From Erysipelotrichaceae bacterium (GTDB lineage Bacteria > Bacillota_I > Bacilli_A > Erysipelotrichales > Erysipelotrichaceae): DNA of 58,266 bases. A program made the position numbers and the translations under genes. The notes below the pieces were generated by a model. It was not told the DNA's origin and searched no databases. It saw nothing but the letters and a program-made list of their open reading frames with translations. Numbering within the stretch: position 1 is the stretch's first letter; each line of letters starts with the position of its first letter. Positions 1-58,266 of the stretch are shown here, in pieces. The stretch lies in contig JAUNEN010000008.1 of NCBI GenBank assembly GCA_030525525.1, positions 1-58,266 of the forward strand, read 5' to 3'.

Positions 1-77
1 CAGGACGTCATAACTGAGTATTCATTATAGCAGAGCAGAATCTGATGTGAAGTATCTGAGCTCTGCTGAATCATAAG

Positions 78-103
78 AAAAAGGCATGCAGTGTATTGCA
101 TAC
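78..103 (-). terminator. Intrinsic terminator after the 105-698 gene
   Basis: On the minus strand a 7-bp stem GTATGCA/TGCATGC (one G-U pair) with a short loop is followed by CTTTTTC. It lies directly after the stop codon of the minus-strand gene ending at 105, so it should end the transcript that includes 728-1246. Confidence 0.7.
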
Positions 104-104
104 C

Positions 105-698
105 TCAGTTCATCTTTGCTACAAGCGCTTCCGCTTCTTCAGGTGACAAAGGATTGTTCTCCATCAGAATCGTATAGCTGTAGTCGCCTTTGGCAAAAAA
201 CAGAATCGATACCGTTTCCCCATCGCCGTATTCTTTGACTTCAGTTCCGTCAACATCATTTCTGAGAATGCTGCGGAATGCGCCTTCATCCGGTTCATAG
301 ATCTCAAATGCATTGCATGTATAAGCCTTTGAGAAACGGATCTTCTCATTGCCTTTATCATCGGTGTAGGCAACTTCAAAAACCTGTCTCGAATATGCCC
401 GGAACTTTTCATTGGAACCGCCGTTTACCGGTCCTTCGGGATATTCGAAATCAAATGTTGCGACCGCTTTAGCCTGTCCATAGGAATCCAGATCAACCCA
501 TACAGCACTCGGTGACTGTCCCCAGGCAGACTGGAAGTTGACATTGCAGCCGTCAGCATCATTCTTGACGCCTCCGCCTCCCGAAAAAATCATATAAAGG
601 AAAATCAGAACAGCCGCGGCAGCCATGACGATCATCGTGAAATTCTTCATATTGCTGCTTTTCGGCGCGGAAGATAATTCGTTATTCTTTTCATCCAT
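105..698 (-). CDS. Hypothetical single-pass membrane protein
   Basis: 197 aa, function not recognised. Residues about 1-17 are polar and cytoplasmic-looking. Residues 18-40 form one hydrophobic membrane segment ending in a GGGG linker, so the remaining ~155 residues probably lie outside the membrane. The soluble part is acidic, has two cysteines (in DGCNV and TCNAF) that could form a disulfide, and ends in EEAEALVAKMN. A GGAG ribosome site lies 9 nt before the ATG. It follows 728-1246 by about 30 nt and is closed by the terminator at 78-103, so the two genes are likely co-transcribed. No enzymatic motif is visible; an envelope or sensory role would be a guess. Confidence 0.7.
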   Translation of the reverse strand: MDEKNNELSSAPKSSNMKNFTMIVMAAAAVLIFLYMIFSGGGGVKNDADGCNVNFQSAWGQSPSAVWVDLDSYGQAKAVATFDFEYPEGPVNGGSNEKFRAYSRQVFEVAYTDDKGNEKIRFSKAYTCNAFEIYEPDEGAFRSILRNDVDGTEVKEYGDGETVSILFFAKGDYSYTILMENNPLSPEEAEALVAKMN

Positions 699-727
699 AA
701 ATCAATACTCCGGAATCAGGAAACGAA

Positions 728-1246
728 TCAGTTGATTTCATAGTTTTCGTAGGTTCCCTTGAGAGCTGCTGTCTGGTTGGCAACATTCAGGATATCGCTT
801 GTAATTGCTCCGTCCTCACTGAAGAGATTTCTTGTTGCGGCAACCGCATACTCAGAGCGGTCGACACAGACATAGCCTGCCTCATCCATGATTCTTGAGA
901 ATTCTTCAGCTGCATTTGAATCGCTGAAATGCACGCTGTGGGTAATGCTCAGAAGTGTTTCGGGCGGATACTTCTCGTTGAGAGCTTCGTTTTCATTCAG
1001 TTTTGCTTCGACGAAATCAGGATTCAGATACGGATAAACCGCGCAGACTTTCTGAACTTCCTCACTCTTTGTGCCGGCATCATATACAGGCTGCTCATCA
1101 TCGTCATCGCTGATGCGGATGAAACGGATTTCATCATCGTCATCATATTTGCCTTCATCCTTCTGATCAAGAATTGTCTTGACGGCTGCGGCTGCCAGCG
1201 CACCGGCTGCGATTGTCAATGCTGTTAACAATGTTCTTTGAAACAT
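728..1246 (-). CDS. Membrane-anchored protein with RraB-like C-terminal domain
   Basis: 172 aa. Residues 1-22 form an Ala-rich hydrophobic anchor or signal segment. Acid-rich stretches (DDDDE, SDDDDE) follow at about 35-52. Residues ~100-172 resemble the RraB/ferredoxin-like fold: a strand (SVHFSD), a helix (NAAEEFSRIMDEAGY), a second strand (YAVAATRNL) and a last helix ending in GTYENYEI, comparable to the family's GGEYDGWE end. RraB inhibits RNase E in proteobacteria, but domains of this shape are also found in unrelated proteins, so the assignment is tentative. GAGGTGAAGAT precedes the ATG. It lies 44 nt downstream of asd with no terminator between, so partial read-through from hom-lysC-asd is possible. 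Confidence 0.6.
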   Translation of the reverse strand: MFQRTLLTALTIAAGALAAAAVKTILDQKDEGKYDDDDEIRFIRISDDDDEQPVYDAGTKSEEVQKVCAVYPYLNPDFVEAKLNENEALNEKYPPETLLSITHSVHFSDSNAAEEFSRIMDEAGYVCVDRSEYAVAATRNLFSEDGAITSDILNVANQTAALKGTYENYEIN

Positions 1247-1290
1247 ATCTTCACCTCACGTATCAGATAACAGACACTATCATACCATAA

Positions 1291-2274
1291 TTAATGGTTT
1301 TCCAAATACTCCATAATTTCAACTGCGTTTGCAGCAGCGCCTTTGCGGATCTGATCGCCGCAGCACCAAAGACTCAATGCATTGTCACGGGTCAGGTCAT
1401 AGCGCACTCTGCCGACATAGACGATGTCCTGGTTGCTTGTTTCAAGCGGTGTCGGTACATGATCCTTGACGAGCTTGTCTCCTTCAAATGCGGCAATCGC
1501 AGCTTCTGCCTGCTCGATGGTTACCGGCTCTTCTGTTTCAAAGGAAGCAGAAATGGAATGGGAACGGTAAACCGGAACACGCACGCATGTGCAGGTCACT
1601 TTCAGATCAGGCAGATGGAGAATCTTTCTGCCTTCATTCTGCATCTTCATCTCTTCGGTTGTATATCCGTTGTCGTTGTATGAACCGATCTCGGCAATGC
1701 AGTTGAATGCGATCTGTGCCGGGAAGACGGACGGTGTCACCGGCTCGTTGTTTTTGACCTGGTCAATCTGCTGTTCAAGTTCATAGAAACCGCCGATGCC
1801 TGCACCGGAAACTGCCTGGAATGTTGTGGCAGTGATATTTTTGATTTTTGAAAGACGGGCAACCGGAGCCAGAGCCATCATTGTGATGATGGTTGAGCAG
1901 TTGGGGTTGGCAATGATGCCGTTATGCTTCAGGGCATCCTCACCGTTGATTTCCGGTACGACAAGCGGTACATCGTCTTCCAGACGGAATGCACTGGAGT
2001 TGTCGATATAGACTGCCCCTGCTTCTTTGATGAGCGGACGGTAGTATTTGCTCATGGCATTTGACACTGCGCCAAGCACATAGTCAAGACCTTTGAGATT
2101 TTCCGCATCAGCCACATCGATGACAAGTTCCTGTCCCTTGTAAGTCATCGTTTTGCCTTTGGAACGCTCTGAAGCGAAGAGGCGGATTTCATCCGCATTG
2201 ATATTGCGTTCTTCGATGCATTCAAGCATCTGTCTGCCGACTGCGCCGGTGGCGCCGAGAATTCCGATTTTCAT
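1291..2274 (-). CDS. asd: Aspartate-semialdehyde dehydrogenase
   Basis: 327 aa, normal length. It reduces aspartyl-4-phosphate to aspartate semialdehyde with NADPH, the branch point to lysine, threonine and methionine. The N-terminal Rossmann motif GATGAVGRQM, the active-site cysteine in NPNCSTI (about residue 125), and the later H in RSHSISAS fit the family. The ATG overlaps the lysC stop as ATGA, so translation is probably coupled. It is the last enzyme gene of hom-lysC-asd. No clear terminator lies before the next gene at 1246. Confidence 0.95.
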   Translation of the reverse strand: MKIGILGATGAVGRQMLECIEERNINADEIRLFASERSKGKTMTYKGQELVIDVADAENLKGLDYVLGAVSNAMSKYYRPLIKEAGAVYIDNSSAFRLEDDVPLVVPEINGEDALKHNGIIANPNCSTIITMMALAPVARLSKIKNITATTFQAVSGAGIGGFYELEQQIDQVKNNEPVTPSVFPAQIAFNCIAEIGSYNDNGYTTEEMKMQNEGRKILHLPDLKVTCTCVRVPVYRSHSISASFETEEPVTIEQAEAAIAAFEGDKLVKDHVPTPLETSNQDIVYVGRVRYDLTRDNALSLWCCGDQIRKGAAANAVEIMEYLENH

Positions 2275-3611
2275 GCTTTTTTCTCCTCATCCCTGACAAA
2301 TTTGTCATATATGCAGCGGATTGCCTTTTCAAAGTCGCGGTTGTCAACACCGACAACGATGGAAAGCTCATCCGAACTCTGGTTGATCACTTTGATGTTG
2401 ATCTGGTTGCGTCCGAACTCGGAAAGCAGTCTGCCGGAAATGCCCGGGACTGATTTCATTGCTCTGCCGACGATTGCGATGAGTGCGAGATGATCTTCAA
2501 TCTTGAGATCATCAGGCTGGATCACCTTCTTGATTCTGGCAATGATTTCATAGATACATGTCTCAACTGCCTTGGTCTGAACGATGACGCTGAAGGTATC
2601 GACGGTTGCCGGTACACTTTCAATCGATACGTGGTATTCTTCAAAGATTTCAAGAATCTTCTTCAGGAAGCCCACTTCCGTGGAGCTGTGGCTCTTGACG
2701 ATTGTGATGACCGAGAAATCCTTGCGGCCGGTAATGCCGGTCAGCACATGAGGAGGATTCTTCTCATCCATCTCGCTGCAGTCATTCATGATCATTGTGC
2801 CGGGATTATCGGGATCGTTTGTATTTCTGATATTGATCGGGATATTCTTGCTCTTGACCGGGAAGACAGCATCGTCATGAAGAACGTTGGCTCCCATATA
2901 GCTCATTCCGCGTAACTCACTGTAGGTAATGCGGGGAATGCGCAGCGGGTTTTTGATAATACGCGGATCAGCCACCATGAATCCTGAAACGTCCGTCCAG
3001 TTTTCATAGACATCCGCATTGATGACATTGGCAATCACGCTTCCGGTGATGTCGGAGCCGCCTCTGCTCATGACCTTGATGGAGCCGTTGGGCATTGCGC
3101 CATAGAAACCGGGGATGACAACCCGCTTTGAATCGGCACATTTTTCAAGAATCAGATCATGGGTGCGCTCCATGTCAATTTCTCCGTCATAGCGGAAAAT
3201 GATGACATCTGCCGCATCGACAAAATCCGCCTTCAGATATTCGGCAAGGCATCTGCCTGTCAGGTATTCGCCACGGCTGACAAGATAATCCTGACTCATG
3301 CCGTATTCAAGCTGGGAGCGGATTCTTGTGATTTCGTATTCGAGATCAATCGAGAGACCGAGCTCATTCTTGATCCGCATGTATTTGTCCGTGATCAGAT
3401 CGAAAATCGGATCTGCGCTGACGCCGTATCTGATATGCGCTTCGCAGAGATACAGCAGATCGGTGACTTTGTGGTCTTCATGGGATTCTTTTCCGCATGC
3501 ACTGGTGACGATGAATTTGCGGCTCGGGTCGGAATCGATAATTCCTTTAACCTTTTTAAACTGTGCCGCGTTGGCGACGGATGAACCGCCGAACTTTGCA
3601 ATTTTAATCAT
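2271..3611 (-). CDS. lysC: Aspartate kinase
   Basis: 446 aa monofunctional aspartokinase making aspartyl-4-phosphate, the first step of the aspartate family. The N-terminal KFGGSSVAN motif, SRGGSDITG (about residue 184) and two C-terminal ACT domains (from ~300, including VPGISGRLLSEFG) are visible. The length and lack of an internal beta-subunit start point to the single-chain type rather than the Bacillus alpha/beta type. The paired ACT domains predict amino-acid feedback; the effector cannot be read from sequence. It overlaps hom upstream and asd downstream by ATGA, so the three are made as one translationally coupled unit. Confidence 0.95.
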   Translation of the reverse strand: MIKIAKFGGSSVANAAQFKKVKGIIDSDPSRKFIVTSACGKESHEDHKVTDLLYLCEAHIRYGVSADPIFDLITDKYMRIKNELGLSIDLEYEITRIRSQLEYGMSQDYLVSRGEYLTGRCLAEYLKADFVDAADVIIFRYDGEIDMERTHDLILEKCADSKRVVIPGFYGAMPNGSIKVMSRGGSDITGSVIANVINADVYENWTDVSGFMVADPRIIKNPLRIPRITYSELRGMSYMGANVLHDDAVFPVKSKNIPINIRNTNDPDNPGTMIMNDCSEMDEKNPPHVLTGITGRKDFSVITIVKSHSSTEVGFLKKILEIFEEYHVSIESVPATVDTFSVIVQTKAVETCIYEIIARIKKVIQPDDLKIEDHLALIAIVGRAMKSVPGISGRLLSEFGRNQINIKVINQSSDELSIVVGVDNRDFEKAIRCIYDKFVRDEEKKA

Positions 3612-4756
3612 TCTGCAACCTCCGCCAGGAAGATTTTTTCATCTCCTGCCGCAGCGCATAAAGCAGCTGCCTGTACCAGTGAAATCTTCTTTGTGATGAA
3701 GGCAAGTTCGGAAACCCGTCTGTCAATCACATCGGCGAATGCCGCCTGTTTCGCGGTACGGATATAAAAGATACCCTGATGAATCTGATTGTCAACCGGA
3801 GTGACCTTCTTTTCGTTGATTTCGGGATCCTGGTTCTTCCAGATGTCGACAAGATTCTGAACAACTGCATGGGCTGTGGGAAGAGAACCGGCACCCTGAC
3901 CGACAAATGCGGCCGCACCGAGTGTCTTTGAATCAGATTCAATCGCATTGAAGTTCAACGGAATATTGGCAAAGACATCATCTGATTTCAGGAACATCGG
4001 CAGCACGCATGCGCTGATGTAATCGCCATGATACGAACCTGTTCCGATCAGTTTGCATGTCAGATGATTCTCTGCGCAGTATTCAAGATCTTCCTTGCGG
4101 ATATTGCGGATTCCGAATGTGATGATGTCGTTGATATCCTGCAGCGTATCAAACGCCTTGACGCATGACAGAGATACCTTGTATTTCACATCATGACCGT
4201 CGATATCATCGGAAGGATCACGCTCCGCATAACCGAGCTTCTGCGCTTCCGCCAGCATTTCATCAAAATCTTTTCCTTCTTTCTTCATCCTCTCGAGGAT
4301 GTAGTTGGTTGTGCCGTTGAAGATTCCTCTGAAGCTTTCGATATCATCAACTCTGCGCGTTCTGTCGAGTGACGCCATCCAGGGAATACCGCCGCCGCAG
4401 GAAGCTTCATAATGAACTGTCACATTGTTGGCAACTGCGGTTTCAAAAAGATCCTCACAGTATGTCGCCAGCATCTTCTTGTTGGAAGTGACAACATACT
4501 TTCCCTTCTCAAGAGCTTTTTTGGCAAATGTGTGCGCCGGTTCCAGTCCGCCCATGCATTCAGCCACAACCTCGATTTCGGGATCGTTGAGAATCTCATC
4601 AAAGTTCAGTGTGCAGCGGGGATCAGTCAGCTCGGATTCATCCTTGACGAGAATCTTCTTTACTTCAAGCTCTCTGACCTCCCAGGTGGCTCCTTCATCA
4701 ATAATCTGCCGTACGCCGCCGCCTACGACTCCGTGTCCTAACAGTCCAATCTTCAT
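3608..4756 (-). CDS. hom: Homoserine dehydrogenase, short C-terminus
   Basis: 382 aa. It reduces aspartate semialdehyde to homoserine. The nucleotide-binding motif GHGVVGGGV is at the N-terminus; TSNKKML (about 91-97), EASCGGGIP and GTTNYILERM are family motifs. The C-terminus after about 325 is only ~55 residues, shorter than the ~80-residue ACT tail of the Bacillus-type enzyme, so feedback binding may be weak or absent here; a separate ACT protein sits in the divergent thr operon. GAGGTGCTGAT precedes the ATG. First gene of hom-lysC-asd, transcribed from 4810-4838. Confidence 0.94.
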   Translation of the reverse strand: MKIGLLGHGVVGGGVRQIIDEGATWEVRELEVKKILVKDESELTDPRCTLNFDEILNDPEIEVVAECMGGLEPAHTFAKKALEKGKYVVTSNKKMLATYCEDLFETAVANNVTVHYEASCGGGIPWMASLDRTRRVDDIESFRGIFNGTTNYILERMKKEGKDFDEMLAEAQKLGYAERDPSDDIDGHDVKYKVSLSCVKAFDTLQDINDIITFGIRNIRKEDLEYCAENHLTCKLIGTGSYHGDYISACVLPMFLKSDDVFANIPLNFNAIESDSKTLGAAAFVGQGAGSLPTAHAVVQNLVDIWKNQDPEINEKKVTPVDNQIHQGIFYIRTAKQAAFADVIDRRVSELAFITKKISLVQAAALCAAAGDEKIFLAEVAE

Positions 4757-4790
4757 ATCAGCACCTCATTTGTTTCTGTTTGAAATACAC

Positions 4791-4819
4791 TTGTTTTTAA
4801 AACGACAACATAGTATCAT
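4791..4819 (+). promoter_or_regulatory. Promoter of thrC-thrB operon
   Basis: TTGTTT (4791-4796), 17-bp spacer, TATCAT (4814-4819). The leader of about 22 nt carries AAGGAGAA 6 nt before the thrC ATG. Its -10 overlaps the -10 of the divergent hom promoter. Confidence 0.65.
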
Positions 4820-4838
4820 TTTCGGGAAGACTTTACAA
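4810..4838 (-). promoter_or_regulatory. Promoter of hom-lysC-asd operon
   Basis: On the minus strand TTGTAA (4838-4833), 17-bp spacer, TACTAT (4815-4810), followed by a leader of roughly 45 nt before the hom ATG. It overlaps face to face with the thrC promoter. Confidence 0.6.
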
Positions 4839-4847
4839 GGAGAATTT

Positions 4848-6341
4848 ATGACACGTTATATCAGCACAAGAAATGCCTCTGACGCAATCAGCTCACATGA
4901 GGCTGTCATCAGAGGTCTCGCCTCAGACGGCGGTCTGTACACGCCTGAATCCATCGATGTCAGAATCAGTCCGGAAGAAATCCTGAATGATGATTACCGT
5001 GAATGTGCAATCAAAATCATCGGAGCACTCCTGGATGATTACAGCGAAGAAGAAATCAGAGAATGTGTCTATGGCGCATATGACGATAAATTCGATACAG
5101 ATGAAATCGTTCCCCTGAAACAGATCAAAGGCGGCTGGCTGATGGAACTGTGGCATGGCCCGACAAGCGCGTTCAAGGACATTGCGCTGACAATCCTGCC
5201 GCGCTTACTGACAGCAGCCTACCGCAAAGAAAACAGAAATGATATTGTTTCCATCCTGACCGCAACAAGCGGCGATACCGGTAAGGCAGCACTCTCCGGA
5301 TTTGCGGATGTACCGCATACCGCAATCACGGTGTTCTATCCCGAGATCGGCGTTTCGGCAATCCAGAAGAGACAGATGGCAACTTCCAAAGGTGAAAATG
5401 TTGAAGTCATTGCCGTGAAAGGAAACTTCGATGACTGTCAGAGAATGGTCAAGGAAGCCGTCACCAGCAAAGAAGTCCTCGATGCATGCAAGGGCGTTAC
5501 CATCTCCTCTGCAAACTCCATCAATATCGGCCGTCTGGTTCCCCAGATTGTCTATTATTACTGGTCCTATGCGAAGCTTGTGAAAGCAGGCGCTCTGAAA
5601 TGCGGCGATCCGGTCAATTTTGTTGTCCCGACAGGAAACTTCGGTGACATCCTTGCCGGCTATCTTGCCAGGCAGCTCGGCCTGCCGGTCAAGAAGCTGA
5701 TCTGCGCATCGAATTCAAACAACGTTCTGACTGACTTCATCAACACCGGCGTCTACAGTCTTGACCGTTCGTTCCACACAACAATGTCCCCTTCCATGGA
5801 CATTCTGATCTCAAGCAATCTTGAGCGTCTGCTGTTCATGCTGTCGGGAAACAATGACATCAAAGTCAGCGCCATGATGGATTCCCTCAAAGCAAAGGGC
5901 TCCTACCGCATTGACGATGTCATGTTAAAGAAGATTCAGGAATCATTCTGCGGATACTGGACAGATGAAGATGCCTGCGCGCTCACAATCCATGATCTGT
6001 TTGTCGAGCAGAACACATTGATTGACCCGCACACCGCTGTCGGTGTCAGTGCCATGAACCGCTATCAGAGAGAAACAATGGATTCTGTGCCGGTCATCGT
6101 TCTTTCCACGGCATCCCCGTACAAATTCTGCCGCGACGTCTATGCATCGATTACCGGTGAGAAGCTGAGTGATGATTTTGATGCGATGGATCAGCTTGAA
6201 AAGCTCAGCGGTGTCAAAGTACCGTCAAATCTTTCCGAATTAAGGAATCTTGAAATCCGCTTTACCCGCTCAATCGAAAAAGAAGACGGACTGAAAGCCA
6301 TCGCCGAACGGATGAGGAATTTAGGCAATGATCAGGATTAA
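4848..6341 (+). CDS. thrC: Threonine synthase
   Basis: 497 aa, the long (E. coli/yeast-type) threonine synthase. It is PLP-dependent and converts O-phosphohomoserine to threonine. The N-terminus MTRYISTRNAS, the PLP lysine in HGPTSAFKDIAL (about residue 112), the phosphate loop TATSGDTGKAA and VPTGNFGDILAGY are family hallmarks. The ATG at 4848 is chosen over upstream in-frame starts because AAGGAGAA lies directly before it and the longer frame runs into the hom gene. The 3' end overlaps thrB by 14 nt. It starts the plus-strand threonine operon. Confidence 0.95.
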   Translation: MTRYISTRNASDAISSHEAVIRGLASDGGLYTPESIDVRISPEEILNDDYRECAIKIIGALLDDYSEEEIRECVYGAYDDKFDTDEIVPLKQIKGGWLMELWHGPTSAFKDIALTILPRLLTAAYRKENRNDIVSILTATSGDTGKAALSGFADVPHTAITVFYPEIGVSAIQKRQMATSKGENVEVIAVKGNFDDCQRMVKEAVTSKEVLDACKGVTISSANSINIGRLVPQIVYYYWSYAKLVKAGALKCGDPVNFVVPTGNFGDILAGYLARQLGLPVKKLICASNSNNVLTDFINTGVYSLDRSFHTTMSPSMDILISSNLERLLFMLSGNNDIKVSAMMDSLKAKGSYRIDDVMLKKIQESFCGYWTDEDACALTIHDLFVEQNTLIDPHTAVGVSAMNRYQRETMDSVPVIVLSTASPYKFCRDVYASITGEKLSDDFDAMDQLEKLSGVKVPSNLSELRNLEIRFTRSIEKEDGLKAIAERMRNLGNDQD

Positions 6342-7209
6342 GGCGCCTGCATCAGCCGCCAACCTCGGTCCCGGTTTCGACTGCATGGGTCTTGCCCTTT
6401 CCGTATACAACACATATGATGTTCAGCTTTCAGAACATGATGAGCTGATCAATATCGAAGAACGCTACAACAACCCCGACAATCTGTTTCTGGCCGCTTA
6501 CAGAAAAGGATGCAAAGCGCTCGGCATCAAAGATCACGTACGTGCTTCCTTTCATACAGAGATTCCTTCCACCCGCGGCATGGGTTCCTCCGCTTCATTC
6601 ATTGCGGCAGGAATAGCCGCCGCAGGCGTGCTGCATGGCAATGCATTCAGCAAAGACGAAATCTTTCAGCTGATGAGTCAGATGGAAGGCCATCCCGATA
6701 ATACGGCACCCTGCCTCTATGGCGGGCTGACCGCTTCGTTTCAGACAGAAGACGGAACCTATATCTGCCGTAAAATGGAGCTTGATGAATCGTGGAAATT
6801 CACATTGTTCATTCCTGACTATGAAGTCAGCACAAAAGAAGCAAGAAACGCCCTGCCGCAGTTTTATTCACGAAGCGATGCGGCAAAGTCTCTGGCGGGT
6901 GCGATCTTTTCGCTCGAGGCATTAAGAACCGGGGATCTTGAACTGCTGAAACAGACAGCCCGCGATGTGATTCATGAACCCTATCGGGCAAAGCTGATCC
7001 GCAATTTCGAAACGATCAGAAAAACAGCCGAAGAAGACAGCGGCGGCAGGCTCATCATCAGCGGCAGCGGACCGGCCTGTCTATTGATCGCAAAACAATA
7101 TCTTTCAGAAGCAGCCCGTGAAAAGCTCTCCGCATATGAAGAACACATGATGATTCAGAATGTGAGCGCTGCAGCGGGAGGACTTCTGATCAATGGTGAA
7201 CCTCTATGA
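6328..7209 (+). CDS. thrB: Homoserine kinase
   Basis: 293 aa GHMP kinase making O-phosphohomoserine for ThrC. The N-terminal motif PASAANLGPGFDCMGLAL and the GHMP ATP loop STRGMGSSASFIAAG (about 87-101) are intact, as is the C-terminal ISGSGPACLLIA. It overlaps thrC by 14 nt and the next gene by ATGA, so translation is coupled across three genes. With hom, lysC and asd divergent next door, the locus encodes every step from aspartate to threonine. Confidence 0.95.
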   Translation: MIRIKAPASAANLGPGFDCMGLALSVYNTYDVQLSEHDELINIEERYNNPDNLFLAAYRKGCKALGIKDHVRASFHTEIPSTRGMGSSASFIAAGIAAAGVLHGNAFSKDEIFQLMSQMEGHPDNTAPCLYGGLTASFQTEDGTYICRKMELDESWKFTLFIPDYEVSTKEARNALPQFYSRSDAAKSLAGAIFSLEALRTGDLELLKQTARDVIHEPYRAKLIRNFETIRKTAEEDSGGRLIISGSGPACLLIAKQYLSEAAREKLSAYEEHMMIQNVSAAAGGLLINGEPL

Positions 7210-7643
7210 GTAAAGACTATCTGATTGTTAACAAAAAAATCCTTCCCGATTATCTCGAAAAGGTGATTGAGGCAAGAACGCTTCTGGAGAATCATGAAGT
7301 TTCCACCGTGACCGAAGCGGTTGCCAAAGCAGGTATTTCACGGAATACCTATTACAAATACAAGGACTTTGTTTTCAGCCAGCAGGAAACATCCCTCAGC
7401 AGGCACGCCGTCCTGACCCTCATCCTCAGGGATGAAGCAGGATCCCTTTCTTCCGTGATCTCCACCGTGACCGAAGAAAAGACAAACATCCTGACGATTT
7501 CGCAGGCTTTACCGGTTGCCGGCAAGGCAAATGTGCTGATCACCCTTGATATCACCAACATGAAATGTACGATGGATGATCTGACCGCAAAGCTGAAATC
7601 ATTGCGTTCAGTGCGCAGTGTGCACCTGGATGCGATAGAATAA
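7206..7643 (+). CDS. ACT-domain protein of the PheB/UPF0735 type
   Basis: 145 aa. Residues ~10-55 contain a helix-turn-helix-like segment (TEAVAKAGISRNTYYKYKDFVF). Residues ~70-145 are an ACT domain (AVLTLILRDEAGSLSSVIS) that usually binds an amino acid. This matches the stand-alone PheB-like family found in many Bacillota, sometimes near hom/thr or pheA; no catalytic domain is present. It overlaps thrB by 4 nt (ATGA). Because Hom here has a short tail, this protein may supply amino-acid sensing to the pathway or regulate its promoter; that is inference. Confidence 0.8.
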   Translation: MSKDYLIVNKKILPDYLEKVIEARTLLENHEVSTVTEAVAKAGISRNTYYKYKDFVFSQQETSLSRHAVLTLILRDEAGSLSSVISTVTEEKTNILTISQALPVAGKANVLITLDITNMKCTMDDLTAKLKSLRSVRSVHLDAIE

Positions 7644-7647
7644 GACT

Positions 7648-8037
7648 ATGATTTCACCGAAGCTCAAAAAAATACTGTCCGGCATCATGATTGCCGGAGA
7701 CATCCTGCTCGGAGCGGTCTTCTTCGCCGATCTGATCAGCGGAGGAGATCCTTCCGTGAATCTCTTCCTGCTCGGTTTTCTCGGCACGGACGCCCTTCTT
7801 TCACTCGACTACATCAGCCGGATCAGCAAAGAAGAAAGGGAAGCACTGGAAAAGGAAGTCCGGGAAAGAAGATATGTCAGACCAGATCAGAAACTCGATG
7901 CCAAAATGGCACAGGAGATTTCCGAATCAAGAGAAGCTCTTGATCACATTGAAGAGATGAGCCCGGAAGAGCTGGCAGAACTGCTGCAAAAACACGAACC
8001 TGAAGAACAGGAACTTTATGAACGAAGACGGAGATGA
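7648..8037 (+). CDS. Small membrane protein with charged cytoplasmic tail
   Basis: 129 aa, not recognised. Two hydrophobic segments lie at about 8-28 and 33-52. A highly charged helical tail rich in Glu and Arg (about 58-129) ends in YERRRR and probably forms a coiled coil. It begins 4 nt after the ACT gene stop and its own stop lies inside the operon terminator at 8023-8051, so it is the last gene of the threonine operon. There is no recognisable transport or enzyme motif, and a link to threonine is positional only. Confidence 0.65.
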   Translation: MISPKLKKILSGIMIAGDILLGAVFFADLISGGDPSVNLFLLGFLGTDALLSLDYISRISKEEREALEKEVRERRYVRPDQKLDAKMAQEISESREALDHIEEMSPEELAELLQKHEPEEQELYERRRR

Positions 8038-8051
8038 TGTCTTCGTTTTTT
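8023..8051 (+). terminator. Terminator of the thrC-thrB operon
   Basis: Stem CGAAGAC/GTCTTCG (7 bp) with a 9-nt loop followed by six T. The stop codon of the 7648-8037 gene is inside the loop. Confidence 0.8.
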
Positions 8052-8067
8052 CATGTCTCAAGGCCAA

Positions 8068-8094
8068 AAGAAAACCGCACCCTGCGATGCGGTT
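8068..8094 (-). terminator. Terminator of the MFS gene
   Basis: On the minus strand AACCGCA/TGCGGTT with an 8-nt loop, followed by TTCTTTT, a few bases after the MFS stop codon. Confidence 0.75.
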
Positions 8095-8104
8095 CATATT
8101 CAGA

Positions 8105-9319
8105 TTATTCGGATTCGACTGCGCGGATGCCGATGATCATCAATACGGTACCGATGATCGATACAGCAACGCCGACAAAGATGACCGGCTTGACGCTCAT
8201 ATACTGGAACAGCTGTCCGCCGACCAGCGAAGCCAGCAGTGTTCCGACAGTTGCGGTTGCGCCGAAGATTGCCTGTGATTTGTTGCGGTCGCCTGCATCG
8301 ACACTTTCATTTGCAAAATAGACGCAGGCCGGTACAAGTGCCGCATATGAGAACATCTGCAGGATCATGACTCCGTAGAACATGATGACATTCGGACAGA
8401 GCCATGTCAGAACATGCTTGAGAGACCAGATCACGGCAGCGAATACCATGACCTTATGAATCGAAAGCTTCTCGATAATCTTTGAGAACAGGAACATGGT
8501 CGGCAGCTCGACGATTGCGGCGATGAAGAGTGCATTGCCCTGAACAGATTCAACCGCACCGGTCACATTTGCGCCTTCTCCCATCATATTGGCAATGATC
8601 TTGGCAATGTAGGTATTAATCATCATATGGCAGAAATACATACAGATCATCGCAAGAGCGACAATCAGCATCTTCTTGTATTTTCCGAAGAAGGCGACAT
8701 ATGACAGATCTTTCGGCTTAGCCTGTTCTTCATTCGCTTCGGCAGCTCTGACTGCTTCGGCGGAAGGTTTCGGCATCAGTCTGATCAATACAAAGCATAA
8801 AGCCGCAAAGCCTGCCACATACCAGGGAAGAATTGTCTTTCCCATGATACTCCAGAGCTGACCGATCAAAGATGAACCGACTGCCCAGGCAGCAGAACCG
8901 ATTCCTCTGCATAATCCATAATTGATGGTCTGACCGTCCTTTTCATAAATGAAAGCCATTGAGTTGAGGAACGGCATGCCGATTGATGCAAATGTGAAGC
9001 AGATCACGGTGACAATAATCATGAGTACCGAGCCTTCCGGCAGAAGTGCCAGAAGCACAGCCAGAGCGAATACAATGATCAATGCCCCGGAAATGAATGT
9101 CTGTTCATCGATTTTTTCCGATTTGTCAATCAGACTGCCGGAAAGTGTCTGGCCGATCAGGCCGCATACGCTGACAGCAGTGATGATGATTCCGACGGTG
9201 CCGTCTGCGAAACCGCTCTGCGACAGGAAATTGTAAGAGTAGCCTACGGTTGCACAGACCAAGAACATGAATGCTGCGTTGACAAGCGCATACTTCAGAG
9301 TCAGATACTTGTACTTCAT
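8105..9319 (-). CDS. MFS transporter, probably for a sugar or glycoside
   Basis: 404 aa with about 12 hydrophobic segments in two six-helix halves separated by a charged loop near residue 195-210 (EANEEQAKPKDLSY). The overall shape is that of MFS proteins of the oligosaccharide/nucleoside-type (LacY-like) symporters. It lies downstream of, and in the same direction as, a 6-phospho-beta-glucosidase gene, but that gene has its own terminator and a 26-bp palindrome lies between, so they may be separately controlled. The substrate is not readable; a beta-glucoside is suggested only by the neighbour, and a phosphorylated substrate would more usually arrive through a PTS. Confidence 0.75.
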   Translation of the reverse strand: MKYKYLTLKYALVNAAFMFLVCATVGYSYNFLSQSGFADGTVGIIITAVSVCGLIGQTLSGSLIDKSEKIDEQTFISGALIIVFALAVLLALLPEGSVLMIIVTVICFTFASIGMPFLNSMAFIYEKDGQTINYGLCRGIGSAAWAVGSSLIGQLWSIMGKTILPWYVAGFAALCFVLIRLMPKPSAEAVRAAEANEEQAKPKDLSYVAFFGKYKKMLIVALAMICMYFCHMMINTYIAKIIANMMGEGANVTGAVESVQGNALFIAAIVELPTMFLFSKIIEKLSIHKVMVFAAVIWSLKHVLTWLCPNVIMFYGVMILQMFSYAALVPACVYFANESVDAGDRNKSQAIFGATATVGTLLASLVGGQLFQYMSVKPVIFVGVAVSIIGTVLMIIGIRAVESE

Positions 9320-9378
9320 TGTTTATAATTCCCCTTTTGTATAAATATATCAGATTTTTTCACAAACAGAGCGGTTGT

Positions 9379-9404
9379 ATGAGTGATTATTTATAATCAC
9401 TCAT
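9379..9404. promoter_or_regulatory. 26-bp perfect palindrome upstream of the MFS gene
   Basis: Arms ATGAGTGATTAT and ATAATCACTCAT with a 2-bp centre, about 60 bp before the MFS start and just after the GH1 terminator. There is no T-tract, so a regulator-binding site is more likely than a terminator. Confidence 0.6.
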
Positions 9405-9428
9405 CATTTTCATTGACACGTCTGCATC

Positions 9429-9456
9429 AAAAAAACCTGCAGAATTATCCGCAGGT
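9429..9456 (-). terminator. Terminator of the first GH1 gene
   Basis: Minus-strand stem ACCTGC/GCAGGT with a 10-nt loop followed by seven T, 14 nt after the GH1 stop. Confidence 0.8.
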
Positions 9457-9469
9457 CTTTCGCAATGGA

Positions 9470-10918
<1,449 letters not shown>

Positions 10919-10936
10919 GCTGCATATCCTGACAAT

Positions 10937-10965
10937 ATTATCCGATGAAAAAAGAATGATTTCAA
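10937..10965 (-). promoter_or_regulatory. Promoter of the first GH1 gene
   Basis: Minus-strand TTGAAA (10965-10960), 17-bp spacer, GATAAT (10942-10937), about 52 nt before the ATG. Confidence 0.65.
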
Positions 10966-11003
10966 TGCGCTGAAGAACTGTTTCTTTCAAAATACTGAAT
11001 TAT

Positions 11004-11034
11004 AAAAAGCGATCCCGCGCCAGGCAGAATCACT
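11004..11034 (-). terminator. Terminator of the AlaX operon
   Basis: Minus-strand stem of 11 bp (AGTGATTCTGC with GCGGGATCGCT, some G-U pairs), a 5-nt loop, then a T run, shortly after the AlaX stop codon. Confidence 0.7.
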
Positions 11035-11047
11035 CTGTTTCAATCAA

Positions 11048-12202
11048 TCAGGAAAGAATTCTTCCGAGAGCTTCTTCAATCTCTTTTTCCGAAGCACTGA
11101 AGCTGCCCTGGATCATTTCCTTTGAACCGCCGCCCCTGCCGCTCAAGGCTTCATTGATCTCTTTTGCCTTTGATTTGAGATCAACCGTTTTGGAAATGAT
11201 GAAATAATTCCAGTGGTTCTCACTTCCGCTGAGAACGGCTGCTGTTTCAGCCTTTTCGGCAAGATCGTTTCCGTGTCTTCTGAGTACATTGCGGTCAAGT
11301 TCATCTTCGAAATCGATGATGAGCTTCTGCCCTTCTTCATATTCGGAAAGCTTGTATTTCAGAAGTTTTTCAGACACTTCCCGGATCCGCACATCCTTGA
11401 GGGCCGAAGCTTTCAGGAGTGCATCAACGGCAGCGGATGTTTCGGTTTCCTTGGCACTGAGCATGACGCTGACAGCGTGATTTTCACTCATTGCCTTCTG
11501 CACATAGCCAAGTGCCCTTAAACCGCAGACCATTTCCACACGGATTCCTTTTTTATGTTTCTGAAAGCTTAAGAGTTTGATCAGACCGATTTCCCCGGTC
11601 CGCTTCACATGCGTCCCGCAGCATGCGCATACGTCCGCCCCCGGAATTTCGATGATTCTGACCACGCCGCTCAGCTCTTTTTTGGAGCGGTAGTCAATTG
11701 TCTTCAGTTCTTCTTCATCCGGAAACAGCGCGATGATCTCTTCATTTTTCATGACAATCTGATTCGCTCTTGTCTCAATGTCACGAAGCTGTTCTTCATT
11801 CAGCGGTCCGTCAAAATCAATCTGAATCACTTCACCCATATGAAAGCCGACATTGTCATAGCCGTAAAGCTGATGGATGAGACCTGAAACAATATGCTCG
11901 CCGGAATGATTCTGCATGAAATCAAATCTTCTGTTCCAGTCAATCTGCCCGTGCACGGCACTTCCCGCTTCAAGCGGACCTGTACATGTATGGACAATTC
12001 CTTCCGCTTTCTGCTGCACATCAATCACACTGACATCATTGAGCATTCCTTCATCGCAGGGCTGACCGCCGCCTTTGGGATAGAAAGCTGTTTCCTCCAG
12101 GATAATCTCATAGAGATTTCCCTTTGGCGTGCATGAGAGTACATGCGTATCAAACTCCTGCATATAGGGATTCAGATCATAAAGTTCTTTGAAATCTGAC
12201 AT
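11048..12202 (-). CDS. Alanyl-tRNA editing protein (AlaX-L type)
   Basis: 384 aa. A stand-alone relative of the AlaRS editing half that hydrolyses Ser- or Gly-tRNA(Ala). Residues ~1-90 are the AlaRS-like beta barrel (YPKGGGQPCDEG). The zinc-site histidines are in HSGEHIVSGLIH (about 98-109), and the second metal motif is CACCGTHVKRTGE (about 188). The C-terminal ~130 residues, with GRGGGSKEM near the end, form the DHHA1-like domain, making this the long AlaX class. It follows a PNPOx-like gene by 11 nt in one operon. Confidence 0.9.
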   Translation of the reverse strand: MSDFKELYDLNPYMQEFDTHVLSCTPKGNLYEIILEETAFYPKGGGQPCDEGMLNDVSVIDVQQKAEGIVHTCTGPLEAGSAVHGQIDWNRRFDFMQNHSGEHIVSGLIHQLYGYDNVGFHMGEVIQIDFDGPLNEEQLRDIETRANQIVMKNEEIIALFPDEEELKTIDYRSKKELSGVVRIIEIPGADVCACCGTHVKRTGEIGLIKLLSFQKHKKGIRVEMVCGLRALGYVQKAMSENHAVSVMLSAKETETSAAVDALLKASALKDVRIREVSEKLLKYKLSEYEEGQKLIIDFEDELDRNVLRRHGNDLAEKAETAAVLSGSENHWNYFIISKTVDLKSKAKEINEALSGRGGGSKEMIQGSFSASEKEIEEALGRILS

Positions 12203-12213
12203 ATTAACTCCTG

Positions 12214-12687
12214 TTATCTTTCATGGACAATCTTGCCGGTGATATGTTCGGGAATGATTTCAAACGCCAGCGTACCGGCTGCGTGGTTTTCAATCTCGCG
12301 TTCGATATATGCTTCATCATCGGTAAACTTATAACAGAGCTCGCGGCTGATCTTTATCATTGTTTCATCATCCACCGGCCTTGCTCTGCCGAATACAATG
12401 ACGCTTTTGAAGTCATAATACCATTCGCCTTCCACTTCAATCGGATCGGAATATACGCAGAAGCAGACTCTGTCATCATTTTTCAGCGCATCGATTTTGT
12501 GTCCGTGCTTGCCGCCGTGGAAATAAATATTCCCGTCTTCCGCACGGTAGTAATGATTGATCGGCATGCAGTACGGATATCCCTCATCCCCGTTTACGGA
12601 GAGCACTCCCCGTTTTGTATGAATCAGAATGTCGATGCATTCTTCAGTCGTCAGTTTCTGCTTATATCGTGTCACATCGCGGAACAT
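12214..12687 (-). CDS. Pyridoxamine 5'-phosphate oxidase-like flavin-binding protein
   Basis: 157 aa from the ATG at 12687. A TTG start 18 nt upstream is rejected because the AGGAGG ribosome site lies inside that extension. The split-barrel fold of the PNPOx-like/NimA-type family is visible: TEECIDILIHTKRGVLSVNGDEGYPYCMPINHYY, then IYFHGGKHGHKIDALKNDDRVCFCV (shown as separate family blocks) and a later VIVFGRARPVDD. Such proteins bind FMN or F420/heme; the substrate is unknown. First gene of a two-gene operon with alaX. Confidence 0.8.
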   Translation of the reverse strand: MFRDVTRYKQKLTTEECIDILIHTKRGVLSVNGDEGYPYCMPINHYYRAEDGNIYFHGGKHGHKIDALKNDDRVCFCVYSDPIEVEGEWYYDFKSVIVFGRARPVDDETMIKISRELCYKFTDDEAYIEREIENHAAGTLAFEIIPEHITGKIVHER

Positions 12688-12734
12688 ATCAGGTCCTCCT
12701 GTCAATGTGTGTATTCTATCACAGGCATGTCATG

Positions 12735-12765
12735 AATAAAACAAGACCGGAGCACTCAGCTCCGG
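12735..12765 (-). terminator. Terminator of the NCS2 permease gene
   Basis: Minus-strand stem CCGGAGC/GCTCCGG, 5-nt loop, then TCTTGTTTT, just after the permease stop at 12774. Confidence 0.75.
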
Positions 12766-12773
12766 CCTTTGAA

Positions 12774-14150
12774 TCAGATCAGAATATACTTCAGTACAAA
12801 GAGGACAGCGAGAACATACATCAGAACTGACATATTCTGTGTTCTCTTTGTGAGCAGCGCAATCAGTACATAGGAGATGATGCCGAATGCGATACCGTCG
12901 GAAATGGAGTATGCAAAGCCCATCATTGTAATTGCAATGAAGCAGGGAATTGCTTCGGCAAGATCATTCCAGTCGATGTTCCTGACCTGCTGCATCATCA
13001 GGAAGCCGACAACGATCAGTGCCGGTGCTGTCGCAAATGACGGGATTGTCAGGAACAGCGGAGCCAGAACCAGGGATACCAGGAACAGGAAACCTGTGAC
13101 AACAGCTGTGAGACCGGTTCTTCCGCCTTCGGTGATACCGGAAGAAGATTCAACGAATGTTGTGACGGTTGATGTACCGAGGAATGCGCCGACAGTTGTT
13201 CCGACTGCATCCGCCAGCAGTACGCCTCTGATGCCCGGCAGCTTGCCGTCTTCATCCAGCATATTTGCCTTGGAAGCACAGCCGATGACAGTTCCGAGTG
13301 TGTCGAAGACATCGACGAACAGGAATGCAAACAGAATGACAATGAAGTCGAGTGTATGTGTCGTAATGAAGCTGAAGTCGAACTGGCCGATCATGTTGAC
13401 TGAAAGATCAGGCAGTGCGAAGAAGCTTGTCGGAATAACGGAATAGAAACCGGCAGCGGGATCCGGAACATAGAGTCCTGACAGCTGGCAGATAATGCCG
13501 AGAACCCATGTGATCAGAATGCCGAACAGCATGTAGCCCTTAACGCCTTTGATCAGCAGCCAGGAAGTGACAATCACACCGATCAGAGCCAGAACAACCG
13601 TAATGCCTTCGGTCATGAATGTACCGTTTGCCAGTGCATTTTTGACGGAATAAAGAGAAACAAGTGTTGATCCGTCGACAATGACATGTGCATTCTGCAG
13701 ACCGATGAATGTGATGAATAATCCGATACCGACAGAAACTGCAGTTTTCAGGCTCTTCGGGATTGCATTGAAGATTGCTTCACGGATATTTGTCAGAGAC
13801 ATGATGATAAAGATCAGACCTTCAGCAAATACGGCAGTCAGTGCGACCTTCCAGCTGTAGCCCATCGCGCCGCAGACTGTATATGCAAAGTAAGCATTCA
13901 GACCGAGACCGGCCGAAAGTGCAAACGGCTTATTGGAGAAAGCTGCCATGCAGAAACATGCAATTGCGGAAGCTACTGCAGTCGCAAACAGAATGGAACC
14001 GCCGGCATTTTCAAGGCCGGGTGCTGCGGAAAGAATTGACGGGTTCAGAGCCAGGATGTAAACCATGGTCACAAATGTTGTCAGACCGGCAATAATTTCA
14101 GTCTGCACGTTTGTTCCGTTTTCTTTCAGTTTAAAGAGTTTTTCGAACAT
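12774..14150 (-). CDS. NCS2-family purine permease (guanine/hypoxanthine type)
   Basis: 458 aa from the ATG at 14150, which has AAAGGGGATTT before it; the in-frame extension of 17 residues has no such site. It begins MFEKLFKLKENGTNVQTE, the usual start of PbuG/PbuO-type permeases, then TTFVTMVYILALNPSIL. Later FVDVFDTLGTVIGCA (about residue 280) and GTSTVTTFVESSSGITEGGRTG form the substrate-binding region. About 13-14 membrane segments. Expected function is proton-coupled uptake of guanine, hypoxanthine or adenine. There is no purine riboswitch core in the leader, but a 15-bp palindrome lies between the promoter region and the start. Confidence 0.9.
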   Translation of the reverse strand: MFEKLFKLKENGTNVQTEIIAGLTTFVTMVYILALNPSILSAAPGLENAGGSILFATAVASAIACFCMAAFSNKPFALSAGLGLNAYFAYTVCGAMGYSWKVALTAVFAEGLIFIIMSLTNIREAIFNAIPKSLKTAVSVGIGLFITFIGLQNAHVIVDGSTLVSLYSVKNALANGTFMTEGITVVLALIGVIVTSWLLIKGVKGYMLFGILITWVLGIICQLSGLYVPDPAAGFYSVIPTSFFALPDLSVNMIGQFDFSFITTHTLDFIVILFAFLFVDVFDTLGTVIGCASKANMLDEDGKLPGIRGVLLADAVGTTVGAFLGTSTVTTFVESSSGITEGGRTGLTAVVTGFLFLVSLVLAPLFLTIPSFATAPALIVVGFLMMQQVRNIDWNDLAEAIPCFIAITMMGFAYSISDGIAFGIISYVLIALLTKRTQNMSVLMYVLAVLFVLKYILI

Positions 14151-14166
14151 AAATCCCCTTTCGCTC

Positions 14167-14181
14167 GTCCGGATTCCGGAC
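14167..14181. promoter_or_regulatory. 15-bp palindrome in the purine permease leader
   Basis: GTCCGGA and TCCGGAC around one central base, 17 bp before the permease ATG. It could be an operator or an RNA hairpin. Not assigned to a known regulator. Confidence 0.4.
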
Positions 14182-14215
14182 ACATGTTCAATCAAAAACA
14201 CCAGTCAATTATACC

Positions 14216-14247
14216 AAAAAAGAACCTGACTGCTACACACAGTCAGG
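14216..14247 (-). terminator. Terminator of the STAS/kinase cassette
   Basis: Minus-strand stem CCTGACTG/CAGTCAGG with a 7-nt loop followed by TTCTTTTTT, about 36 nt after the stop of the STAS-kinase fusion gene. Confidence 0.8.
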
Positions 14248-14283
14248 CTATTCATGCATAAAATATAAAATTTCAACTATTTT

Positions 14284-15459
14284 TTACCAGATCAGCGAAT
14301 CGGTTGTCTCAAGCAGACGCTCGATTTCTTTTCTGCAGAATTCAATGACTTCCCTGTCTGTATCAGGATGACGTCTCAAAGATCTGCGCAGAATTCTCGT
14401 ATAGCCGAGAATCTTCGCCTTGTCGGCGATGGCGGCACGCTCTTCAGGTGTCTTGTCATCGAAATAATACTCCAGTGTCTTTGCCCAGAGTTCAGCGCCC
14501 TGTTCATATGTGATTCCCAGGAATGACTTGATGTTGTCATGATCGACACAGGAGAATCCCTGATATGCATTGAAGATGGATGCGAACTCAAATACAGGAT
14601 GACCGTGGCATAGTGTATCCATATCGATCAGAAGCACTTCGCCATCCTGCAGCATGACATTCTTGATGTGATAGTCGCCATGCATCATATGGTAGTCAAC
14701 CGGTACTTCTTCAACCATTCTGTAAAGCTTTTCGCCTTTCTCTTCGGCAAGATGTTCTCTGACAAAGGAAGCCCACTTCAGTGCGACCTTTCTCATGTCG
14801 GGCATATCACCGGGTTTAACCGTGGTTGCGTGAATCTTCTTCAGAAGATCGACTGAAATTCTGACGATTTCATCAAGTGATTCCGGTTCGGCTGCCAGCC
14901 ACTTGGCAAAGGATTTTGCATTGAGCAGCTCAAACACAGATCCATATCCGCCGTCAACCTTGACAACATCATAGGGAATGGCTGTCGGAATACCGAGTAC
15001 AAAGGCATGTCTTGCCAGTTCGCGCTCACGCTGGATGTCGGGAAGTGAATCAGGATTCTTGTACACTTTGACAATGGTATCTCTGTCAATCCGGTAAACC
15101 TTACCGTTTGATCCCTGACCGATGACTTCGCAGCCTTCCACTGAGATTTCACGGTAAGCCTTCTCGATTTTCATCATCTCGGTAAAGCCGGTCATATCAA
15201 AGATTTCATAGACTTCTGCCGAAACATCGACCACCTTCAGATCGGGATACGCTTTTCTCAGACGCAGAATCACACGCAGACCTGCACTTGAAATATATTC
15301 AAGATCCGATGCGTCAATGATCAGTGATGTGCATTCAGGATGAGCTGAGCGCGCATCGTTGATTTCCTTTTCCGTGTCAGCCGCATTGGCTGAATCAATA
15401 TGTCCCTTCAGAAATATTGTCAATACTGTTCCATTAGCAGATGAATCTGTCAGACTCAT
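14284..15459 (-). CDS. STAS domain fused to aminoglycoside-phosphotransferase-like kinase
   Basis: 391 aa. Residues 1-105 are a STAS (anti-sigma-factor antagonist) domain with the phospho-acceptor region YISSAGLRVILRL (Ser near 56-57) and FDMTGFTEMM. Residues ~110-391 are an APH/choline-kinase-like fold: GQGSNGKVYRID glycine loop, VKVYK lysine, catalytic loop MMHGDYHIKNVM (about 262) and metal-binding LIDMD. All key kinase residues are present, so it should phosphorylate something, probably a small molecule or protein. Start supported by GGAGGAAAAATAA. Last gene of the cassette, 111 nt after the RsbW-like gene, with a short inverted repeat between. The substrate is unknown; fusions of this kind occur in Fibrobacter-, spirochaete- and Bacillota-type genomes (from memory). 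Confidence 0.85.
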   Translation of the reverse strand: MSLTDSSANGTVLTIFLKGHIDSANAADTEKEINDARSAHPECTSLIIDASDLEYISSAGLRVILRLRKAYPDLKVVDVSAEVYEIFDMTGFTEMMKIEKAYREISVEGCEVIGQGSNGKVYRIDRDTIVKVYKNPDSLPDIQRERELARHAFVLGIPTAIPYDVVKVDGGYGSVFELLNAKSFAKWLAAEPESLDEIVRISVDLLKKIHATTVKPGDMPDMRKVALKWASFVREHLAEEKGEKLYRMVEEVPVDYHMMHGDYHIKNVMLQDGEVLLIDMDTLCHGHPVFEFASIFNAYQGFSCVDHDNIKSFLGITYEQGAELWAKTLEYYFDDKTPEERAAIADKAKILGYTRILRRSLRRHPDTDREVIEFCRKEIERLLETTDSLIW

Positions 15460-15484
15460 TTATTTTTCCTCCGAAATTCTGTCT

Positions 15485-15513
15485 GTCACCGGTTCAAACC
15501 CTTCCGGGGTGAC
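15485..15513. repeat. Inverted repeat before the STAS-kinase gene
   Basis: GTCACC and GGTGAC arms, 17-nt loop, about 25 bp upstream of the 15459 start and within the 111-nt gap after the kinase gene at 15571. It may be a processing hairpin or an operator. Part of it resembles a tRNA T-loop only by chance. Confidence 0.35.
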
Positions 15514-15570
15514 CGTTCTTCCGCACTCACTGTATGAATGCACTGATGTAAAAATAGCAATCAAAAACTG

Positions 15571-15984
15571 TTATATATTTTTTCTGATCTTCAGAATGTT
15601 TTTTCCGTTTCTGTACTCATATGTGATCTCATCCATCGTCTTGCGGACAAGATATAAGCCCAGACCTCCGATCCTGCGCTCGGACGCCGGCAGAGTGACA
15701 TCCGGCTCATCCGTGCTGAGCGGATCAAACTGCCTTCCGCCGTCAATGAAAGTGATGGTCACCGCTACCGGATGTTTCTCCACTTCAACTCTGACGGTTG
15801 CCGGTCCGATGTCCGGCTTGTATGCATAATTGGAAATATTTCCAAAAAGTTCATCGATCGCAATATCGATCTGCATCTGCGATTTCGGCGGGCATTGCAG
15901 TTCTTCCAGTTTCCGGTTCACAAAATCTGTTACGGCAGGTATATTTTCAACGGTTGCGTCAACTGTCATTTCTCTCATGATCAT
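15571..15984 (-). CDS. RsbW/SpoIIAB-like anti-sigma-type ATP-binding kinase
   Basis: 137 aa HATPase_c domain of the serine-kinase anti-sigma class. The N-box is DELFGNISNYAY (about 47-58), the G1 box FIDGGRQFDP (about 78) and the G2 box GGLGLYLVRKTMDE (about 104). These kinases bind a target and phosphorylate a STAS antagonist on serine; the STAS gene directly upstream is the natural partner. Two ATG codons are possible (15984, 4 nt from GGAGG, or 15978, 10 nt); the first is reported. No sigma factor or PP2C phosphatase is nearby, so the controlled protein is not evident. Confidence 0.88.
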   Translation of the reverse strand: MIMREMTVDATVENIPAVTDFVNRKLEELQCPPKSQMQIDIAIDELFGNISNYAYKPDIGPATVRVEVEKHPVAVTITFIDGGRQFDPLSTDEPDVTLPASERRIGGLGLYLVRKTMDEITYEYRNGKNILKIRKNI

Positions 15985-16035
15985 GGTTCCTCCGGCTTTA
16001 AACTGTTATGACTGATCAAGCTCATATCAGCCAGA

Positions 16036-16332
16036 CTATTCCACATTCATGATGTCCAGGAAACCGGTGATGTCGAGCACCTCTCTGACCATTTCATTCA
16101 CGTGGATCAGCTTCATTTCCCCCTGAACTGCCATCTTCTTGTAGACAAGAAGCAGCACACGCAGGCCCGCGGATGAAATGTACTGAATGTCTTCAAAATC
16201 CAGCACAAGGTCATCAATCCCTTCAATCGCCGGAATCAGAATTGATTCTGCTTCCGCAGAAGTTGCCGTATCAATGCGGCCGTGCATAACGGCATCCAGA
16301 TGTGTACCGTCTTTTTTCAGTTCGATTTCCAT
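16036..16332 (-). CDS. STAS-domain anti-sigma-factor antagonist (SpoIIAA/RsbV-like)
   Basis: 98 aa, a whole STAS domain. The phosphorylatable serine region is YISSAGLRVLLLVYK (Ser near 54-55), preceded by DLVLDFEDI and followed by VLDITGFLDIMNVE. It is expected to be phosphorylated by the RsbW-like kinase encoded 51 nt downstream and, when unphosphorylated, to release the kinase's bound partner. It begins 2 nt after the stop of the EIIB-ROK gene. The STAS part of the 14284-15459 fusion is its close relative (same YISSAGLRV and TGF blocks), so the cassette holds two competing antagonist domains. Confidence 0.9.
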   Translation of the reverse strand: MEIELKKDGTHLDAVMHGRIDTATSAEAESILIPAIEGIDDLVLDFEDIQYISSAGLRVLLLVYKKMAVQGEMKLIHVNEMVREVLDITGFLDIMNVE

Positions 16333-16334
16333 AA

Positions 16335-17744
16335 CTAAGAATCCTTTCTGCTGTTTATATAATACATGGCACCATCGTACAGGTATTCCCTGACGCTGTT
16401 CACCCTTACAATCTGAGGAATATATTCAGGACGGATAAACTTTCCGATTTCCTGAATCAGCTCCGATGTGTCCGGAATCATTTTCGCATAGAATGCGATA
16501 TGAGAACATCCCGTATATGTAATCAGACCGGTCAGATATCTTGCACATAAGGCAACATTGCCTTCCGGTGTCTTTGCAAGTGCATACGGATTTTTCGGGA
16601 ATGTCGTAATATCCGTAATGCCGGCAAGCTGGGAACCGCCCATATGGCCTGCCGTACCGAATATACGTCCGTATGCCGAAATACCGATATTTCCGGCATA
16701 TTCGCCGCTGGGCACAAAGTAGAACGCGGCCATTTCACCGTTCAGTTCTTTCTGACTGTAGCCGAGCGCAATCGCATCGGTATCGTTTATCGTCAGTGTT
16801 CTGATTCCGAACTTCTCTTCGATATTTGTTCTGACATCGAAATTGAAGATGTTTCCTTTTTCGTATGTCAGCTTTCCTTCATGGAAGCTGCCCGGCGAAA
16901 CAAGGCAGATCGTTCTGATATTCTGATTCATGCGGAGCACGCTCCCGATGACATCACAGATATCCTCAGCCCGGTATCTTTCCTTGACAATCTGATTCTG
17001 CATGACGATTTCATTCTGACCATAGACACGGTAGGCAAGCTGGGTTCTGCCTTCCATGTCAATGACAGAAAGAATCAATGTGGAGCCTTCCGTACTGACA
17101 AGCTCCTGAACACCTTCTGCCTGCACGGTTTCAGACTGTTTATGCTTTTCGTATTCATCTTTGATCAGATTGATCAGCCCGAATACATCATAGCGCGAAA
17201 AGATAGCTGCCGGTATCTCAAGTACCAGTTTGTCACTCAGGATCGCACGGGCTTTTTTGAGCTGATAGCCGATCTGCGGTGCGATCAGAATCACATCCTT
17301 GTCCTGCGCGCTTTCATAAAGTTTATCATACGGCACTGCGTCAAAATCCATTTTCATTCCCATGACCCGTACGGATTCATTGAGATTCATTGTGAAATAG
17401 GATGTTGTCAGTCCGCATGTGCAGCATAAGAGCACATGGATTGCCGTATCAGTTTTCTGCTTCAGAAGTGATTCCTTCATTTCAAGGAAGAGTCCCTTTG
17501 CATGATCGAGATCATTCAGTTCAAAATGAAGGTAGAAAACATTTTCCTGCTTCGCATCGACAACCCTGAGCTCGCAGATTGTGTATTCAATGCTGTAGAG
17601 CGTGATTGTTGCGCTTGCAGAATCAGTCTTCAGGATGATTGATTCGGTTTTGTCATCACACGCTCTTTCGACTGTATATCTGCTGTCCTGCTGTTCCAGA
17701 ATCCACGCTTTCAGTTCTTCTGAGATTGCTGTCTGATTATTCAT
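16335..17744 (-). CDS. Fusion of PTS EIIB-like domain and ROK-like domain
   Basis: 469 aa from the ATG at 17744 (AGGTGAGGTG upstream); a 16-residue upstream extension is rejected. Residues ~1-95 are an alpha/beta domain not recognised. Residues ~96-195 look like a lactose/cellobiose-type PTS EIIB: HVLLCCTCGLTTSYF matches the phospho-cysteine loop, followed by DVILIAPQIGYQLKKA. Residues ~215-469 resemble ROK/ASKHA proteins: a first beta-hairpin (LILSVIDMEGRTQLAYRVY), SPGSFHEGKL, NDTDAIALGYS and GRIFGTAGHMGGSQ. The ROK zinc cysteines are missing and there is no HTH, so it is probably a sensor rather than a sugar kinase or classic repressor. First gene of the STAS/RsbW cassette. Confidence 0.7.
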   Translation of the reverse strand: MNNQTAISEELKAWILEQQDSRYTVERACDDKTESIILKTDSASATITLYSIEYTICELRVVDAKQENVFYLHFELNDLDHAKGLFLEMKESLLKQKTDTAIHVLLCCTCGLTTSYFTMNLNESVRVMGMKMDFDAVPYDKLYESAQDKDVILIAPQIGYQLKKARAILSDKLVLEIPAAIFSRYDVFGLINLIKDEYEKHKQSETVQAEGVQELVSTEGSTLILSVIDMEGRTQLAYRVYGQNEIVMQNQIVKERYRAEDICDVIGSVLRMNQNIRTICLVSPGSFHEGKLTYEKGNIFNFDVRTNIEEKFGIRTLTINDTDAIALGYSQKELNGEMAAFYFVPSGEYAGNIGISAYGRIFGTAGHMGGSQLAGITDITTFPKNPYALAKTPEGNVALCARYLTGLITYTGCSHIAFYAKMIPDTSELIQEIGKFIRPEYIPQIVRVNSVREYLYDGAMYYINSRKDS

Positions 17745-17859
17745 ACAATACACCTCACCTTCCTTCGCGTCCGAAACACTCAGGAAGACCATTCACTAAC
17801 AGTCTACCAAAATCAGCCTTAAAACACACGGAATTTATACATGTGTCTGCTCACAGCCT

Positions 17860-17886
17860 AAAAAAAACTGTCCTTCACGGACAGTT
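17860..17886 (-). terminator. Terminator of rpsF-ssb-rpsR
   Basis: Minus-strand stem AACTGTCC/GGACAGTT, 5-nt loop, then a T run, 13 nt after the rpsR stop. It isolates the following signalling cassette from the ribosomal operon. Confidence 0.85.
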
Positions 17887-17898
17887 TCATCTCTTTTG

Positions 17899-18129
17899 TC
17901 AGTCTTCAACGTAAGGAAGCAGTGCCATCTGACGGGCGCGCTTGATTGCGACAGCCAGCTGACGCTGATACTTCGCACGTGTACCTGTGACACGGCGCGG
18001 AGTAATCTTTCCGTTGGCACTGATGAACTTCTTCAAAAGCTCAACATCTTTGTAATCGATATATTCGATGTTATTCTTTGTGAAGTAGCAGACCTTTCTG
18101 CGGCCTGTTCTCTGCTTTCTGAATGCCAT
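17899..18129 (-). CDS. rpsR: 30S ribosomal protein S18
   Basis: 76 aa, full length. [34 protein letters not shown] and [17 protein letters not shown] are S18 signatures. It partners with S6 on the small-subunit platform. Third gene of rpsF-ssb-rpsR, 18 nt after ssb with a good ribosome site (GGAGAAAAG). One cysteine at position 14 (KVCYF), not a full zinc-ribbon set. Confidence 0.98.
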
Positions 18130-18147
18130 TTCTTTTCTCCTTTTTCA

Positions 18148-18660
18148 TTAAAAGGGCAGGTCATCACTGGAAATATCCAGCCCGGCCGAAGATCCGAAAC
18201 CATCATCGAATGACGGCTGCTGGGTCGGCTGGGAATAGGACGGCTGCTGGTAGCTCTGCTGATATGCAGGCTGCTGATAGCTCGGCTGGTAGCTGTCCTG
18301 ATAACCGCCGCTGTTCTGCGCTCTGGCTTCTGACTGAGCTCTTGATTCCAGAAGAGACACGCTGTCGCAAACGACTTCCGTGACATAAACCTTCTGGCCG
18401 TCGCGTTCATAATTGCGGGTCTGCAGTCTGCCTTCGACGCCGACCATGGCGCCCTTTCTGGCATACTGTCCGAGGAAATCCGCTGACTGTCTCCAGGCGA
18501 CGCAGTTGATGAAATCAGCTGTGTTCTGAGCTGTTCCGTCATTTGCTCTTCTGCGGTTGTCAATCGCAACCGTGAAGGATGCCACTGAGAGATTGCTCTG
18601 TGTTTTGCGGACCTCGACGTCTCTGGTCAGCCTTCCAACCAGAACAACGCGGTTGATCAT
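18148..18660 (-). CDS. ssb: Single-stranded DNA-binding protein
   Basis: 170 aa. Residues 1-105 are the OB fold (MINRVVLVGRLTRDVEVRKT, FINCVAWRQSADFL, GVEGRLQTRNY). Residues ~110-160 are a flexible Gln/Tyr/Ser/Pro-rich linker with repeated YQQPxYQQ-type units. The conserved acidic tip SSDDLPF that recruits partner proteins is intact. It overlaps rpsF by ATGA and precedes rpsR, the standard Bacillota order. Confidence 0.97.
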   Translation of the reverse strand: MINRVVLVGRLTRDVEVRKTQSNLSVASFTVAIDNRRRANDGTAQNTADFINCVAWRQSADFLGQYARKGAMVGVEGRLQTRNYERDGQKVYVTEVVCDSVSLLESRAQSEARAQNSGGYQDSYQPSYQQPAYQQSYQQPSYSQPTQQPSFDDGFGSSAGLDISSDDLPF

Positions 18661-18965
18661 TTCTTTGCCTCCCGAACCGGAGCTTCGTCCCGTGTAATCA
18701 GGAAACGGACTACGTTGGCGTTGATGCGCATCAGACGGTCAAATTCCTTGACACACTCGTTGTCTGCTTCGAAGGATACTACAACATAGTAACCCTTCTT
18801 CATGTAATCAATGCGGTATGCGAACTCGCGCATTCCCCACTCGTCTGTCTTGTTGACAACACCGCCGTTATCAGTGATGATCTTGGCGAAGTTTTCAATC
18901 AGTTCTGCTCTCTTTTCAGCTTCGACAGACTCATTGATGATGTACATGACTTCATACTTTTTCAT
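18657..18965 (-). CDS. rpsF: 30S ribosomal protein S6
   Basis: 102 aa from the ATG at 18965 (MKKYEVMYIINE), preceded by AGGAGGTG; a longer frame upstream is non-coding leader. FAKIITDNGGVV, WGMREFAYRIDYMKKGYYVV and NANVVRFLITRDE are S6 blocks. Its ribosome site is paired in the leader element at 18973-19020, so translation of the operon is likely repressed by the S6:S18 complex. Confidence 0.97.
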   Translation of the reverse strand: MKKYEVMYIINESVEAEKRAELIENFAKIITDNGGVVNKTDEWGMREFAYRIDYMKKGYYVVVSFEADNECVKEFDRLMRINANVVRFLITRDEAPVREAKK

Positions 18966-18972
18966 TCGTACA

Positions 18973-19020
18973 CCTCCTTCTGGTCTAAACGGCCATTTCT
19001 GGCAAGGAGCGGTTTTAACC
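18973..19020 (-). promoter_or_regulatory. S6:S18-type leader that hides the rpsF ribosome site
   Basis: In the rpsF leader CTCCTT (19019-19014) can pair with AAGGAG (18979-18974), which is the ribosome site. An inner hairpin GCCA/TGGC is followed by a CCG trinucleotide, the known recognition feature of the S6:S18 autoregulatory RNA. Layout matches that described family; pairing was worked out by eye. Confidence 0.6.
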
Positions 19021-19032
19021 ACTCGCCGAATA

Positions 19033-19061
19033 ATAATATCAGTTAACGACACTCTTGTAAA
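19033..19061 (-). promoter_or_regulatory. Promoter of rpsF-ssb-rpsR
   Basis: Minus-strand TTTACA (19061-19056), 17-bp spacer, TATTAT (19038-19033). Both hexamers match consensus at five of six positions. The -35 lies directly after the T-tract of the Lrp terminator. Confidence 0.75.
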
Positions 19062-19063
19062 CA

Positions 19064-19134
19064 TAAAAATGCCCGATTTCATCGTACATTTTCACTGCTT
19101 TTTGCTGATGAAAATCTGAGGAAATCAGGCATTT
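19064..19134 (-). terminator. Long-hairpin terminator after the Lrp gene
   Basis: Minus-strand 14-bp stem AAATGCCTGATTTC/GAAATCGGGCATTT (one G-U), with a second nested stem ATTTTCA/TGAAAAT in the loop, then TT-rich sequence. It starts 8 nt after the Lrp stop. Confidence 0.7.
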
Positions 19135-19142
19135 ACTGTGTA

Positions 19143-19634
19143 TTAAGCGGAGACGGGAAGACGGTCGTCCTCGGCGTCTGTTTTCATTTCCATGGTCACG
19201 CCGTTCACCTTGTATTTTTTCAGGACGAACATGGTTACCGTGGATGCGACACCTTCAAGCGGAGCGAGCTTTTCACCGACGAAGTCAGCGACTTCACGCA
19301 TTGTCTTGGCGTTGATATTCAGCAGAAATTCAGAAGTGCCGCTGGTCAGATAGAGAGAGGAAACTTCCGGGAAGCGGGCAATTCTTTCAGCAATCTTGTC
19401 ATATCCCCTTCCTCTTTCCGGCTTTGCGGAAACGCCGATAAACGCATCGACGTGATCGATATTTGTCTTATCCCAGTTGATGACGGTGTGATAGCCGCAG
19501 ATAATCTTCTTTTCTTCCAGTGACTTCTTTACTTTTTCAACATCTTCTTCGCTTTCACCGAGAATGTCCGCCAGATCGCATACAGATGCACGCGGGTTCA
19601 GTGACAGAAGGTCAAGCACTTTCATTTCATCCAT
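19143..19634 (-). CDS. Lrp/AsnC-family transcriptional regulator
   Basis: 163 aa. N-terminal winged helix-turn-helix (MKVLDLLSLNPRASVCDLADILGESEEDVEKVKKSL split over residues 4-39) and a C-terminal RAM/AsnC ligand domain (AFIGVSAKPERG, VSSLYLTSGTSEFLLNI). It overlaps the aminotransferase gene upstream by 8 nt, so the two are translationally coupled and this regulator likely senses the amino acid handled by that enzyme. Ligand not readable. Confidence 0.88.
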   Translation of the reverse strand: MDEMKVLDLLSLNPRASVCDLADILGESEEDVEKVKKSLEEKKIICGYHTVINWDKTNIDHVDAFIGVSAKPERGRGYDKIAERIARFPEVSSLYLTSGTSEFLLNINAKTMREVADFVGEKLAPLEGVASTVTMFVLKKYKVNGVTMEMKTDAEDDRLPVSA

Positions 19635-20811
19635 GATTATTCTCCTCTTTGATTTCTTCCAGGAATTCCCCGATTCTCTTCATTGCTTCACGCAGATGGT
19701 CAATGCTGTAGGCATAGCTGATTCTTGCATAGCCTTCCCCGCATGCGCCGAAGGCATTGCCGGGAATGATTGCCACATGCTTGCGGCTTAACAGCTGTTC
19801 GCAGAATTCATCCGAGCTCATACCGCTGCTTGTGATATTGGGGAAGAGATAGAATGCGCCTTTCGGTTCGAATGTATGCAGTCCCATCTCATTGAGCTTT
19901 CTGACGCAGTACTGACGTCTCATATCATACTGCTTTCTCATCACTTCAATATCATCATCGCAATCCTTCAGGGCGGTGATTGCCGCATACTGGGAAGTGG
20001 TCGGAGCTGACATGATGCAGCTTTGATGAATCTTTGTCATCGCCGCAATCAGAGGCTTCGGACCAACCGCATAGCCCAAGCGCCAGCCGGTCATTGCATA
20101 GGTTTTGGAAAAGCCGTTGACAACGATTGTTCTTTCCTTCATTCCTTCAAAAGACGCAATCGATTCATGATGGCCGGTATAATTCAGTTCGGAATAGATT
20201 TCATCGGAAAGCACGATGATATCGGTGCCTCTCAGAACTTCGGCAATCGCTTCAAGGTCTTCATGTCTGAGAACCGCTCCGGTCGGGTTGTTCGGATAGC
20301 CGAGCACAAGAACCTTTGTGCGGTCCGTGATTGCCGCTTTGATCTGCTCTGCAGTCACACGGAATTCATTTTCTTCATATGTCTCTACCGGCACAGGTAC
20401 GCCGCCCGTCAAAGTCGTAATCGGGTCATAGCATACAAAGCACGGCTCCGGAATGATGACTTCATCGCCCGGCTCAACAAGGGCTCTGATCGCAAGATCA
20501 ATCGCTTCGCTGCCGCCGACCGTCACCAGAGCTTCATCTTCTCTATATTCAAGACCGTATCTGCGCTTCAGCCATCTGCAGATCTCGGTGCGCAGTTCTT
20601 TCAGACCTGCGTTTGCCGTATATTTTGTTCTGCCGATCTCCAGAGAGTTGATGGCGGAGTCACGGACATCCCACGGTGTCTGGAAATCCGGTTCACCCAC
20701 ACCGAGTGAGATGCATTCCGGCATTTCCGACACAAGATCGAAGAATCTTCTGATGCCCGAGGGTCTCATTTTTTCTGCTTTTTCAGATATTAATTTTCCG
20801 TAATCCAGCAT
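19627..20811 (-). CDS. PLP-dependent class I/II aminotransferase (AspC/PatA-like)
   Basis: 394 aa from the ATG at 20811 (GAGGAAA upstream). Fold-type I: SLGVGEPDFQTPWDVRDSA, YPNNPTGAVL (about 175), the PLP lysine in NGFSKTYAMTGWRLGY (about 237) and the C-terminal arginine in GYARISYAYS. The sequence is of the aspartate/aromatic aminotransferase group used by many Bacillota; substrate choice between aspartate, aromatic or branched amino acids cannot be decided. It is followed and overlapped by an Lrp-type regulator. Confidence 0.88.
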   Translation of the reverse strand: MLDYGKLISEKAEKMRPSGIRRFFDLVSEMPECISLGVGEPDFQTPWDVRDSAINSLEIGRTKYTANAGLKELRTEICRWLKRRYGLEYREDEALVTVGGSEAIDLAIRALVEPGDEVIIPEPCFVCYDPITTLTGGVPVPVETYEENEFRVTAEQIKAAITDRTKVLVLGYPNNPTGAVLRHEDLEAIAEVLRGTDIIVLSDEIYSELNYTGHHESIASFEGMKERTIVVNGFSKTYAMTGWRLGYAVGPKPLIAAMTKIHQSCIMSAPTTSQYAAITALKDCDDDIEVMRKQYDMRRQYCVRKLNEMGLHTFEPKGAFYLFPNITSSGMSSDEFCEQLLSRKHVAIIPGNAFGACGEGYARISYAYSIDHLREAMKRIGEFLEEIKEENNHG

Positions 20812-20873
20812 AAATATTTCCTCGCATGGTATTATTATAACCACGAGCGATTGAAAAAGGAACAGACACATCA

Positions 20874-21077
20874 ATGAGCAGAAAACAGGCTGAAATCTAT
20901 GCATACATACTGAGCGGGATCTGGATGATTCTGAAGCTGCTGACCTTCATCATCACCCCTTTGCTGAATCCTTTACGCTGGATTCTTCATATCCTTCTGC
21001 TTGCCGCCTGCTGTTTCTTCGGTCTGTCCCTGTATCTTGCACCAAAGTCCAGAACATCCAAAAAGCGCCATTCCTGA
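20874..21077 (+). CDS. Small two-segment membrane protein
   Basis: 67 aa, not recognised. A short charged start is followed by hydrophobic segments at about 10-30 and 35-55 and a basic tail ending in SKKRHS. AAGGAAC lies before the ATG. The stop codon sits inside a rho-independent terminator (21060-21086) in the right orientation, which supports it as a real transcribed gene lying between two minus-strand genes. No homology-based function can be given. Confidence 0.55.
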   Translation: MSRKQAEIYAYILSGIWMILKLLTFIITPLLNPLRWILHILLLAACCFFGLSLYLAPKSRTSKKRHS

Positions 21078-21086
21078 CGCTTTTTT
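21060..21086 (+). terminator. Terminator of the 67-aa membrane protein gene
   Basis: Stem AAAAAGCG/CGCTTTTT around a 10-nt loop, the 3' arm running into six T. The stop codon lies in the loop. Confidence 0.65.
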
Positions 21087-21094
21087 GTTTGTGA

Positions 21095-22230
21095 TCAGTG
21101 TTCGTAGTGAGCGGCGACATCCTTCAGATAATCGATGATCGAAAGGTGCTGGGGGCAGACTCCTTCGCACTGTCCGCATCCGATGCAGTCGCTTGCCTTG
21201 CCCTGTTTTGAAGCAAGGATATCGTAATTGGTGAAGTTGATCGTCCATCCCTTTTCTTCAAGATGCTCGCGCATGTCTTCATTATATATAGAGAAGTATT
21301 CGGGAATCGGAATCTGCATCGGGCAGCCTTCCGTGCAATGCCGCAGGCTGTGCAGGGAACCGTGATCTGTGAATTGATGATCTCTGCGACTTTGAAGCAG
21401 AGCTGTTTTTCTTCTTCAGTCAACGGTACAAAATTCTCCATATAGGATGTGTTGTCCGCCATCTGTTCAAGATTGCTCATTCCCGAAAGAACGCACATGA
21501 CATTGGGCAGGCTTGCCGCAAAACGGATTGCCCAGCTCGGAATGCTGGCAGAGCTGTCATAATCCTTCAGCAGCTTTTCTGCTTCTTCGGGAATTTTTGC
21601 AAGTGTGCCGCCTTTGCAGGGTTCCATGACCACTACCGGCTTGTTGTGCTTCACAGCAACCTCATAGCAGGCTCTGCTCTGAATCCATTCAGATTCCCAG
21701 TCAAGATAATTGAGCTGCAGCTGAACGAATTCCATCTGCGGATGCTTTGTCAGGATTTCATCAAGAAGTTCCGGTTTGTCATGGAATGAGAAGCCTGCAT
21801 GTTTCACCAATCCCTGTTCCTTCTTTTCAAGAATCCAGTCAAACACATTGTACTTTTCGTATTTCGGCAGCATATCTTCTTCAATTCCATGCAGAAGATA
21901 GTAGTCAAAATAACCGGCACCGGTTTTTCTCAGCTGTTCATTGAACACCTTGTCACGGTCTTCATAGCTGTCAAAGAAACCGGCATGAAGTTTTGTCGCA
22001 AGTGTGAATGTTGATCTGTCATAGCGGTCGCACAGAGCTTCCTTTGCAACACATTCGGAAGCGAAGCCGTTGTACATCCAGGCAGTATCGAAATATGTGA
22101 AGCCTTTCTTCATGAACATGTCAACCATGTCCTTGACCTGCTCGACATCGACATCCGATGCATTGTCGGGATTGTTTCTGGGCAGTCTCATCAGACCGAA
22201 GCCAAGCTTCTTCTCAGGTTTGAATTCCAT
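21095..22230 (-). pseudogene. Aldo/keto reductase with 4Fe-4S tail, frameshifted
   Basis: Two frames together make a full-length ~378-aa protein. The first (start 22230, GAAAGAGG upstream) carries the AKR barrel: GFGLMRLP, FDTAWMYNG, LATKLH, HGIEEDM. It reads in frame to QITVPCTAC and then goes off frame. The second frame resumes with CTEGCPMQIPIPEY and holds the ferredoxin-like SDCIGCGQCEGVCPQH. The shift is at about 21340, where the minus strand has TGCGGCATTGC; one extra C (TGCGGCCATTGC) restores CGHCTEGCP, a normal first cluster motif. This is either a sequencing/assembly error or a recent one-base deletion; the rest shows no decay. A TATAAT box and a cre-like site lie upstream. Confidence 0.8.
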
Positions 22231-22258
22231 ATTATTTTTCCTCTTTCCTGTTTAACGT

Positions 22259-22287
22259 ATTATACAGAAGATTAAAACGTTTTCATA
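22259..22287 (-). promoter_or_regulatory. Promoter of the aldo/keto reductase gene
   Basis: Minus-strand TATAAT (22264-22259), with a weak TATGAA -35 at 22287-22282 and a 17-bp spacer. Confidence 0.55.
22272..22285. promoter_or_regulatory. CcpA cre-like site
   Basis: TGAAAACGTTTTAA on the minus strand fits the cre consensus TGWAARCGYTWNCW at all but one position. It covers the spacer and -35 of the AKR promoter, a position expected to give catabolite repression. No ccpA gene is in the window. Confidence 0.45.
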
Positions 22288-22330
22288 TGGACCGCAGAGA
22301 GAATCAATCTGATCTCATCAAACTTTCATC

Positions 22331-22359
22331 AAAAAAACATGCCGTTTTTCAGGCATGTT
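22331..22359 (-). terminator. Terminator of carB
   Basis: Minus-strand stem AACATGCC/GGCATGTT, 8-nt loop, followed by a run of T. Located 12 nt after the carB stop. Confidence 0.85.
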
Positions 22360-22370
22360 TTTGAAGTATT

Positions 22371-25300
22371 TCAGGCGTCGATTGTTGAAATTCTGAGAGT
22401 GATCTCTTCCAGAACATCGAGCAATGCACGCACGGTATCCAGAGATGTGAAGATCGTTGTGTTGTTTTCAACTGCACACATACGGATCATTGCACCGTCA
22501 TTTGCTTCATCGGCAGACTGGATCTTTCTGGTGTTGATCATATAGGCGATATGACCCTGACGGATTGCTCCCGGGATATCTTCGGGATCTTCGCTGATCT
22601 TCTTGCGGACGTGGGTGCGGATGCCGTTCTTCTTGAGGAATTCGGCAGTTCCCTTTGTCGCTTCGATATTGAAGCCGAGGTTATAGAAGCGTCTGATCAG
22701 AGGCAGTGCTTCTTCCTTATCATCATCGGCAATTGTCGCAAAGACTGTTCCGTAGTTTCTCAGACTGATTCCGGAAGCCTGCAGTGCCTTGTAGAGAGCT
22801 CTGTTGAGTCTGTCATCATAGCCGATTGCTTCACCGGTGGACTTCATTTCCGGAGACAGATATGCATCAAGTCCCTTGATCTTGTTGAATGAGAAGACAG
22901 GAACCTTGACATAATAGCGCTTCTTTTCCTCCGGATAGAGATCGAAGTAGCCCTGTTCTTTGAGTGTCTTGCCGAGGATCACTTCGGTTGCGATATCTGC
23001 GAGCGGATAGCCGGTTGCCTTGGAAAGGAACGGAACCGTACGTGAGGAACGCGGGTTGACCTCGATGACATAGACATTTTCATCCTTGTCGACGATGAAC
23101 TGGATGTTGTAGATACCGATGATGCCGATACCAAGACCGAGCTTCTTTGTATACTGCAGGATGATTCCCTTGACTTTGTCGGAGATTGAGAATGCCGGAT
23201 AGACCGAGATGGAGTCACCGGAGTGAATGCCGGTACGCTCAACCAGTTCCATGATGCCGGGAATGAATACATCGCGGCCGTCACAGACAGCATCGACTTC
23301 AACTTCCTTGCCGCCGATATACTTGTCGACAAGAACAGGCTTTTCTTCATCGATTTCAACAGCGGTCTTCAGATAATGTCTGAGCTGTTCCTCATTGCCG
23401 ACAATCTGCATGGCGCGTCCACCCAGGACAAACGAAGGACGTACAAGTACCGGATAGCCGATCTCTGCAGCAGCCCTGATGCCGTCTTCGATCTTTGTGA
23501 CAGCGTGGCCTGTCGGCTGGGGAATTCCGAGTTCCTTCAGAACCTTTTCAAAGCTGTCTCTGTTTTCAGCTCTTTCGATTGCTTCAACGCTTGTGCCGAT
23601 GATATTGACGCCGCGCTTCATGATCGGTTCTGCCAGATTGATGGCAGTCTGTCCGCCGAGTGAAGCGATGACGCCGACCGGGTTTTCAAACAGAATGATG
23701 TTCATGACATCTTCCGGTGTCAGCGGTTCGAAGTAGAGCTTGTCAGCTGTTGTATAGTCGGTGGAAACCGTCTCCGGGTTGGAGTTGATGATGATCTCTT
23801 CATAGCCGGCCTTGCCGATGGTCTGTACGGCATGGACGGTGGAGTAGTCGAATTCAACACCCTGGCCGATACGGATCGGACCGGCACCGAGGACAACGAT
23901 TTTCTTTTTATCGGATAATCTGGATTCATTCTCTCCGGTATAGGAGGAGTAATGATAAGCGATGTATTTTCCTGAATGCAGTGTGTCTACCATTCTGAAG
24001 ACAGGGAACAGATTGTTTTCCTTGCGCATGTTGAAGACATACAGTTCATTCTGCTTCCAGAGCCTGCCGATATAAGCATCGCAGAAACCCATCTTCTTCG
24101 CTTCTTTGAGAACTTCGAGGCTGTCCGGATTTGCGGCGAGCTTTCTTTCCATCATGACGATCTTCTGAATGGATTCCAGGAAGAGATTTGTGATCATTGT
24201 GATCTCATGGATCTTTGCAAGAGGTACATCTCTTCTGATCAGTTCGGTTACCGCAAAGATGTTGTCAAAGCGGAATTCAGACACATACTGAAGCAGCTCT
24301 TCGGTTGTGTATGAATCGAATTTTGCGGAGTAGAGATGATTGACGCCGGTTTCCAGGGAACGAACGCTCTTGAGCATGCACTCCTCCAGATTGGCACCGA
24401 TTCCCATAACTTCGCCGGTTGCCTTCATCTGGGTACCGAGCTGATTGGGAGTGTTGGGGAATTTGTCAAACGGGAAGCGCGGGAACTTGGCAACGATGTA
24501 GTCGAGGCTGGGTTCCTTGTCGGCAGTTGTGCCGGCAACTTCGATATCTTCAAGGGCCATGCCCATGGCAATCTTGGCGCTGACTCTTGCGATCGGATAG
24601 CCGCTTGCCTTGGAAGCTAAGGCAGAGGAACGGGAAACACGCGGATTGACTTCGATCAGGTAGTATTCGCTTGTCTCAGGATGCAGAGCGAACTGAACGT
24701 TGCAGCCGCCTTCGATCTTCAGTTCACGGATGATCTTGATGGCACTGTCATTGAGCATCTTCAGATCGTGGTCATTGAGCGAAAGAATCGGAGCGACAAC
24801 GATGGAGTCACCGGTATGAACGCCGACCGGATCGACATTTTCCATGCCGCAGATCGTGATCGTCTTGTCGTTTGTATCACGCATGACTTCAAATTCGATT
24901 TCCTTGTAGCCCTTGACGCTCTTTTCAATCAGGACCTGATGAACCGGTGAAAGATTGAATGCATTGATACCGATATCAATCAGTTCCTGCTCGTTGTTGG
25001 CAAATCCGCCGCCGGTGCCGCCGAGTGTAAAGGCAGGTCGCAGAACAACCGGATAACCGATATGCTTTGCGGCTTCTTTTGCTTCTTCGATGCTGTAGGT
25101 GATTTCGGAAGGAATGACCGGCTCGCCGATCTTCTGGCACATCTCCTTGAACATCTGTCTGTCTTCAGCACGTTCGATACTTTCTCTCGGTGTGCCGAGC
25201 AGCTCAACGCCGCATTCTTTCAGGATTCCCTTTTTGTCGAGCTGAACCGCCAGATTGAGACCTGTCTGTCCGCCGATACCCGGAACGATCGCATCCGGTC

Positions 25301-25544
25301 TTTCATACCGGAGAATCTTGGCGATGTATTCGAGGGTCAGCGGTTCCATGTAGACTTTATCCGCCATCTGTGTATCCGTCATAATGGTAGCCGGATTGGA
25401 ATTGCAGAGAATAACTTCATAGCCTTCTTCCCTGAGGGCAATGCATGCCTGGGTGCCGGCATAGTCAAACTCTGCCGCCTGGCCGATAACGATGGGACCT
25501 GATCCGATGATCAATACTTTTTTGATGTCTGTCCTTTTTGCCAT
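22371..25544 (-). CDS. carB: Carbamoyl-phosphate synthase large subunit
   Basis: 1057 aa, standard length. It makes carbamoyl phosphate from bicarbonate, ammonia (from CarA) and 2 ATP, for pyrimidines and arginine. Two homologous ATP-grasp halves are visible: IGSGPIVIGQAAEFDYAGTQA (split blocks near residue 12) and VLGAGPIRIGQGVEFDYS (near 556), with RPAFTLGGTGGG and RPSFVLGGRAM loops, then a C-terminal MGS-like allosteric domain (about 930-1057). carA is not in the window. The gene is alone in its transcript and has a 190-nt leader with a small open frame and an intrinsic terminator. Confidence 0.97.
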   Translation of the reverse strand: MAKRTDIKKVLIIGSGPIVIGQAAEFDYAGTQACIALREEGYEVILCNSNPATIMTDTQMADKVYMEPLTLEYIAKILRYERPDAIVPGIGGQTGLNLAVQLDKKGILKECGVELLGTPRESIERAEDRQMFKEMCQKIGEPVIPSEITYSIEEAKEAAKHIGYPVVLRPAFTLGGTGGGFANNEQELIDIGINAFNLSPVHQVLIEKSVKGYKEIEFEVMRDTNDKTITICGMENVDPVGVHTGDSIVVAPILSLNDHDLKMLNDSAIKIIRELKIEGGCNVQFALHPETSEYYLIEVNPRVSRSSALASKASGYPIARVSAKIAMGMALEDIEVAGTTADKEPSLDYIVAKFPRFPFDKFPNTPNQLGTQMKATGEVMGIGANLEECMLKSVRSLETGVNHLYSAKFDSYTTEELLQYVSEFRFDNIFAVTELIRRDVPLAKIHEITMITNLFLESIQKIVMMERKLAANPDSLEVLKEAKKMGFCDAYIGRLWKQNELYVFNMRKENNLFPVFRMVDTLHSGKYIAYHYSSYTGENESRLSDKKKIVVLGAGPIRIGQGVEFDYSTVHAVQTIGKAGYEEIIINSNPETVSTDYTTADKLYFEPLTPEDVMNIILFENPVGVIASLGGQTAINLAEPIMKRGVNIIGTSVEAIERAENRDSFEKVLKELGIPQPTGHAVTKIEDGIRAAAEIGYPVLVRPSFVLGGRAMQIVGNEEQLRHYLKTAVEIDEEKPVLVDKYIGGKEVEVDAVCDGRDVFIPGIMELVERTGIHSGDSISVYPAFSISDKVKGIILQYTKKLGLGIGIIGIYNIQFIVDKDENVYVIEVNPRSSRTVPFLSKATGYPLADIATEVILGKTLKEQGYFDLYPEEKKRYYVKVPVFSFNKIKGLDAYLSPEMKSTGEAIGYDDRLNRALYKALQASGISLRNYGTVFATIADDDKEEALPLIRRFYNLGFNIEATKGTAEFLKKNGIRTHVRKKISEDPEDIPGAIRQGHIAYMINTRKIQSADEANDGAMIRMCAVENNTTIFTSLDTVRALLDVLEEITLRISTIDA

Positions 25545-25592
25545 AGTGATTCTCCCTTCTGATCAACAGTATTCATAATGGCTTTGCGTGGC

Positions 25593-25609
25593 AGGCTCAT
25601 ACAGAGCCT
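25593..25609 (-). repeat. Small hairpin between the carB attenuator and start
   Basis: Perfect 6-bp stem AGGCTC/GAGCCT with a 5-nt loop in the carB leader, after the terminator. No T-tract follows. It may stabilise the read-through transcript. Confidence 0.4.
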
Positions 25610-25624
25610 TATAAGAAGTTTTCC

Positions 25625-25663
25625 AAAAAAAACGGTTTCTAAATGATCAACATTGAGAAACCG
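25625..25663 (-). terminator. Leader terminator (attenuator) of carB
   Basis: Minus-strand stem CGGTTTCT/AGAAACCG with a 15-nt loop and a run of eight T, about 80 nt upstream of the carB ATG and ~105 nt after the predicted start of transcription. Because no gene ends here, its job must be conditional termination of carB. The last codons of the 25-codon leader frame lie in its loop. Confidence 0.75.
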
Positions 25664-25716
25664 GAACTCATCTCACTGGCGGAAATACATCTGACTGTTC
25701 TTTTTACAACCTTCAT
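25639..25716 (-). CDS. Putative 25-aa leader peptide of carB
   Basis: Starts ATG at 25716 with AGGAG five nt before it and ends TAG at 25641-25639. It encodes 25 residues beginning MKVVKRTVRC and ending SMLII. The stop codon touches the descending arm of the leader terminator, so a ribosome finishing this frame would cover the terminator stem and allow read-through into carB. The arrangement is like E. coli pyrBI, where coupled translation prevents termination. The first nine codons contain two Arg (AGA) and two Lys; whether arginine, pyrimidine nucleotides or general translation is sensed is unknown. No classic PyrR-loop was recognised. Confidence 0.5.
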   Translation of the reverse strand: MKVVKRTVRCISASEMSSGFSMLII

Positions 25717-25766
25717 AAGCTCTCCTGTTCAGTGTCATTCGGGACCATGCCTTCATGACTGCGTAA

Positions 25767-25795
25767 AAGGTATCATTTTCATATTGCCTTGTCAA
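25767..25795 (-). promoter_or_regulatory. Promoter of carB
   Basis: Minus-strand TTGACA (25795-25790), 17-bp spacer, TACCTT (25772-25767). The -35 is perfect and the -10 weak. The 25545-25850 gap holds this promoter, the leader frame, the attenuator and the PAP2 terminator, and nothing else that I can see. Confidence 0.6.
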
Positions 25796-25833
25796 TGTAA
25801 TTCTTTTTCGATTCTGATGAAACATTTTTCAAC

Positions 25834-25858
25834 AAAAAAAGTGACTGAAGTCAGTCAC
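25834..25858 (-). terminator. Terminator of the PAP2 gene
   Basis: Minus-strand stem GTGACTG/CAGTCAC with a 4-nt loop and seven T. The PAP2 stop codon is inside the stem. Confidence 0.85.
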
Positions 25859-26537
25859 CGAATCTCTTCCCGGGATCAAGTCTGTTCATCAGAATATAGC
25901 AGAGCAGTGAAATTCCCAGTCCGCCGATCATATCGCAGATGTAATGCTGCTTGGTGAAAAGCGTGGAAAGACAGATCAGAACAGTCATGATCAGAGAGTA
26001 ATACTGGAAGCCTTTTGAAATCTCAGGCTGCTTCCTGACACCAAGATAGCAATACAGGGAAATCAAGCAGTGATAGGAAGGAAACAGGTTGAAGGCAAGA
26101 TTGCTGCCATCCGCCGCATATACGCCCTTCAGAAGACCGTTGAAAAAGCCGGGCTGTCCGGCAGCTGCCATGATGCCCTCTTTCGCTCTGTCCATATAGG
26201 TCGGCATAAAGACAAAAAACAGAAAGCCGATGAAATACGCCAGGGACAGACCGCAGATATAGTTCACGAAGTTTCTCTTCTTTGTCAATGAAACTGCTAT
26301 CGGGCCCATGATCCAGAAGATATATGAATAAATATAAGGCACGACAAATACCGGAATGACCGGAAACAGATCGTCGATGAACGGAATTTTCGGTTCAATG
26401 GCATGTCCTGCCGTGCCGATCACATGGCTGAGATAATCACCGAATCTGTACATGCCGTACTGCAGTGCAAAATAAACGATGCCGAATACATATCCCCACC
26501 AGGGAACCTTCTTTATGGTTTCAATCACTTTCTTCAT
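25851..26537 (-). CDS. PAP2-superfamily membrane phosphatase
   Basis: 228 aa, about six membrane segments. The acid-phosphatase motifs are present: LFPSYHCLISLY (PSxH-type, about residue 150) and TKQHYICDMIGGLGISL (HxxxD-type, about 196-200). A lysine-first motif is less clear (MDRAKEG region). Such enzymes remove phosphate from lipids such as phosphatidic acid or undecaprenyl pyrophosphate. The gene starts 66 nt after the exporter ABC gene in the same direction with no terminator between, so co-transcription with the exporter is possible. Confidence 0.82.
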   Translation of the reverse strand: MKKVIETIKKVPWWGYVFGIVYFALQYGMYRFGDYLSHVIGTAGHAIEPKIPFIDDLFPVIPVFVVPYIYSYIFWIMGPIAVSLTKKRNFVNYICGLSLAYFIGFLFFVFMPTYMDRAKEGIMAAAGQPGFFNGLLKGVYAADGSNLAFNLFPSYHCLISLYCYLGVRKQPEISKGFQYYSLIMTVLICLSTLFTKQHYICDMIGGLGISLLCYILMNRLDPGKRFGD

Positions 26538-26602
26538 ACTGTCATCCTCTGCATGTTATTTCTCTATAAATTATCAGCTGACTGTCTTTGTGTACAGATT
26601 CA

Positions 26603-28807
26603 TCATCCGTCTTTGGAATTCTTCTCTTCTTCATCCAGACGCTGCCGTCTGATCATTTCGGCAAATTTACCGTTTAAGGCGATGAGCTCTTCATAAGTGC
26701 CCTGCTCCGCGATTCTTCCTTCATCGAGCATCAGGATTCTGTCGCAATGGCGGATTGTGGAAAGCCGGTGGCCGATGACAATTCTTGTGCATTTCATCTT
26801 CTCAAGTGCATCGGTGACTTTCTTCTGCGTCACATTGTCAAGGGCACTGGTCGCTTCATCAAACAGAAGAACCTTCGGCTTGCCGACAATCGCCCGTGCA
26901 ATCATCAGTCTCTGCTTCTGGCCGCCTGAAAAACCGCCCTGTCCTTCCGAAATCAGTGTGCTCATTCCCATCGGCAGGTTTCTGATATCATCGGCTATTC
27001 CGGCTGTCTCTGCCGCTTCCCAGGCATCAGCCACGGTTAAATGCGGGGCTGAAATCACGATATTGGAATAGATGTCACCGGGAAAGAGACCGGCATCCTG
27101 CATGACAGTGCCGATACAGCGGCGCAGACTCTGCAGATCCAGCATCGCAAGATCCCGTCCGTCATAGAATACAGATCCGTGTTCCGGCACTTCAAAGCCA
27201 AGAAGCAGACGCATCAATGTTGATTTTCCGCATCCGGTGCGGCCGACAATCGCAACATACTCACCGGGCTTTACCTTCAGCGAGATATCTTTCAGAATGT
27301 AGTTCTGTTCTTTGTCATAACGGAAGGAAACATGTTCGAGTTCAATGCCGCCGCGGATTCCGTTAATCATTTCACGGGTTCCGGCAGTTTCGGGTGCCGC
27401 TTTCAGAAACGGCTCCGCCATCTGCAGAATCGGCCTGATTTCAGCTGCTTTGAGAGCGACTGAGCTGAGCATGGTGAACGCTCCCGCAAGAGCCCCGTAC
27501 GCTGCCATAAATGCTAAATATGTGGATTGATCAAGCTGATTGGAAAGCGCAATGAAATAAATCACAATGCTTGAAATCAGACCGATCGCTGTTGAAATCA
27601 CGGTGTTGAGCTTGATAAATGCGGGCGGGTTGTAGGTAAGCTCGGCACTTTCTGAATAGAGCTTCAGCCATCTTGCAAAGATTCTGCGCTCCGAACCGGT
27701 CAGCCTGATTTTCTGTATTCCCGAAATCATCGCATAGCTCATGCCCGATTCCTTTGCCGAAAGCTCCATATGCTTCGATCTGATACTGATCGATGCAAAT
27801 GTCGTCAATGCCGAGAAACCCGCACTTGCGGCAACCATGAGCAGCGAAGGCAGTACAAGAGCTCTTGAAAACCTGAAAATCTGTCCGATATAAAGCAAAG
27901 AAACAATCGCTGAAAGCCCGGTTCCCAGAACAATATCCATCATCAGAGTGCATAAGGTACTGACCGACATGGAACGGCTCTTCAGTTCACCGGCACTGTA
28001 CCTTCTGAAAAAGGAAGGAGGAAGCGATAAAAGACGCATCATCATCGATGCCTGCACACCGAGAGAAGTCTTTGTCCCGATTCTTGCATTGATCAGGCTT
28101 CTGATGCTTTCAAGCAGCCTGATCGCAAGCGCAATGCTGAAAAGAGTCACCGCCGCCCCGCCGAGTGCACCGATTTCAGAATAATTGAGAATCGGTCCGG
28201 TCAGTGCTCTTGTGATGCGCGGTATCAGCATTCCTGCCGCCGTGCATACAAGCGTCAGTCCAAGCGTCAGAATGATATCGTTGGTATTCACACAGCCCTT
28301 CATATAGATCAAAAGATCCGTAACCCCGATCGACCGCTGCGGCAAAGGACGGTAGAAACAATAGGCATCCGGTGTGAAATGATCTTTCCAGTGCTGGTTG
28401 ATCCGTTCCGTTTTTCCGGTTTTCGGATCGCGGTAAGTGTAGCCAAGCATTCCCGGCAGAAGTGCCACCGGCAGACCTTCATCCTTTGTAAAGGCAATCA
28501 GAGGACCGAACGAATCATGATACCAGCCCTCATCCAGCACCACTTCACGGCGCATCAGACCGGAAGGACGCAGACAATAGTCAAGCTGTTCTTCGGGATC
28601 GGTGATATTTTCATCCGGTTCAACATGTGTTTCATGATAATATTTGAGAATTTCATCGATGACATGTTCTGTCACGATTCTGCGGTCACTGAGTGTCTGT
28701 GCGCTGCGCTCATCAAGAACAACCCCGGCAACCGCCGCAAATGCATCCTCAAGCATATTGAGGTCAGCTTTGCGTCTTTCTTCTATCTGGTTTTCAACCC
28801 AACCCAT
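26603..28807 (-). CDS. NHLM/NHLP-type peptide exporter, ABC protein without peptidase
   Basis: 734 aa. Residues ~1-165 are a long N-terminal cytoplasmic domain typical of the second ABC component of NHLM bacteriocin exporters. A six-helix ABC membrane domain spans ~175-460. The ATPase at ~490-720 has Walker A GRTGCGKSTL, signature FSGGQKQRLM and Walker B VLLFDEATSALD. It follows the C39-peptidase ABC gene by 11 nt, so the two probably form a heterodimer. The exporter family normally secretes peptides with nitrile-hydratase-like or Nif11-like leaders, and none is encoded nearby. Confidence 0.8.
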   Translation of the reverse strand: MGWVENQIEERRKADLNMLEDAFAAVAGVVLDERSAQTLSDRRIVTEHVIDEILKYYHETHVEPDENITDPEEQLDYCLRPSGLMRREVVLDEGWYHDSFGPLIAFTKDEGLPVALLPGMLGYTYRDPKTGKTERINQHWKDHFTPDAYCFYRPLPQRSIGVTDLLIYMKGCVNTNDIILTLGLTLVCTAAGMLIPRITRALTGPILNYSEIGALGGAAVTLFSIALAIRLLESIRSLINARIGTKTSLGVQASMMMRLLSLPPSFFRRYSAGELKSRSMSVSTLCTLMMDIVLGTGLSAIVSLLYIGQIFRFSRALVLPSLLMVAASAGFSALTTFASISIRSKHMELSAKESGMSYAMISGIQKIRLTGSERRIFARWLKLYSESAELTYNPPAFIKLNTVISTAIGLISSIVIYFIALSNQLDQSTYLAFMAAYGALAGAFTMLSSVALKAAEIRPILQMAEPFLKAAPETAGTREMINGIRGGIELEHVSFRYDKEQNYILKDISLKVKPGEYVAIVGRTGCGKSTLMRLLLGFEVPEHGSVFYDGRDLAMLDLQSLRRCIGTVMQDAGLFPGDIYSNIVISAPHLTVADAWEAAETAGIADDIRNLPMGMSTLISEGQGGFSGGQKQRLMIARAIVGKPKVLLFDEATSALDNVTQKKVTDALEKMKCTRIVIGHRLSTIRHCDRILMLDEGRIAEQGTYEELIALNGKFAEMIRRQRLDEEEKNSKDG

Positions 28808-28818
28808 CGCCGGACCTC

Positions 28819-30996
28819 CTACTCACTTGTCACAAGCTTTGCATAAGCACCGCTCTGCTTCATCAGCTCTTCGTGTGTGCCTCTTTCAACAATACTGCCG
28901 TGATCAAGCACAATAATCTCATCGCAGTCCCTGATCGTGGAAAGACGATGCGCAATCACGATGCATGTGATCCCCCTGTTGCGGATCGCTTCCGTCACAC
29001 CGAATTCAGTCTTCGCATCAAGCGCACTGGTCGCTTCATCCATGATCAGAATGCTCGGGTCCTGTGCCAGGGCACGGGCAATCTCAATCCGCTGTCTCTG
29101 ACCGCCTGAAAGATTGGTGCCGCGGGAAAGAATCTTATGATGATAGCCGCCCTCCATGCGGGTGATATCATCATGGATCTGTGCATCTCTGGCCGCCAGA
29201 ATCATTTCAAAATCCATGATCGTATGGTCCCACATTCTGATATTCTCAGCCACCGTATCCTCAAAAATCACAATATCCTGATCGACGACTGCCAGTGAGC
29301 CGGTCAATACGTCACGCGGATATTCCCTGCGTTTTCTGCCGTCAAAAAGAATCTCACCCTCCCAGGGCTGATAAAGACCGCTGATCAGCTTTGCAAGTGT
29401 CGACTTCCCGCAGCCGCTTGCACCGACTATCGCAACCGATGATCCGGCCTTGATATGCAGCGAAAAATCCCTGAGCAAAGGATCGGCAAGCTTTGAATAG
29501 CCGAATGTGATATTCTTCAGCTCAACTTCGCCCTTCAGTTTTCTGAGCGGCATGTCAGAAGCAGAATCATCTGTCAGACCGACGTCAGCCGGATACTGCA
29601 TGACATCCTCTACCCGCTCCATCTGGGTGCGCATTTCCTGAATGCTCTGAGTAGCGCCGATCAAAGAAGAGGCAGGCGCCATAAAAGAGCTTAAGAACCC
29701 CTGAAACATCATCACTGCACCGAGCGTGAAACGGTGCTGCATCGTCAGCATGATTCCCAGCAGCAATACCGAATAATTTGCAATTGTGCTCAGAAATGAA
29801 GGAATCATACCGAGAATGGTATTTGTTTTCAAAGATTCAACCTGAGCTGAATTGACGGAAGCCTGATAGCCTGCCCATTTGCGGAAAAACCCGTTCTCGG
29901 CACCGCTTGCCTTGATCGTTTCAATCATTGCAATGCCTGTGACTGTCGTGGATTCAAGCTTTGAAGCATCTCTCATCTGCACTCTTGTGATGTTGATGCG
30001 CCGGCTTGAAATATATGTATTGACGATGACATTCAGCAACAATGTTCCCAGTCCGATGCACGTTAACATCACGCTCTGCTTCAGCATCAGTACAAGATAG
30101 AAAATCATCATCGCAGAATTCAGCAATAACGGCGCAAATGTGGAGATGAGAGTTGCGGCAATTGTTTCATTCAGGGACTGTCTGGACTGGATATCGCCGG
30201 CCATGCGCTGGGAAAAGAACTCCATCGGTTTGCGGAGCACCTGCCACATATAGGATGTGCTGCCGATGACAGCCATACTGCCGTTGATCCGCAGCGAATA
30301 GACTGCCTGCACCCAGCTGACAGCCAGCTGCATGACTGCAAGCATTGTCAGAAATCCGAAGAAATACGGTACCCATTCCGGATTGCGTCCGCTTAACAGA
30401 CGGTCGACAAAAATTCTCGAAGTGACTGAATTGAAGATGCCGAAGAAATACGAAATCACCGTACTCAGCATGACGAAAATCACAGCCCCGCCGGCTTTGT
30501 TCAGCCGTCTTGCTGCAAATTCAATTGTGCTCTTTCTCTTTCCGGAAGGTTCAAATTGCTCAGAAGGAACAGGAATCAGCACGATGCCCGTAAACGAACG
30601 GTCAAATTCATCCCAGCTGATCTTTACCCTGCCTCTGGCCGGATCGTTGATATAGACTTTATTTCCCCGGAAGCCGTCCAGCACGACAAAATGATTCATG
30701 TTCCAGTGGATGATGCACGGGAATGTCCCTGAACTTTTCAGAGATTCCGGACTCATCCTGAGAGCTCTGACATCAAAGCCGTAATTCTGTGCTGCCAGAT
30801 ACATATTCCGGGCATTTGATCCGTCTCTTGATACGCCGCAATCCAGTCTCACCTGTTCAAGCGGCACCCATTTGCCGTAATATGCCATCACCATTGCAAG
30901 GGCTGCCGCACCGCATTCCAGATTCTCCAGCTGCATGACAACCGGAACCCTTGCAACGCCTTTTGTGCACGGTTTTCTGACCCGTCTGACGCTCAT
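28819..30996 (-). CDS. NHLM/NHLP-type peptidase-containing ABC exporter (C39)
   Basis: 725 aa from the ATG at 30996 (AGGTG upstream; a TTG 18 nt earlier is rejected because it would precede that site). Residues ~15-150 are a C39 bacteriocin-processing peptidase with an intact triad: Cys in NLECGAAAL, His in MNHFVVLDG and Asp in INDPARG. The membrane domain covers ~165-450. ATPase: GASGCGKSTL, LSGGQRQRIE, ILIMDEATSALD. It should cut precursors after a double-glycine-type site and export them. The active site implies a substrate elsewhere in the genome. Confidence 0.85.
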   Translation of the reverse strand: MSVRRVRKPCTKGVARVPVVMQLENLECGAAALAMVMAYYGKWVPLEQVRLDCGVSRDGSNARNMYLAAQNYGFDVRALRMSPESLKSSGTFPCIIHWNMNHFVVLDGFRGNKVYINDPARGRVKISWDEFDRSFTGIVLIPVPSEQFEPSGKRKSTIEFAARRLNKAGGAVIFVMLSTVISYFFGIFNSVTSRIFVDRLLSGRNPEWVPYFFGFLTMLAVMQLAVSWVQAVYSLRINGSMAVIGSTSYMWQVLRKPMEFFSQRMAGDIQSRQSLNETIAATLISTFAPLLLNSAMMIFYLVLMLKQSVMLTCIGLGTLLLNVIVNTYISSRRINITRVQMRDASKLESTTVTGIAMIETIKASGAENGFFRKWAGYQASVNSAQVESLKTNTILGMIPSFLSTIANYSVLLLGIMLTMQHRFTLGAVMMFQGFLSSFMAPASSLIGATQSIQEMRTQMERVEDVMQYPADVGLTDDSASDMPLRKLKGEVELKNITFGYSKLADPLLRDFSLHIKAGSSVAIVGASGCGKSTLAKLISGLYQPWEGEILFDGRKRREYPRDVLTGSLAVVDQDIVIFEDTVAENIRMWDHTIMDFEMILAARDAQIHDDITRMEGGYHHKILSRGTNLSGGQRQRIEIARALAQDPSILIMDEATSALDAKTEFGVTEAIRNRGITCIVIAHRLSTIRDCDEIIVLDHGSIVERGTHEELMKQSGAYAKLVTSE

Positions 30997-31000
30997 CGCT

Positions 31001-31426
31001 TCACCTGCTTTCAAACAGGAAGTCGATCGGCCGGACTTCTTCTGTCAGGATTTTTCCGTCATATCTGCCATCAGGCAGCGTCACTTCAAGGTAGCCGATC
31101 ATGTGTCCGTACTCATCTGTAAAGGTCAGTTTAATGGCATATGTTTCATTTCCCACTTCAACCGGCATACCGGCAGCCAGCTCTGTGCTCTGAACAGGAA
31201 CCACTTCTGCATAGCCGTCAGTGACGGTCACCGAAGCATTCACATATGTTTTCAGCGTCCCGATTGATGACCAGGCAAGCACTCCCGTGAGCATTGCAAT
31301 CACTGCCAGCATCACCAGCCATACAGACGGTGCTGCGACATGAAGATAATCAGTCAGCTGATCCGGATTTGATATTCGATCGAGCGCTTTCTTTCTGAAA
31401 AGCGGTTTTTTTTCGTTATTGCTCAT
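31001..31426 (-). CDS. Short HlyD-like secretion protein of the NHLM exporter
   Basis: 141 aa from the ATG at 31426 (AGGAGT upstream). The N-terminus LFRKKALDRISNPDQLTDYL, followed by one membrane segment (about 34-58), matches the start of NHLM-system HlyD proteins. The usual long coiled-coil and most of the barrel are missing: only ~80 residues follow the membrane segment, compared with over 300 in the full proteins. There is no in-frame downstream remnant; the next gene starts 4 nt later. It therefore looks like a genuinely minimal adaptor rather than a broken gene. Confidence 0.65.
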   Translation of the reverse strand: MSNNEKKPLFRKKALDRISNPDQLTDYLHVAAPSVWLVMLAVIAMLTGVLAWSSIGTLKTYVNASVTVTDGYAEVVPVQSTELAAGMPVEVGNETYAIKLTFTDEYGHMIGYLEVTLPDGRYDGKILTEEVRPIDFLFESR

Positions 31427-31478
31427 ATGGGACTCCTGCCGTGTACAAGATTGATCGGAATTGCATTCAGTTATCACT

Positions 31479-31484
31479 ATTATA
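31479..31484 (-). promoter_or_regulatory. -10 box of the NHLM exporter operon
   Basis: Perfect TATAAT on the minus strand, 52 nt before the HlyD-like ATG. No good -35 is visible at the expected place, so an activator may be needed. Confidence 0.45.
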
Positions 31485-31556
31485 GTTTAACCGTCTGCCG
31501 GTTTGACAGTCGCAAAGTAAAAAAATGATTCATCTGCACAGCAAACCGAAAACAGC

Positions 31557-31562
31557 TATAAT
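31557..31562 (+). promoter_or_regulatory. -10 box of the ynbB-like gene
   Basis: Perfect TATAAT 26 nt before the ATG at 31589, with a weak TCTGCA 18 bp upstream. Confidence 0.5.
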
Positions 31563-31588
31563 GAATATCTGAAACCGAGGTAACAGAC

Positions 31589-32842
31589 ATGATTTTAAAC
31601 CAGATTGATGAAAATATACTGAATTATGCAAAGCAGGCTGAAGAGGATCTGAAGGACGTCTATCAAGAGCTTGACGATATCTGCATCAGAAATTCCGACC
31701 GCATTCTTTCTGCTTTTATCAATAACAGAGTTTCCTACACAGATTTTGCCGATATCAACGGATACGGCAACTATGATACCGGCAGAGATAAGCTCGAAAG
31801 CATTTTTGCCGAAGTGCTCGGATGCGAAGACGCTCTTGTGAGACCGCACATCATGAGCGGCACCAACGCCCTCTGGCTTGCTTTTTCCGCTTTGCTGAAA
31901 CATGGCGATACGATGATTTCACTGACCGGAACTCCCTATGATTCCCTTCAGGAGATGATCGGCTTATACGGCGATTCGAGCCAGTCGCTCAAAGCCCATG
32001 GCGTGAAATATGAGCAGATTGATCTGATTGACAATCAGTTTGATGAAGATGCAATTGCCGAAAGGCTTTCACGCAATGATGTGAGACTTGTCGAAATCCA
32101 GAGATCGCGCGGCTATTCATCAAGACGCTCATTGCCCATCGCTGCGATTGAACACGTTATCAGAAGAATCCGTGAAGTCAATCAGGATGTCATCATCATG
32201 GTCGACAACTGCTATGGAGAACTTGTCGAAGACAGAGAACCCGGTCACGCCGGGGCTGATGTTGTTGTCGGTTCACTCATGAAGAATTTAGGCGGCGGTG
32301 TTGCTTCGACCGGCGGCTATGTGGCAGGCAGAAAAGATCTGATCGCCATGGTTGCCGACAGACTCACGGCACCGGGTCTCGGAAAGGAACAGGGAGCGAA
32401 TTTCAATCTCAACAATTCGTTCTTCAAAGGCATCTTCATGGCTCCTTCCGCTGTCAAATCCGCTCTGAAAACAGCGATCTTCTCCGCCTATATGATGGAA
32501 AAGCTCGGTTATAAAAATGTTTCCCCGCGCTTTGATGAAAAGAGAACCGACATCATCCAGACTGTCGAGCTCGGAAATGAAGAAAACCTCGTTGCCTTCA
32601 CCCAGGCACTTCAGGAATCTTCACCGATTGACTCATTTGTCAGAGTCATGCCGGCACCGATGCCGGGCTATCCGTTTGAGGAAGTCATGGCATGCGGAGC
32701 TTTCACCCAGGGAAGCACGATTGAACTCAGTGCAGATGCGCCGGTCATTCCTCCCTATACGCTGTATATGCAGGGCGGCCTCTCCTATGAATACGGAAAG
32801 CTCTCCATCATGCTCGCCCTTTCAAGAATTTCAAAGCAATAA
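31589..32842 (+). CDS. Methionine gamma-lyase family protein (YnbB/aluminium-resistance type)
   Basis: 417 aa PLP enzyme of the YnbB group, related to cystathionine/methionine gamma-lyases. VRPHIMSGTNALWLAF, the substrate-loop MVDNCYGELVEDREP and the PLP lysine in GSLMKNLGGGVASTGGYVAG (about residue 231) are visible. The annotation 'aluminium resistance' is historical and the true substrate is not established. GAGG precedes the start. It is a single-gene transcript between divergent exporter genes and the convergent SDR gene. Confidence 0.88.
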   Translation: MILNQIDENILNYAKQAEEDLKDVYQELDDICIRNSDRILSAFINNRVSYTDFADINGYGNYDTGRDKLESIFAEVLGCEDALVRPHIMSGTNALWLAFSALLKHGDTMISLTGTPYDSLQEMIGLYGDSSQSLKAHGVKYEQIDLIDNQFDEDAIAERLSRNDVRLVEIQRSRGYSSRRSLPIAAIEHVIRRIREVNQDVIIMVDNCYGELVEDREPGHAGADVVVGSLMKNLGGGVASTGGYVAGRKDLIAMVADRLTAPGLGKEQGANFNLNNSFFKGIFMAPSAVKSALKTAIFSAYMMEKLGYKNVSPRFDEKRTDIIQTVELGNEENLVAFTQALQESSPIDSFVRVMPAPMPGYPFEEVMACGAFTQGSTIELSADAPVIPPYTLYMQGGLSYEYGKLSIMLALSRISKQ

Positions 32843-32850
32843 CAAAAGAC

Positions 32851-32882
32851 AAACCGCAGACCATATTCCGGCCTGCGGTTTT
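32851..32882. terminator. Bidirectional terminator between ynbB-like and SDR genes
   Basis: Stem AAACCGCAG/CTGCGGTTT with a 13-nt loop. It is followed by TTC-rich sequence on the plus strand, and by TGTCTTTTG on the minus strand after the SDR stop. Confidence 0.75.
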
Positions 32883-32895
32883 CAAATATCGGTTT

Positions 32896-33645
32896 TCAGC
32901 AGCTGCCCGCCTGACCGCCGTCAATGCGGATGACACTGTTATTGATATATGATGCTTCGTCACTGACTAAAAAGTTTACCAGAGAAGCAACTTCTTCCGG
33001 CTTTCCGTATCGTTTCAGAAAGATCTTCTCACACTCTTCTTTCAGGAATTCTTCGTCATAGCCTTCCAGTTCTTTTTCCGTTCCGATAAATCCCGGAGCG
33101 ACTGCATTCACATTCACATACGGCGCGCATTGCATGGCAAGATTATGAGTCAGAGAAATCAATGCCGCCTTGGATGCGTCATAGTCAAAGCACATCGGAT
33201 AATAGGTATTGATGCCGTTGGTTGAAGCGATGTTGATGATTCTGCCGTATTCCCGATCAATCATACGGCGGTATGTCCGCTTTGCGCAGATATAGGCACC
33301 GACCGTATTCACATCCAGAACCTTTCTGAATTCATCAGCATTTTTCAGGCTGAAGAGATTGGGCATGTCAACGGCCGCATTGTTGATCAGAATATCCACC
33401 CCGCCCAGTTCTTTTTCAATTCTGCTCACCATCGCATCAACTTCCGCTTCGCTTGATACATCTGCCTGAATGCAGAGGCATCTGACATTGAATTGATCGC
33501 ATATGGTCTTCTGAAGAAGCTTTGCGGCGTCTTCCGAATGGTGATAATTGATCACGATATCATGTCCGCTTTCAGCCAGCTTCATACAGATCGCGCTGCC
33601 GATTCCGCCGGCTCCGCCTGTTACAAGTGCAACTCTGTTTTCCAT
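32896..33645 (-). CDS. SDR oxidoreductase next to efp, candidate EF-P-modifying reductase
   Basis: 249 aa classical short-chain dehydrogenase. The cofactor motif TGGAGGIG, NNAAV, the catalytic Ser in NIASTNG, YDASK (Tyr-x-x-x-Lys) and a C-terminal GGQAGSC are visible. Most SDRs of this look are annotated as 3-oxoacyl-ACP reductases, but B. subtilis YmfI, an SDR, finishes the aminopentanol modification of EF-P. This gene's ATG is 18 nt after the efp stop, with no ribosome site and the efp terminator in the gap. Adjacency suggests a YmfI-like role; that is inference and FabG-type chemistry remains possible. Confidence 0.75.
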   Translation of the reverse strand: MENRVALVTGGAGGIGSAICMKLAESGHDIVINYHHSEDAAKLLQKTICDQFNVRCLCIQADVSSEAEVDAMVSRIEKELGGVDILINNAAVDMPNLFSLKNADEFRKVLDVNTVGAYICAKRTYRRMIDREYGRIINIASTNGINTYYPMCFDYDASKAALISLTHNLAMQCAPYVNVNAVAPGFIGTEKELEGYDEEFLKEECEKIFLKRYGKPEEVASLVNFLVSDEASYINNSVIRIDGGQAGSC

Positions 33646-33648
33646 GAG

Positions 33649-33672
33649 AAAAAAAGGGCTGAATCAAGCCCT
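33649..33672 (-). terminator. Terminator at the efp-SDR junction
   Basis: Minus-strand stem AGGGCT/AGCCCT with a 6-nt loop followed by seven T. The efp stop codon is in the hairpin and the SDR ATG comes four bases after the T-tract. Confidence 0.75.
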
Positions 33673-34221
33673 TCCTGAATACTTTCCGTCTGCTGTGCTG
33701 ACAGCGATCTTTTCACCCTGATCGATGAACTGCGGAACTCTGAGTGTCAGACCTGTCTCGGTAGTCGCGTCCTTTGTCTGTGTGGACGGAGCACCCTTGA
33801 TCGCCGGAGCTGTTTCCGCAATAACCAGATCAACAGTTGCCGGAAGTGAAACGGTCAGAACGTTGCCCTCAAACATGACCAGTGAGACTTCCAGTCCGTC
33901 GACAATAAAGTACTTGTTGAATCCGATCTGCTCTTCTGTCAGTTCATATGTTTCGAATGTCTCCATGTCCATGAATGTATAGACATTGTCGACCATGTAT
34001 GAGAAGTTGACAATCTTCTTCTCAATCGGTGCTGCTTCAAACTTTGTGGAAGCGTTGAAGTTTCTTTCCTGTGTGGAACCTGTCTTGAGGTTCTTCATCT
34101 TTGTCTTCAGGATCGCTGCGCCCTTGCCGGGTTTGACGTGCTGGAAATCCAGAACCTGCCACGGATCTCCGTCAACGATTATAGTTAAGCCTGTTTTAAA
34201 ATCGCCTGCTTCAATAGCCAT
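33664..34221 (-). CDS. efp: Elongation factor P
   Basis: 185 aa, full length with three beta-barrel domains. It rescues ribosomes stalled on polyproline. The loop HVKPGKGAAILKTK carries the lysine (about residue 32, in PGKGAA) that is modified in Bacillus-type EF-P. EF-P signatures ERNFNASTKFEAA and the C-terminal LRVPQFIDQGEKIAVSTADGKY (blocks) are present. AAAAGGAGAAACAT precedes the ATG. Promoter at 34250-34279. Confidence 0.97.
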   Translation of the reverse strand: MAIEAGDFKTGLTIIVDGDPWQVLDFQHVKPGKGAAILKTKMKNLKTGSTQERNFNASTKFEAAPIEKKIVNFSYMVDNVYTFMDMETFETYELTEEQIGFNKYFIVDGLEVSLVMFEGNVLTVSLPATVDLVIAETAPAIKGAPSTQTKDATTETGLTLRVPQFIDQGEKIAVSTADGKYSGRA

Positions 34222-34249
34222 AATATGTTTCTCCTTTTTTTCTTTGCTT

Positions 34250-34279
34250 ATTCTACCAAATAATAACAGTGAATATCAA
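34250..34279 (-). promoter_or_regulatory. Promoter of efp
   Basis: Minus-strand TTGATA (34279-34274), 18-bp spacer, TAGAAT (34255-34250). Each hexamer has one mismatch. Confidence 0.65.
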
Positions 34280-34288
34280 TGCCGATTG

Positions 34289-35515
34289 TCAGAAGACTGA
34301 AGCCTCTGCTTCCTGATGGCTCCTGATATACTTCGTCCACTTGATATAACCGTATGTTGTGTTTGTGAAATATCCAAGTTTCAGCACAAGCAATACGTAC
34401 TGACCGGACAGAATGTTGATCAGTGCTTCCAGTGCCGCGCAGATATACCATGCGATCCACTGCTCTCTTAAGCGGAAGAAGATGAACAGTCCGTTGGCAA
34501 TGCCGACCGCCGAAGCACATGCGTCAAGATAGATGATGATCAGCTCAAGATTTCTGTTGCCGCCAAGGAAGTCGGTGGCAATATCGAGTCCGCTCAGGAA
34601 ATAGCCGACAACCACTGTCCAGACTGCAATCGCAGCAATGATCAGAACTTCCTGATATCCCTTGAGCCTTCTGACGACTGTCAGCTCATCCTCTTCATCA
34701 TCCTTGTGCTTTGACCAGTTGATATAGCTGATGATATCGATCGGCAGCCAGAAGAACAGCGTGACTGCCATTGTTGCAAATCTGTACATCAGCACAAGGC
34801 ACATCAATATCTCGGTAATTTCCACGGCAACCGATACAAGGAAGTTGAATCTTGACTGCTTGGAAATCAACAGCTCGCATAAGATGTTGAGGAATGTGTC
34901 CAGAAGATACAGCAGCATGATCACAATTCCGCTGACGCCGTTTGCACTCTCCTCAGGGAAGATGACGGAAACGACGGTTGCCAGAACCATGATGCTCATG
35001 AACCAGCATTTCTCATAGGTTGTAAAGAATCCTCCGAACACCAGCATGACACCCATACTTAATGCAAGGATGATCAGTGAGTTTGCCACATTGAACAAAG
35101 GCATCATCGCCTCGGCACTCACCGCACGGTATGTGCTTCTGACTTCCGAGACATCAGGATCCATATGATCAAAGTAGAGCTTTGTACCGTCCTCACTTGT
35201 GTACTCATATGCTTCAACCGATTCATTTTCCAGTTCTGCATATTCTTCGTACGGATATGTGATGACCATCTTTTTATCTTCATTCAGATAAACGACATCA
35301 CACATCGTACTCTCTTCGTCATAATCCTCTGACTCAAAATCTCTGTACATCTCAAGACTGCCCTGATAGGACAGAGTCCCGGGATCGGAATGGATCTTTA
35401 CAGAACCGGTGATAAAGCATACCAGCGATATCACAACCAGAACTGCCGTGATCACGGTTTCCGCGATCCTGAGCTTCGGGTTGGGTTCGACTTTGGATTT
35501 CAGTTTTTCTAACAT
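34289..35515 (-). CDS. PnuC-like transporter with extra N-terminal extracytoplasmic domain
   Basis: 408 aa from the ATG at 35515 (GGGGGA upstream). Residues ~21-43 are a membrane segment. Residues ~45-140 are acidic and probably outside the cell (DFESEDYDEESTMCDVVY). From ~150 there are about eight further segments. The C-terminal ~200 residues resemble PnuC vitamin B3/nicotinamide-riboside transporters: DACASAVGIANGLFIFFRLREQW, followed by a tryptophan-rich segment and a final NTTYGYIKWTKYI. The first ~190 residues are not part of the usual ~230-residue PnuC. A facilitator for nicotinamide riboside or another vitamin is the best guess; the outer domain's role is unknown. Confidence 0.65.
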   Translation of the reverse strand: MLEKLKSKVEPNPKLRIAETVITAVLVVISLVCFITGSVKIHSDPGTLSYQGSLEMYRDFESEDYDEESTMCDVVYLNEDKKMVITYPYEEYAELENESVEAYEYTSEDGTKLYFDHMDPDVSEVRSTYRAVSAEAMMPLFNVANSLIILALSMGVMLVFGGFFTTYEKCWFMSIMVLATVVSVIFPEESANGVSGIVIMLLYLLDTFLNILCELLISKQSRFNFLVSVAVEITEILMCLVLMYRFATMAVTLFFWLPIDIISYINWSKHKDDEEDELTVVRRLKGYQEVLIIAAIAVWTVVVGYFLSGLDIATDFLGGNRNLELIIIYLDACASAVGIANGLFIFFRLREQWIAWYICAALEALINILSGQYVLLVLKLGYFTNTTYGYIKWTKYIRSHQEAEASVF

Positions 35516-35540
35516 ATCATTTAAATCCCCCGAATAAATC

Positions 35541-35569
35541 AACCTATATATCATACATGATTCTGTCAA
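35541..35569 (-). promoter_or_regulatory. Promoter of the PnuC-like gene
   Basis: Minus-strand TTGACA (35569-35564) and a weak TAGGTT (35546-35541) at 17 bp. Confidence 0.45.
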
Positions 35570-35631
35570 GTCCGAAAGAATTATTGATATTTCCCGCTTT
35601 TATACAGAAAGAAACTCTCCCTCTGAAGCAG

Positions 35632-35661
35632 AAAAAAAGGATTCCGGGCTGACCGGAATCC
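35632..35661 (-). terminator. Terminator of the second GH1 gene
   Basis: Minus-strand stem GGATTCCGG/CCGGAATCC with a 5-nt loop and seven T, 12 nt after the GH1 stop. Confidence 0.88.
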
Positions 35662-35673
35662 CTCATGGCGTTC

Positions 35674-37137
<1,464 letters not shown>

Positions 37138-37272
37138 TCAATGATCCTCCATATTATTTTCTGATGCCTACATTATCGCATGAATATATGGCTTTTTCAT
37201 ATCATTACTCACGAGGCTGCATCAAAAAATACTCATACGGTCAAATTCAGCTCAGCTTTGAAAGAAGTCTGC

Positions 37273-37278
37273 TAAAAT
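37273..37278 (+). promoter_or_regulatory. Extended -10 box at the CsoR-like gene
   Basis: TGC-TAAAAT with only 7 nt to the ATG at 37286. Transcription would begin at or next to the start codon. No ribosome site is present, so the mRNA may be leaderless. Confidence 0.45.
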
Positions 37279-37285
37279 AAAGCAC

Positions 37286-37648
37286 ATGGATAAAACTGAA
37301 CACACACATACACATGATCATGCCCACGTTCATGATCACACGCATACCCATGATCATGAGCACGTACACACTCATACTCACACCCATGATCCGGAACATA
37401 TCAAAAAGATCCTCAACCGCTTTTCAAGATCGATCGGCCATCTTGAATCTGTCAAGAGAATGGTTGAGAGATCGGAAGACTGCTCGGATGTGCTTGTGCA
37501 GCTGGCCGCCGTCAAAGGTGAAATCAACAAGATCTCCCAGCTCATCCTCAAGGAACATCTGGATCACTGCATCATCGATGCCATTGAGACAAATGATCAT
37601 GAGGCGATTGACAAAATCAATGATGCCATTGAAAAACTGCTGAAATGA
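37286..37648 (+). CDS. CsoR/RcnR-family metal-sensing repressor with His-rich N-terminus
   Basis: 120 aa. Residues 1-38 are a histidine/aspartate tract (repeats of HTHDH, HVHDH, HTHTHT), about 17 histidines. Residues ~39-120 form the all-helical CsoR fold: FSRSIGHLESVKRMVE, the first ligand Cys in SEDCSD, then KEHLDHC with His and Cys four residues apart. That Cys-His-Cys set fits Cu(I)-sensing CsoR rather than the nickel/cobalt RcnR pattern. The His-rich leader may store or hand over metal. It lacks a ribosome site. No metal exporter is adjacent, so the target gene is unknown. Confidence 0.82.
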   Translation: MDKTEHTHTHDHAHVHDHTHTHDHEHVHTHTHTHDPEHIKKILNRFSRSIGHLESVKRMVERSEDCSDVLVQLAAVKGEINKISQLILKEHLDHCIIDAIETNDHEAIDKINDAIEKLLK

Positions 37649-37649
37649 A

Positions 37650-37687
37650 AGAATGTTCACCCGTTAACAGATGAACATTCTTTTTTT
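37650..37687. terminator. Bidirectional terminator between the CsoR-like and GH5 genes
   Basis: Stem AGAATGTTCA/TGAACATTCT (10 bp) with a 12-nt loop and seven T on the plus strand. The convergent GH5 gene ends inside it. Confidence 0.8.
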
Positions 37688-39365
37688 ATTCTTCAGAGAT
37701 AATCCGTTTCAGAATGCAGCTGCCCTTTTCCGCCCTGATCGTAACGGTATGCACACCTGCTTCAAGCCTGACAAGTTCATCGCTCACAAATCTGCCGGCC
37801 TTCAGGAACTGTCTGTCTGTGCCCATCTCGCCGTCAACCGTAATGACAAGCTCAAAGTTATCATCTGCTTTATATTCCGCTTTGACAAGCAGGCTCTTTT
37901 CGGGATCGCGGAATGTATAGCTGACGCAGTCTCCCTCTTCAAGCAGAACATGCATATGTGCGAAGTCTCCGTATTTTGTTTTGTCTTTTCTGAGATTGTT
38001 CAGACCGCCGAGATCCGCATATCTGTATTCATCTTCATACATCAGGTGCATGCGGTCTTCACGCCGGTAGCCGTTATACAGTGCATATTTCCATGTGCCT
38101 GCGTGCTCATGTTCGGGATCATATCCGATCGCCGGAATCTCAAAGCTGCCCTTGCGCAGAATGTGATTCACTCTGTCATAGCGGACCGTGCAGTTTTCAA
38201 AGCGGACATTTTCAAGCCATTCATCAAGAATCGATATTGCTTCCTGATAGGAAGGCTTGCGGCCGCCTTCATAGAAATAATCCGTGATCACCTTCCAGTT
38301 GTCAGGATTTCTGAAACCGAGGATATACGCTGCACAATCATTGTCAATTGCCTTGTTCACCCAGATATTGATGCCCATATGATATTCAAGCGCCATTTCA
38401 TAGGTAACACTCATCCAGAGATTTCCGTCATTGCTCTCATCATGTGTGCTGCCGCCGGTTTCACCGATCCATACCGGAATATCAAGTGCTTCGCTTCTTT
38501 CAAGCATCGGTCCGAAAACAGACAGATCGGGAAGCTTTTCATACAGATGCACAGTCATCACCCAGTTGTGATAAACCGGATCATAATCCCTGTCAAAGAT
38601 CTCATATCTGCCGGCAAAGCGGTTGCCCTGGATAAAGATGATATGTCTCTGATCAATTGCTCTGATGCGTCTGACACACTGTTCGTAGAAAGACTTCAGC
38701 TGATCAATCAGATGATCCCACACCGGCAGAGCGATCGGTTCATTGAGCAGCTCATACCCTGCCACAATCCATCTGTCGCGATACTTTTCCGCCATCTTTT
38801 CCCAGAGTATCATCGTTCTTTCCTGATCCTCTTCGCTCATAAACATGAGCGGAACATTCGCATATCCGTCATCGCAGGAAACGCCGCTCTGACCGCCGCA
38901 TGCGGCATGCATGTCAAGAATGACATAGAGACCGTTCTTTTCGCAGAGATCGATCATTTCATCAAGATATGCGAAATTCTCTTCATTGAAATAAATGCCC
39001 GGGCCTTCCTTCAGAAAGAGTCTTGCCGAAAGTGCCAGGCGGATCGAGTTGAATCCGAGCTTCTTGAAGCAGGCAAGATCCTTTTCGGAAATATTTGCCC
39101 GCATCCACTTCGGCATGAATTCCTTCGCATATTCTTCACCGCAGATTTCGGCAACCGCGGTTTCCATTGTTCTTCCTCTGTCAAACGGATGGGCACGCAT
39201 GAAAGGCCCCATATCCGCGCCGAACCGCATTGCCCCCATCAAAAAGCCTTCCGGATTCATCCAGTTTCCGGTGCCGACACCTCTTAAGAGAATTTCATCA
39301 CCGTCTTCATCAACGATGATCCGTCCTTGTGTACGAAGCCATGATTTCACTTTTTCTGTTTCCAT
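37686..39365 (-). CDS. GH5-type glycoside hydrolase, cytoplasmic
   Basis: 559 aa from the ATG at 39365 (AAAGGAAAC upstream). A (beta/alpha)8 catalytic domain spans residues ~25-390: RGVGTGNWMNPEG, FNSIRLALSARL, DMHAACGGQSG, the acid/base in GYELLNEPIALP (about 192) and the nucleophile in VWIGETGGS (about 307). Residues ~400-559 are a beta-rich accessory module. There is no signal peptide, so the substrate should be an imported oligosaccharide or glycoside. Similar intracellular GH5 proteins exist in gut Bacillota; linkage specificity cannot be stated. Confidence 0.85.
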   Translation of the reverse strand: METEKVKSWLRTQGRIIVDEDGDEILLRGVGTGNWMNPEGFLMGAMRFGADMGPFMRAHPFDRGRTMETAVAEICGEEYAKEFMPKWMRANISEKDLACFKKLGFNSIRLALSARLFLKEGPGIYFNEENFAYLDEMIDLCEKNGLYVILDMHAACGGQSGVSCDDGYANVPLMFMSEEDQERTMILWEKMAEKYRDRWIVAGYELLNEPIALPVWDHLIDQLKSFYEQCVRRIRAIDQRHIIFIQGNRFAGRYEIFDRDYDPVYHNWVMTVHLYEKLPDLSVFGPMLERSEALDIPVWIGETGGSTHDESNDGNLWMSVTYEMALEYHMGINIWVNKAIDNDCAAYILGFRNPDNWKVITDYFYEGGRKPSYQEAISILDEWLENVRFENCTVRYDRVNHILRKGSFEIPAIGYDPEHEHAGTWKYALYNGYRREDRMHLMYEDEYRYADLGGLNNLRKDKTKYGDFAHMHVLLEEGDCVSYTFRDPEKSLLVKAEYKADDNFELVITVDGEMGTDRQFLKAGRFVSDELVRLEAGVHTVTIRAEKGSCILKRIISEE

Positions 39366-39432
39366 ACTGTTGTTTCCTTTCTGAAGAATTGCTGTGTGAC
39401 TGCAGTATTTCATTCTGATGATTATTGCGTAC

Positions 39433-39455
39433 AAAAATCATCCGTCCGGATGATT
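39433..39455 (-). terminator. Terminator of the YdcF-like gene
   Basis: Minus-strand stem AATCATCC/GGATGATT with a 4-nt loop, then TTTG. Confidence 0.7.
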
Positions 39456-39474
39456 CTTCAATACGCTGATCCGA

Positions 39475-40701
39475 TTAGTAGTGTAAGAATGTGACCAGGG
39501 TTGTCACAATATAAAGCACCAGCATTCCGATGATAATGAATGCCTGTTTCAGACGGTGCTCACTTAAAAGACCGGCAAACTCACGAACCCATGCATTCGG
39601 CCAGAAATACCATTTGGTTTTCGAGCCGATTCCGGTTGCCTGCAGTTTGACTCTGCGGGCCTTGATACCGCTGCGGAAGACATGATATTTGGTTGTTGAG
39701 AAGATCACGTTCGCTTCCGGATTGGCTGCGTCGATGATCTTTTTGCTGAAAAGCATATTCTCATATGTCGTTGTCGATTTGTTTTCTTCAATGATCTGAC
39801 TCTCAGGAATTCCCTGCTCAATCAGATAGTTTTTCATCGCCGTGCTTTCAGCGACTGCTTCATCGCCGCCCTGACCGCCGCTTGTGATAAATACCGGGGC
39901 TTTGCCGCCTGCTTCGATCTGTTCACGATAGAATTCAAGAGCTTTATTGATCCGCCCGGCAAGCAATGGCGTCGGTGTTCCGTCCGGTCTCAGACCGCAT
40001 CCAAGAACAATGATGTAATCCTGATTTTTTTCGGGTCTAAGCTTCAGGACATAAAGAGATGCGTAGATCGTTCCGATCATCATACATTCAAAATAGAGAT
40101 AGATTGCCGCATAGAGATTGACACACATATCATGGATCATGACTTCCATCATACTGCCGGTTGTGTAGTAATCCCCGAAGAACAATGTCAGATCCCCTGC
40201 CACAAGAACGAATGCAAGGATCACACCCAGAAGGTTCGTGAACCGGAAGCCTTCATGTCTGATCAGGGCAATATTCGAAGTACATAATCCGATTGCGAAG
40301 ATCAGAATCAGCGGAAAGGAAAGGATCATAAATAACTTCGAATTTGCCAGCAGCGACGATACCTGCTGACTCATCTCACGGATTCCCGAAAGCGGGAATG
40401 CCACGATTTCGTACAGCACAAGAAGTTCGCCTGCCAGAACAAAAAGCAGAAAGAGCGAAAAGCCGGAATAAATAATTGTATTGTATGAATACGGATTATA
40501 TTCAAGCTGCCCTTTGAGTGCCTTTACCAGCATAATCAGTGCACTCAGCAGATAAACACAGATCAGAATTCCGAACAGCAGCGGCGTATAAAACCCGCAT
40601 ACATCCATAAGCACAATCAAAATCAGCGTCACAATGCTGAGAGCTGTCAGATTATAAAGCTTCGGTTTCACTTTCCTTAAGTTGATTTTTTTCATCTTCA
40701 T
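39475..40701 (-). CDS. YdcF/SanA/ElyC-family membrane protein (DUF218)
   Basis: 408 aa. Residues ~15-215 hold about six membrane segments. Residues ~228-375 are the DUF218 domain: YIIVLGCGLRPDGTPTPLLAGRINKAL, ITSGGQGGDEAVAESTAMKNYL and ENKSTTTYENMLFSK (blocks). Family members affect envelope integrity in E. coli (SanA, ElyC), but the biochemical activity is not settled. The ribosome site is weak. The start could be either of two ATG codons 6 nt apart. Single gene. Confidence 0.85.
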   Translation of the reverse strand: MKMKKINLRKVKPKLYNLTALSIVTLILIVLMDVCGFYTPLLFGILICVYLLSALIMLVKALKGQLEYNPYSYNTIIYSGFSLFLLFVLAGELLVLYEIVAFPLSGIREMSQQVSSLLANSKLFMILSFPLILIFAIGLCTSNIALIRHEGFRFTNLLGVILAFVLVAGDLTLFFGDYYTTGSMMEVMIHDMCVNLYAAIYLYFECMMIGTIYASLYVLKLRPEKNQDYIIVLGCGLRPDGTPTPLLAGRINKALEFYREQIEAGGKAPVFITSGGQGGDEAVAESTAMKNYLIEQGIPESQIIEENKSTTTYENMLFSKKIIDAANPEANVIFSTTKYHVFRSGIKARRVKLQATGIGSKTKWYFWPNAWVREFAGLLSEHRLKQAFIIIGMLVLYIVTTLVTFLHY

Positions 40702-40825
40702 TTCCAGCTGTCATTATTGTTTCATTTACGCATCATCTTGTCCAGTATCATGAAATTAAAAAATGATGATGAAAACCACCGTGAAATGGTACTGTAAAAA
40801 CTGTTCATCCCTGCGTTTCCCAATC

Positions 40826-40853
40826 AAAAATGAGGAAGGCTGCCCTTCCTCAT
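40826..40853 (-). terminator. Terminator of the XRE/membrane-protein operon
   Basis: Minus-strand stem ATGAGGAAGG/CCTTCCTCAT with a 4-nt loop and five T. Confidence 0.88.
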
Positions 40854-40878
40854 CGGTTTTTTATGCATCCTGCAGGAT

Positions 40879-41262
40879 TCATGATTTGTCTGCAGCTGAG
40901 TGTTTCAGAGAGATTCTTTCAACCGATTCCACCCGGATCAGTTTCTCCGTTGTCTTTTTCGGTGATTCAATTCTGACGAGAAGCCAGTCTTTATCTGCGT
41001 CCAGAATGATATTGGAGCCGTATTTTGAATTGCCGAAGCTGATCACATCGGAATCTGCCTGATCTTCCTTAAAGATGATCTCAATATTCTGACCGATATA
41101 CTCCCTGACGGTTTTTACCAGAGAAGCCTTTTCTTCATGATAGGATGTTCCTTTCATTCCGCCCAGTTCCCGCTCCAGGGCATCGATCCTTTTCTTAAGA
41201 GAGGATACTTCAAGATATGCAAGCAGACCGAAAATGCCGAATACAAATCCGATATACTCCAT
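40879..41262 (-). CDS. Small membrane-anchored protein sharing a domain with the adjacent regulator
   Basis: 127 aa. Residues 1-18 are a membrane anchor, ~19-34 a short coiled coil (LKKRIDALERELGG), and ~60-120 a beta-rich domain. That domain matches the C-terminal end of the HTH protein encoded directly upstream: both have a FxEDxAD block, an II strand, a W followed by V, then KxTxEKLIxVxSV. The gene starts on the last base of the regulator's stop codon (TAATG). Function not recognised. It may bind the same ligand or the regulator itself at the membrane. Confidence 0.7.
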   Translation of the reverse strand: MEYIGFVFGIFGLLAYLEVSSLKKRIDALERELGGMKGTSYHEEKASLVKTVREYIGQNIEIIFKEDQADSDVISFGNSKYGSNIILDADKDWLLVRIESPKKTTEKLIRVESVERISLKHSAADKS

Positions 41263-41708
41263 TATTCATCCTCCTGTCTGATTTCCATGGAAAGTACGGA
41301 AGAAACCGGGATCAGTTTTTCGATGGTGCCTTTCTTGGTAAGAGCCTGTACTTTCATCCAGCCGCCTTCAAACGCAATGATGCGGCAATCGGTATTAAAC
41401 AGATCATAATCTGCTTCATCTTCAAAGAAGTTCAGTCTGACTTTCTTTCCTTCGGCAGCTCTCAGAAGTCTGCTGACACCTTTGTTCACCGTTTCATTTT
41501 CTTCCGTCACATCATCTTTCAGCAGATAATCGCAGCTGACGCCGAGCAGATCCGCGATATCACTGATTTTGTCAATATCCGGCAGGACGGTGCCCGCCTC
41601 CCAGCGGCTGACTGTCTGTCTTGTGACATTCAGCTGATCGGCAAATTCCGACTGTGTCATGCCGAGATCTTTTCTCTTGCGGGCGATTCTGTTTCCCATT
41701 TCGTTCAT
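41262..41708 (-). CDS. XRE-family HTH regulator with C-terminal sensor-like domain
   Basis: 148 aa from the ATG at 41708 (GAAAGGAAAA upstream). Residues 1-65 are an XRE helix-turn-helix: GNRIARKRKDLGMTQSEFADQL, VTRQTVSRWEAG, LPDIDKISDIADLLGVSCDYLL (blocks). Residues ~85-145 form a beta-rich domain shared with the membrane protein that follows in the operon. A 25-bp perfect palindrome lies just upstream of its promoter, so autoregulation is likely. Confidence 0.85.
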   Translation of the reverse strand: MNEMGNRIARKRKDLGMTQSEFADQLNVTRQTVSRWEAGTVLPDIDKISDIADLLGVSCDYLLKDDVTEENETVNKGVSRLLRAAEGKKVRLNFFEDEADYDLFNTDCRIIAFEGGWMKVQALTKKGTIEKLIPVSSVLSMEIRQEDE

Positions 41709-41733
41709 ATGTTTTTTCCTTTCTGACACCTTC

Positions 41734-41762
41734 ATCATAAGAACTGCAGCAGGCCTCATCAA
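41734..41762 (-). promoter_or_regulatory. Promoter of the XRE regulator operon
   Basis: Minus-strand TTGATG (41762-41757), 17-bp spacer, TATGAT (41739-41734). Confidence 0.6.
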
Positions 41763-41778
41763 GCAACACGAGCGTTCA

Positions 41779-41803
41779 AAATGTAACATGACATGTTACA
41801 TTT
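41779..41803. promoter_or_regulatory. 25-bp palindromic operator upstream of the XRE gene
   Basis: Perfect arms AAATGTAACATG and CATGTTACATTT around a single base, centred about 30 bp upstream of the -35. The TGTAACATG/CATGTTACA core is the kind of site XRE dimers bind. The upstream position would suit activation or repression by looping or occlusion. Confidence 0.7.
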
Positions 41804-41847
41804 CATGATTTTCTCAGTATTTCAGCAGATTCGGGCCTTTCAGGCAG

Positions 41848-41879
41848 AAAAAAGCCACATGCTTTGCATGCACATGGCT
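41848..41879 (-). terminator. Terminator of the ftsE-ftsX-...-uvrB operon
   Basis: Minus-strand 10-bp stem AGCCATGTGC/GCATGTGGCT (two G-U) with a 7-nt loop and a T run. The uvrB stop codon is at its base. Confidence 0.75.
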
Positions 41880-43854
41880 AATCTTCCGATTTGAGTTCGA
41901 AGATCATATCGCGCAGTTCGGCTGCTCTTTCGAAATCGAGCGATGCCGCCGCTTCCCTCATTTCCTTTGTCAGGTCTTCAATGAGTTTTGCATGATCCTT
42001 CGCAGTCATCTTCTTCTTGCGGCTCATATACTTCGCAGCCATCGCCTTTGTCTCTTTGCCGCGGATTGCTTCTTCGACATTCTTGCGGATGGTGGTCGGG
42101 ATGATGCCGTGTTCTTTGTTATATGCCTCCTGGATGGAACGGCGTCTGTTTGTTTCGTTGATGGCAAACTTCATGGAGTCGGTCATCACATCCGCATACA
42201 TATATACTTCGCCGTTTGCATTTCTTGCCGCACGTCCGATCGTCTGGATCAGAGAGCGCTGCGAACGCAGGAAGCCTTCCTTGTCAGCGTCAAGAATGCA
42301 GACAAGTGAAACTTCCGGAATATCAAGACCTTCTCTTAACAGGTTGATACCGACAATCGCATCCACTTTGCCGAGTCTCAGATCCCTGATGACTTCGGTT
42401 CTTTCCAGTGTCTTTGTCTCATGGTGCAGATAGGCAATCTTATAACCCCTGTCCTTGAGGTATTCGGTCAGATCTTCAGCCATTCTGACCGTCAGTGTCG
42501 TGATCAGAAGGCGTTCATTCCGCTTGATCCGCTCATCAAGAGCTTCACAGATATCATCCACCTGCCCGCGGGTGGGCTTCACAGTGATCTTGGGATCGAG
42601 AAGTCCGGTCGGACGGATGATCTGCTCGACAACCTGATGACCGGTCTGTTCCAGTTCATAATCGCCCGGAGTTGCCGAACAGTAGATGACCTGGTTGATC
42701 ATCGACTGGAATTCATCGAATTTCATCGGTCTGTTGTCCAGCGCCGAAGGCAGACGGAAACCGTATTCGACAAGCGTTTCCTTTCTCTGTCTGTCGCCGT
42801 TGTACATACCCCTGACCTGAGGAAGCGAAACGTGCGACTCATCCACAATCAGCAGATAATCCTTCGGGAAGTAATCAAACAGGTTGTATGGACGCTGGCC
42901 CGGCTTTCTGCCGTCAATATGCATTGAGTAGTTTTCAATGCCGGAACAGTATCCGTTTTCTCTGAGACTTTCCAGATCGAAGCGGCATCTTTGTTCAAGG
43001 CGCTCTGCTTCAAGCAGCTTGCCGTTGTCTTTGAAGTATTTCAGTCTGTCTTCCAGTTCTGCTTCAATCTCATCGCAGGCTCTCATCATTGCGGATTTGC
43101 TGCGGGCGTAACCGCTGGCCGGGAAGATATTGTAGAACTGATAAGCATTGAGGGTGTGGCCGGTGAGCGGATCAACTTCCGTGATCCTGTCGATTTCGTC
43201 TCCCCACATCTCAATGCGGATATTGAATTTATCGGTGTAGGAAGGTGTCAGATCAATGACATCTCCTCTGACTCTGATCGTCCCGCGGGTCTGATCGACA
43301 TCGTTGCGCGTATACTGCAGCTCAACCAGTTTTCTTAACAGATCATTGCGGTTGTAGCTTTCACCGACCCTGATGGTCATGAACATATTTCTGTATTCGA
43401 CCGGATCGCTGGCTGCGTAAATGCAGGCAACAGAAGCGACAACGATGGTGTCTCTGCGCTCGGAAAGCGAATTCAGAGTGCTCTCTCTGAACATATCCAG
43501 CTCTTCATTGATATCTGCCGTCTTCTCGATATACATATCGGTTTTCGGCATATAGGCTTCCGGCTGGTAGTAATCGAAGTTTGACACGAAGAATTCCACC
43601 CGGTTGTTCGGGAAGAGTTCCTTGAATTCGGAATAGAGCTGACCGGCAAGTGTCTTGTTATGTGAGAAAACAAGTGTCGGCCGGTTGAGGCGGGCAATCA
43701 CATTGGCCATCGTGAAGGTTTTACCGGTTCCGGTTGCACCTTCAAGCACCTGTTCGCGCTTACCTTCAAGAATTCCCTGAACAAGCGCATCGATTGCCTG
43801 CGGCTGATCTCCGGTCGGTTTAAATTCGGAAACCAGTTCAAATTTTTCACTCAT
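41878..43854 (-). CDS. uvrB: Excinuclease ABC subunit B
   Basis: 658 aa from the ATG at 43854 ([21 protein letters not shown]). Helicase-like nucleotide excision repair protein that loads on damage with UvrA and recruits UvrC. Walker A is [14 protein letters not shown] (about 37). [14 protein letters not shown] is the damage-binding beta-hairpin. [22 protein letters not shown] and the C-terminal UVR motif ([13 protein letters not shown]) are intact. It overlaps the CtpA gene by 8 nt. uvrA is not in the window. Confidence 0.98.
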
Positions 43855-45391
43855 GCAGTATCTCCAGAGCTTTGGCAAGCTGGGTATCGTGTTCTTTGGT
43901 GGTGGACCAGTTCATGATCAGTGCCGAAACAATCGCTTCATGAAGCTCATCGGTCAGCTGATCTTCATAGGTCAGAGAATTATCAGCCGCAAATGCCTTC
44001 AGAGCTTCTGAAGTTGACTGTGAATAATATCCGTCCTTACGGTCGATTTTGTAGCCGAGATAATCAAGTGCAATCTGCACATCCTCCACTGCCTCGGAAA
44101 CCTGATCGATCCGGCAGACTTCATCATCTTCCATACCGTAGTAAACGCGGCTGACTCCTTCCGGCACATCCACTTCGACATCGGGTGTAATACCGGTTCT
44201 GTTCACCCAGACATCATTGGGTGAGATCCATTTCGAAGTTGTATATTTGATTGCCGAACCGTCCGTAAACATTCTGGTGATCTGAACGGTGCCTTTGCCG
44301 TATGAGGTCATGCCGACAATCGTGACGTCATCGCGCTGTTCCTTCATTGCCAGGGCAAAGACTTCGGAAGCACTGGCAGTGTTCTGATTGATCAGAATCA
44401 CAATGCCGTTATAATCCTGCGTATATCCGTTTGTTGTATAGATTCCCTCACGGGTGCCGTCCGCATACTCCTGATTCATGACAAGAGTCCCTCCCTTGAG
44501 GAAGCGGCTGGCAATCTGGGCCAGTGCATCAAGATATCCGCCGCCGTTGTCACGCAGATCAATGACGAGTTTATGGATATCCGCACTTCTGAATTCAGCC
44601 AGATAGCGGTCGATCTCTTCAGCTGTGTTTGTGCCGAACTGATAAAGCTGCAGATAGCCTGTATTTTCATCAAGGATATATCCGTATGCGGTTGCCGAAA
44701 TTGCCGCTCTTGTGATCGTGATTTCAACCGGTTCACCCTGGCGTCTGAAGCTGATTGTCACATTTGTACCTTCTTCGCCCTGTACACGTTCCTTGATATC
44801 GGTGGATGTCATGCCTTCGGTCGAAACGCCGTCCACTGCCTCAATGACATCGCCGGCCTGTACGCCTGCCTTGTCAGCCGGAGCATCCCTGAACACCTTG
44901 GTGACCATATTGATGCCGTTATTTGAAATAAACTCAACGCCGATGCCGACGAAGTTGCGGTCAATGGACTGACGGAATTCGGATACTTCCTCCTTCGACA
45001 TATATTCGGTATGAGGATCTTCCTCATTTGCAAAGATGCCGCGCAATGCCTGATCGGAAAGTCTTTCATCAAGATTCTCGATCTCCTGGCCGAAGAACCA
45101 GTCGTTTTCCATGACATCAAATGCCGCATTGATCTTGTCGGCAGAATCCATGGACTGCGCATTGCGGATTGTCTTGCGCAGCCTTTCAGTTCCCGGTACG
45201 GGGAAGAAGCTTCCGAATGCCCAGCCGGCAAGAAGACCGACAATCAGAAGAATGATCGTTGCCGTCCGTGTCCGTCTGACTCTGCGGATTGTCCGTTCAA
45301 GCTCTTCATCGGCCTTTCTTGCGCCGGAGAGTTTCATCAGCTGTATTTCGTCGTCGCGTAAATCGTTGTGTTCTGGATCAACATTCACCAT
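43847..45391 (-). CDS. S41-family C-terminal processing peptidase (CtpA/CtpB-like)
   Basis: 514 aa from the ATG at 45391, chosen because AGGAGG lies before it and the longer upstream frame is only the shadow of the hydrolase gene. A short cytoplasmic N-terminus; membrane segment ~40-62; a PDZ domain ~130-220 ([19 protein letters not shown] block); the S41 core with the catalytic Ser in [12 protein letters not shown] and Lys in SYGKGTVQ; and a peptidoglycan-binding-like region at ~430-514 ([21 protein letters not shown]). It probably processes an envelope protein, perhaps the M23 hydrolase or a regulator of it. Operon order matches ftsEX-ctp in other Bacillota. Confidence 0.93.
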
Positions 45392-45413
45392 AGAGCAAAC
45401 CTCCTGTCTTTGG

Positions 45414-45442
45414 AAAAAGAGCTCCGAATGATCCGGAGTTCT
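45414..45442 (-). terminator. Terminator-like hairpin between the M23 hydrolase and ctpA-like genes
   Basis: Minus-strand stem AGAACTCCG/CGGAGCTCT (one mismatch) with a 7-nt loop and TTTTTCC. It lies in the 61-nt gap inside the operon, so it may reduce rather than abolish downstream transcription. Confidence 0.6.
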
Positions 45443-45452
45443 TTTCTGATGC

Positions 45453-46928
45453 TTAATATCCGAAAACTGTTTCCGGACGGATGCGGCAAGGCGCCCCGTA
45501 TCCGGCATCACATTTTCTGTTGCTTCCCTGCCATCCTGCTCCGAAGGCAAGATCGCCGTTCCATGTCTGTGCGTAATTTGAGAATTCGGAACCGTCACCG
45601 AGATAGATGATCTCAATGTGACAGTGCGGTCCCGAGCTGTTGCCGCTGGAGCCGACATTGCCGATCTGCGTACCCGGGGCAAGGAGCGTTCCGGAAGCGA
45701 TCGGGCTGCCCAGCTGCATATGATATGCGGCGATTCCATACAGCGATCCGTTGACAACCACAAGATAGTGAACCTGATTGCCTCCGCCGTAAGCGCCGCC
45801 GAACTGATAGCCGCACATATTGCCAAGACCGCCATAGGTCGAACATCCGTTTGCACTGCTTAAGACAACGCCGCTGCCGACTGCGTAAATCGGTGTGCCG
45901 ACGGCTGCCGCAAAGTCATAGCCGAGATGTTCATAGCCGCTGCTGTAGGCCCATGTTCCGGCTGAGCGGTAGGAACCCGGTACCGGGAAATACCAGCTGC
46001 TGTCAGAAACAGTCGGGATTGTTTCCAGCTCACCGGCCGCCGCAAGAGCTGCCATACGGGCAGTGATGGAACTGATATCAGCCGCAATCTGCGCACTTGC
46101 CGCACGCATCTCGGCTTCCTTTTCCTTCGCTGCTTCAAAGACAACCTCAACCTGTGCCTGCAGGACAATCAAATCATCCTGTTTGACCTGCAGATCATTC
46201 TGTTGGATCTGCAGTTCGTTTTTGGCAACTTCCATCTCATCCTTGACGGTCTGCATCTGTTTTTTGACTTCAACCATCTCAGCCTTGACTGCCAGAAGCT
46301 CCTGCTTCTGCGTGTTCAGCTTATTGATCAGCTCAACCAGCTTTTCCATCGTTTTCTGATCATATCTTGCGATAGCGCTGATGCCGTTGATGATTCTCAG
46401 GAGATCTTCAAAGGAGCTGGCTCCGAGAAGAATATCCGTATATTTGTTAAAACGCATGGAAGACTGCGAATTGCTCATTCTGGATTTGACCTTTTCTCTC
46501 AGTGAGTCGACTTCGTCTTCCGTTTCATCGATTTCCTTCTGTTTGGAATCGATTTCCTTCTGCTTATTGTCGATTTCTATCTGTTTCGCATCAATTTCAG
46601 CCTGTTTTGTATTAATCAGGTCCTGCAGTTCATCAATCTGGGTCTGATAGCCGGCAATCTGAGCGGCATATGTTTCAAGATCTGCTTTGATTGCAGTTCT
46701 CTGACTTTCGATCTCATCGAGTCTTGACTGCAGGTTACTTTTTTGATTGCGGACAAATTCCGCATAAGCATCGCACGCTGCGCGGTCGGAGGAAGCGACC
46801 TGTCCGGTGCACTTGTCCTCCCAGTATTCGGTATCGTTGTAGTCCGGCTCTGCTTCTACCGTATATACATTCAGCATGTTTGATGCCGCAAGAGTGAGTG
46901 CGGCTGCGATCTGAAACAGTTTTTTCAT
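45453..46928 (-). CDS. Coiled-coil M23 peptidoglycan hydrolase (FtsEX-linked, EnvC/PcsB-like role)
   Basis: 491 aa from the ATG at 46928 (GAGGTGG before it). A signal peptide at ~1-27; a long coiled coil at ~60-285 with repeated IDxKQxEIDxKQ units; then an M23/LytM domain (~310-440) with zinc ligands in GYEHLGYDFAA (HxxxD) and GPHCHIEI (HxH), so it looks catalytically active, unlike E. coli EnvC. A cysteine-containing tail follows (SNRKCDAGYGAPCR). It starts inside the ftsX stop region (ATGA overlap), so FtsEX probably gates it at the division site. Confidence 0.92.
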   Translation of the reverse strand: MKKLFQIAAALTLAASNMLNVYTVEAEPDYNDTEYWEDKCTGQVASSDRAACDAYAEFVRNQKSNLQSRLDEIESQRTAIKADLETYAAQIAGYQTQIDELQDLINTKQAEIDAKQIEIDNKQKEIDSKQKEIDETEDEVDSLREKVKSRMSNSQSSMRFNKYTDILLGASSFEDLLRIINGISAIARYDQKTMEKLVELINKLNTQKQELLAVKAEMVEVKKQMQTVKDEMEVAKNELQIQQNDLQVKQDDLIVLQAQVEVVFEAAKEKEAEMRAASAQIAADISSITARMAALAAAGELETIPTVSDSSWYFPVPGSYRSAGTWAYSSGYEHLGYDFAAAVGTPIYAVGSGVVLSSANGCSTYGGLGNMCGYQFGGAYGGGNQVHYLVVVNGSLYGIAAYHMQLGSPIASGTLLAPGTQIGNVGSSGNSSGPHCHIEIIYLGDGSEFSNYAQTWNGDLAFGAGWQGSNRKCDAGYGAPCRIRPETVFGY

Positions 46929-47821
46929 CGTTTCCACCTCAGATACTTTGTCACTGAAAGCCAGCTGCCGATATAACCGACGATAATACCGACTCCTGCC
47001 AGAATTCCGGCAACATATGCCGCAAAAGGCATCGGTTTTTCAAGATGGAAGAGAGAGGAGAAGACAACTCCCTGCGTTCTCTCATAAATCGCCGTATAGC
47101 CCCAGAATGTCAGGGCAATCGGTATGATGGCACCGAGGAAACCGATGATCATTCCTTCCCAGACAAACGGTGCTCTGATGAAGCCGTTGGTTGCACCGAC
47201 ATTGCGCATGATTGTAATCTCATCCTGACGGGCACTGATGGTCAGCTTGATCGTATTCTGAATCAGGAAGATTGCCAGAATGCTGAGAGCTGCCACAAAG
47301 ATCGCTCCTACGCGGCGGATTGTCTCCATGGCAGAAACCATATCGACAGTTGTCTGTCCGCCGTAGTCAACCTTGGAAACGCCTTCGATGTTACGGATCT
47401 CTGAAGAGATATTCGCAATCAGATCGCCGTCATAGACTTCGACATAGTAGGCATCGCTCATCGGATTTTCTTCTCCGAAAGGTGCCATGGCTTCTCTCAT
47501 TGCCGGGTCATCATACTGTTCAAGATAATATTTGAATTCTTCTTCCTTTGAAGAGAACGTAACATCTTTGACCCCTTCGATCTTTTCGATCTCTTTGCGG
47601 ATCCTGTTTTCCTCGGCCGCACTTTCAAACTCTTCGTCAACCAGTACAGAAATCTTCATGGAATATTCGATACTCTTTGTAAAAGTACGCAGATGCCATG
47701 AGAAAATCAGAAAGATACTGATAATCGTCAGTGTAATGGTGACGGCGATCGCCGAGGAAAGAGCCATTCCCCAGTGTCTGCCGACACCGCGGAATCCTTC
47801 TTTAATCGGTCTACTGATCAT
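46925..47821 (-). CDS. ftsX: Cell-division ABC permease FtsX
   Basis: 298 aa from the ATG at 47821 (an alternative ATG lies 9 nt upstream, very close to GGAGG). Four membrane segments: one at ~20-45, a large outer loop ~50-165, then three at ~175-290. IKEGFRGVGRHWGMALSS and IMRNVGATNGFIRAPFVWEGM are FtsX signatures. With FtsE it controls a peptidoglycan hydrolase, here most likely the M23 protein encoded next. It overlaps ftsE by 11 nt and the hydrolase gene by 4 nt. Confidence 0.96.
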   Translation of the reverse strand: MISRPIKEGFRGVGRHWGMALSSAIAVTITLTIISIFLIFSWHLRTFTKSIEYSMKISVLVDEEFESAAEENRIRKEIEKIEGVKDVTFSSKEEEFKYYLEQYDDPAMREAMAPFGEENPMSDAYYVEVYDGDLIANISSEIRNIEGVSKVDYGGQTTVDMVSAMETIRRVGAIFVAALSILAIFLIQNTIKLTISARQDEITIMRNVGATNGFIRAPFVWEGMIIGFLGAIIPIALTFWGYTAIYERTQGVVFSSLFHLEKPMPFAAYVAGILAGVGIIVGYIGSWLSVTKYLRWKR

Positions 47822-48503
47822 GGCGGACATAGCCTCCTTCCGCAAGATCTGCGACAATGTGGCCGTGTTCAAGAACGACAGTGCGCTTGCGGTGCTTGTT
47901 GACAAGGGTCAGGTCATGGGTAACCATCAGGATGGTTGTTCCGTATCTCTGATTGATCCTTTCAAGCAGATCCATAATCTCATCCGATTTGCCCGGGTCA
48001 AGATTTCCGGTCGGCTCGTCTGCGATCAGCACCTTGGGGCGGTTGGCAATCGCTCTGGCAATTGCGACACGCTGCTGCTGGCCGCCTGAGAGTTCATGCG
48101 GGAATGCATTTCCCTTTTCACCGAGTCCGACAACGCCCATAACTTCCTTGGCACGTTTTCTGACCTGCGGCTTTTTCATCCTGATTACTTCAAGAGCGTA
48201 TGTGATATTTTCAAAAACTGTTTTGGTCGGCAGAAGTTTATAATCCTGGAAAACCACGCCGATGTTGCGCCTGTAGATAGGCACCTGTGAGGCACGCAAT
48301 GAACCGACATCGATTCCGACCACCTTGGCAGTTCCTTTTGTCGGAACTTCTTCACCATCCAGAAGCTTGATCAGCGTAGACTTTCCGGATCCGGTCGGAC
48401 CGATGATATATATGAATTCTCCCTGTTCTACAGAGATATTGATGTCATACAGGGCATTGGTACCATTCTTGTATTTCTTATAAACATGCGTACATTCAAT
48501 CAT
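47811..48503 (-). CDS. ftsE: Cell-division ATP-binding protein FtsE
   Basis: 230 aa from the ATG at 48503 (GGAGGGTGTCC before it); a 50-residue upstream frame is not real. ABC ATPase: Walker [16 protein letters not shown]-loop [16 protein letters not shown], signature [14 protein letters not shown], Walker [14 protein letters not shown]. FtsE partners FtsX. First gene of ftsE-ftsX-M23-ctpA-uvrB. Confidence 0.97.
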
Positions 48504-48527
48504 GGACACCCTCCTAATATGCAAACG

Positions 48528-48555
48528 ATGCGTATCTCCGTCTGAAGATACGCAT
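48528..48555 (-). promoter_or_regulatory. 5' hairpin of the ftsE transcript
   Basis: Perfect 10-bp inverted repeat ATGCGTATCT/AGATACGCAT with an 8-nt loop. It starts within a few bases of the expected transcription start from the TATAAT at 48559-48564. It may stabilise the mRNA or bind a protein. Confidence 0.5.
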
Positions 48556-48558
48556 GGT

Positions 48559-48564
48559 ATTATA
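48559..48564 (-). promoter_or_regulatory. -10 box of the ftsE operon
   Basis: TATAAT on the minus strand, 55 nt before the ftsE ATG. The -35 is not obvious. Confidence 0.5.
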
Positions 48565-48585
48565 ACATAGTCGTCCAAAATCTCT

Positions 48586-49449
48586 TCAGATGTTCGGTGA
48601 AGAATATGTGAATCCTTCTCCGAGCATATCCGAGGTATCGGTGATGATGACAAAGGCCTGCGGATCGATCCTCCGGATCACATCCGTCAGCTGCACATAC
48701 TGAAGTTCACTGACAACACAGAGGAGCATCTTTCTCTTTGTTCCGGTATAACCGCCCTGCACATCGATCAGGGTTGTCCCTCTGTTGATCGTCGTCTCAA
48801 TTTCTTTTTTGATCTCTTCCCAATGATCCGATATAATCTGCACATTTTTGACATGCACGCCCTGACCTGCCTCAAGGACTCTCTGAATTGCAAATCCGGA
48901 AGCCATGACTGAAATCAGTCCAAGCAAAGCTGCCGAAAGATCATAGGCGATAATGCCTGCCATCACAGTCAGCGCATCCGTGATCATGACAAGCGTTGAA
49001 ACCTTGGCGCCGGTCAGCTTGTGAATAATCAAGGGCGGAATATCCATACCGCCGGTACTGGCACCGGTTCTCATGACAAGGCCGATCCCTGCCCCGCCAA
49101 GAAGTCCCGCATAGAAGGAAGCCAGCAGCGGTTCAATCGTCAGATCGACGGGATGACGGCTGAGTATCGTTGTAAACAACGGATAGGCCAGTGAAGAGAT
49201 CAGAGTGTTTCTGGCAAAATCCTTTCCAAGTACAAAACTGCCTGCCACAAACAGACCGATGACGCTGATGTTCGCAAACATGAGCTTATCAAAATGAAAA
49301 AACGGCTCCAGAGCGACGGCAAGACCTGCCACGCCTCCCGACAGAATATTGTAGGGAAGAATAAACATTTCAACTGAAACAGCCAGAAGAAATGTACCGC
49401 CGAGTATCAAAATTAAATCAGTTATTCTTTTTTTGCGCATCATCTGCAT
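48586..49449 (-). CDS. YitT-family membrane protein (DUF161/DUF2179)
   Basis: 287 aa. About five to six membrane segments in residues ~8-195 (GGTFLLAVSVEMFILPYNILSGGVAGLA block, TGASTGGMDIPPLIIHK) and a C-terminal DUF2179 domain ~215-287 (RGTTLIDVQGGYTGTKRKMLLCVV block). Function of the family is not settled. A YitT relative (yvjA) also lies near ftsEX-ctpB-uvrB in B. subtilis, so the position is conserved. The ribosome site is poor. Confidence 0.9.
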   Translation of the reverse strand: MQMMRKKRITDLILILGGTFLLAVSVEMFILPYNILSGGVAGLAVALEPFFHFDKLMFANISVIGLFVAGSFVLGKDFARNTLISSLAYPLFTTILSRHPVDLTIEPLLASFYAGLLGGAGIGLVMRTGASTGGMDIPPLIIHKLTGAKVSTLVMITDALTVMAGIIAYDLSAALLGLISVMASGFAIQRVLEAGQGVHVKNVQIISDHWEEIKKEIETTINRGTTLIDVQGGYTGTKRKMLLCVVSELQYVQLTDVIRRIDPQAFVIITDTSDMLGEGFTYSSPNI

Positions 49450-49567
49450 TTTAGCACAAATGAATAAACTTGATTTAAGAAACTTGAAGTCTGAAACGAT
49501 CTTAAGAAATCAGCTTTTTTAAGAATGCCGGTTTGTGTGATAGTATTGAAACTCGGTAGAGGAAGAT

Positions 49568-50008
49568 ATGAACGGTACTGTTAAGAAAAAACTGATCTGG
49601 ATTCTGCCGCTGCTATGGACAGCGGTGATCTTTTCAGCTTCTCTTCAAAGCGGCGAAGATTCCGGTGCCCTCTCCGGCAGTATCACCGGAATGATCTATG
49701 ACTTTCTGACGAAGGCCGGTTTCTCTTTAACCTTTGAAACCCTGCACTTTCTCATACGCAAAGCAGCTCATTTCACGGAGTATGCAATTCTCGGCATCCT
49801 TGTAAAAACGGCAATTCAAAAGGCACCGCTTTTGAAAAGCGATACCCTGAGTCTTCTGTCATGGATGATTCTGATTCCCTTATGTGACGAAGGAATCCAG
49901 CATTTTATCAGCGGCAGGTTCGGTGCCATAGAAGACAGCCTGCTTGATATGAGCGGATTTGCCTTCGGCGCTCTTCTTGTATATCTGATTCTCAGATTCA
50001 GAAAGTGA
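49568..50008 (+). CDS. VanZ-family membrane protein
   Basis: 146 aa, four membrane segments. The family blocks are FSASLQSGEDSG near residue 22, HFLIRKAAHFTEYAILGIL (about 62) and DEGIQHFISGRFGAIEDSLLDMSG (about 105). The VanZ fold is linked to low-level teicoplanin resistance in enterococci, but most chromosomal members have no proven role. GAGGAAGAT precedes the ATG. It converges with ybaK, the stop codons being adjacent, with no terminator between. Confidence 0.9.
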   Translation: MNGTVKKKLIWILPLLWTAVIFSASLQSGEDSGALSGSITGMIYDFLTKAGFSLTFETLHFLIRKAAHFTEYAILGILVKTAIQKAPLLKSDTLSLLSWMILIPLCDEGIQHFISGRFGAIEDSLLDMSGFAFGALLVYLILRFRK

Positions 50009-50494
50009 TCATTCTCTTGCAAGCGGGGCAATTGTTCCTTTTGTCAGTTCAATGAGCTGTTCAGGATTCACTTCCACCTGCACGCCGACCCGGCCGCCGG
50101 AAACCATAATCGAATCATAGAGAATCACTGTTTCGTCATAAAATGTCTGAAACAGTTTTTTCATTCCGACGGGAGAACAGCCGCCATGGATATAGCCGGT
50201 TACCTTCAGCAGTTCCTTCTGGGGAATCATTTCAACCGAGCGGACGCCTGCAGCTTTTGCGGCGGCTTTGAGATCAAGCTTCATGGCAACAGGAATCACA
50301 AAGACATAATAGTTTCTGTCATTGCCTTCGGTGACCAGTGTCTTATAGACCTGATCCGGATTCTCATTGCATTTTTTCGCAACAGAGATGCCGTCAATCG
50401 CTCCGTCATCCGTATCATATGTATGTTCTGTATAAGGAATGCCTTCTATTTCCAGCATTCTCATCGCATTGGTTTTCGCTTCTTTTTTCGCCAT
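50009..50494 (-). CDS. ybaK: YbaK-type aminoacyl-tRNA deacylase
   Basis: 161 aa, whole YbaK/ProX fold. It hydrolyses mischarged Cys-tRNA(Pro) and related species in trans. The key lysine and binding-loop blocks are visible: DPDQVYKTLV-type motif here as NPDQVYKTLVTEG (about 43-55), VIPVAMKLDLKAAAKAAG and GYIHGGCSPVGMKK (about 107-120). AAGGAGAAATGCA precedes the ATG. With the AlaX protein at 11-12 kb the window holds two separate tRNA proofreading factors. Confidence 0.93.
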   Translation of the reverse strand: MAKKEAKTNAMRMLEIEGIPYTEHTYDTDDGAIDGISVAKKCNENPDQVYKTLVTEGNDRNYYVFVIPVAMKLDLKAAAKAAGVRSVEMIPQKELLKVTGYIHGGCSPVGMKKLFQTFYDETVILYDSIMVSGGRVGVQVEVNPEQLIELTKGTIAPLARE

Positions 50495-50516
50495 TGCATT
50501 TCTCCTTAAAGCAGAT

Positions 50517-50542
50517 CAGGATCCCGCCTTTGCAGGATCCTG
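50517..50542 (-). terminator. Stem-loop after the tryptophan transporter operon
   Basis: Inverted repeat CAGGATCC/GGATCCTG with a 10-nt loop, 8 nt after the ATPase gene stop. No strong T-tract follows on the minus strand, so termination may be partial. Confidence 0.4.
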
Positions 50543-50549
50543 TCTTTTA

Positions 50550-51353
50550 TCAATGTCCTGAAAGCAGAATACGGTCGTCATCGAGCTCTTCCTTTGCGCC
50601 TTCCCTGAAGCGTCTCAGAAGCTCGTCCATACTGATATTCTCTCTTTCCTTCCCCTTTAAATCAAGGATAATCCGGCCGTCCGACATCATCAGTGTGCGG
50701 TTGCCGGTTCTTAATCCCTGATGCAGGTTGTGGGTAATCATCAGACATGTTGTGTGGCTTTTATTCACGATCTCATCGGTCAGCTTCATGATCTTTTCCG
50801 CTGCCGCCGGATCAAGAGCCGCCGTATGTTCGTCCAGCAGCAGAAGCTTGGGCGGAACAATCGTTGCCATCAACAATGTCAGTGCCTGTCTCTGGCCGCC
50901 TGAAAGCGTACCGACCTGCGTATTCATTCTGTCCTCCAGTCCCATTTCAAGCAGACGGAGTTTTTCCCGGAACATTTCATGATCCTTCTTCGAAATACGG
51001 CTGAAGGAATCGGTGGAGATGCCGGCTCTGAGATACGCAAGCGCCAGATTTTCCTCAATCGTCATATGGGGAGCGGTTCCTTTAAGGGGATCCTGGAAAA
51101 GTCTGCCGATATATTTGGAACGCCTGAAGTCAGGCTGGAATGTGATGTTTTCCCCATCCAGAACAATCTTTCCCGAATCTGCCAGAAAGACGCCGGCAAT
51201 CGCATTGAAGAGCGTTGATTTGCCTGCTCCGTTGGAGCCGAGAATGGTGATGTAATCCCCGTCTTCCACGGTCAGATTCATATTTGAAATCGCCGTTTTC
51301 TCATTGATTGTTCCGGGATTGAAAACCTTTGAGAGATTCTGTATTTCAAGCAT
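50550..51353 (-). CDS. Tryptophan ABC transporter, ATP-binding protein (TrpZ-like)
   Basis: 267 aa. Walker A GSNGAGKSTLFNAI, signature LSGGQRQALTLLMA and Walker B LLLLDEHTAALDP. The ILGSNGAGK and FNPGTINEKTAI start are typical of ATPases that pair with the two-gene permease/lipoprotein family DUF534-type. Last of three genes downstream of a Trp-specific T-box, which sets the likely substrate as tryptophan. One base separates it from the permease gene. Confidence 0.88.
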   Translation of the reverse strand: MLEIQNLSKVFNPGTINEKTAISNMNLTVEDGDYITILGSNGAGKSTLFNAIAGVFLADSGKIVLDGENITFQPDFRRSKYIGRLFQDPLKGTAPHMTIEENLALAYLRAGISTDSFSRISKKDHEMFREKLRLLEMGLEDRMNTQVGTLSGGQRQALTLLMATIVPPKLLLLDEHTAALDPAAAEKIMKLTDEIVNKSHTTCLMITHNLHQGLRTGNRTLMMSDGRIILDLKGKERENISMDELLRRFREGAKEELDDDRILLSGH

Positions 51354-51354
51354 A

Positions 51355-52254
51355 TCAGTCCATCTCCCTTCTTTCTCTTGCCTTCACGGAAAGATTTGTT
51401 CTGATCGTCGGTGCCGCAATCGCAAGGGCGACGATGACTGCCGTCATCAGTTTGAGACATTCGATCGGCAGGATTCTTGTCTGCAATATGATTGCATAAA
51501 TTGCGCGGTAAATGATATTGCCGACAAGACACGCAAAGATATTGCGGTTGATCGATTTTCTGCCGCCGATGACGGTTTCACCGATGATCAGCGAAGCAAG
51601 TCCGATGACGACAATGCCGGTGCCGGCATTGATATCGGCGCTCTTCTGCATCTGACCGATGAGCCCGCCGCACAGGCCGGTGAAGCAGTTGGCAAGTATC
51701 AGGCCGACTGTGATTGTGAATTTCGGATTGATCGAGGAGGCTCTTACCATATCCATATTGTCACCGGTTGCACGGATTGAAAGACCGAGTCTTGTCTTCA
51801 GGAACCAGCTCATGAATAACATGCCGAGCACCGATGCACATAAGACAACCGCAAACTGATACCACGATCCGAAGATCCCGAGATCCCTGACCATTGTAAA
51901 CAGCGTTGCCTGCTTGAGCAGCGAAACATTTGCCGACCAGCCCATCGCCATCAGATTGATTGTATACAGACCTGTATTGGTCACAATTCCGGCCAGAATC
52001 GAGGGCACGCCTAAGCGCGTCTGCAGCAGTGCCGTGATATAACCGGCACACCCGCCGCCGACAATCGCCAGCAGAATGCCGAGAAGCGGATGGCCTGCCG
52101 CCGCAGCGGAAACACTTAGAGCCATTCCGAATACAAAGCATCCGTCTGTTGTCAGATCGGCAATATCAAGAACCCGATAGCTCAGAAACAGGGCCAGCGC
52201 TGCCAATGAATAGGCGCATCCGAGTGTCAGGGCTGTTTGTGCAATATGAAGCAT
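51355..52254 (-). CDS. Tryptophan ABC transporter, permease (TrpY-like)
   Basis: 299 aa, about nine to ten membrane segments of the branched-chain-type (LivHM-like) permease fold. LGCAYSLAALALFLSYRVLDIADLTTDG (blocks) and IRATGDNMDMVRASSINPKFT are conserved regions. Middle gene of the T-box-controlled trpXYZ-like operon; it should form the channel for the lipoprotein-bound amino acid. Confidence 0.88.
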   Translation of the reverse strand: MLHIAQTALTLGCAYSLAALALFLSYRVLDIADLTTDGCFVFGMALSVSAAAAGHPLLGILLAIVGGGCAGYITALLQTRLGVPSILAGIVTNTGLYTINLMAMGWSANVSLLKQATLFTMVRDLGIFGSWYQFAVVLCASVLGMLFMSWFLKTRLGLSIRATGDNMDMVRASSINPKFTITVGLILANCFTGLCGGLIGQMQKSADINAGTGIVVIGLASLIIGETVIGGRKSINRNIFACLVGNIIYRAIYAIILQTRILPIECLKLMTAVIVALAIAAPTIRTNLSVKARERREMD

Positions 52255-52276
52255 GTGTACCTCCCGTCAGAATGAA

Positions 52277-53296
52277 TCAGTCTTCTGTTGTGATGACTTC
52301 CACGATTTCTCCGAAATCACTGAATACCTTTGTATCAATGCCAAGCTCGGCTGCGGTCTCGGTATTGACCGTGATAATTCCGCCGGGCATCACTTCATAA
52401 GACTTGTAGTATCTGCTGTTTTCAATACCGTTAACCATGATATCAAAAGCAAGGTCGGCTGTCTCTTTGCCAAGGTCTGTATAATTGACGCCGCATGTCG
52501 CAAACGCACCGTTGCGCACAAATGAATCAGCACCTGCATAATGGGCAATTCCCGCTTCCGCAAGAACCGGCGCAATTGTCAGTTCGGCATCCATGATGAC
52601 ATTGTCGGTCGGTGTGAAGACTGCATCGCAGCCGGAAGCGACAATTGAGCTGACTGTCTGAATGACTTCATCGCGGGTTGTCGGGGAACCGAAGTCTTCA
52701 TAGGCAATTGAATTTGCATCAAGATATGCTTTTGCTTCGGCAACCGGGCGGGCTGAGTTTGCTTCACTCGGAGAATAAAGCAGCGCAATCTTCTTCACAT
52801 CCGGATTGGCCGCCAGAATCATTTTCATGATCTGCTCGGTATTGAGCGCATCGCTTGTTCCGGTCACAAAATCTGTATCCGTGAGACCTGCCCCTTCGGG
52901 ATCGGAAATCGCCGCAAAGATGACCGGTGTCTTTGTATCTTCGGCAGCCACATACATGGTCTGAGCCGCCAGGGTAGCAATCGGAATGATTGCGTCAACG
53001 CCGCTGACAATCGCATCGGAGCCGATTGACTGCAGAGTGGATGCGTCATTGTTTCCGGAATACATCTGATATTCCACTTTCACGCCGTTCTTTTCTGCAA
53101 GCGCATCAAGCTCGGCAGTGACTGCATCTGCAATTTCATCGAGGGAAGCGTGGTCAAGCTGTTTGACAACGGCTACCTTGTAGACTTTTTCTTCACTGTC
53201 AGGATTGGACGGCGAATCGGAACTTCCCTGTCCGGAACATCCACAGAGTGTTACGGCAAGAATTGCGGATAATGCTGAGGCTGTAATCTTTTTCAT
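52277..53296 (-). CDS. Tryptophan ABC transporter, substrate-binding lipoprotein (TrpX-like)
   Basis: 339 aa from the ATG at 53296 (AGGAAAGG upstream). Lipoprotein signal MKKITASALSAILAVTLCGC with the lipobox cysteine at about 20. Then a two-lobe type-1 periplasmic-binding fold: VAVVKQLDHASLDEI, PVIFAAISDPEGAGL, VKKIALLYSPSEANS, FTPTDNVIMDAELT. This is the ABC_sub_bind (DUF534) family, whose members include the streptococcal tryptophan transporter. The T-box upstream gives the ligand. Confidence 0.9.
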   Translation of the reverse strand: MKKITASALSAILAVTLCGCSGQGSSDSPSNPDSEEKVYKVAVVKQLDHASLDEIADAVTAELDALAEKNGVKVEYQMYSGNNDASTLQSIGSDAIVSGVDAIIPIATLAAQTMYVAAEDTKTPVIFAAISDPEGAGLTDTDFVTGTSDALNTEQIMKMILAANPDVKKIALLYSPSEANSARPVAEAKAYLDANSIAYEDFGSPTTRDEVIQTVSSIVASGCDAVFTPTDNVIMDAELTIAPVLAEAGIAHYAGADSFVRNGAFATCGVNYTDLGKETADLAFDIMVNGIENSRYYKSYEVMPGGIITVNTETAAELGIDTKVFSDFGEIVEVITTED

Positions 53297-53340
53297 GTTT
53301 TTTTCCTTTCCTGTCTGCAGTTTCTTTGATGCGGTGAAAC

Positions 53341-53593
53341 AAAAAAGCACCGTCCCGACAAAGGACAGGCGCTTTACCTGCGGTACCACCTTTATTAGCA
53401 GAAGATCTGCTCACTCTGACGAAAATGCAGTCACATTTTCTGCCCTTTAACGCTGGCCTGCGTCATGAGTACTTGCATCGCTTTCATCATGCCCTCATGG
53501 GTCCATTTGCATACCGCTTCGCTGCCGGGCTCTCACCTGCCCCGGCTCTCTTTGAGCCGCCAATATGTTTGATCTCCCAATCACCGGTTTGTC
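53341..53593 (-). promoter_or_regulatory. T-box riboswitch, tryptophan-specific
   Basis: Fills most of the 430-nt gap before the transporter. The T-box sequence AAAGGTGGTACCGC is at 53394-53381. Stem I: base pair set TGGG (53579-53576) with CCCA (53501-53498); helix CATATTG (53567-53561) with CGGTATG (53516-53510); distal stem GCCGGG (53546-53541) with CCCGGC (53529-53524) closing a GGTGAGAG loop. The specifier loop then reads CAAA-TGG-A, so the codon is UGG (53505-53503), tryptophan. The competing terminator is a stem near 53373-53347 followed by six T. Uncharged tRNA(Trp) should allow expression of the transporter. Confidence 0.9.
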
Positions 53594-53599
53594 GAGGCA

Positions 53600-53628
53600 A
53601 TCATAGCGGGAAACTGTTTTGGTGTCAA
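53600..53628 (-). promoter_or_regulatory. Promoter of the T-box/tryptophan transporter operon
   Basis: Minus-strand TTGACA (53628-53623), 17-bp spacer, TATGAT (53605-53600). Near-perfect. Confidence 0.85.
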
Positions 53629-53729
53629 CGTTCACGGGAATTGTTTTCATTCATTTTCTGTACTTTTTCTGAAAACTTATCATTTTTGTTTCAGAGTTCA
53701 AACAGACACGGATATGCTACACTTGACTC

Positions 53730-54206
53730 ATGTCCGAAACAAAAACAGAAAGCATTGAAGAAAAGAAAGCAGAACATCTTGAAAAAGCCGCAAAAACACT
53801 GACAAGCCTTTACCGTCATATGGACAAAATCCGCTCTGCCCGCGTCATCCGCAAGCTTGAGCAATTGATTGACAGAATCAAGGATCTGCGCGATACGCAG
53901 TATCTGTTTGACAGCGGCGAGTATGAACTCGACCGCCTGTATGACAGATATCTTCCTTATCTGGATCTTGTCATCGGCAATTATGCCGAAATCGAAGAAA
54001 CCGGCCATGACCCGTCTGAAGTGGAACGCGTACGGGAAAAGCTGATCAAGGCAATCGATACCCTGATCGATGCCATACTGACAATCCGTGACATCCTGCC
54101 GCAGGATGAGATCTCAAGTGCGAAAGCGGAAGCTGCCGCCAGAAAGAAAAAGGAGGAACTCGACAGGATGTTCCCCCGTATTGATGAGATTAAAAATTTC
54201 GGCTGA
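53730..54206 (+). CDS. XpaC-like helical protein
   Basis: 158 aa, almost wholly helical and charged. The middle block with YELDRLYDRYLPYLDLVIGNYAEIE (split near residue 65-90) resembles the 5-bromo-4-chloroindolyl-phosphate-hydrolysis/XpaC family, often encoded with TelA-like toxic-anion resistance proteins; no TelA is adjacent. The ends are coiled coil. There is no ribosome site: the ATG lies 11 nt after a TATGCT box, so the leader would be only about 5 nt. Identification is tentative. Confidence 0.55.
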   Translation: MSETKTESIEEKKAEHLEKAAKTLTSLYRHMDKIRSARVIRKLEQLIDRIKDLRDTQYLFDSGEYELDRLYDRYLPYLDLVIGNYAEIEETGHDPSEVERVREKLIKAIDTLIDAILTIRDILPQDEISSAKAEAAARKKKEELDRMFPRIDEIKNFG

Positions 54207-54214
54207 AACCAGAG

Positions 54215-54237
54215 ATCCGGGCAGCCGGATTTTTTTG
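54215..54237 (+). terminator. Terminator of the XpaC-like gene
   Basis: Stem ATCCGG/CCGGAT with a 4-nt loop and seven T, 8 nt after the stop. Confidence 0.85.
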
Positions 54238-54238
54238 T

Positions 54239-55429
54239 TCAGCGAATGCTGCCGATGAATTTCTCTGCTGCTTCGAGGGAAAAGTTCCGCTCTCCTTCTG
54301 CATCTGTCACATGAATGCCTGCTCTGACTGTTTTGTTTCCCTTTCGCAGAACAAGATCGACATAGTCATTTCCATTGATGGCCGTCGTCACTTCATCCGC
54401 CCCGGAAAGTTCAATCATTTCTTTTGCATTGTTCAGTATATCCCGTCTGTTTTCCTCATACAGACGCTTTGCGACAAAGTCATAATCCGTATCATAATAT
54501 GAGACATTCATTGCGCATGCATAATCGACTGTCTCTGTCCTGAGGCCCGATATTTCCTGCCATATATAATTGTCGGACGAAAGCGGATCGCTCCAGTGTC
54601 TGACCGTATTGACAATCGGATTCAGTTCATTCAGAAATTCGTTGATGACATATTTTCCGTCAGGATCCAGATCTTTCACGGTCATAAAAGGCGGATCTTC
54701 TTCATATTCTTCAATGTGGATTCTTCCGGCCGCCCCTTCATCGCCCAGGGCCGCAATGACTGCAAGTGCTGCAGTCACATATGCACCAATCCGGATCAGC
54801 CTGAAAGCACGGTAGGAAAACGCATGTTTTTTCCAGTCTTTTTCATGCTTGAAAGGAATTCTCCGTTCCGATTGCTCACTGACATAAAACAGTCTGATGC
54901 ATTCATAAAGGGCTGAACACATGCTGAAGAAGGCAAATACTGAAGCGATGATCAGAATCAGAGAACCGATATGCACAAGCAATGTCATATAGCGGCCGCT
55001 GTATAAGCCGGCAAAATAGACAATCCAGACAGCTGTCTGAAGCAAGGCAAGCGTTCTTGCCCGTGCGGCATCATACCGCAGAAGCGCTTCGGTTTCGCTT
55101 TCCGTATGCAGTTCGGCATTTCCTTCATGCGCATAGAGGATATACATCCTGTGAATGCCCAGATTCTTCCAGCCGGCTTCAGTCAGAAATTCATTTTTGT
55201 TCTTTCTGTTTTCTTCATCCAGAATTTCATCGGTTTTCAATATATAGGCAGACGGCTCAAACCGATAGGTCATTGTTTTCGGTTCGCCCTTTTCAAATAC
55301 GGCAATGAAACTGCCGAGTCCGTTCTCTTTGAGAAACAGCCCCTCTGCCGCCATATCCTTCAGCCAGCTTTCAAGAGAAGCGATCTCATACGGCGGGCAC
55401 GGGATCAGTTTCTTTTTCTCTGTCATCAT
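54239..55429 (-). CDS. DUF2812-domain membrane protein
   Basis: 396 aa from the ATG at 55429. Residues ~1-115 are a DUF2812 domain (PPYEIASLESWLKDMAAEGLFL, MTYRFEPS, AGWKNLGI blocks). Membrane segments lie at ~125-145, ~150-172 and ~212-232, and a C-terminal outer domain of ~160 residues follows. DUF2812 genes nearly always follow a PadR-type regulator, as here: the reading frame overlaps the PadR gene by 44 nt. They are thought to be membrane stress proteins controlled by that regulator, but no activity is known. Confidence 0.85.
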   Translation of the reverse strand: MMTEKKKLIPCPPYEIASLESWLKDMAAEGLFLKENGLGSFIAVFEKGEPKTMTYRFEPSAYILKTDEILDEENRKNKNEFLTEAGWKNLGIHRMYILYAHEGNAELHTESETEALLRYDAARARTLALLQTAVWIVYFAGLYSGRYMTLLVHIGSLILIIASVFAFFSMCSALYECIRLFYVSEQSERRIPFKHEKDWKKHAFSYRAFRLIRIGAYVTAALAVIAALGDEGAAGRIHIEEYEEDPPFMTVKDLDPDGKYVINEFLNELNPIVNTVRHWSDPLSSDNYIWQEISGLRTETVDYACAMNVSYYDTDYDFVAKRLYEENRRDILNNAKEMIELSGADEVTTAINGNDYVDLVLRKGNKTVRAGIHVTDAEGERNFSLEAAEKFIGSIR

Positions 55430-55739
55430 ACTGCAGTATCCTTTCCGCATCTCTCAGACATTGCATGAGGCGTTCTTTTTCATCAAGGTATGCCTTTCTT
55501 CCGTATTCACTCAGATGATAGGTCCGCTTTCTGCCCTGCACATGAACTTCTTCAATCATTCCCTCTTTCAGAAATTTGGAAAGCAGCGTGTAAAGCGTTG
55601 CCGGCCCCATCTCTATTCTGCCTTCTGTCAAAGAGGCAATCGCCCCGGCAATTTCCTGCCCGCAGAGATCCTTCACAGAAAGCACCATCAGAATATAAAA
55701 CATCGAGTCAGTCAGAATTTTCATTGATTTTCTCGGCAT
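55386..55739 (-). CDS. PadR-family transcriptional regulator
   Basis: 117 aa. N-terminal winged helix (LTDSMFYILMVLS, GRIEMGPATLYTLLSKFLKEGMI split) and a short C-terminal dimerisation helix (GRKAYLDEKERLMQCLRDAERIL). GGAGAAAACC precedes the ATG. Two matching operators directly upstream indicate autoregulation of the PadR-DUF2812 operon. Its inducer is unknown. Confidence 0.92.
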   Translation of the reverse strand: MPRKSMKILTDSMFYILMVLSVKDLCGQEIAGAIASLTEGRIEMGPATLYTLLSKFLKEGMIEEVHVQGRKRTYHLSEYGRKAYLDEKERLMQCLRDAERILQYDDREKETDPVPAV

Positions 55740-55750
55740 GGTTTTCTCCG

Positions 55751-55767
55751 ATATCGTTTAACGATAT
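55751..55767. promoter_or_regulatory. PadR operator, proximal
   Basis: ATATCGTTTAACGATAT, a near-perfect palindrome 12 bp upstream of the PadR start and touching its ribosome site. The same half-site AACGATAT occurs at the distal operator. Confidence 0.7.
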
Positions 55768-55783
55768 TCTTTGCACCTTCACA

Positions 55784-55800
55784 ATATCATATAACGATAT
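55784..55800. promoter_or_regulatory. PadR operator, distal
   Basis: ATATCATATAACGATAT, exactly 33 bp from the proximal copy, i.e. three helical turns on the same face. A TATGAT -10 (minus strand) lies in it, so binding should block the promoter. Confidence 0.65.
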
Positions 55801-55837
55801 TGAATACAAGATCCTGAAGAGAACTGTTCCCTCAAAG

Positions 55838-55886
55838 AAAAAAACCGTTTCAGTTCCGCATGTACAATCGGCATCTTCAACGGCTT
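55838..55886 (-). terminator. Terminator of the chorismate mutase gene
   Basis: Minus-strand stem AAGCCGTT/AACGGTTT (one G-U) with a 29-nt loop, followed by T. It begins about 10 nt after the stop. Confidence 0.5.
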
Positions 55887-55896
55887 TTACGATGCT

Positions 55897-56172
55897 TTAT
55901 TTTTCCTTTACGATATCATCCTGGAATTCACGGGAGAGATCAAGCATATCCATATATAGCTTGCGAAAGTAAATCCGCATGTCGTCGTCTGAAATTCTGG
56001 CTGCATTTTTTTCGATAATTTCTTTTTCTCTTGAGCTGTCAAGAATCGGCAGTCTGTTTTCGATTTTGTATTCGATGATATCCCTGACCACTGCAAATCT
56101 TCTTTCAAAAAGTGCGGCCAGCTCAGCATCAATCTCATCGATCTGCCTTCTGTCATCTTCAAGCCTGGACAT
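55897..56172 (-). CDS. Monofunctional chorismate mutase (AroQ type)
   Basis: 91 aa all-helical AroQ domain converting chorismate to prephenate for Phe and Tyr. RRQIDEIDAELAALFERRFAVV, EYKIENRLPILDSSREKEII (blocks; Arg and Lys of the active site), ending YMDMLDLSREFQ. GGAGCAG precedes the start. It is a single gene with no aromatic pathway neighbours. The fifth-helix region is complete. Confidence 0.88.
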   Translation of the reverse strand: MSRLEDDRRQIDEIDAELAALFERRFAVVRDIIEYKIENRLPILDSSREKEIIEKNAARISDDDMRIYFRKLYMDMLDLSREFQDDIVKEK

Positions 56173-56303
56173 TTTCTGCTCCTTTCATCAATGTTTTACC
56201 TCTCCATTATAAGCACGCTGCGGCGGAAAATGCACGCGTTGTCTTTTTATATGCGATCCGGAATCATTATGCTAAAATAGTAAATCATAAAAAAAGGATG
56301 GGT

Positions 56304-57509
56304 ATGACCATGGGAAAAAACTTTGTATTCATATCACCGACATTCCCGAAGACATATTACCAGTTCCCGAAAGCCTGGAAAGAGCTCGGCGGAACTTCAT
56401 TATGCATCGGCGAAGACAGCTGGGAATCACTTTCTCAGGAAATGAAGGACGCGTGTACCGAATACTACCGCGTTGACTCCATGATGGATTACGATCAGAT
56501 GTACCGTGCAGTGGCATGGTTTGCACATAAGCACGGTAAGATCGACTGGCTGGAGTCCAACAACGAGTTCTGGCTCGAACAGGATGCCAGACTGCGTACA
56601 GATTTCAACATCAAGAGCGGCGACAACTCTGAAGACGTCATGCGCTTCAAGAGAAAATCCAACATGAAAGCATACTACCATCAGGCAGGCGTGCCGGTTG
56701 CCAGATACCATCTGACAACAACTCTTGAAGAAGGAAAGAAATTCATCGAGGAAGTCGGCTATCCGGTCATCGTCAAACCGGATGACGGCGTCGGTGCAAA
56801 TGCAACATGGAAAATCACCAATGATGAAGAACTCGCTGATTTCTACACAAAGGATCTGCCGACGCAGTATATCATGGAAGAATTCGTTCCCGGATATATC
56901 GTTTCCTTTGACGGCATCACCGATCAGGACAACAACATTATCTTCAAGACAAGCCATACATTCCCGGAGCCGATCATGGAAATCGTCAACTCCAAGGGTG
57001 AATGTTACTACTGGAGTGAAAGAGTGATTCCTGAAGATCTGGATCAGTACGGTTCGGCAGTCATCAAGGCATTCAATATCCGCGGCCGTTTCTTCCATAC
57101 CGAATACTTCCGTCTTACCGAAGACAAGGAGGGACTCGGCAAAAAGGGTGATCTTGTCGGTCTTGAAGTCAACATGCGTCCGCCCGGAGGATATACTCCC
57201 GACATGATGAACTTCGCCAACAACATCAATGTCTATGCAATCTATGCAAGAATGGCGATGTACAACGACATTGTCTATAAGACAGACAGACCTTATTCCT
57301 GTGTCTATTGTGCAAGAAGAGACGGTCTGGTTTACGCAAATAACGCAGCGTCAATCTTCTCAAGATACGGCAGAAACATCTGTATCCATGACCGCATGCC
57401 GGATCTGCTTGCAGAGGCAATGGGAAATGAATTCTATGTTGCCCGCTTTGAAAAGGATGAAGAGTGCCGTGAATTTATCAAATTTGTTCTGGAGAAAGAA
57501 ACTGAATGA
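56304..57509 (+). CDS. ATP-grasp ligase of unknown substrate
   Basis: 401 aa from the ATG at 56304 (AAAGG 6 nt before). ATP-grasp carboxylate-amine ligase fold: residues ~1-110 pre-ATP-grasp domain (FVFISPTFPKTYYQFPKAWKEL split); 125-330 nucleotide domain with YPVIVKPDDGVGANATWKI (about 152), MEEFVPGYIVSFDGI (about 190) and the metal site LEVNMRPPGGYTPDM (about 288). It should join an activated carboxylate to an amine or thiol. The stop overlaps the esterase ATG (ATGA), so the pair works together. Substrates not identifiable from sequence. Confidence 0.85.
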   Translation: MTMGKNFVFISPTFPKTYYQFPKAWKELGGTSLCIGEDSWESLSQEMKDACTEYYRVDSMMDYDQMYRAVAWFAHKHGKIDWLESNNEFWLEQDARLRTDFNIKSGDNSEDVMRFKRKSNMKAYYHQAGVPVARYHLTTTLEEGKKFIEEVGYPVIVKPDDGVGANATWKITNDEELADFYTKDLPTQYIMEEFVPGYIVSFDGITDQDNNIIFKTSHTFPEPIMEIVNSKGECYYWSERVIPEDLDQYGSAVIKAFNIRGRFFHTEYFRLTEDKEGLGKKGDLVGLEVNMRPPGGYTPDMMNFANNINVYAIYARMAMYNDIVYKTDRPYSCVYCARRDGLVYANNAASIFSRYGRNICIHDRMPDLLAEAMGNEFYVARFEKDEECREFIKFVLEKETE

Positions 57510-58264
57510 AAACTGAATACTACAAAGAATACAGCCCGAGCCTCGGCCGGGATATGGAATACAAGGTCTACGGACATGCCGGCAGACCGATGCTTGTATT
57601 CCCCTGCCAGGACGGCAGATTCTTCGATTTCGAAGACAGAGGAATGGTGGAAGCTGCCAGAGAGTTTATTGATCAGGGAAGAATCCAGCTCTTCTGCTGC
57701 GATTCCAATGACCAGAATTCCTGGAGCAGAGTCTATGACTGGGACAACCGCAACCGCATTGAACAGCAGGAAGCTTATTACCGCTACATCTGCAATGAAC
57801 TCTGCCCGAGAATCTTCGACATCAACGCAAATGCCAACGGCGGCCATTACGCCGACGGTATCCTGACAGCCGGATGTTCCATGGGCGGCACACACGCTCT
57901 GAACTTCCTGCTGAGAAGACCCGATATCTTCGCCGGCTGCATTGCCATGAGCGGTGCCTACAATGCAAGACTGTTCTTCCCCGACTACATGGATGATCTG
58001 GTCTATGCAAACTCTCCGGTGGATTATATCGAAGGAATGCCTTACGACCACCCTTATGTTGAAATGTACCGCAACCGCGAAATCATCGTTGTCTGCGGAC
58101 GCGGCGCCTGGGAACATCCGATGCAGGAGGATTCGGCAAGACTGCAGGAACTCTTCGGCTACAAGAACATCCCTGCTCACATTGAATTCTGGGGTGATGA
58201 TGTCGCTCATGACTGGCCCTGGTGGCTCAAGGAATTCCCCTACTATCTCAACTGGGTCTGCTGA
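57506..58264 (+). CDS. Alpha/beta-hydrolase esterase paired with the ATP-grasp ligase
   Basis: 252 aa, ends at the window edge with its own stop. Esterase D/Fes-like alpha/beta hydrolase: LVFPCQDGRFFDFED, the nucleophile Ser in TAGCSMGGTHALNFL (about residue 121), Asp/His candidates in EFWGDDVAHDWPWW. No signal peptide, so it acts in the cytoplasm. Coupled to the ligase by a 4-nt overlap. A role in hydrolysing the ligase's ester/peptide product or releasing its substrate is plausible but unproven. Further genes of the operon may lie beyond the window. Confidence 0.85.
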   Translation: MKTEYYKEYSPSLGRDMEYKVYGHAGRPMLVFPCQDGRFFDFEDRGMVEAAREFIDQGRIQLFCCDSNDQNSWSRVYDWDNRNRIEQQEAYYRYICNELCPRIFDINANANGGHYADGILTAGCSMGGTHALNFLLRRPDIFAGCIAMSGAYNARLFFPDYMDDLVYANSPVDYIEGMPYDHPYVEMYRNREIIVVCGRGAWEHPMQEDSARLQELFGYKNIPAHIEFWGDDVAHDWPWWLKEFPYYLNWVC

Positions 58265-58266
58265 AA

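Follow-up and report, generated by a model that had tools for sequence, protein, structure and literature searches.

The window, the whole 58,266-nucleotide stretch of DNA analyzed here, carries a cassette of four open reading frames (ORFs) on the minus strand, separated by gaps of 2, 51, and 111 nt. In the order of reading, these encode (i) a 469-amino acid EIIB-ROK protein (16335..17744), identified by Pfam, NCBIfam, and a profile match to PDB structures; (ii) a 98-amino acid free STAS protein of the SpoIIAA/RsbV type (16036..16332), identified by Pfam and NCBIfam and aligned with the structures of SpoIIAA and RsbV; (iii) a 137-amino acid RsbW/SpoIIAB-type serine kinase (15571..15984), assigned from a HATPase_c_2 match, an RsbW structure match, and its position in a tree; and (iv) a 391-amino acid STAS-APH protein (14284..15459), assigned using Pfam, NCBIfam, an AlphaFold2 model, and fold matches. 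A pattern scan placed an 11-pair, terminator-like hairpin with a T run after it 3′ of the last stop codon (14223..14249, minus strand); terminator-like sites in the region occur at chance frequency (10 observed versus 9.7), so that this hairpin is favored by its position only. Promoter-like sites were likewise counted at chance level. Upstream of the cassette, rpsR has a hairpin of its own at its end, which suggests that the cassette is a separate unit. No sigma factor gene and no PP2C gene lie within it. The first-pass annotation, which had described a nearly contiguous, unidirectional four-gene cassette closed by a terminator and devoid of both sigma factor and phosphatase, was accurate in these respects.

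The same four genes, in identical order and flanked by rpsR and an NCS2-type transporter gene, recur at two related loci, L068 and L070; a third, L069, has this order between the same flanking genes, plus one extra gene. The proteins share 58–86% identity with their counterparts in the window, and since the order recurs at this level of divergence, the four-gene arrangement is not due to chance.

The free STAS protein, whose gene begins 2 nt past the EIIB-ROK stop codon, matches Pfam STAS at 1.9e-14 and NCBIfam TIGR00377 at 2.8e-18, above the cut-off of the latter. Its ISSAG motif starts at residue 52 and contains Ser54, which aligns, together with Ser58 of STAS-APH, with SpoIIAA Ser58. Both are predicted phosphosites, in line with the earlier proposal of two STAS domains that each carry a phosphorylatable serine. 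The SSAG motif is kept in 73 of 79 copies of the free STAS protein. The RsbW-type kinase (HATPase_c_2, 3.7e-20) has FIDGG at position 79, GGLGLYL at 106, and an N-box formed by Glu45 and Asn49; the latter two residues align with those of RsbW, so the N-box of a GHKL serine kinase is present. This E..N box is retained in 102 of 103 RsbW kinase domains.

STAS-APH is built by a STAS domain (residues 1–101, including Ser58; Pfam 3.6e-13) and an APH-type kinase (residues 103–387; Pfam 3.9e-19). The AlphaFold2 model (pLDDT 95.2, pTM 0.84) resembles SpoIIAA from the SpoIIAB complex in its STAS part (Z 14.9, rmsd 1.9 over 100 residues) and kinases of the APH/choline kinase family in the remainder (Z 14–17). 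The hallmarks of this fold, namely the HxDxxxxN loop, the second metal-binding Asp, and the lysine, are all found, with Lys131, His260, Asp262, Asn267, and Asp279 as catalytic residues. Ser58 and the kinase residues are invariant in alignments of 31 and 66 sequences. Judged by sequence, the active site of the tethered phosphotransferase is intact, as had been claimed. Aminoglycoside, choline, methylthioribose, and amicoumacin kinases all score alike in the fold search, which singles out no candidate substrate. Among named families, the APH-like Fibrobacter paralog family NCBIfam TIGR02172 is closest to the APH domain (1.1e-30), and at 107.1 bits STAS-APH falls below the curated cut-off of 228.2 for membership. 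The source genome encodes a second STAS-APH, C175, with 41% identity and with relatives at L105–L107; C175 has neither RsbW nor PP2C nearby, and some members of the family may therefore work apart from the switch.

Of the 60 genomes of the genus, 41 encode STAS-APH, and at least 584 stretches across public genomes contain it. An RsbW gene lies near it at 35 of 40 loci of the genus and 64 of 80 wider loci, where about 4% would be expected by chance, and a PP2C gene at 22/40 and 40/80, respectively. Neither is nearby at 4 genus loci and 15 wider loci, some of which are on short contigs. The first-pass annotation had named rare co-occurrence as grounds for rejecting its cassette; it was not seen, and the genes belong together. 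A strong PP2C match occurs in all 41 genomes of the genus with STAS-APH versus 4 of 19 without it (Fisher 7e-11, uncorrected for relatedness). At 43 loci, the gene immediately upstream of STAS-APH encodes a small alarmone hydrolase. A search of the open literature, with subscription papers outside its scope, returned no paper on STAS-APH, TIGR02172, the four-gene layout, or an alarmone hydrolase-linked switch. The module is widespread in gut bacteria and apparently undescribed so far, which agrees with the earlier remark that no system of this layout was known.

In Bacillus, RsbW/STAS pairs as a rule act on sigma factors, and RpoS is bound by CrsR/CrsA (PMC6482189). The cassette could accordingly be read as a classical anti-sigma switch, in which RsbW holds an unlinked sigma factor of RpoD or ECF type, free STAS and STAS-APH are two releasing antagonists, and the APH domain does no more than adjust the STAS domain to which it is attached. 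Candidates exist in the source genome, where eight region-2 matches come in addition to two RpoD-type proteins. However, none of the three genome sigma proteins scanned exceeded the SigBFG cut-off for a SigB/F/G-type factor, and the remaining seven region-2 matches were assigned as ECF-like by size only. Sigma factor genes are near only 2 of 121 loci, at a distance of 3.8–4.1 kb, and the recurrent linked partner is instead an enzyme whose active site is intact. We regard this reading as unlikely. Of the two outputs first proposed, the tethered APH kinase or an unlinked sigma factor, the former is favored and the latter weakened.

In many relatives, the kinase is not free. At 45 loci (13 in the genus and 32 wider), RsbW makes up the C-terminal end of a SpoIIE-type PP2C protein that is predicted to have membrane segments, encoded mostly between the STAS and STAS-APH genes, and at 17 loci (nine and eight) it is fused to STAS-APH. 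The window RsbW is the counterpart of the C-terminal kinase domain in the PP2C-RsbW fusions, with 67% identity to the fused domain in L072, and nests among these domains in a tree with moderate support values (about 130 residues). Given this nesting and the many relatives with a fused phosphatase, the missing phosphatase is probably a secondary loss. The phosphatase-free switch of the first-pass annotation hence stands as a description of the cassette, but the absence is likely derived, and the source genome has eight PP2Cs elsewhere. In a PP2C tree, none of them forms a clear cluster with the phosphatases from the cassettes of the nearest relatives.

The PP2C part is absent from the window, L068, L069, and L070, and the small alarmone hydrolase gene from the window, L068, and L070, as might be expected of a decaying remnant whose leftover genes have ceased to work as a switch. 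Yet the active-site residues are intact, the gene order is kept in four species, and all four genes are under purifying selection, with dN/dS between the window and L068 of 0.06 for STAS, 0.06 for RsbW, 0.10 for STAS-APH, and 0.19 for EIIB-ROK (dS near saturation), and of 0.06–0.15 between L069 and L070 for the genes computed, which exclude STAS-APH. Decay is thus highly improbable.

Other fusions occur at such loci. MATE transporters are joined to RsbW at five genus and four wider loci (in L099, HATPase_c_2 8.6e-14 together with MatE), SDF dicarboxylate symporters carry an N-terminal RsbW-like domain at six and four loci (hhalign 92.9%, E 3.6e-7), and STAS-HAD fusions were found in L077, L084, and L139. 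The regulated parts might then be these transporters and STAS-HAD, with STAS-APH as one of several interchangeable outputs. Against this, none of the fusions is present in the window cassette, and in the SDF proteins the N-terminal domain no longer has the Asn of the E..N box and escapes Pfam. This makes the idea rather improbable.

The EIIB-ROK protein starts at an ATG at 17744, preceded by a ribosome-binding site that the upstream ATG at 17792 lacks. It consists of an N-terminal domain of about 95 residues, a lactose/cellobiose-type IIB domain (residues 100–200), and a degenerate ROK domain (residues 232–374). PTS_IIB is matched just above the Pfam cut-off (6.6e-5) and ROK below it (9.6e-4), while the ROK domain exceeds the cut-off in the relative from L069 and two paralogs; the NCBIfam pts-lac match is below the cut-off of that model. 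In the PDB, the family profile finds chitobiose IIB (4e-13) and ManNAc kinase (6e-4). In 15 sequences, Cys107, Cys108, Thr114, and Ser115 are invariant, and Cys108 aligns with the active-site Cys of chitobiose IIB, so the IIB cysteine, phosphorylatable by prediction, is present. The ROK domain is more likely sensor-like, because some relatives have Phe or Ser in place of Asp321 and the CxCGxxGC motif of ROK sugar kinases is absent from the alignment. An AlphaFold2 model from a four-sequence alignment was set aside (pLDDT 54). The first-pass annotation had made this protein integral to the switch. It accompanies the switch at 14 of the 40 loci in the genus and at 3 of the 80 wider ones, and five of its six copies in the source genome lie outside the cassette, next to genes that indicate no common function. 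EIIB-ROK is an accessory and not part of the core.

Gene content, conservation, fusions, co-occurrence, and intact active-site residues are the observed basis for the reading we prefer (probability of roughly 0.6): a partner switch with the STAS-tethered APH kinase as output and a phosphatase acting in trans, derived from a widespread module. From them we infer the phosphorylation and binding events, the direction of control, the phosphatase in trans, and the role of EIIB-ROK. In the full module, a SpoIIE-type PP2C with predicted membrane segments, fused to RsbW, would set the phosphorylation of two STAS domains, one a free protein and the other built into the APH-type kinase. RsbW would phosphorylate Ser54 of free STAS and Ser58 of STAS-APH, PP2C would reverse both, and the unphosphorylated STAS domains would bind RsbW. 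Free STAS would set the share of RsbW that holds STAS-APH, and the output would lie in how active the APH kinase is or where it is located. In the window, the PP2C part and the neighboring alarmone hydrolase gene would be gone, leaving the RsbW domain alone; with no phosphatase part in the cassette, dephosphorylation would have to be supplied by another of the PP2C proteins of the genome. EIIB-ROK would be an added sensor-like protein, perhaps answering to the sugar-PTS state. Beyond the window, we tentatively suggest, with less than even confidence, that sigma-independent partner switching is widespread in gut and rumen bacteria and acts directly on metabolism through STAS and RsbW domains on enzymes and transporters (the APH kinase, HAD phosphatase, MATE, and dicarboxylate symporters), together with the small alarmone hydrolase.

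Partner switching is known chiefly as a means of sigma factor control; HsbD and SiaD are among its few enzyme targets. If a module present in at least 584 genome stretches indeed has its target fused to STAS, it would show this logic moving from transcription to direct enzyme control. The enzymatic read-out of STAS-APH would make the module testable in vitro, and the alarmone hydrolase next to it hints at a connection with the stringent response. The clade of the window offers a natural case of a switch without its own phosphatase.

Among known systems, HsbR/HsbA/HsbD of Pseudomonas aeruginosa and CrsR/CrsA of Shewanella also combine PP2C and an RsbW-type kinase in one protein that sets a STAS protein, and the target of HsbA is again an enzyme, the diguanylate cyclase HsbD (PMC6482189). 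HsbR/CrsR contain a receiver domain, and their target enzyme is a protein of its own, whereas the relatives of the cassette have a PP2C-RsbW with predicted membrane segments and an enzyme joined to STAS; the window RsbW is free, and Pfam finds no receiver in L080 or L028. In SiaABCD of P. aeruginosa, the PP2C SiaA and the kinase SiaB determine whether SiaC is phosphorylated, and SiaC is proposed to govern the enzyme SiaD in turn (PMC7647112). The SiaA model is matched at 1.4e-23 by the PP2C part of L080, but SiaC, unlike STAS-APH, is phosphorylated on threonine and not fused to its target. All4160 of Anabaena, with an N-terminal STAS and a glycosyltransferase (PMC8256260), is, by description, likewise a STAS-enzyme fusion, with a different enzyme. 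With the SpoIIAA/SpoIIAB/sigma-F/SpoIIE and RsbV/RsbW/sigma-B/RsbU modules of Bacillus subtilis, the cassette shares the STAS phosphoserine and the RsbW-type kinase, and its relatives share the SpoIIE-type PP2C. It differs in having no linked sigma factor, a second STAS fused to an APH kinase, and no PP2C, which in relatives is often fused to the kinase. What would be new here is that parts of sporulation and stress switches are wired to a small kinase instead of a sigma factor.

The four genes occupy 14284-17744 on the minus strand, running in one direction as EIIB-ROK fusion, free STAS protein, RsbW-type kinase and STAS-APH fusion with intergenic gaps of 2, 51 and 111 nt; gene coordinates, Pfam and NCBIfam all back the cassette and the four assignments made in the first-pass annotation. 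By Pfam, the ROK score falls below the cut-off in the window protein and above it in one relative and two paralogs. A terminator-like hairpin lies 3' of the cassette, but a pattern scan found such sites equally common in shuffles of the region.

SpoIIAA carries its phosphoserine at Ser58 (PMC11418112), and the positions aligned to it, Ser54 of the free STAS protein and Ser58 of STAS-APH, are predicted phosphosites. The window RsbW keeps the N-box residues Glu45 and Asn49, and STAS-APH keeps the catalytic set Lys131, His260, Asp262, Asn267 and Asp279, invariant across sets of 31 and 66 sequences. In a confident predicted model of STAS-APH (pLDDT 95.2, pTM 0.84), residues 1-101 resemble SpoIIAA in its complex with SpoIIAB (Z 14.9, rmsd 1.9, 100 residues), while a fold search matched the remainder to APH-fold kinases, singling out no one APH substrate among them.

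STAS-APH is found in 41 of 60 genus genomes and in 12 of 392 genomes of a phylum sample. Across public genomes at least 584 stretches carry it; the genomes are mostly metagenome-assembled and labelled mainly Erysipelotrichaceae, Oscillospiraceae, Lachnospiraceae and other Clostridia, with some Spirochaetia and Atopobiaceae. RsbW lies near STAS-APH in 35/40 genus loci and 64/80 best wider loci, and a PP2C (SpoIIE-type) phosphatase in 22/40 and 40/80, the two sets sharing some loci, against ~4% expected from the density of such genes in the window's own genome; this co-occurrence indicates that the genes belong together. The strongest sign is fusion, of PP2C to RsbW (13 genus loci; 32 of the best 80 wider loci) and of STAS-APH to RsbW (nine and eight, respectively). 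Within the genus, a strong PP2C match occurs in all 41 genomes with STAS-APH versus 4 of 19 without, in raw counts that ignore kinship. The window's genome has a second STAS-APH on contig C175 (L026:12424-13575; 41% identity, phosphosite IASSG); neither RsbW nor PP2C lies near this gene, which starts near the contig end, or near its relatives (L105-L107).

Many genus relatives have the order STAS, PP2C-RsbW, STAS-APH, often preceded by EIIB-ROK, and sometimes with an SDF symporter as well. The window cassette and those of L068, L069 and L070, its three closest relatives, all adjoin rpsR and an NCS2-type gene, and their free RsbW is the counterpart of the PP2C-RsbW C-terminal domain; in the RsbW tree, these free copies nest among PP2C-fused ones. 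The window cassette probably derives from a fusion-bearing form. Its remaining genes are under purifying selection, and dephosphorylation by a phosphatase in trans is possible because the genome holds eight PP2C genes, including a further PP2C-RsbW fusion (C115). On contig C54 of this genome (L027, 212-10430), genes for a phosphopantetheinyl transferase, STAS, PP2C-RsbW and a 2442-aa peptide-synthetase-like protein run in one direction, a second partner switch with a perhaps nonribosomal-peptide link. On its contig C69 (L029:9179-12377), two RsbW/histidine-kinase-like ATPase genes sit within an apparent electron-bifurcating hydrogenase operon.

Either the tethered APH kinase or an unlinked sigma factor had been proposed as the output. 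The search of the genome for sigma genes gave two RpoD-type and eight smaller matches and none of SigB/F/G type; sigma genes lie near just 2 of 121 loci, and the STAS-tethered kinase is the partner that stays constant. In 43 loci (L069, L073, L080, L085, L086 and 38 of L118-L197) the gene immediately upstream of STAS-APH encodes a small alarmone hydrolase (HD_4) retaining HDxxED, and in a few others this gene overlaps the STAS-APH reading frame. The hydrolase's nearest solved relatives are Lmo0812, other small HD hydrolases, RelA/SpoT hydrolase domains and MESH1. In L069 it separates RsbW from STAS-APH; it is absent from the cassettes of L068, L070 and the window. As a partner of STAS-APH it recurs across loci and was lost in the window. 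Some loci carry MATE-type transporters that end in an RsbW-type ATPase domain (L097-L101, L130, L156, L159, L176; E..N box retained in 8/9), SDF (sodium:dicarboxylate) symporters with a degenerate N-terminal RsbW-like domain that a Pfam scan did not recognise (L078, L079, L080, L100, L101, L102, L123, L132, L137, L169), and STAS-Cof-type HAD phosphatase fusions adjoining RsbW and STAS-APH (L077, L084, L139). The hydrolase, STAS-HAD, MATE-RsbW and SDF genes, all at STAS-APH loci, suggest a metabolic rather than transcriptional output.

A profile of the EIIB-ROK family hits chitobiose IIB at 4e-13 and has a weak match to ManNAc kinase (6e-4). The family alignment shows invariant Cys107 and Cys108, a variable residue at the ROK catalytic Asp and no ROK cysteine motif. 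Five of the genome's six members lie in unrelated gene contexts (C191, C207, C197, C114, C183; L198-L202), and the family also occurs in genomes lacking STAS-APH. EIIB-ROK is an accessory rather than a core component, and a candidate sensor.

The window cassette is a real, derived and probably functional member of an apparently undescribed, widespread variant of partner switching. The literature searched held no report of STAS fused to an APH-type kinase, in line with the first-pass view that no described system is known to have this layout, or of an alarmone hydrolase neighbouring such a switch. The switch follows the SpoIIAA/SpoIIAB and RsbV/RsbW logic; the PP2C-RsbW protein of the relatives resembles HsbR/CrsR, HsbA targets an enzyme (PMC6482189), and SiaC is proposed to act on one (PMC7647112).
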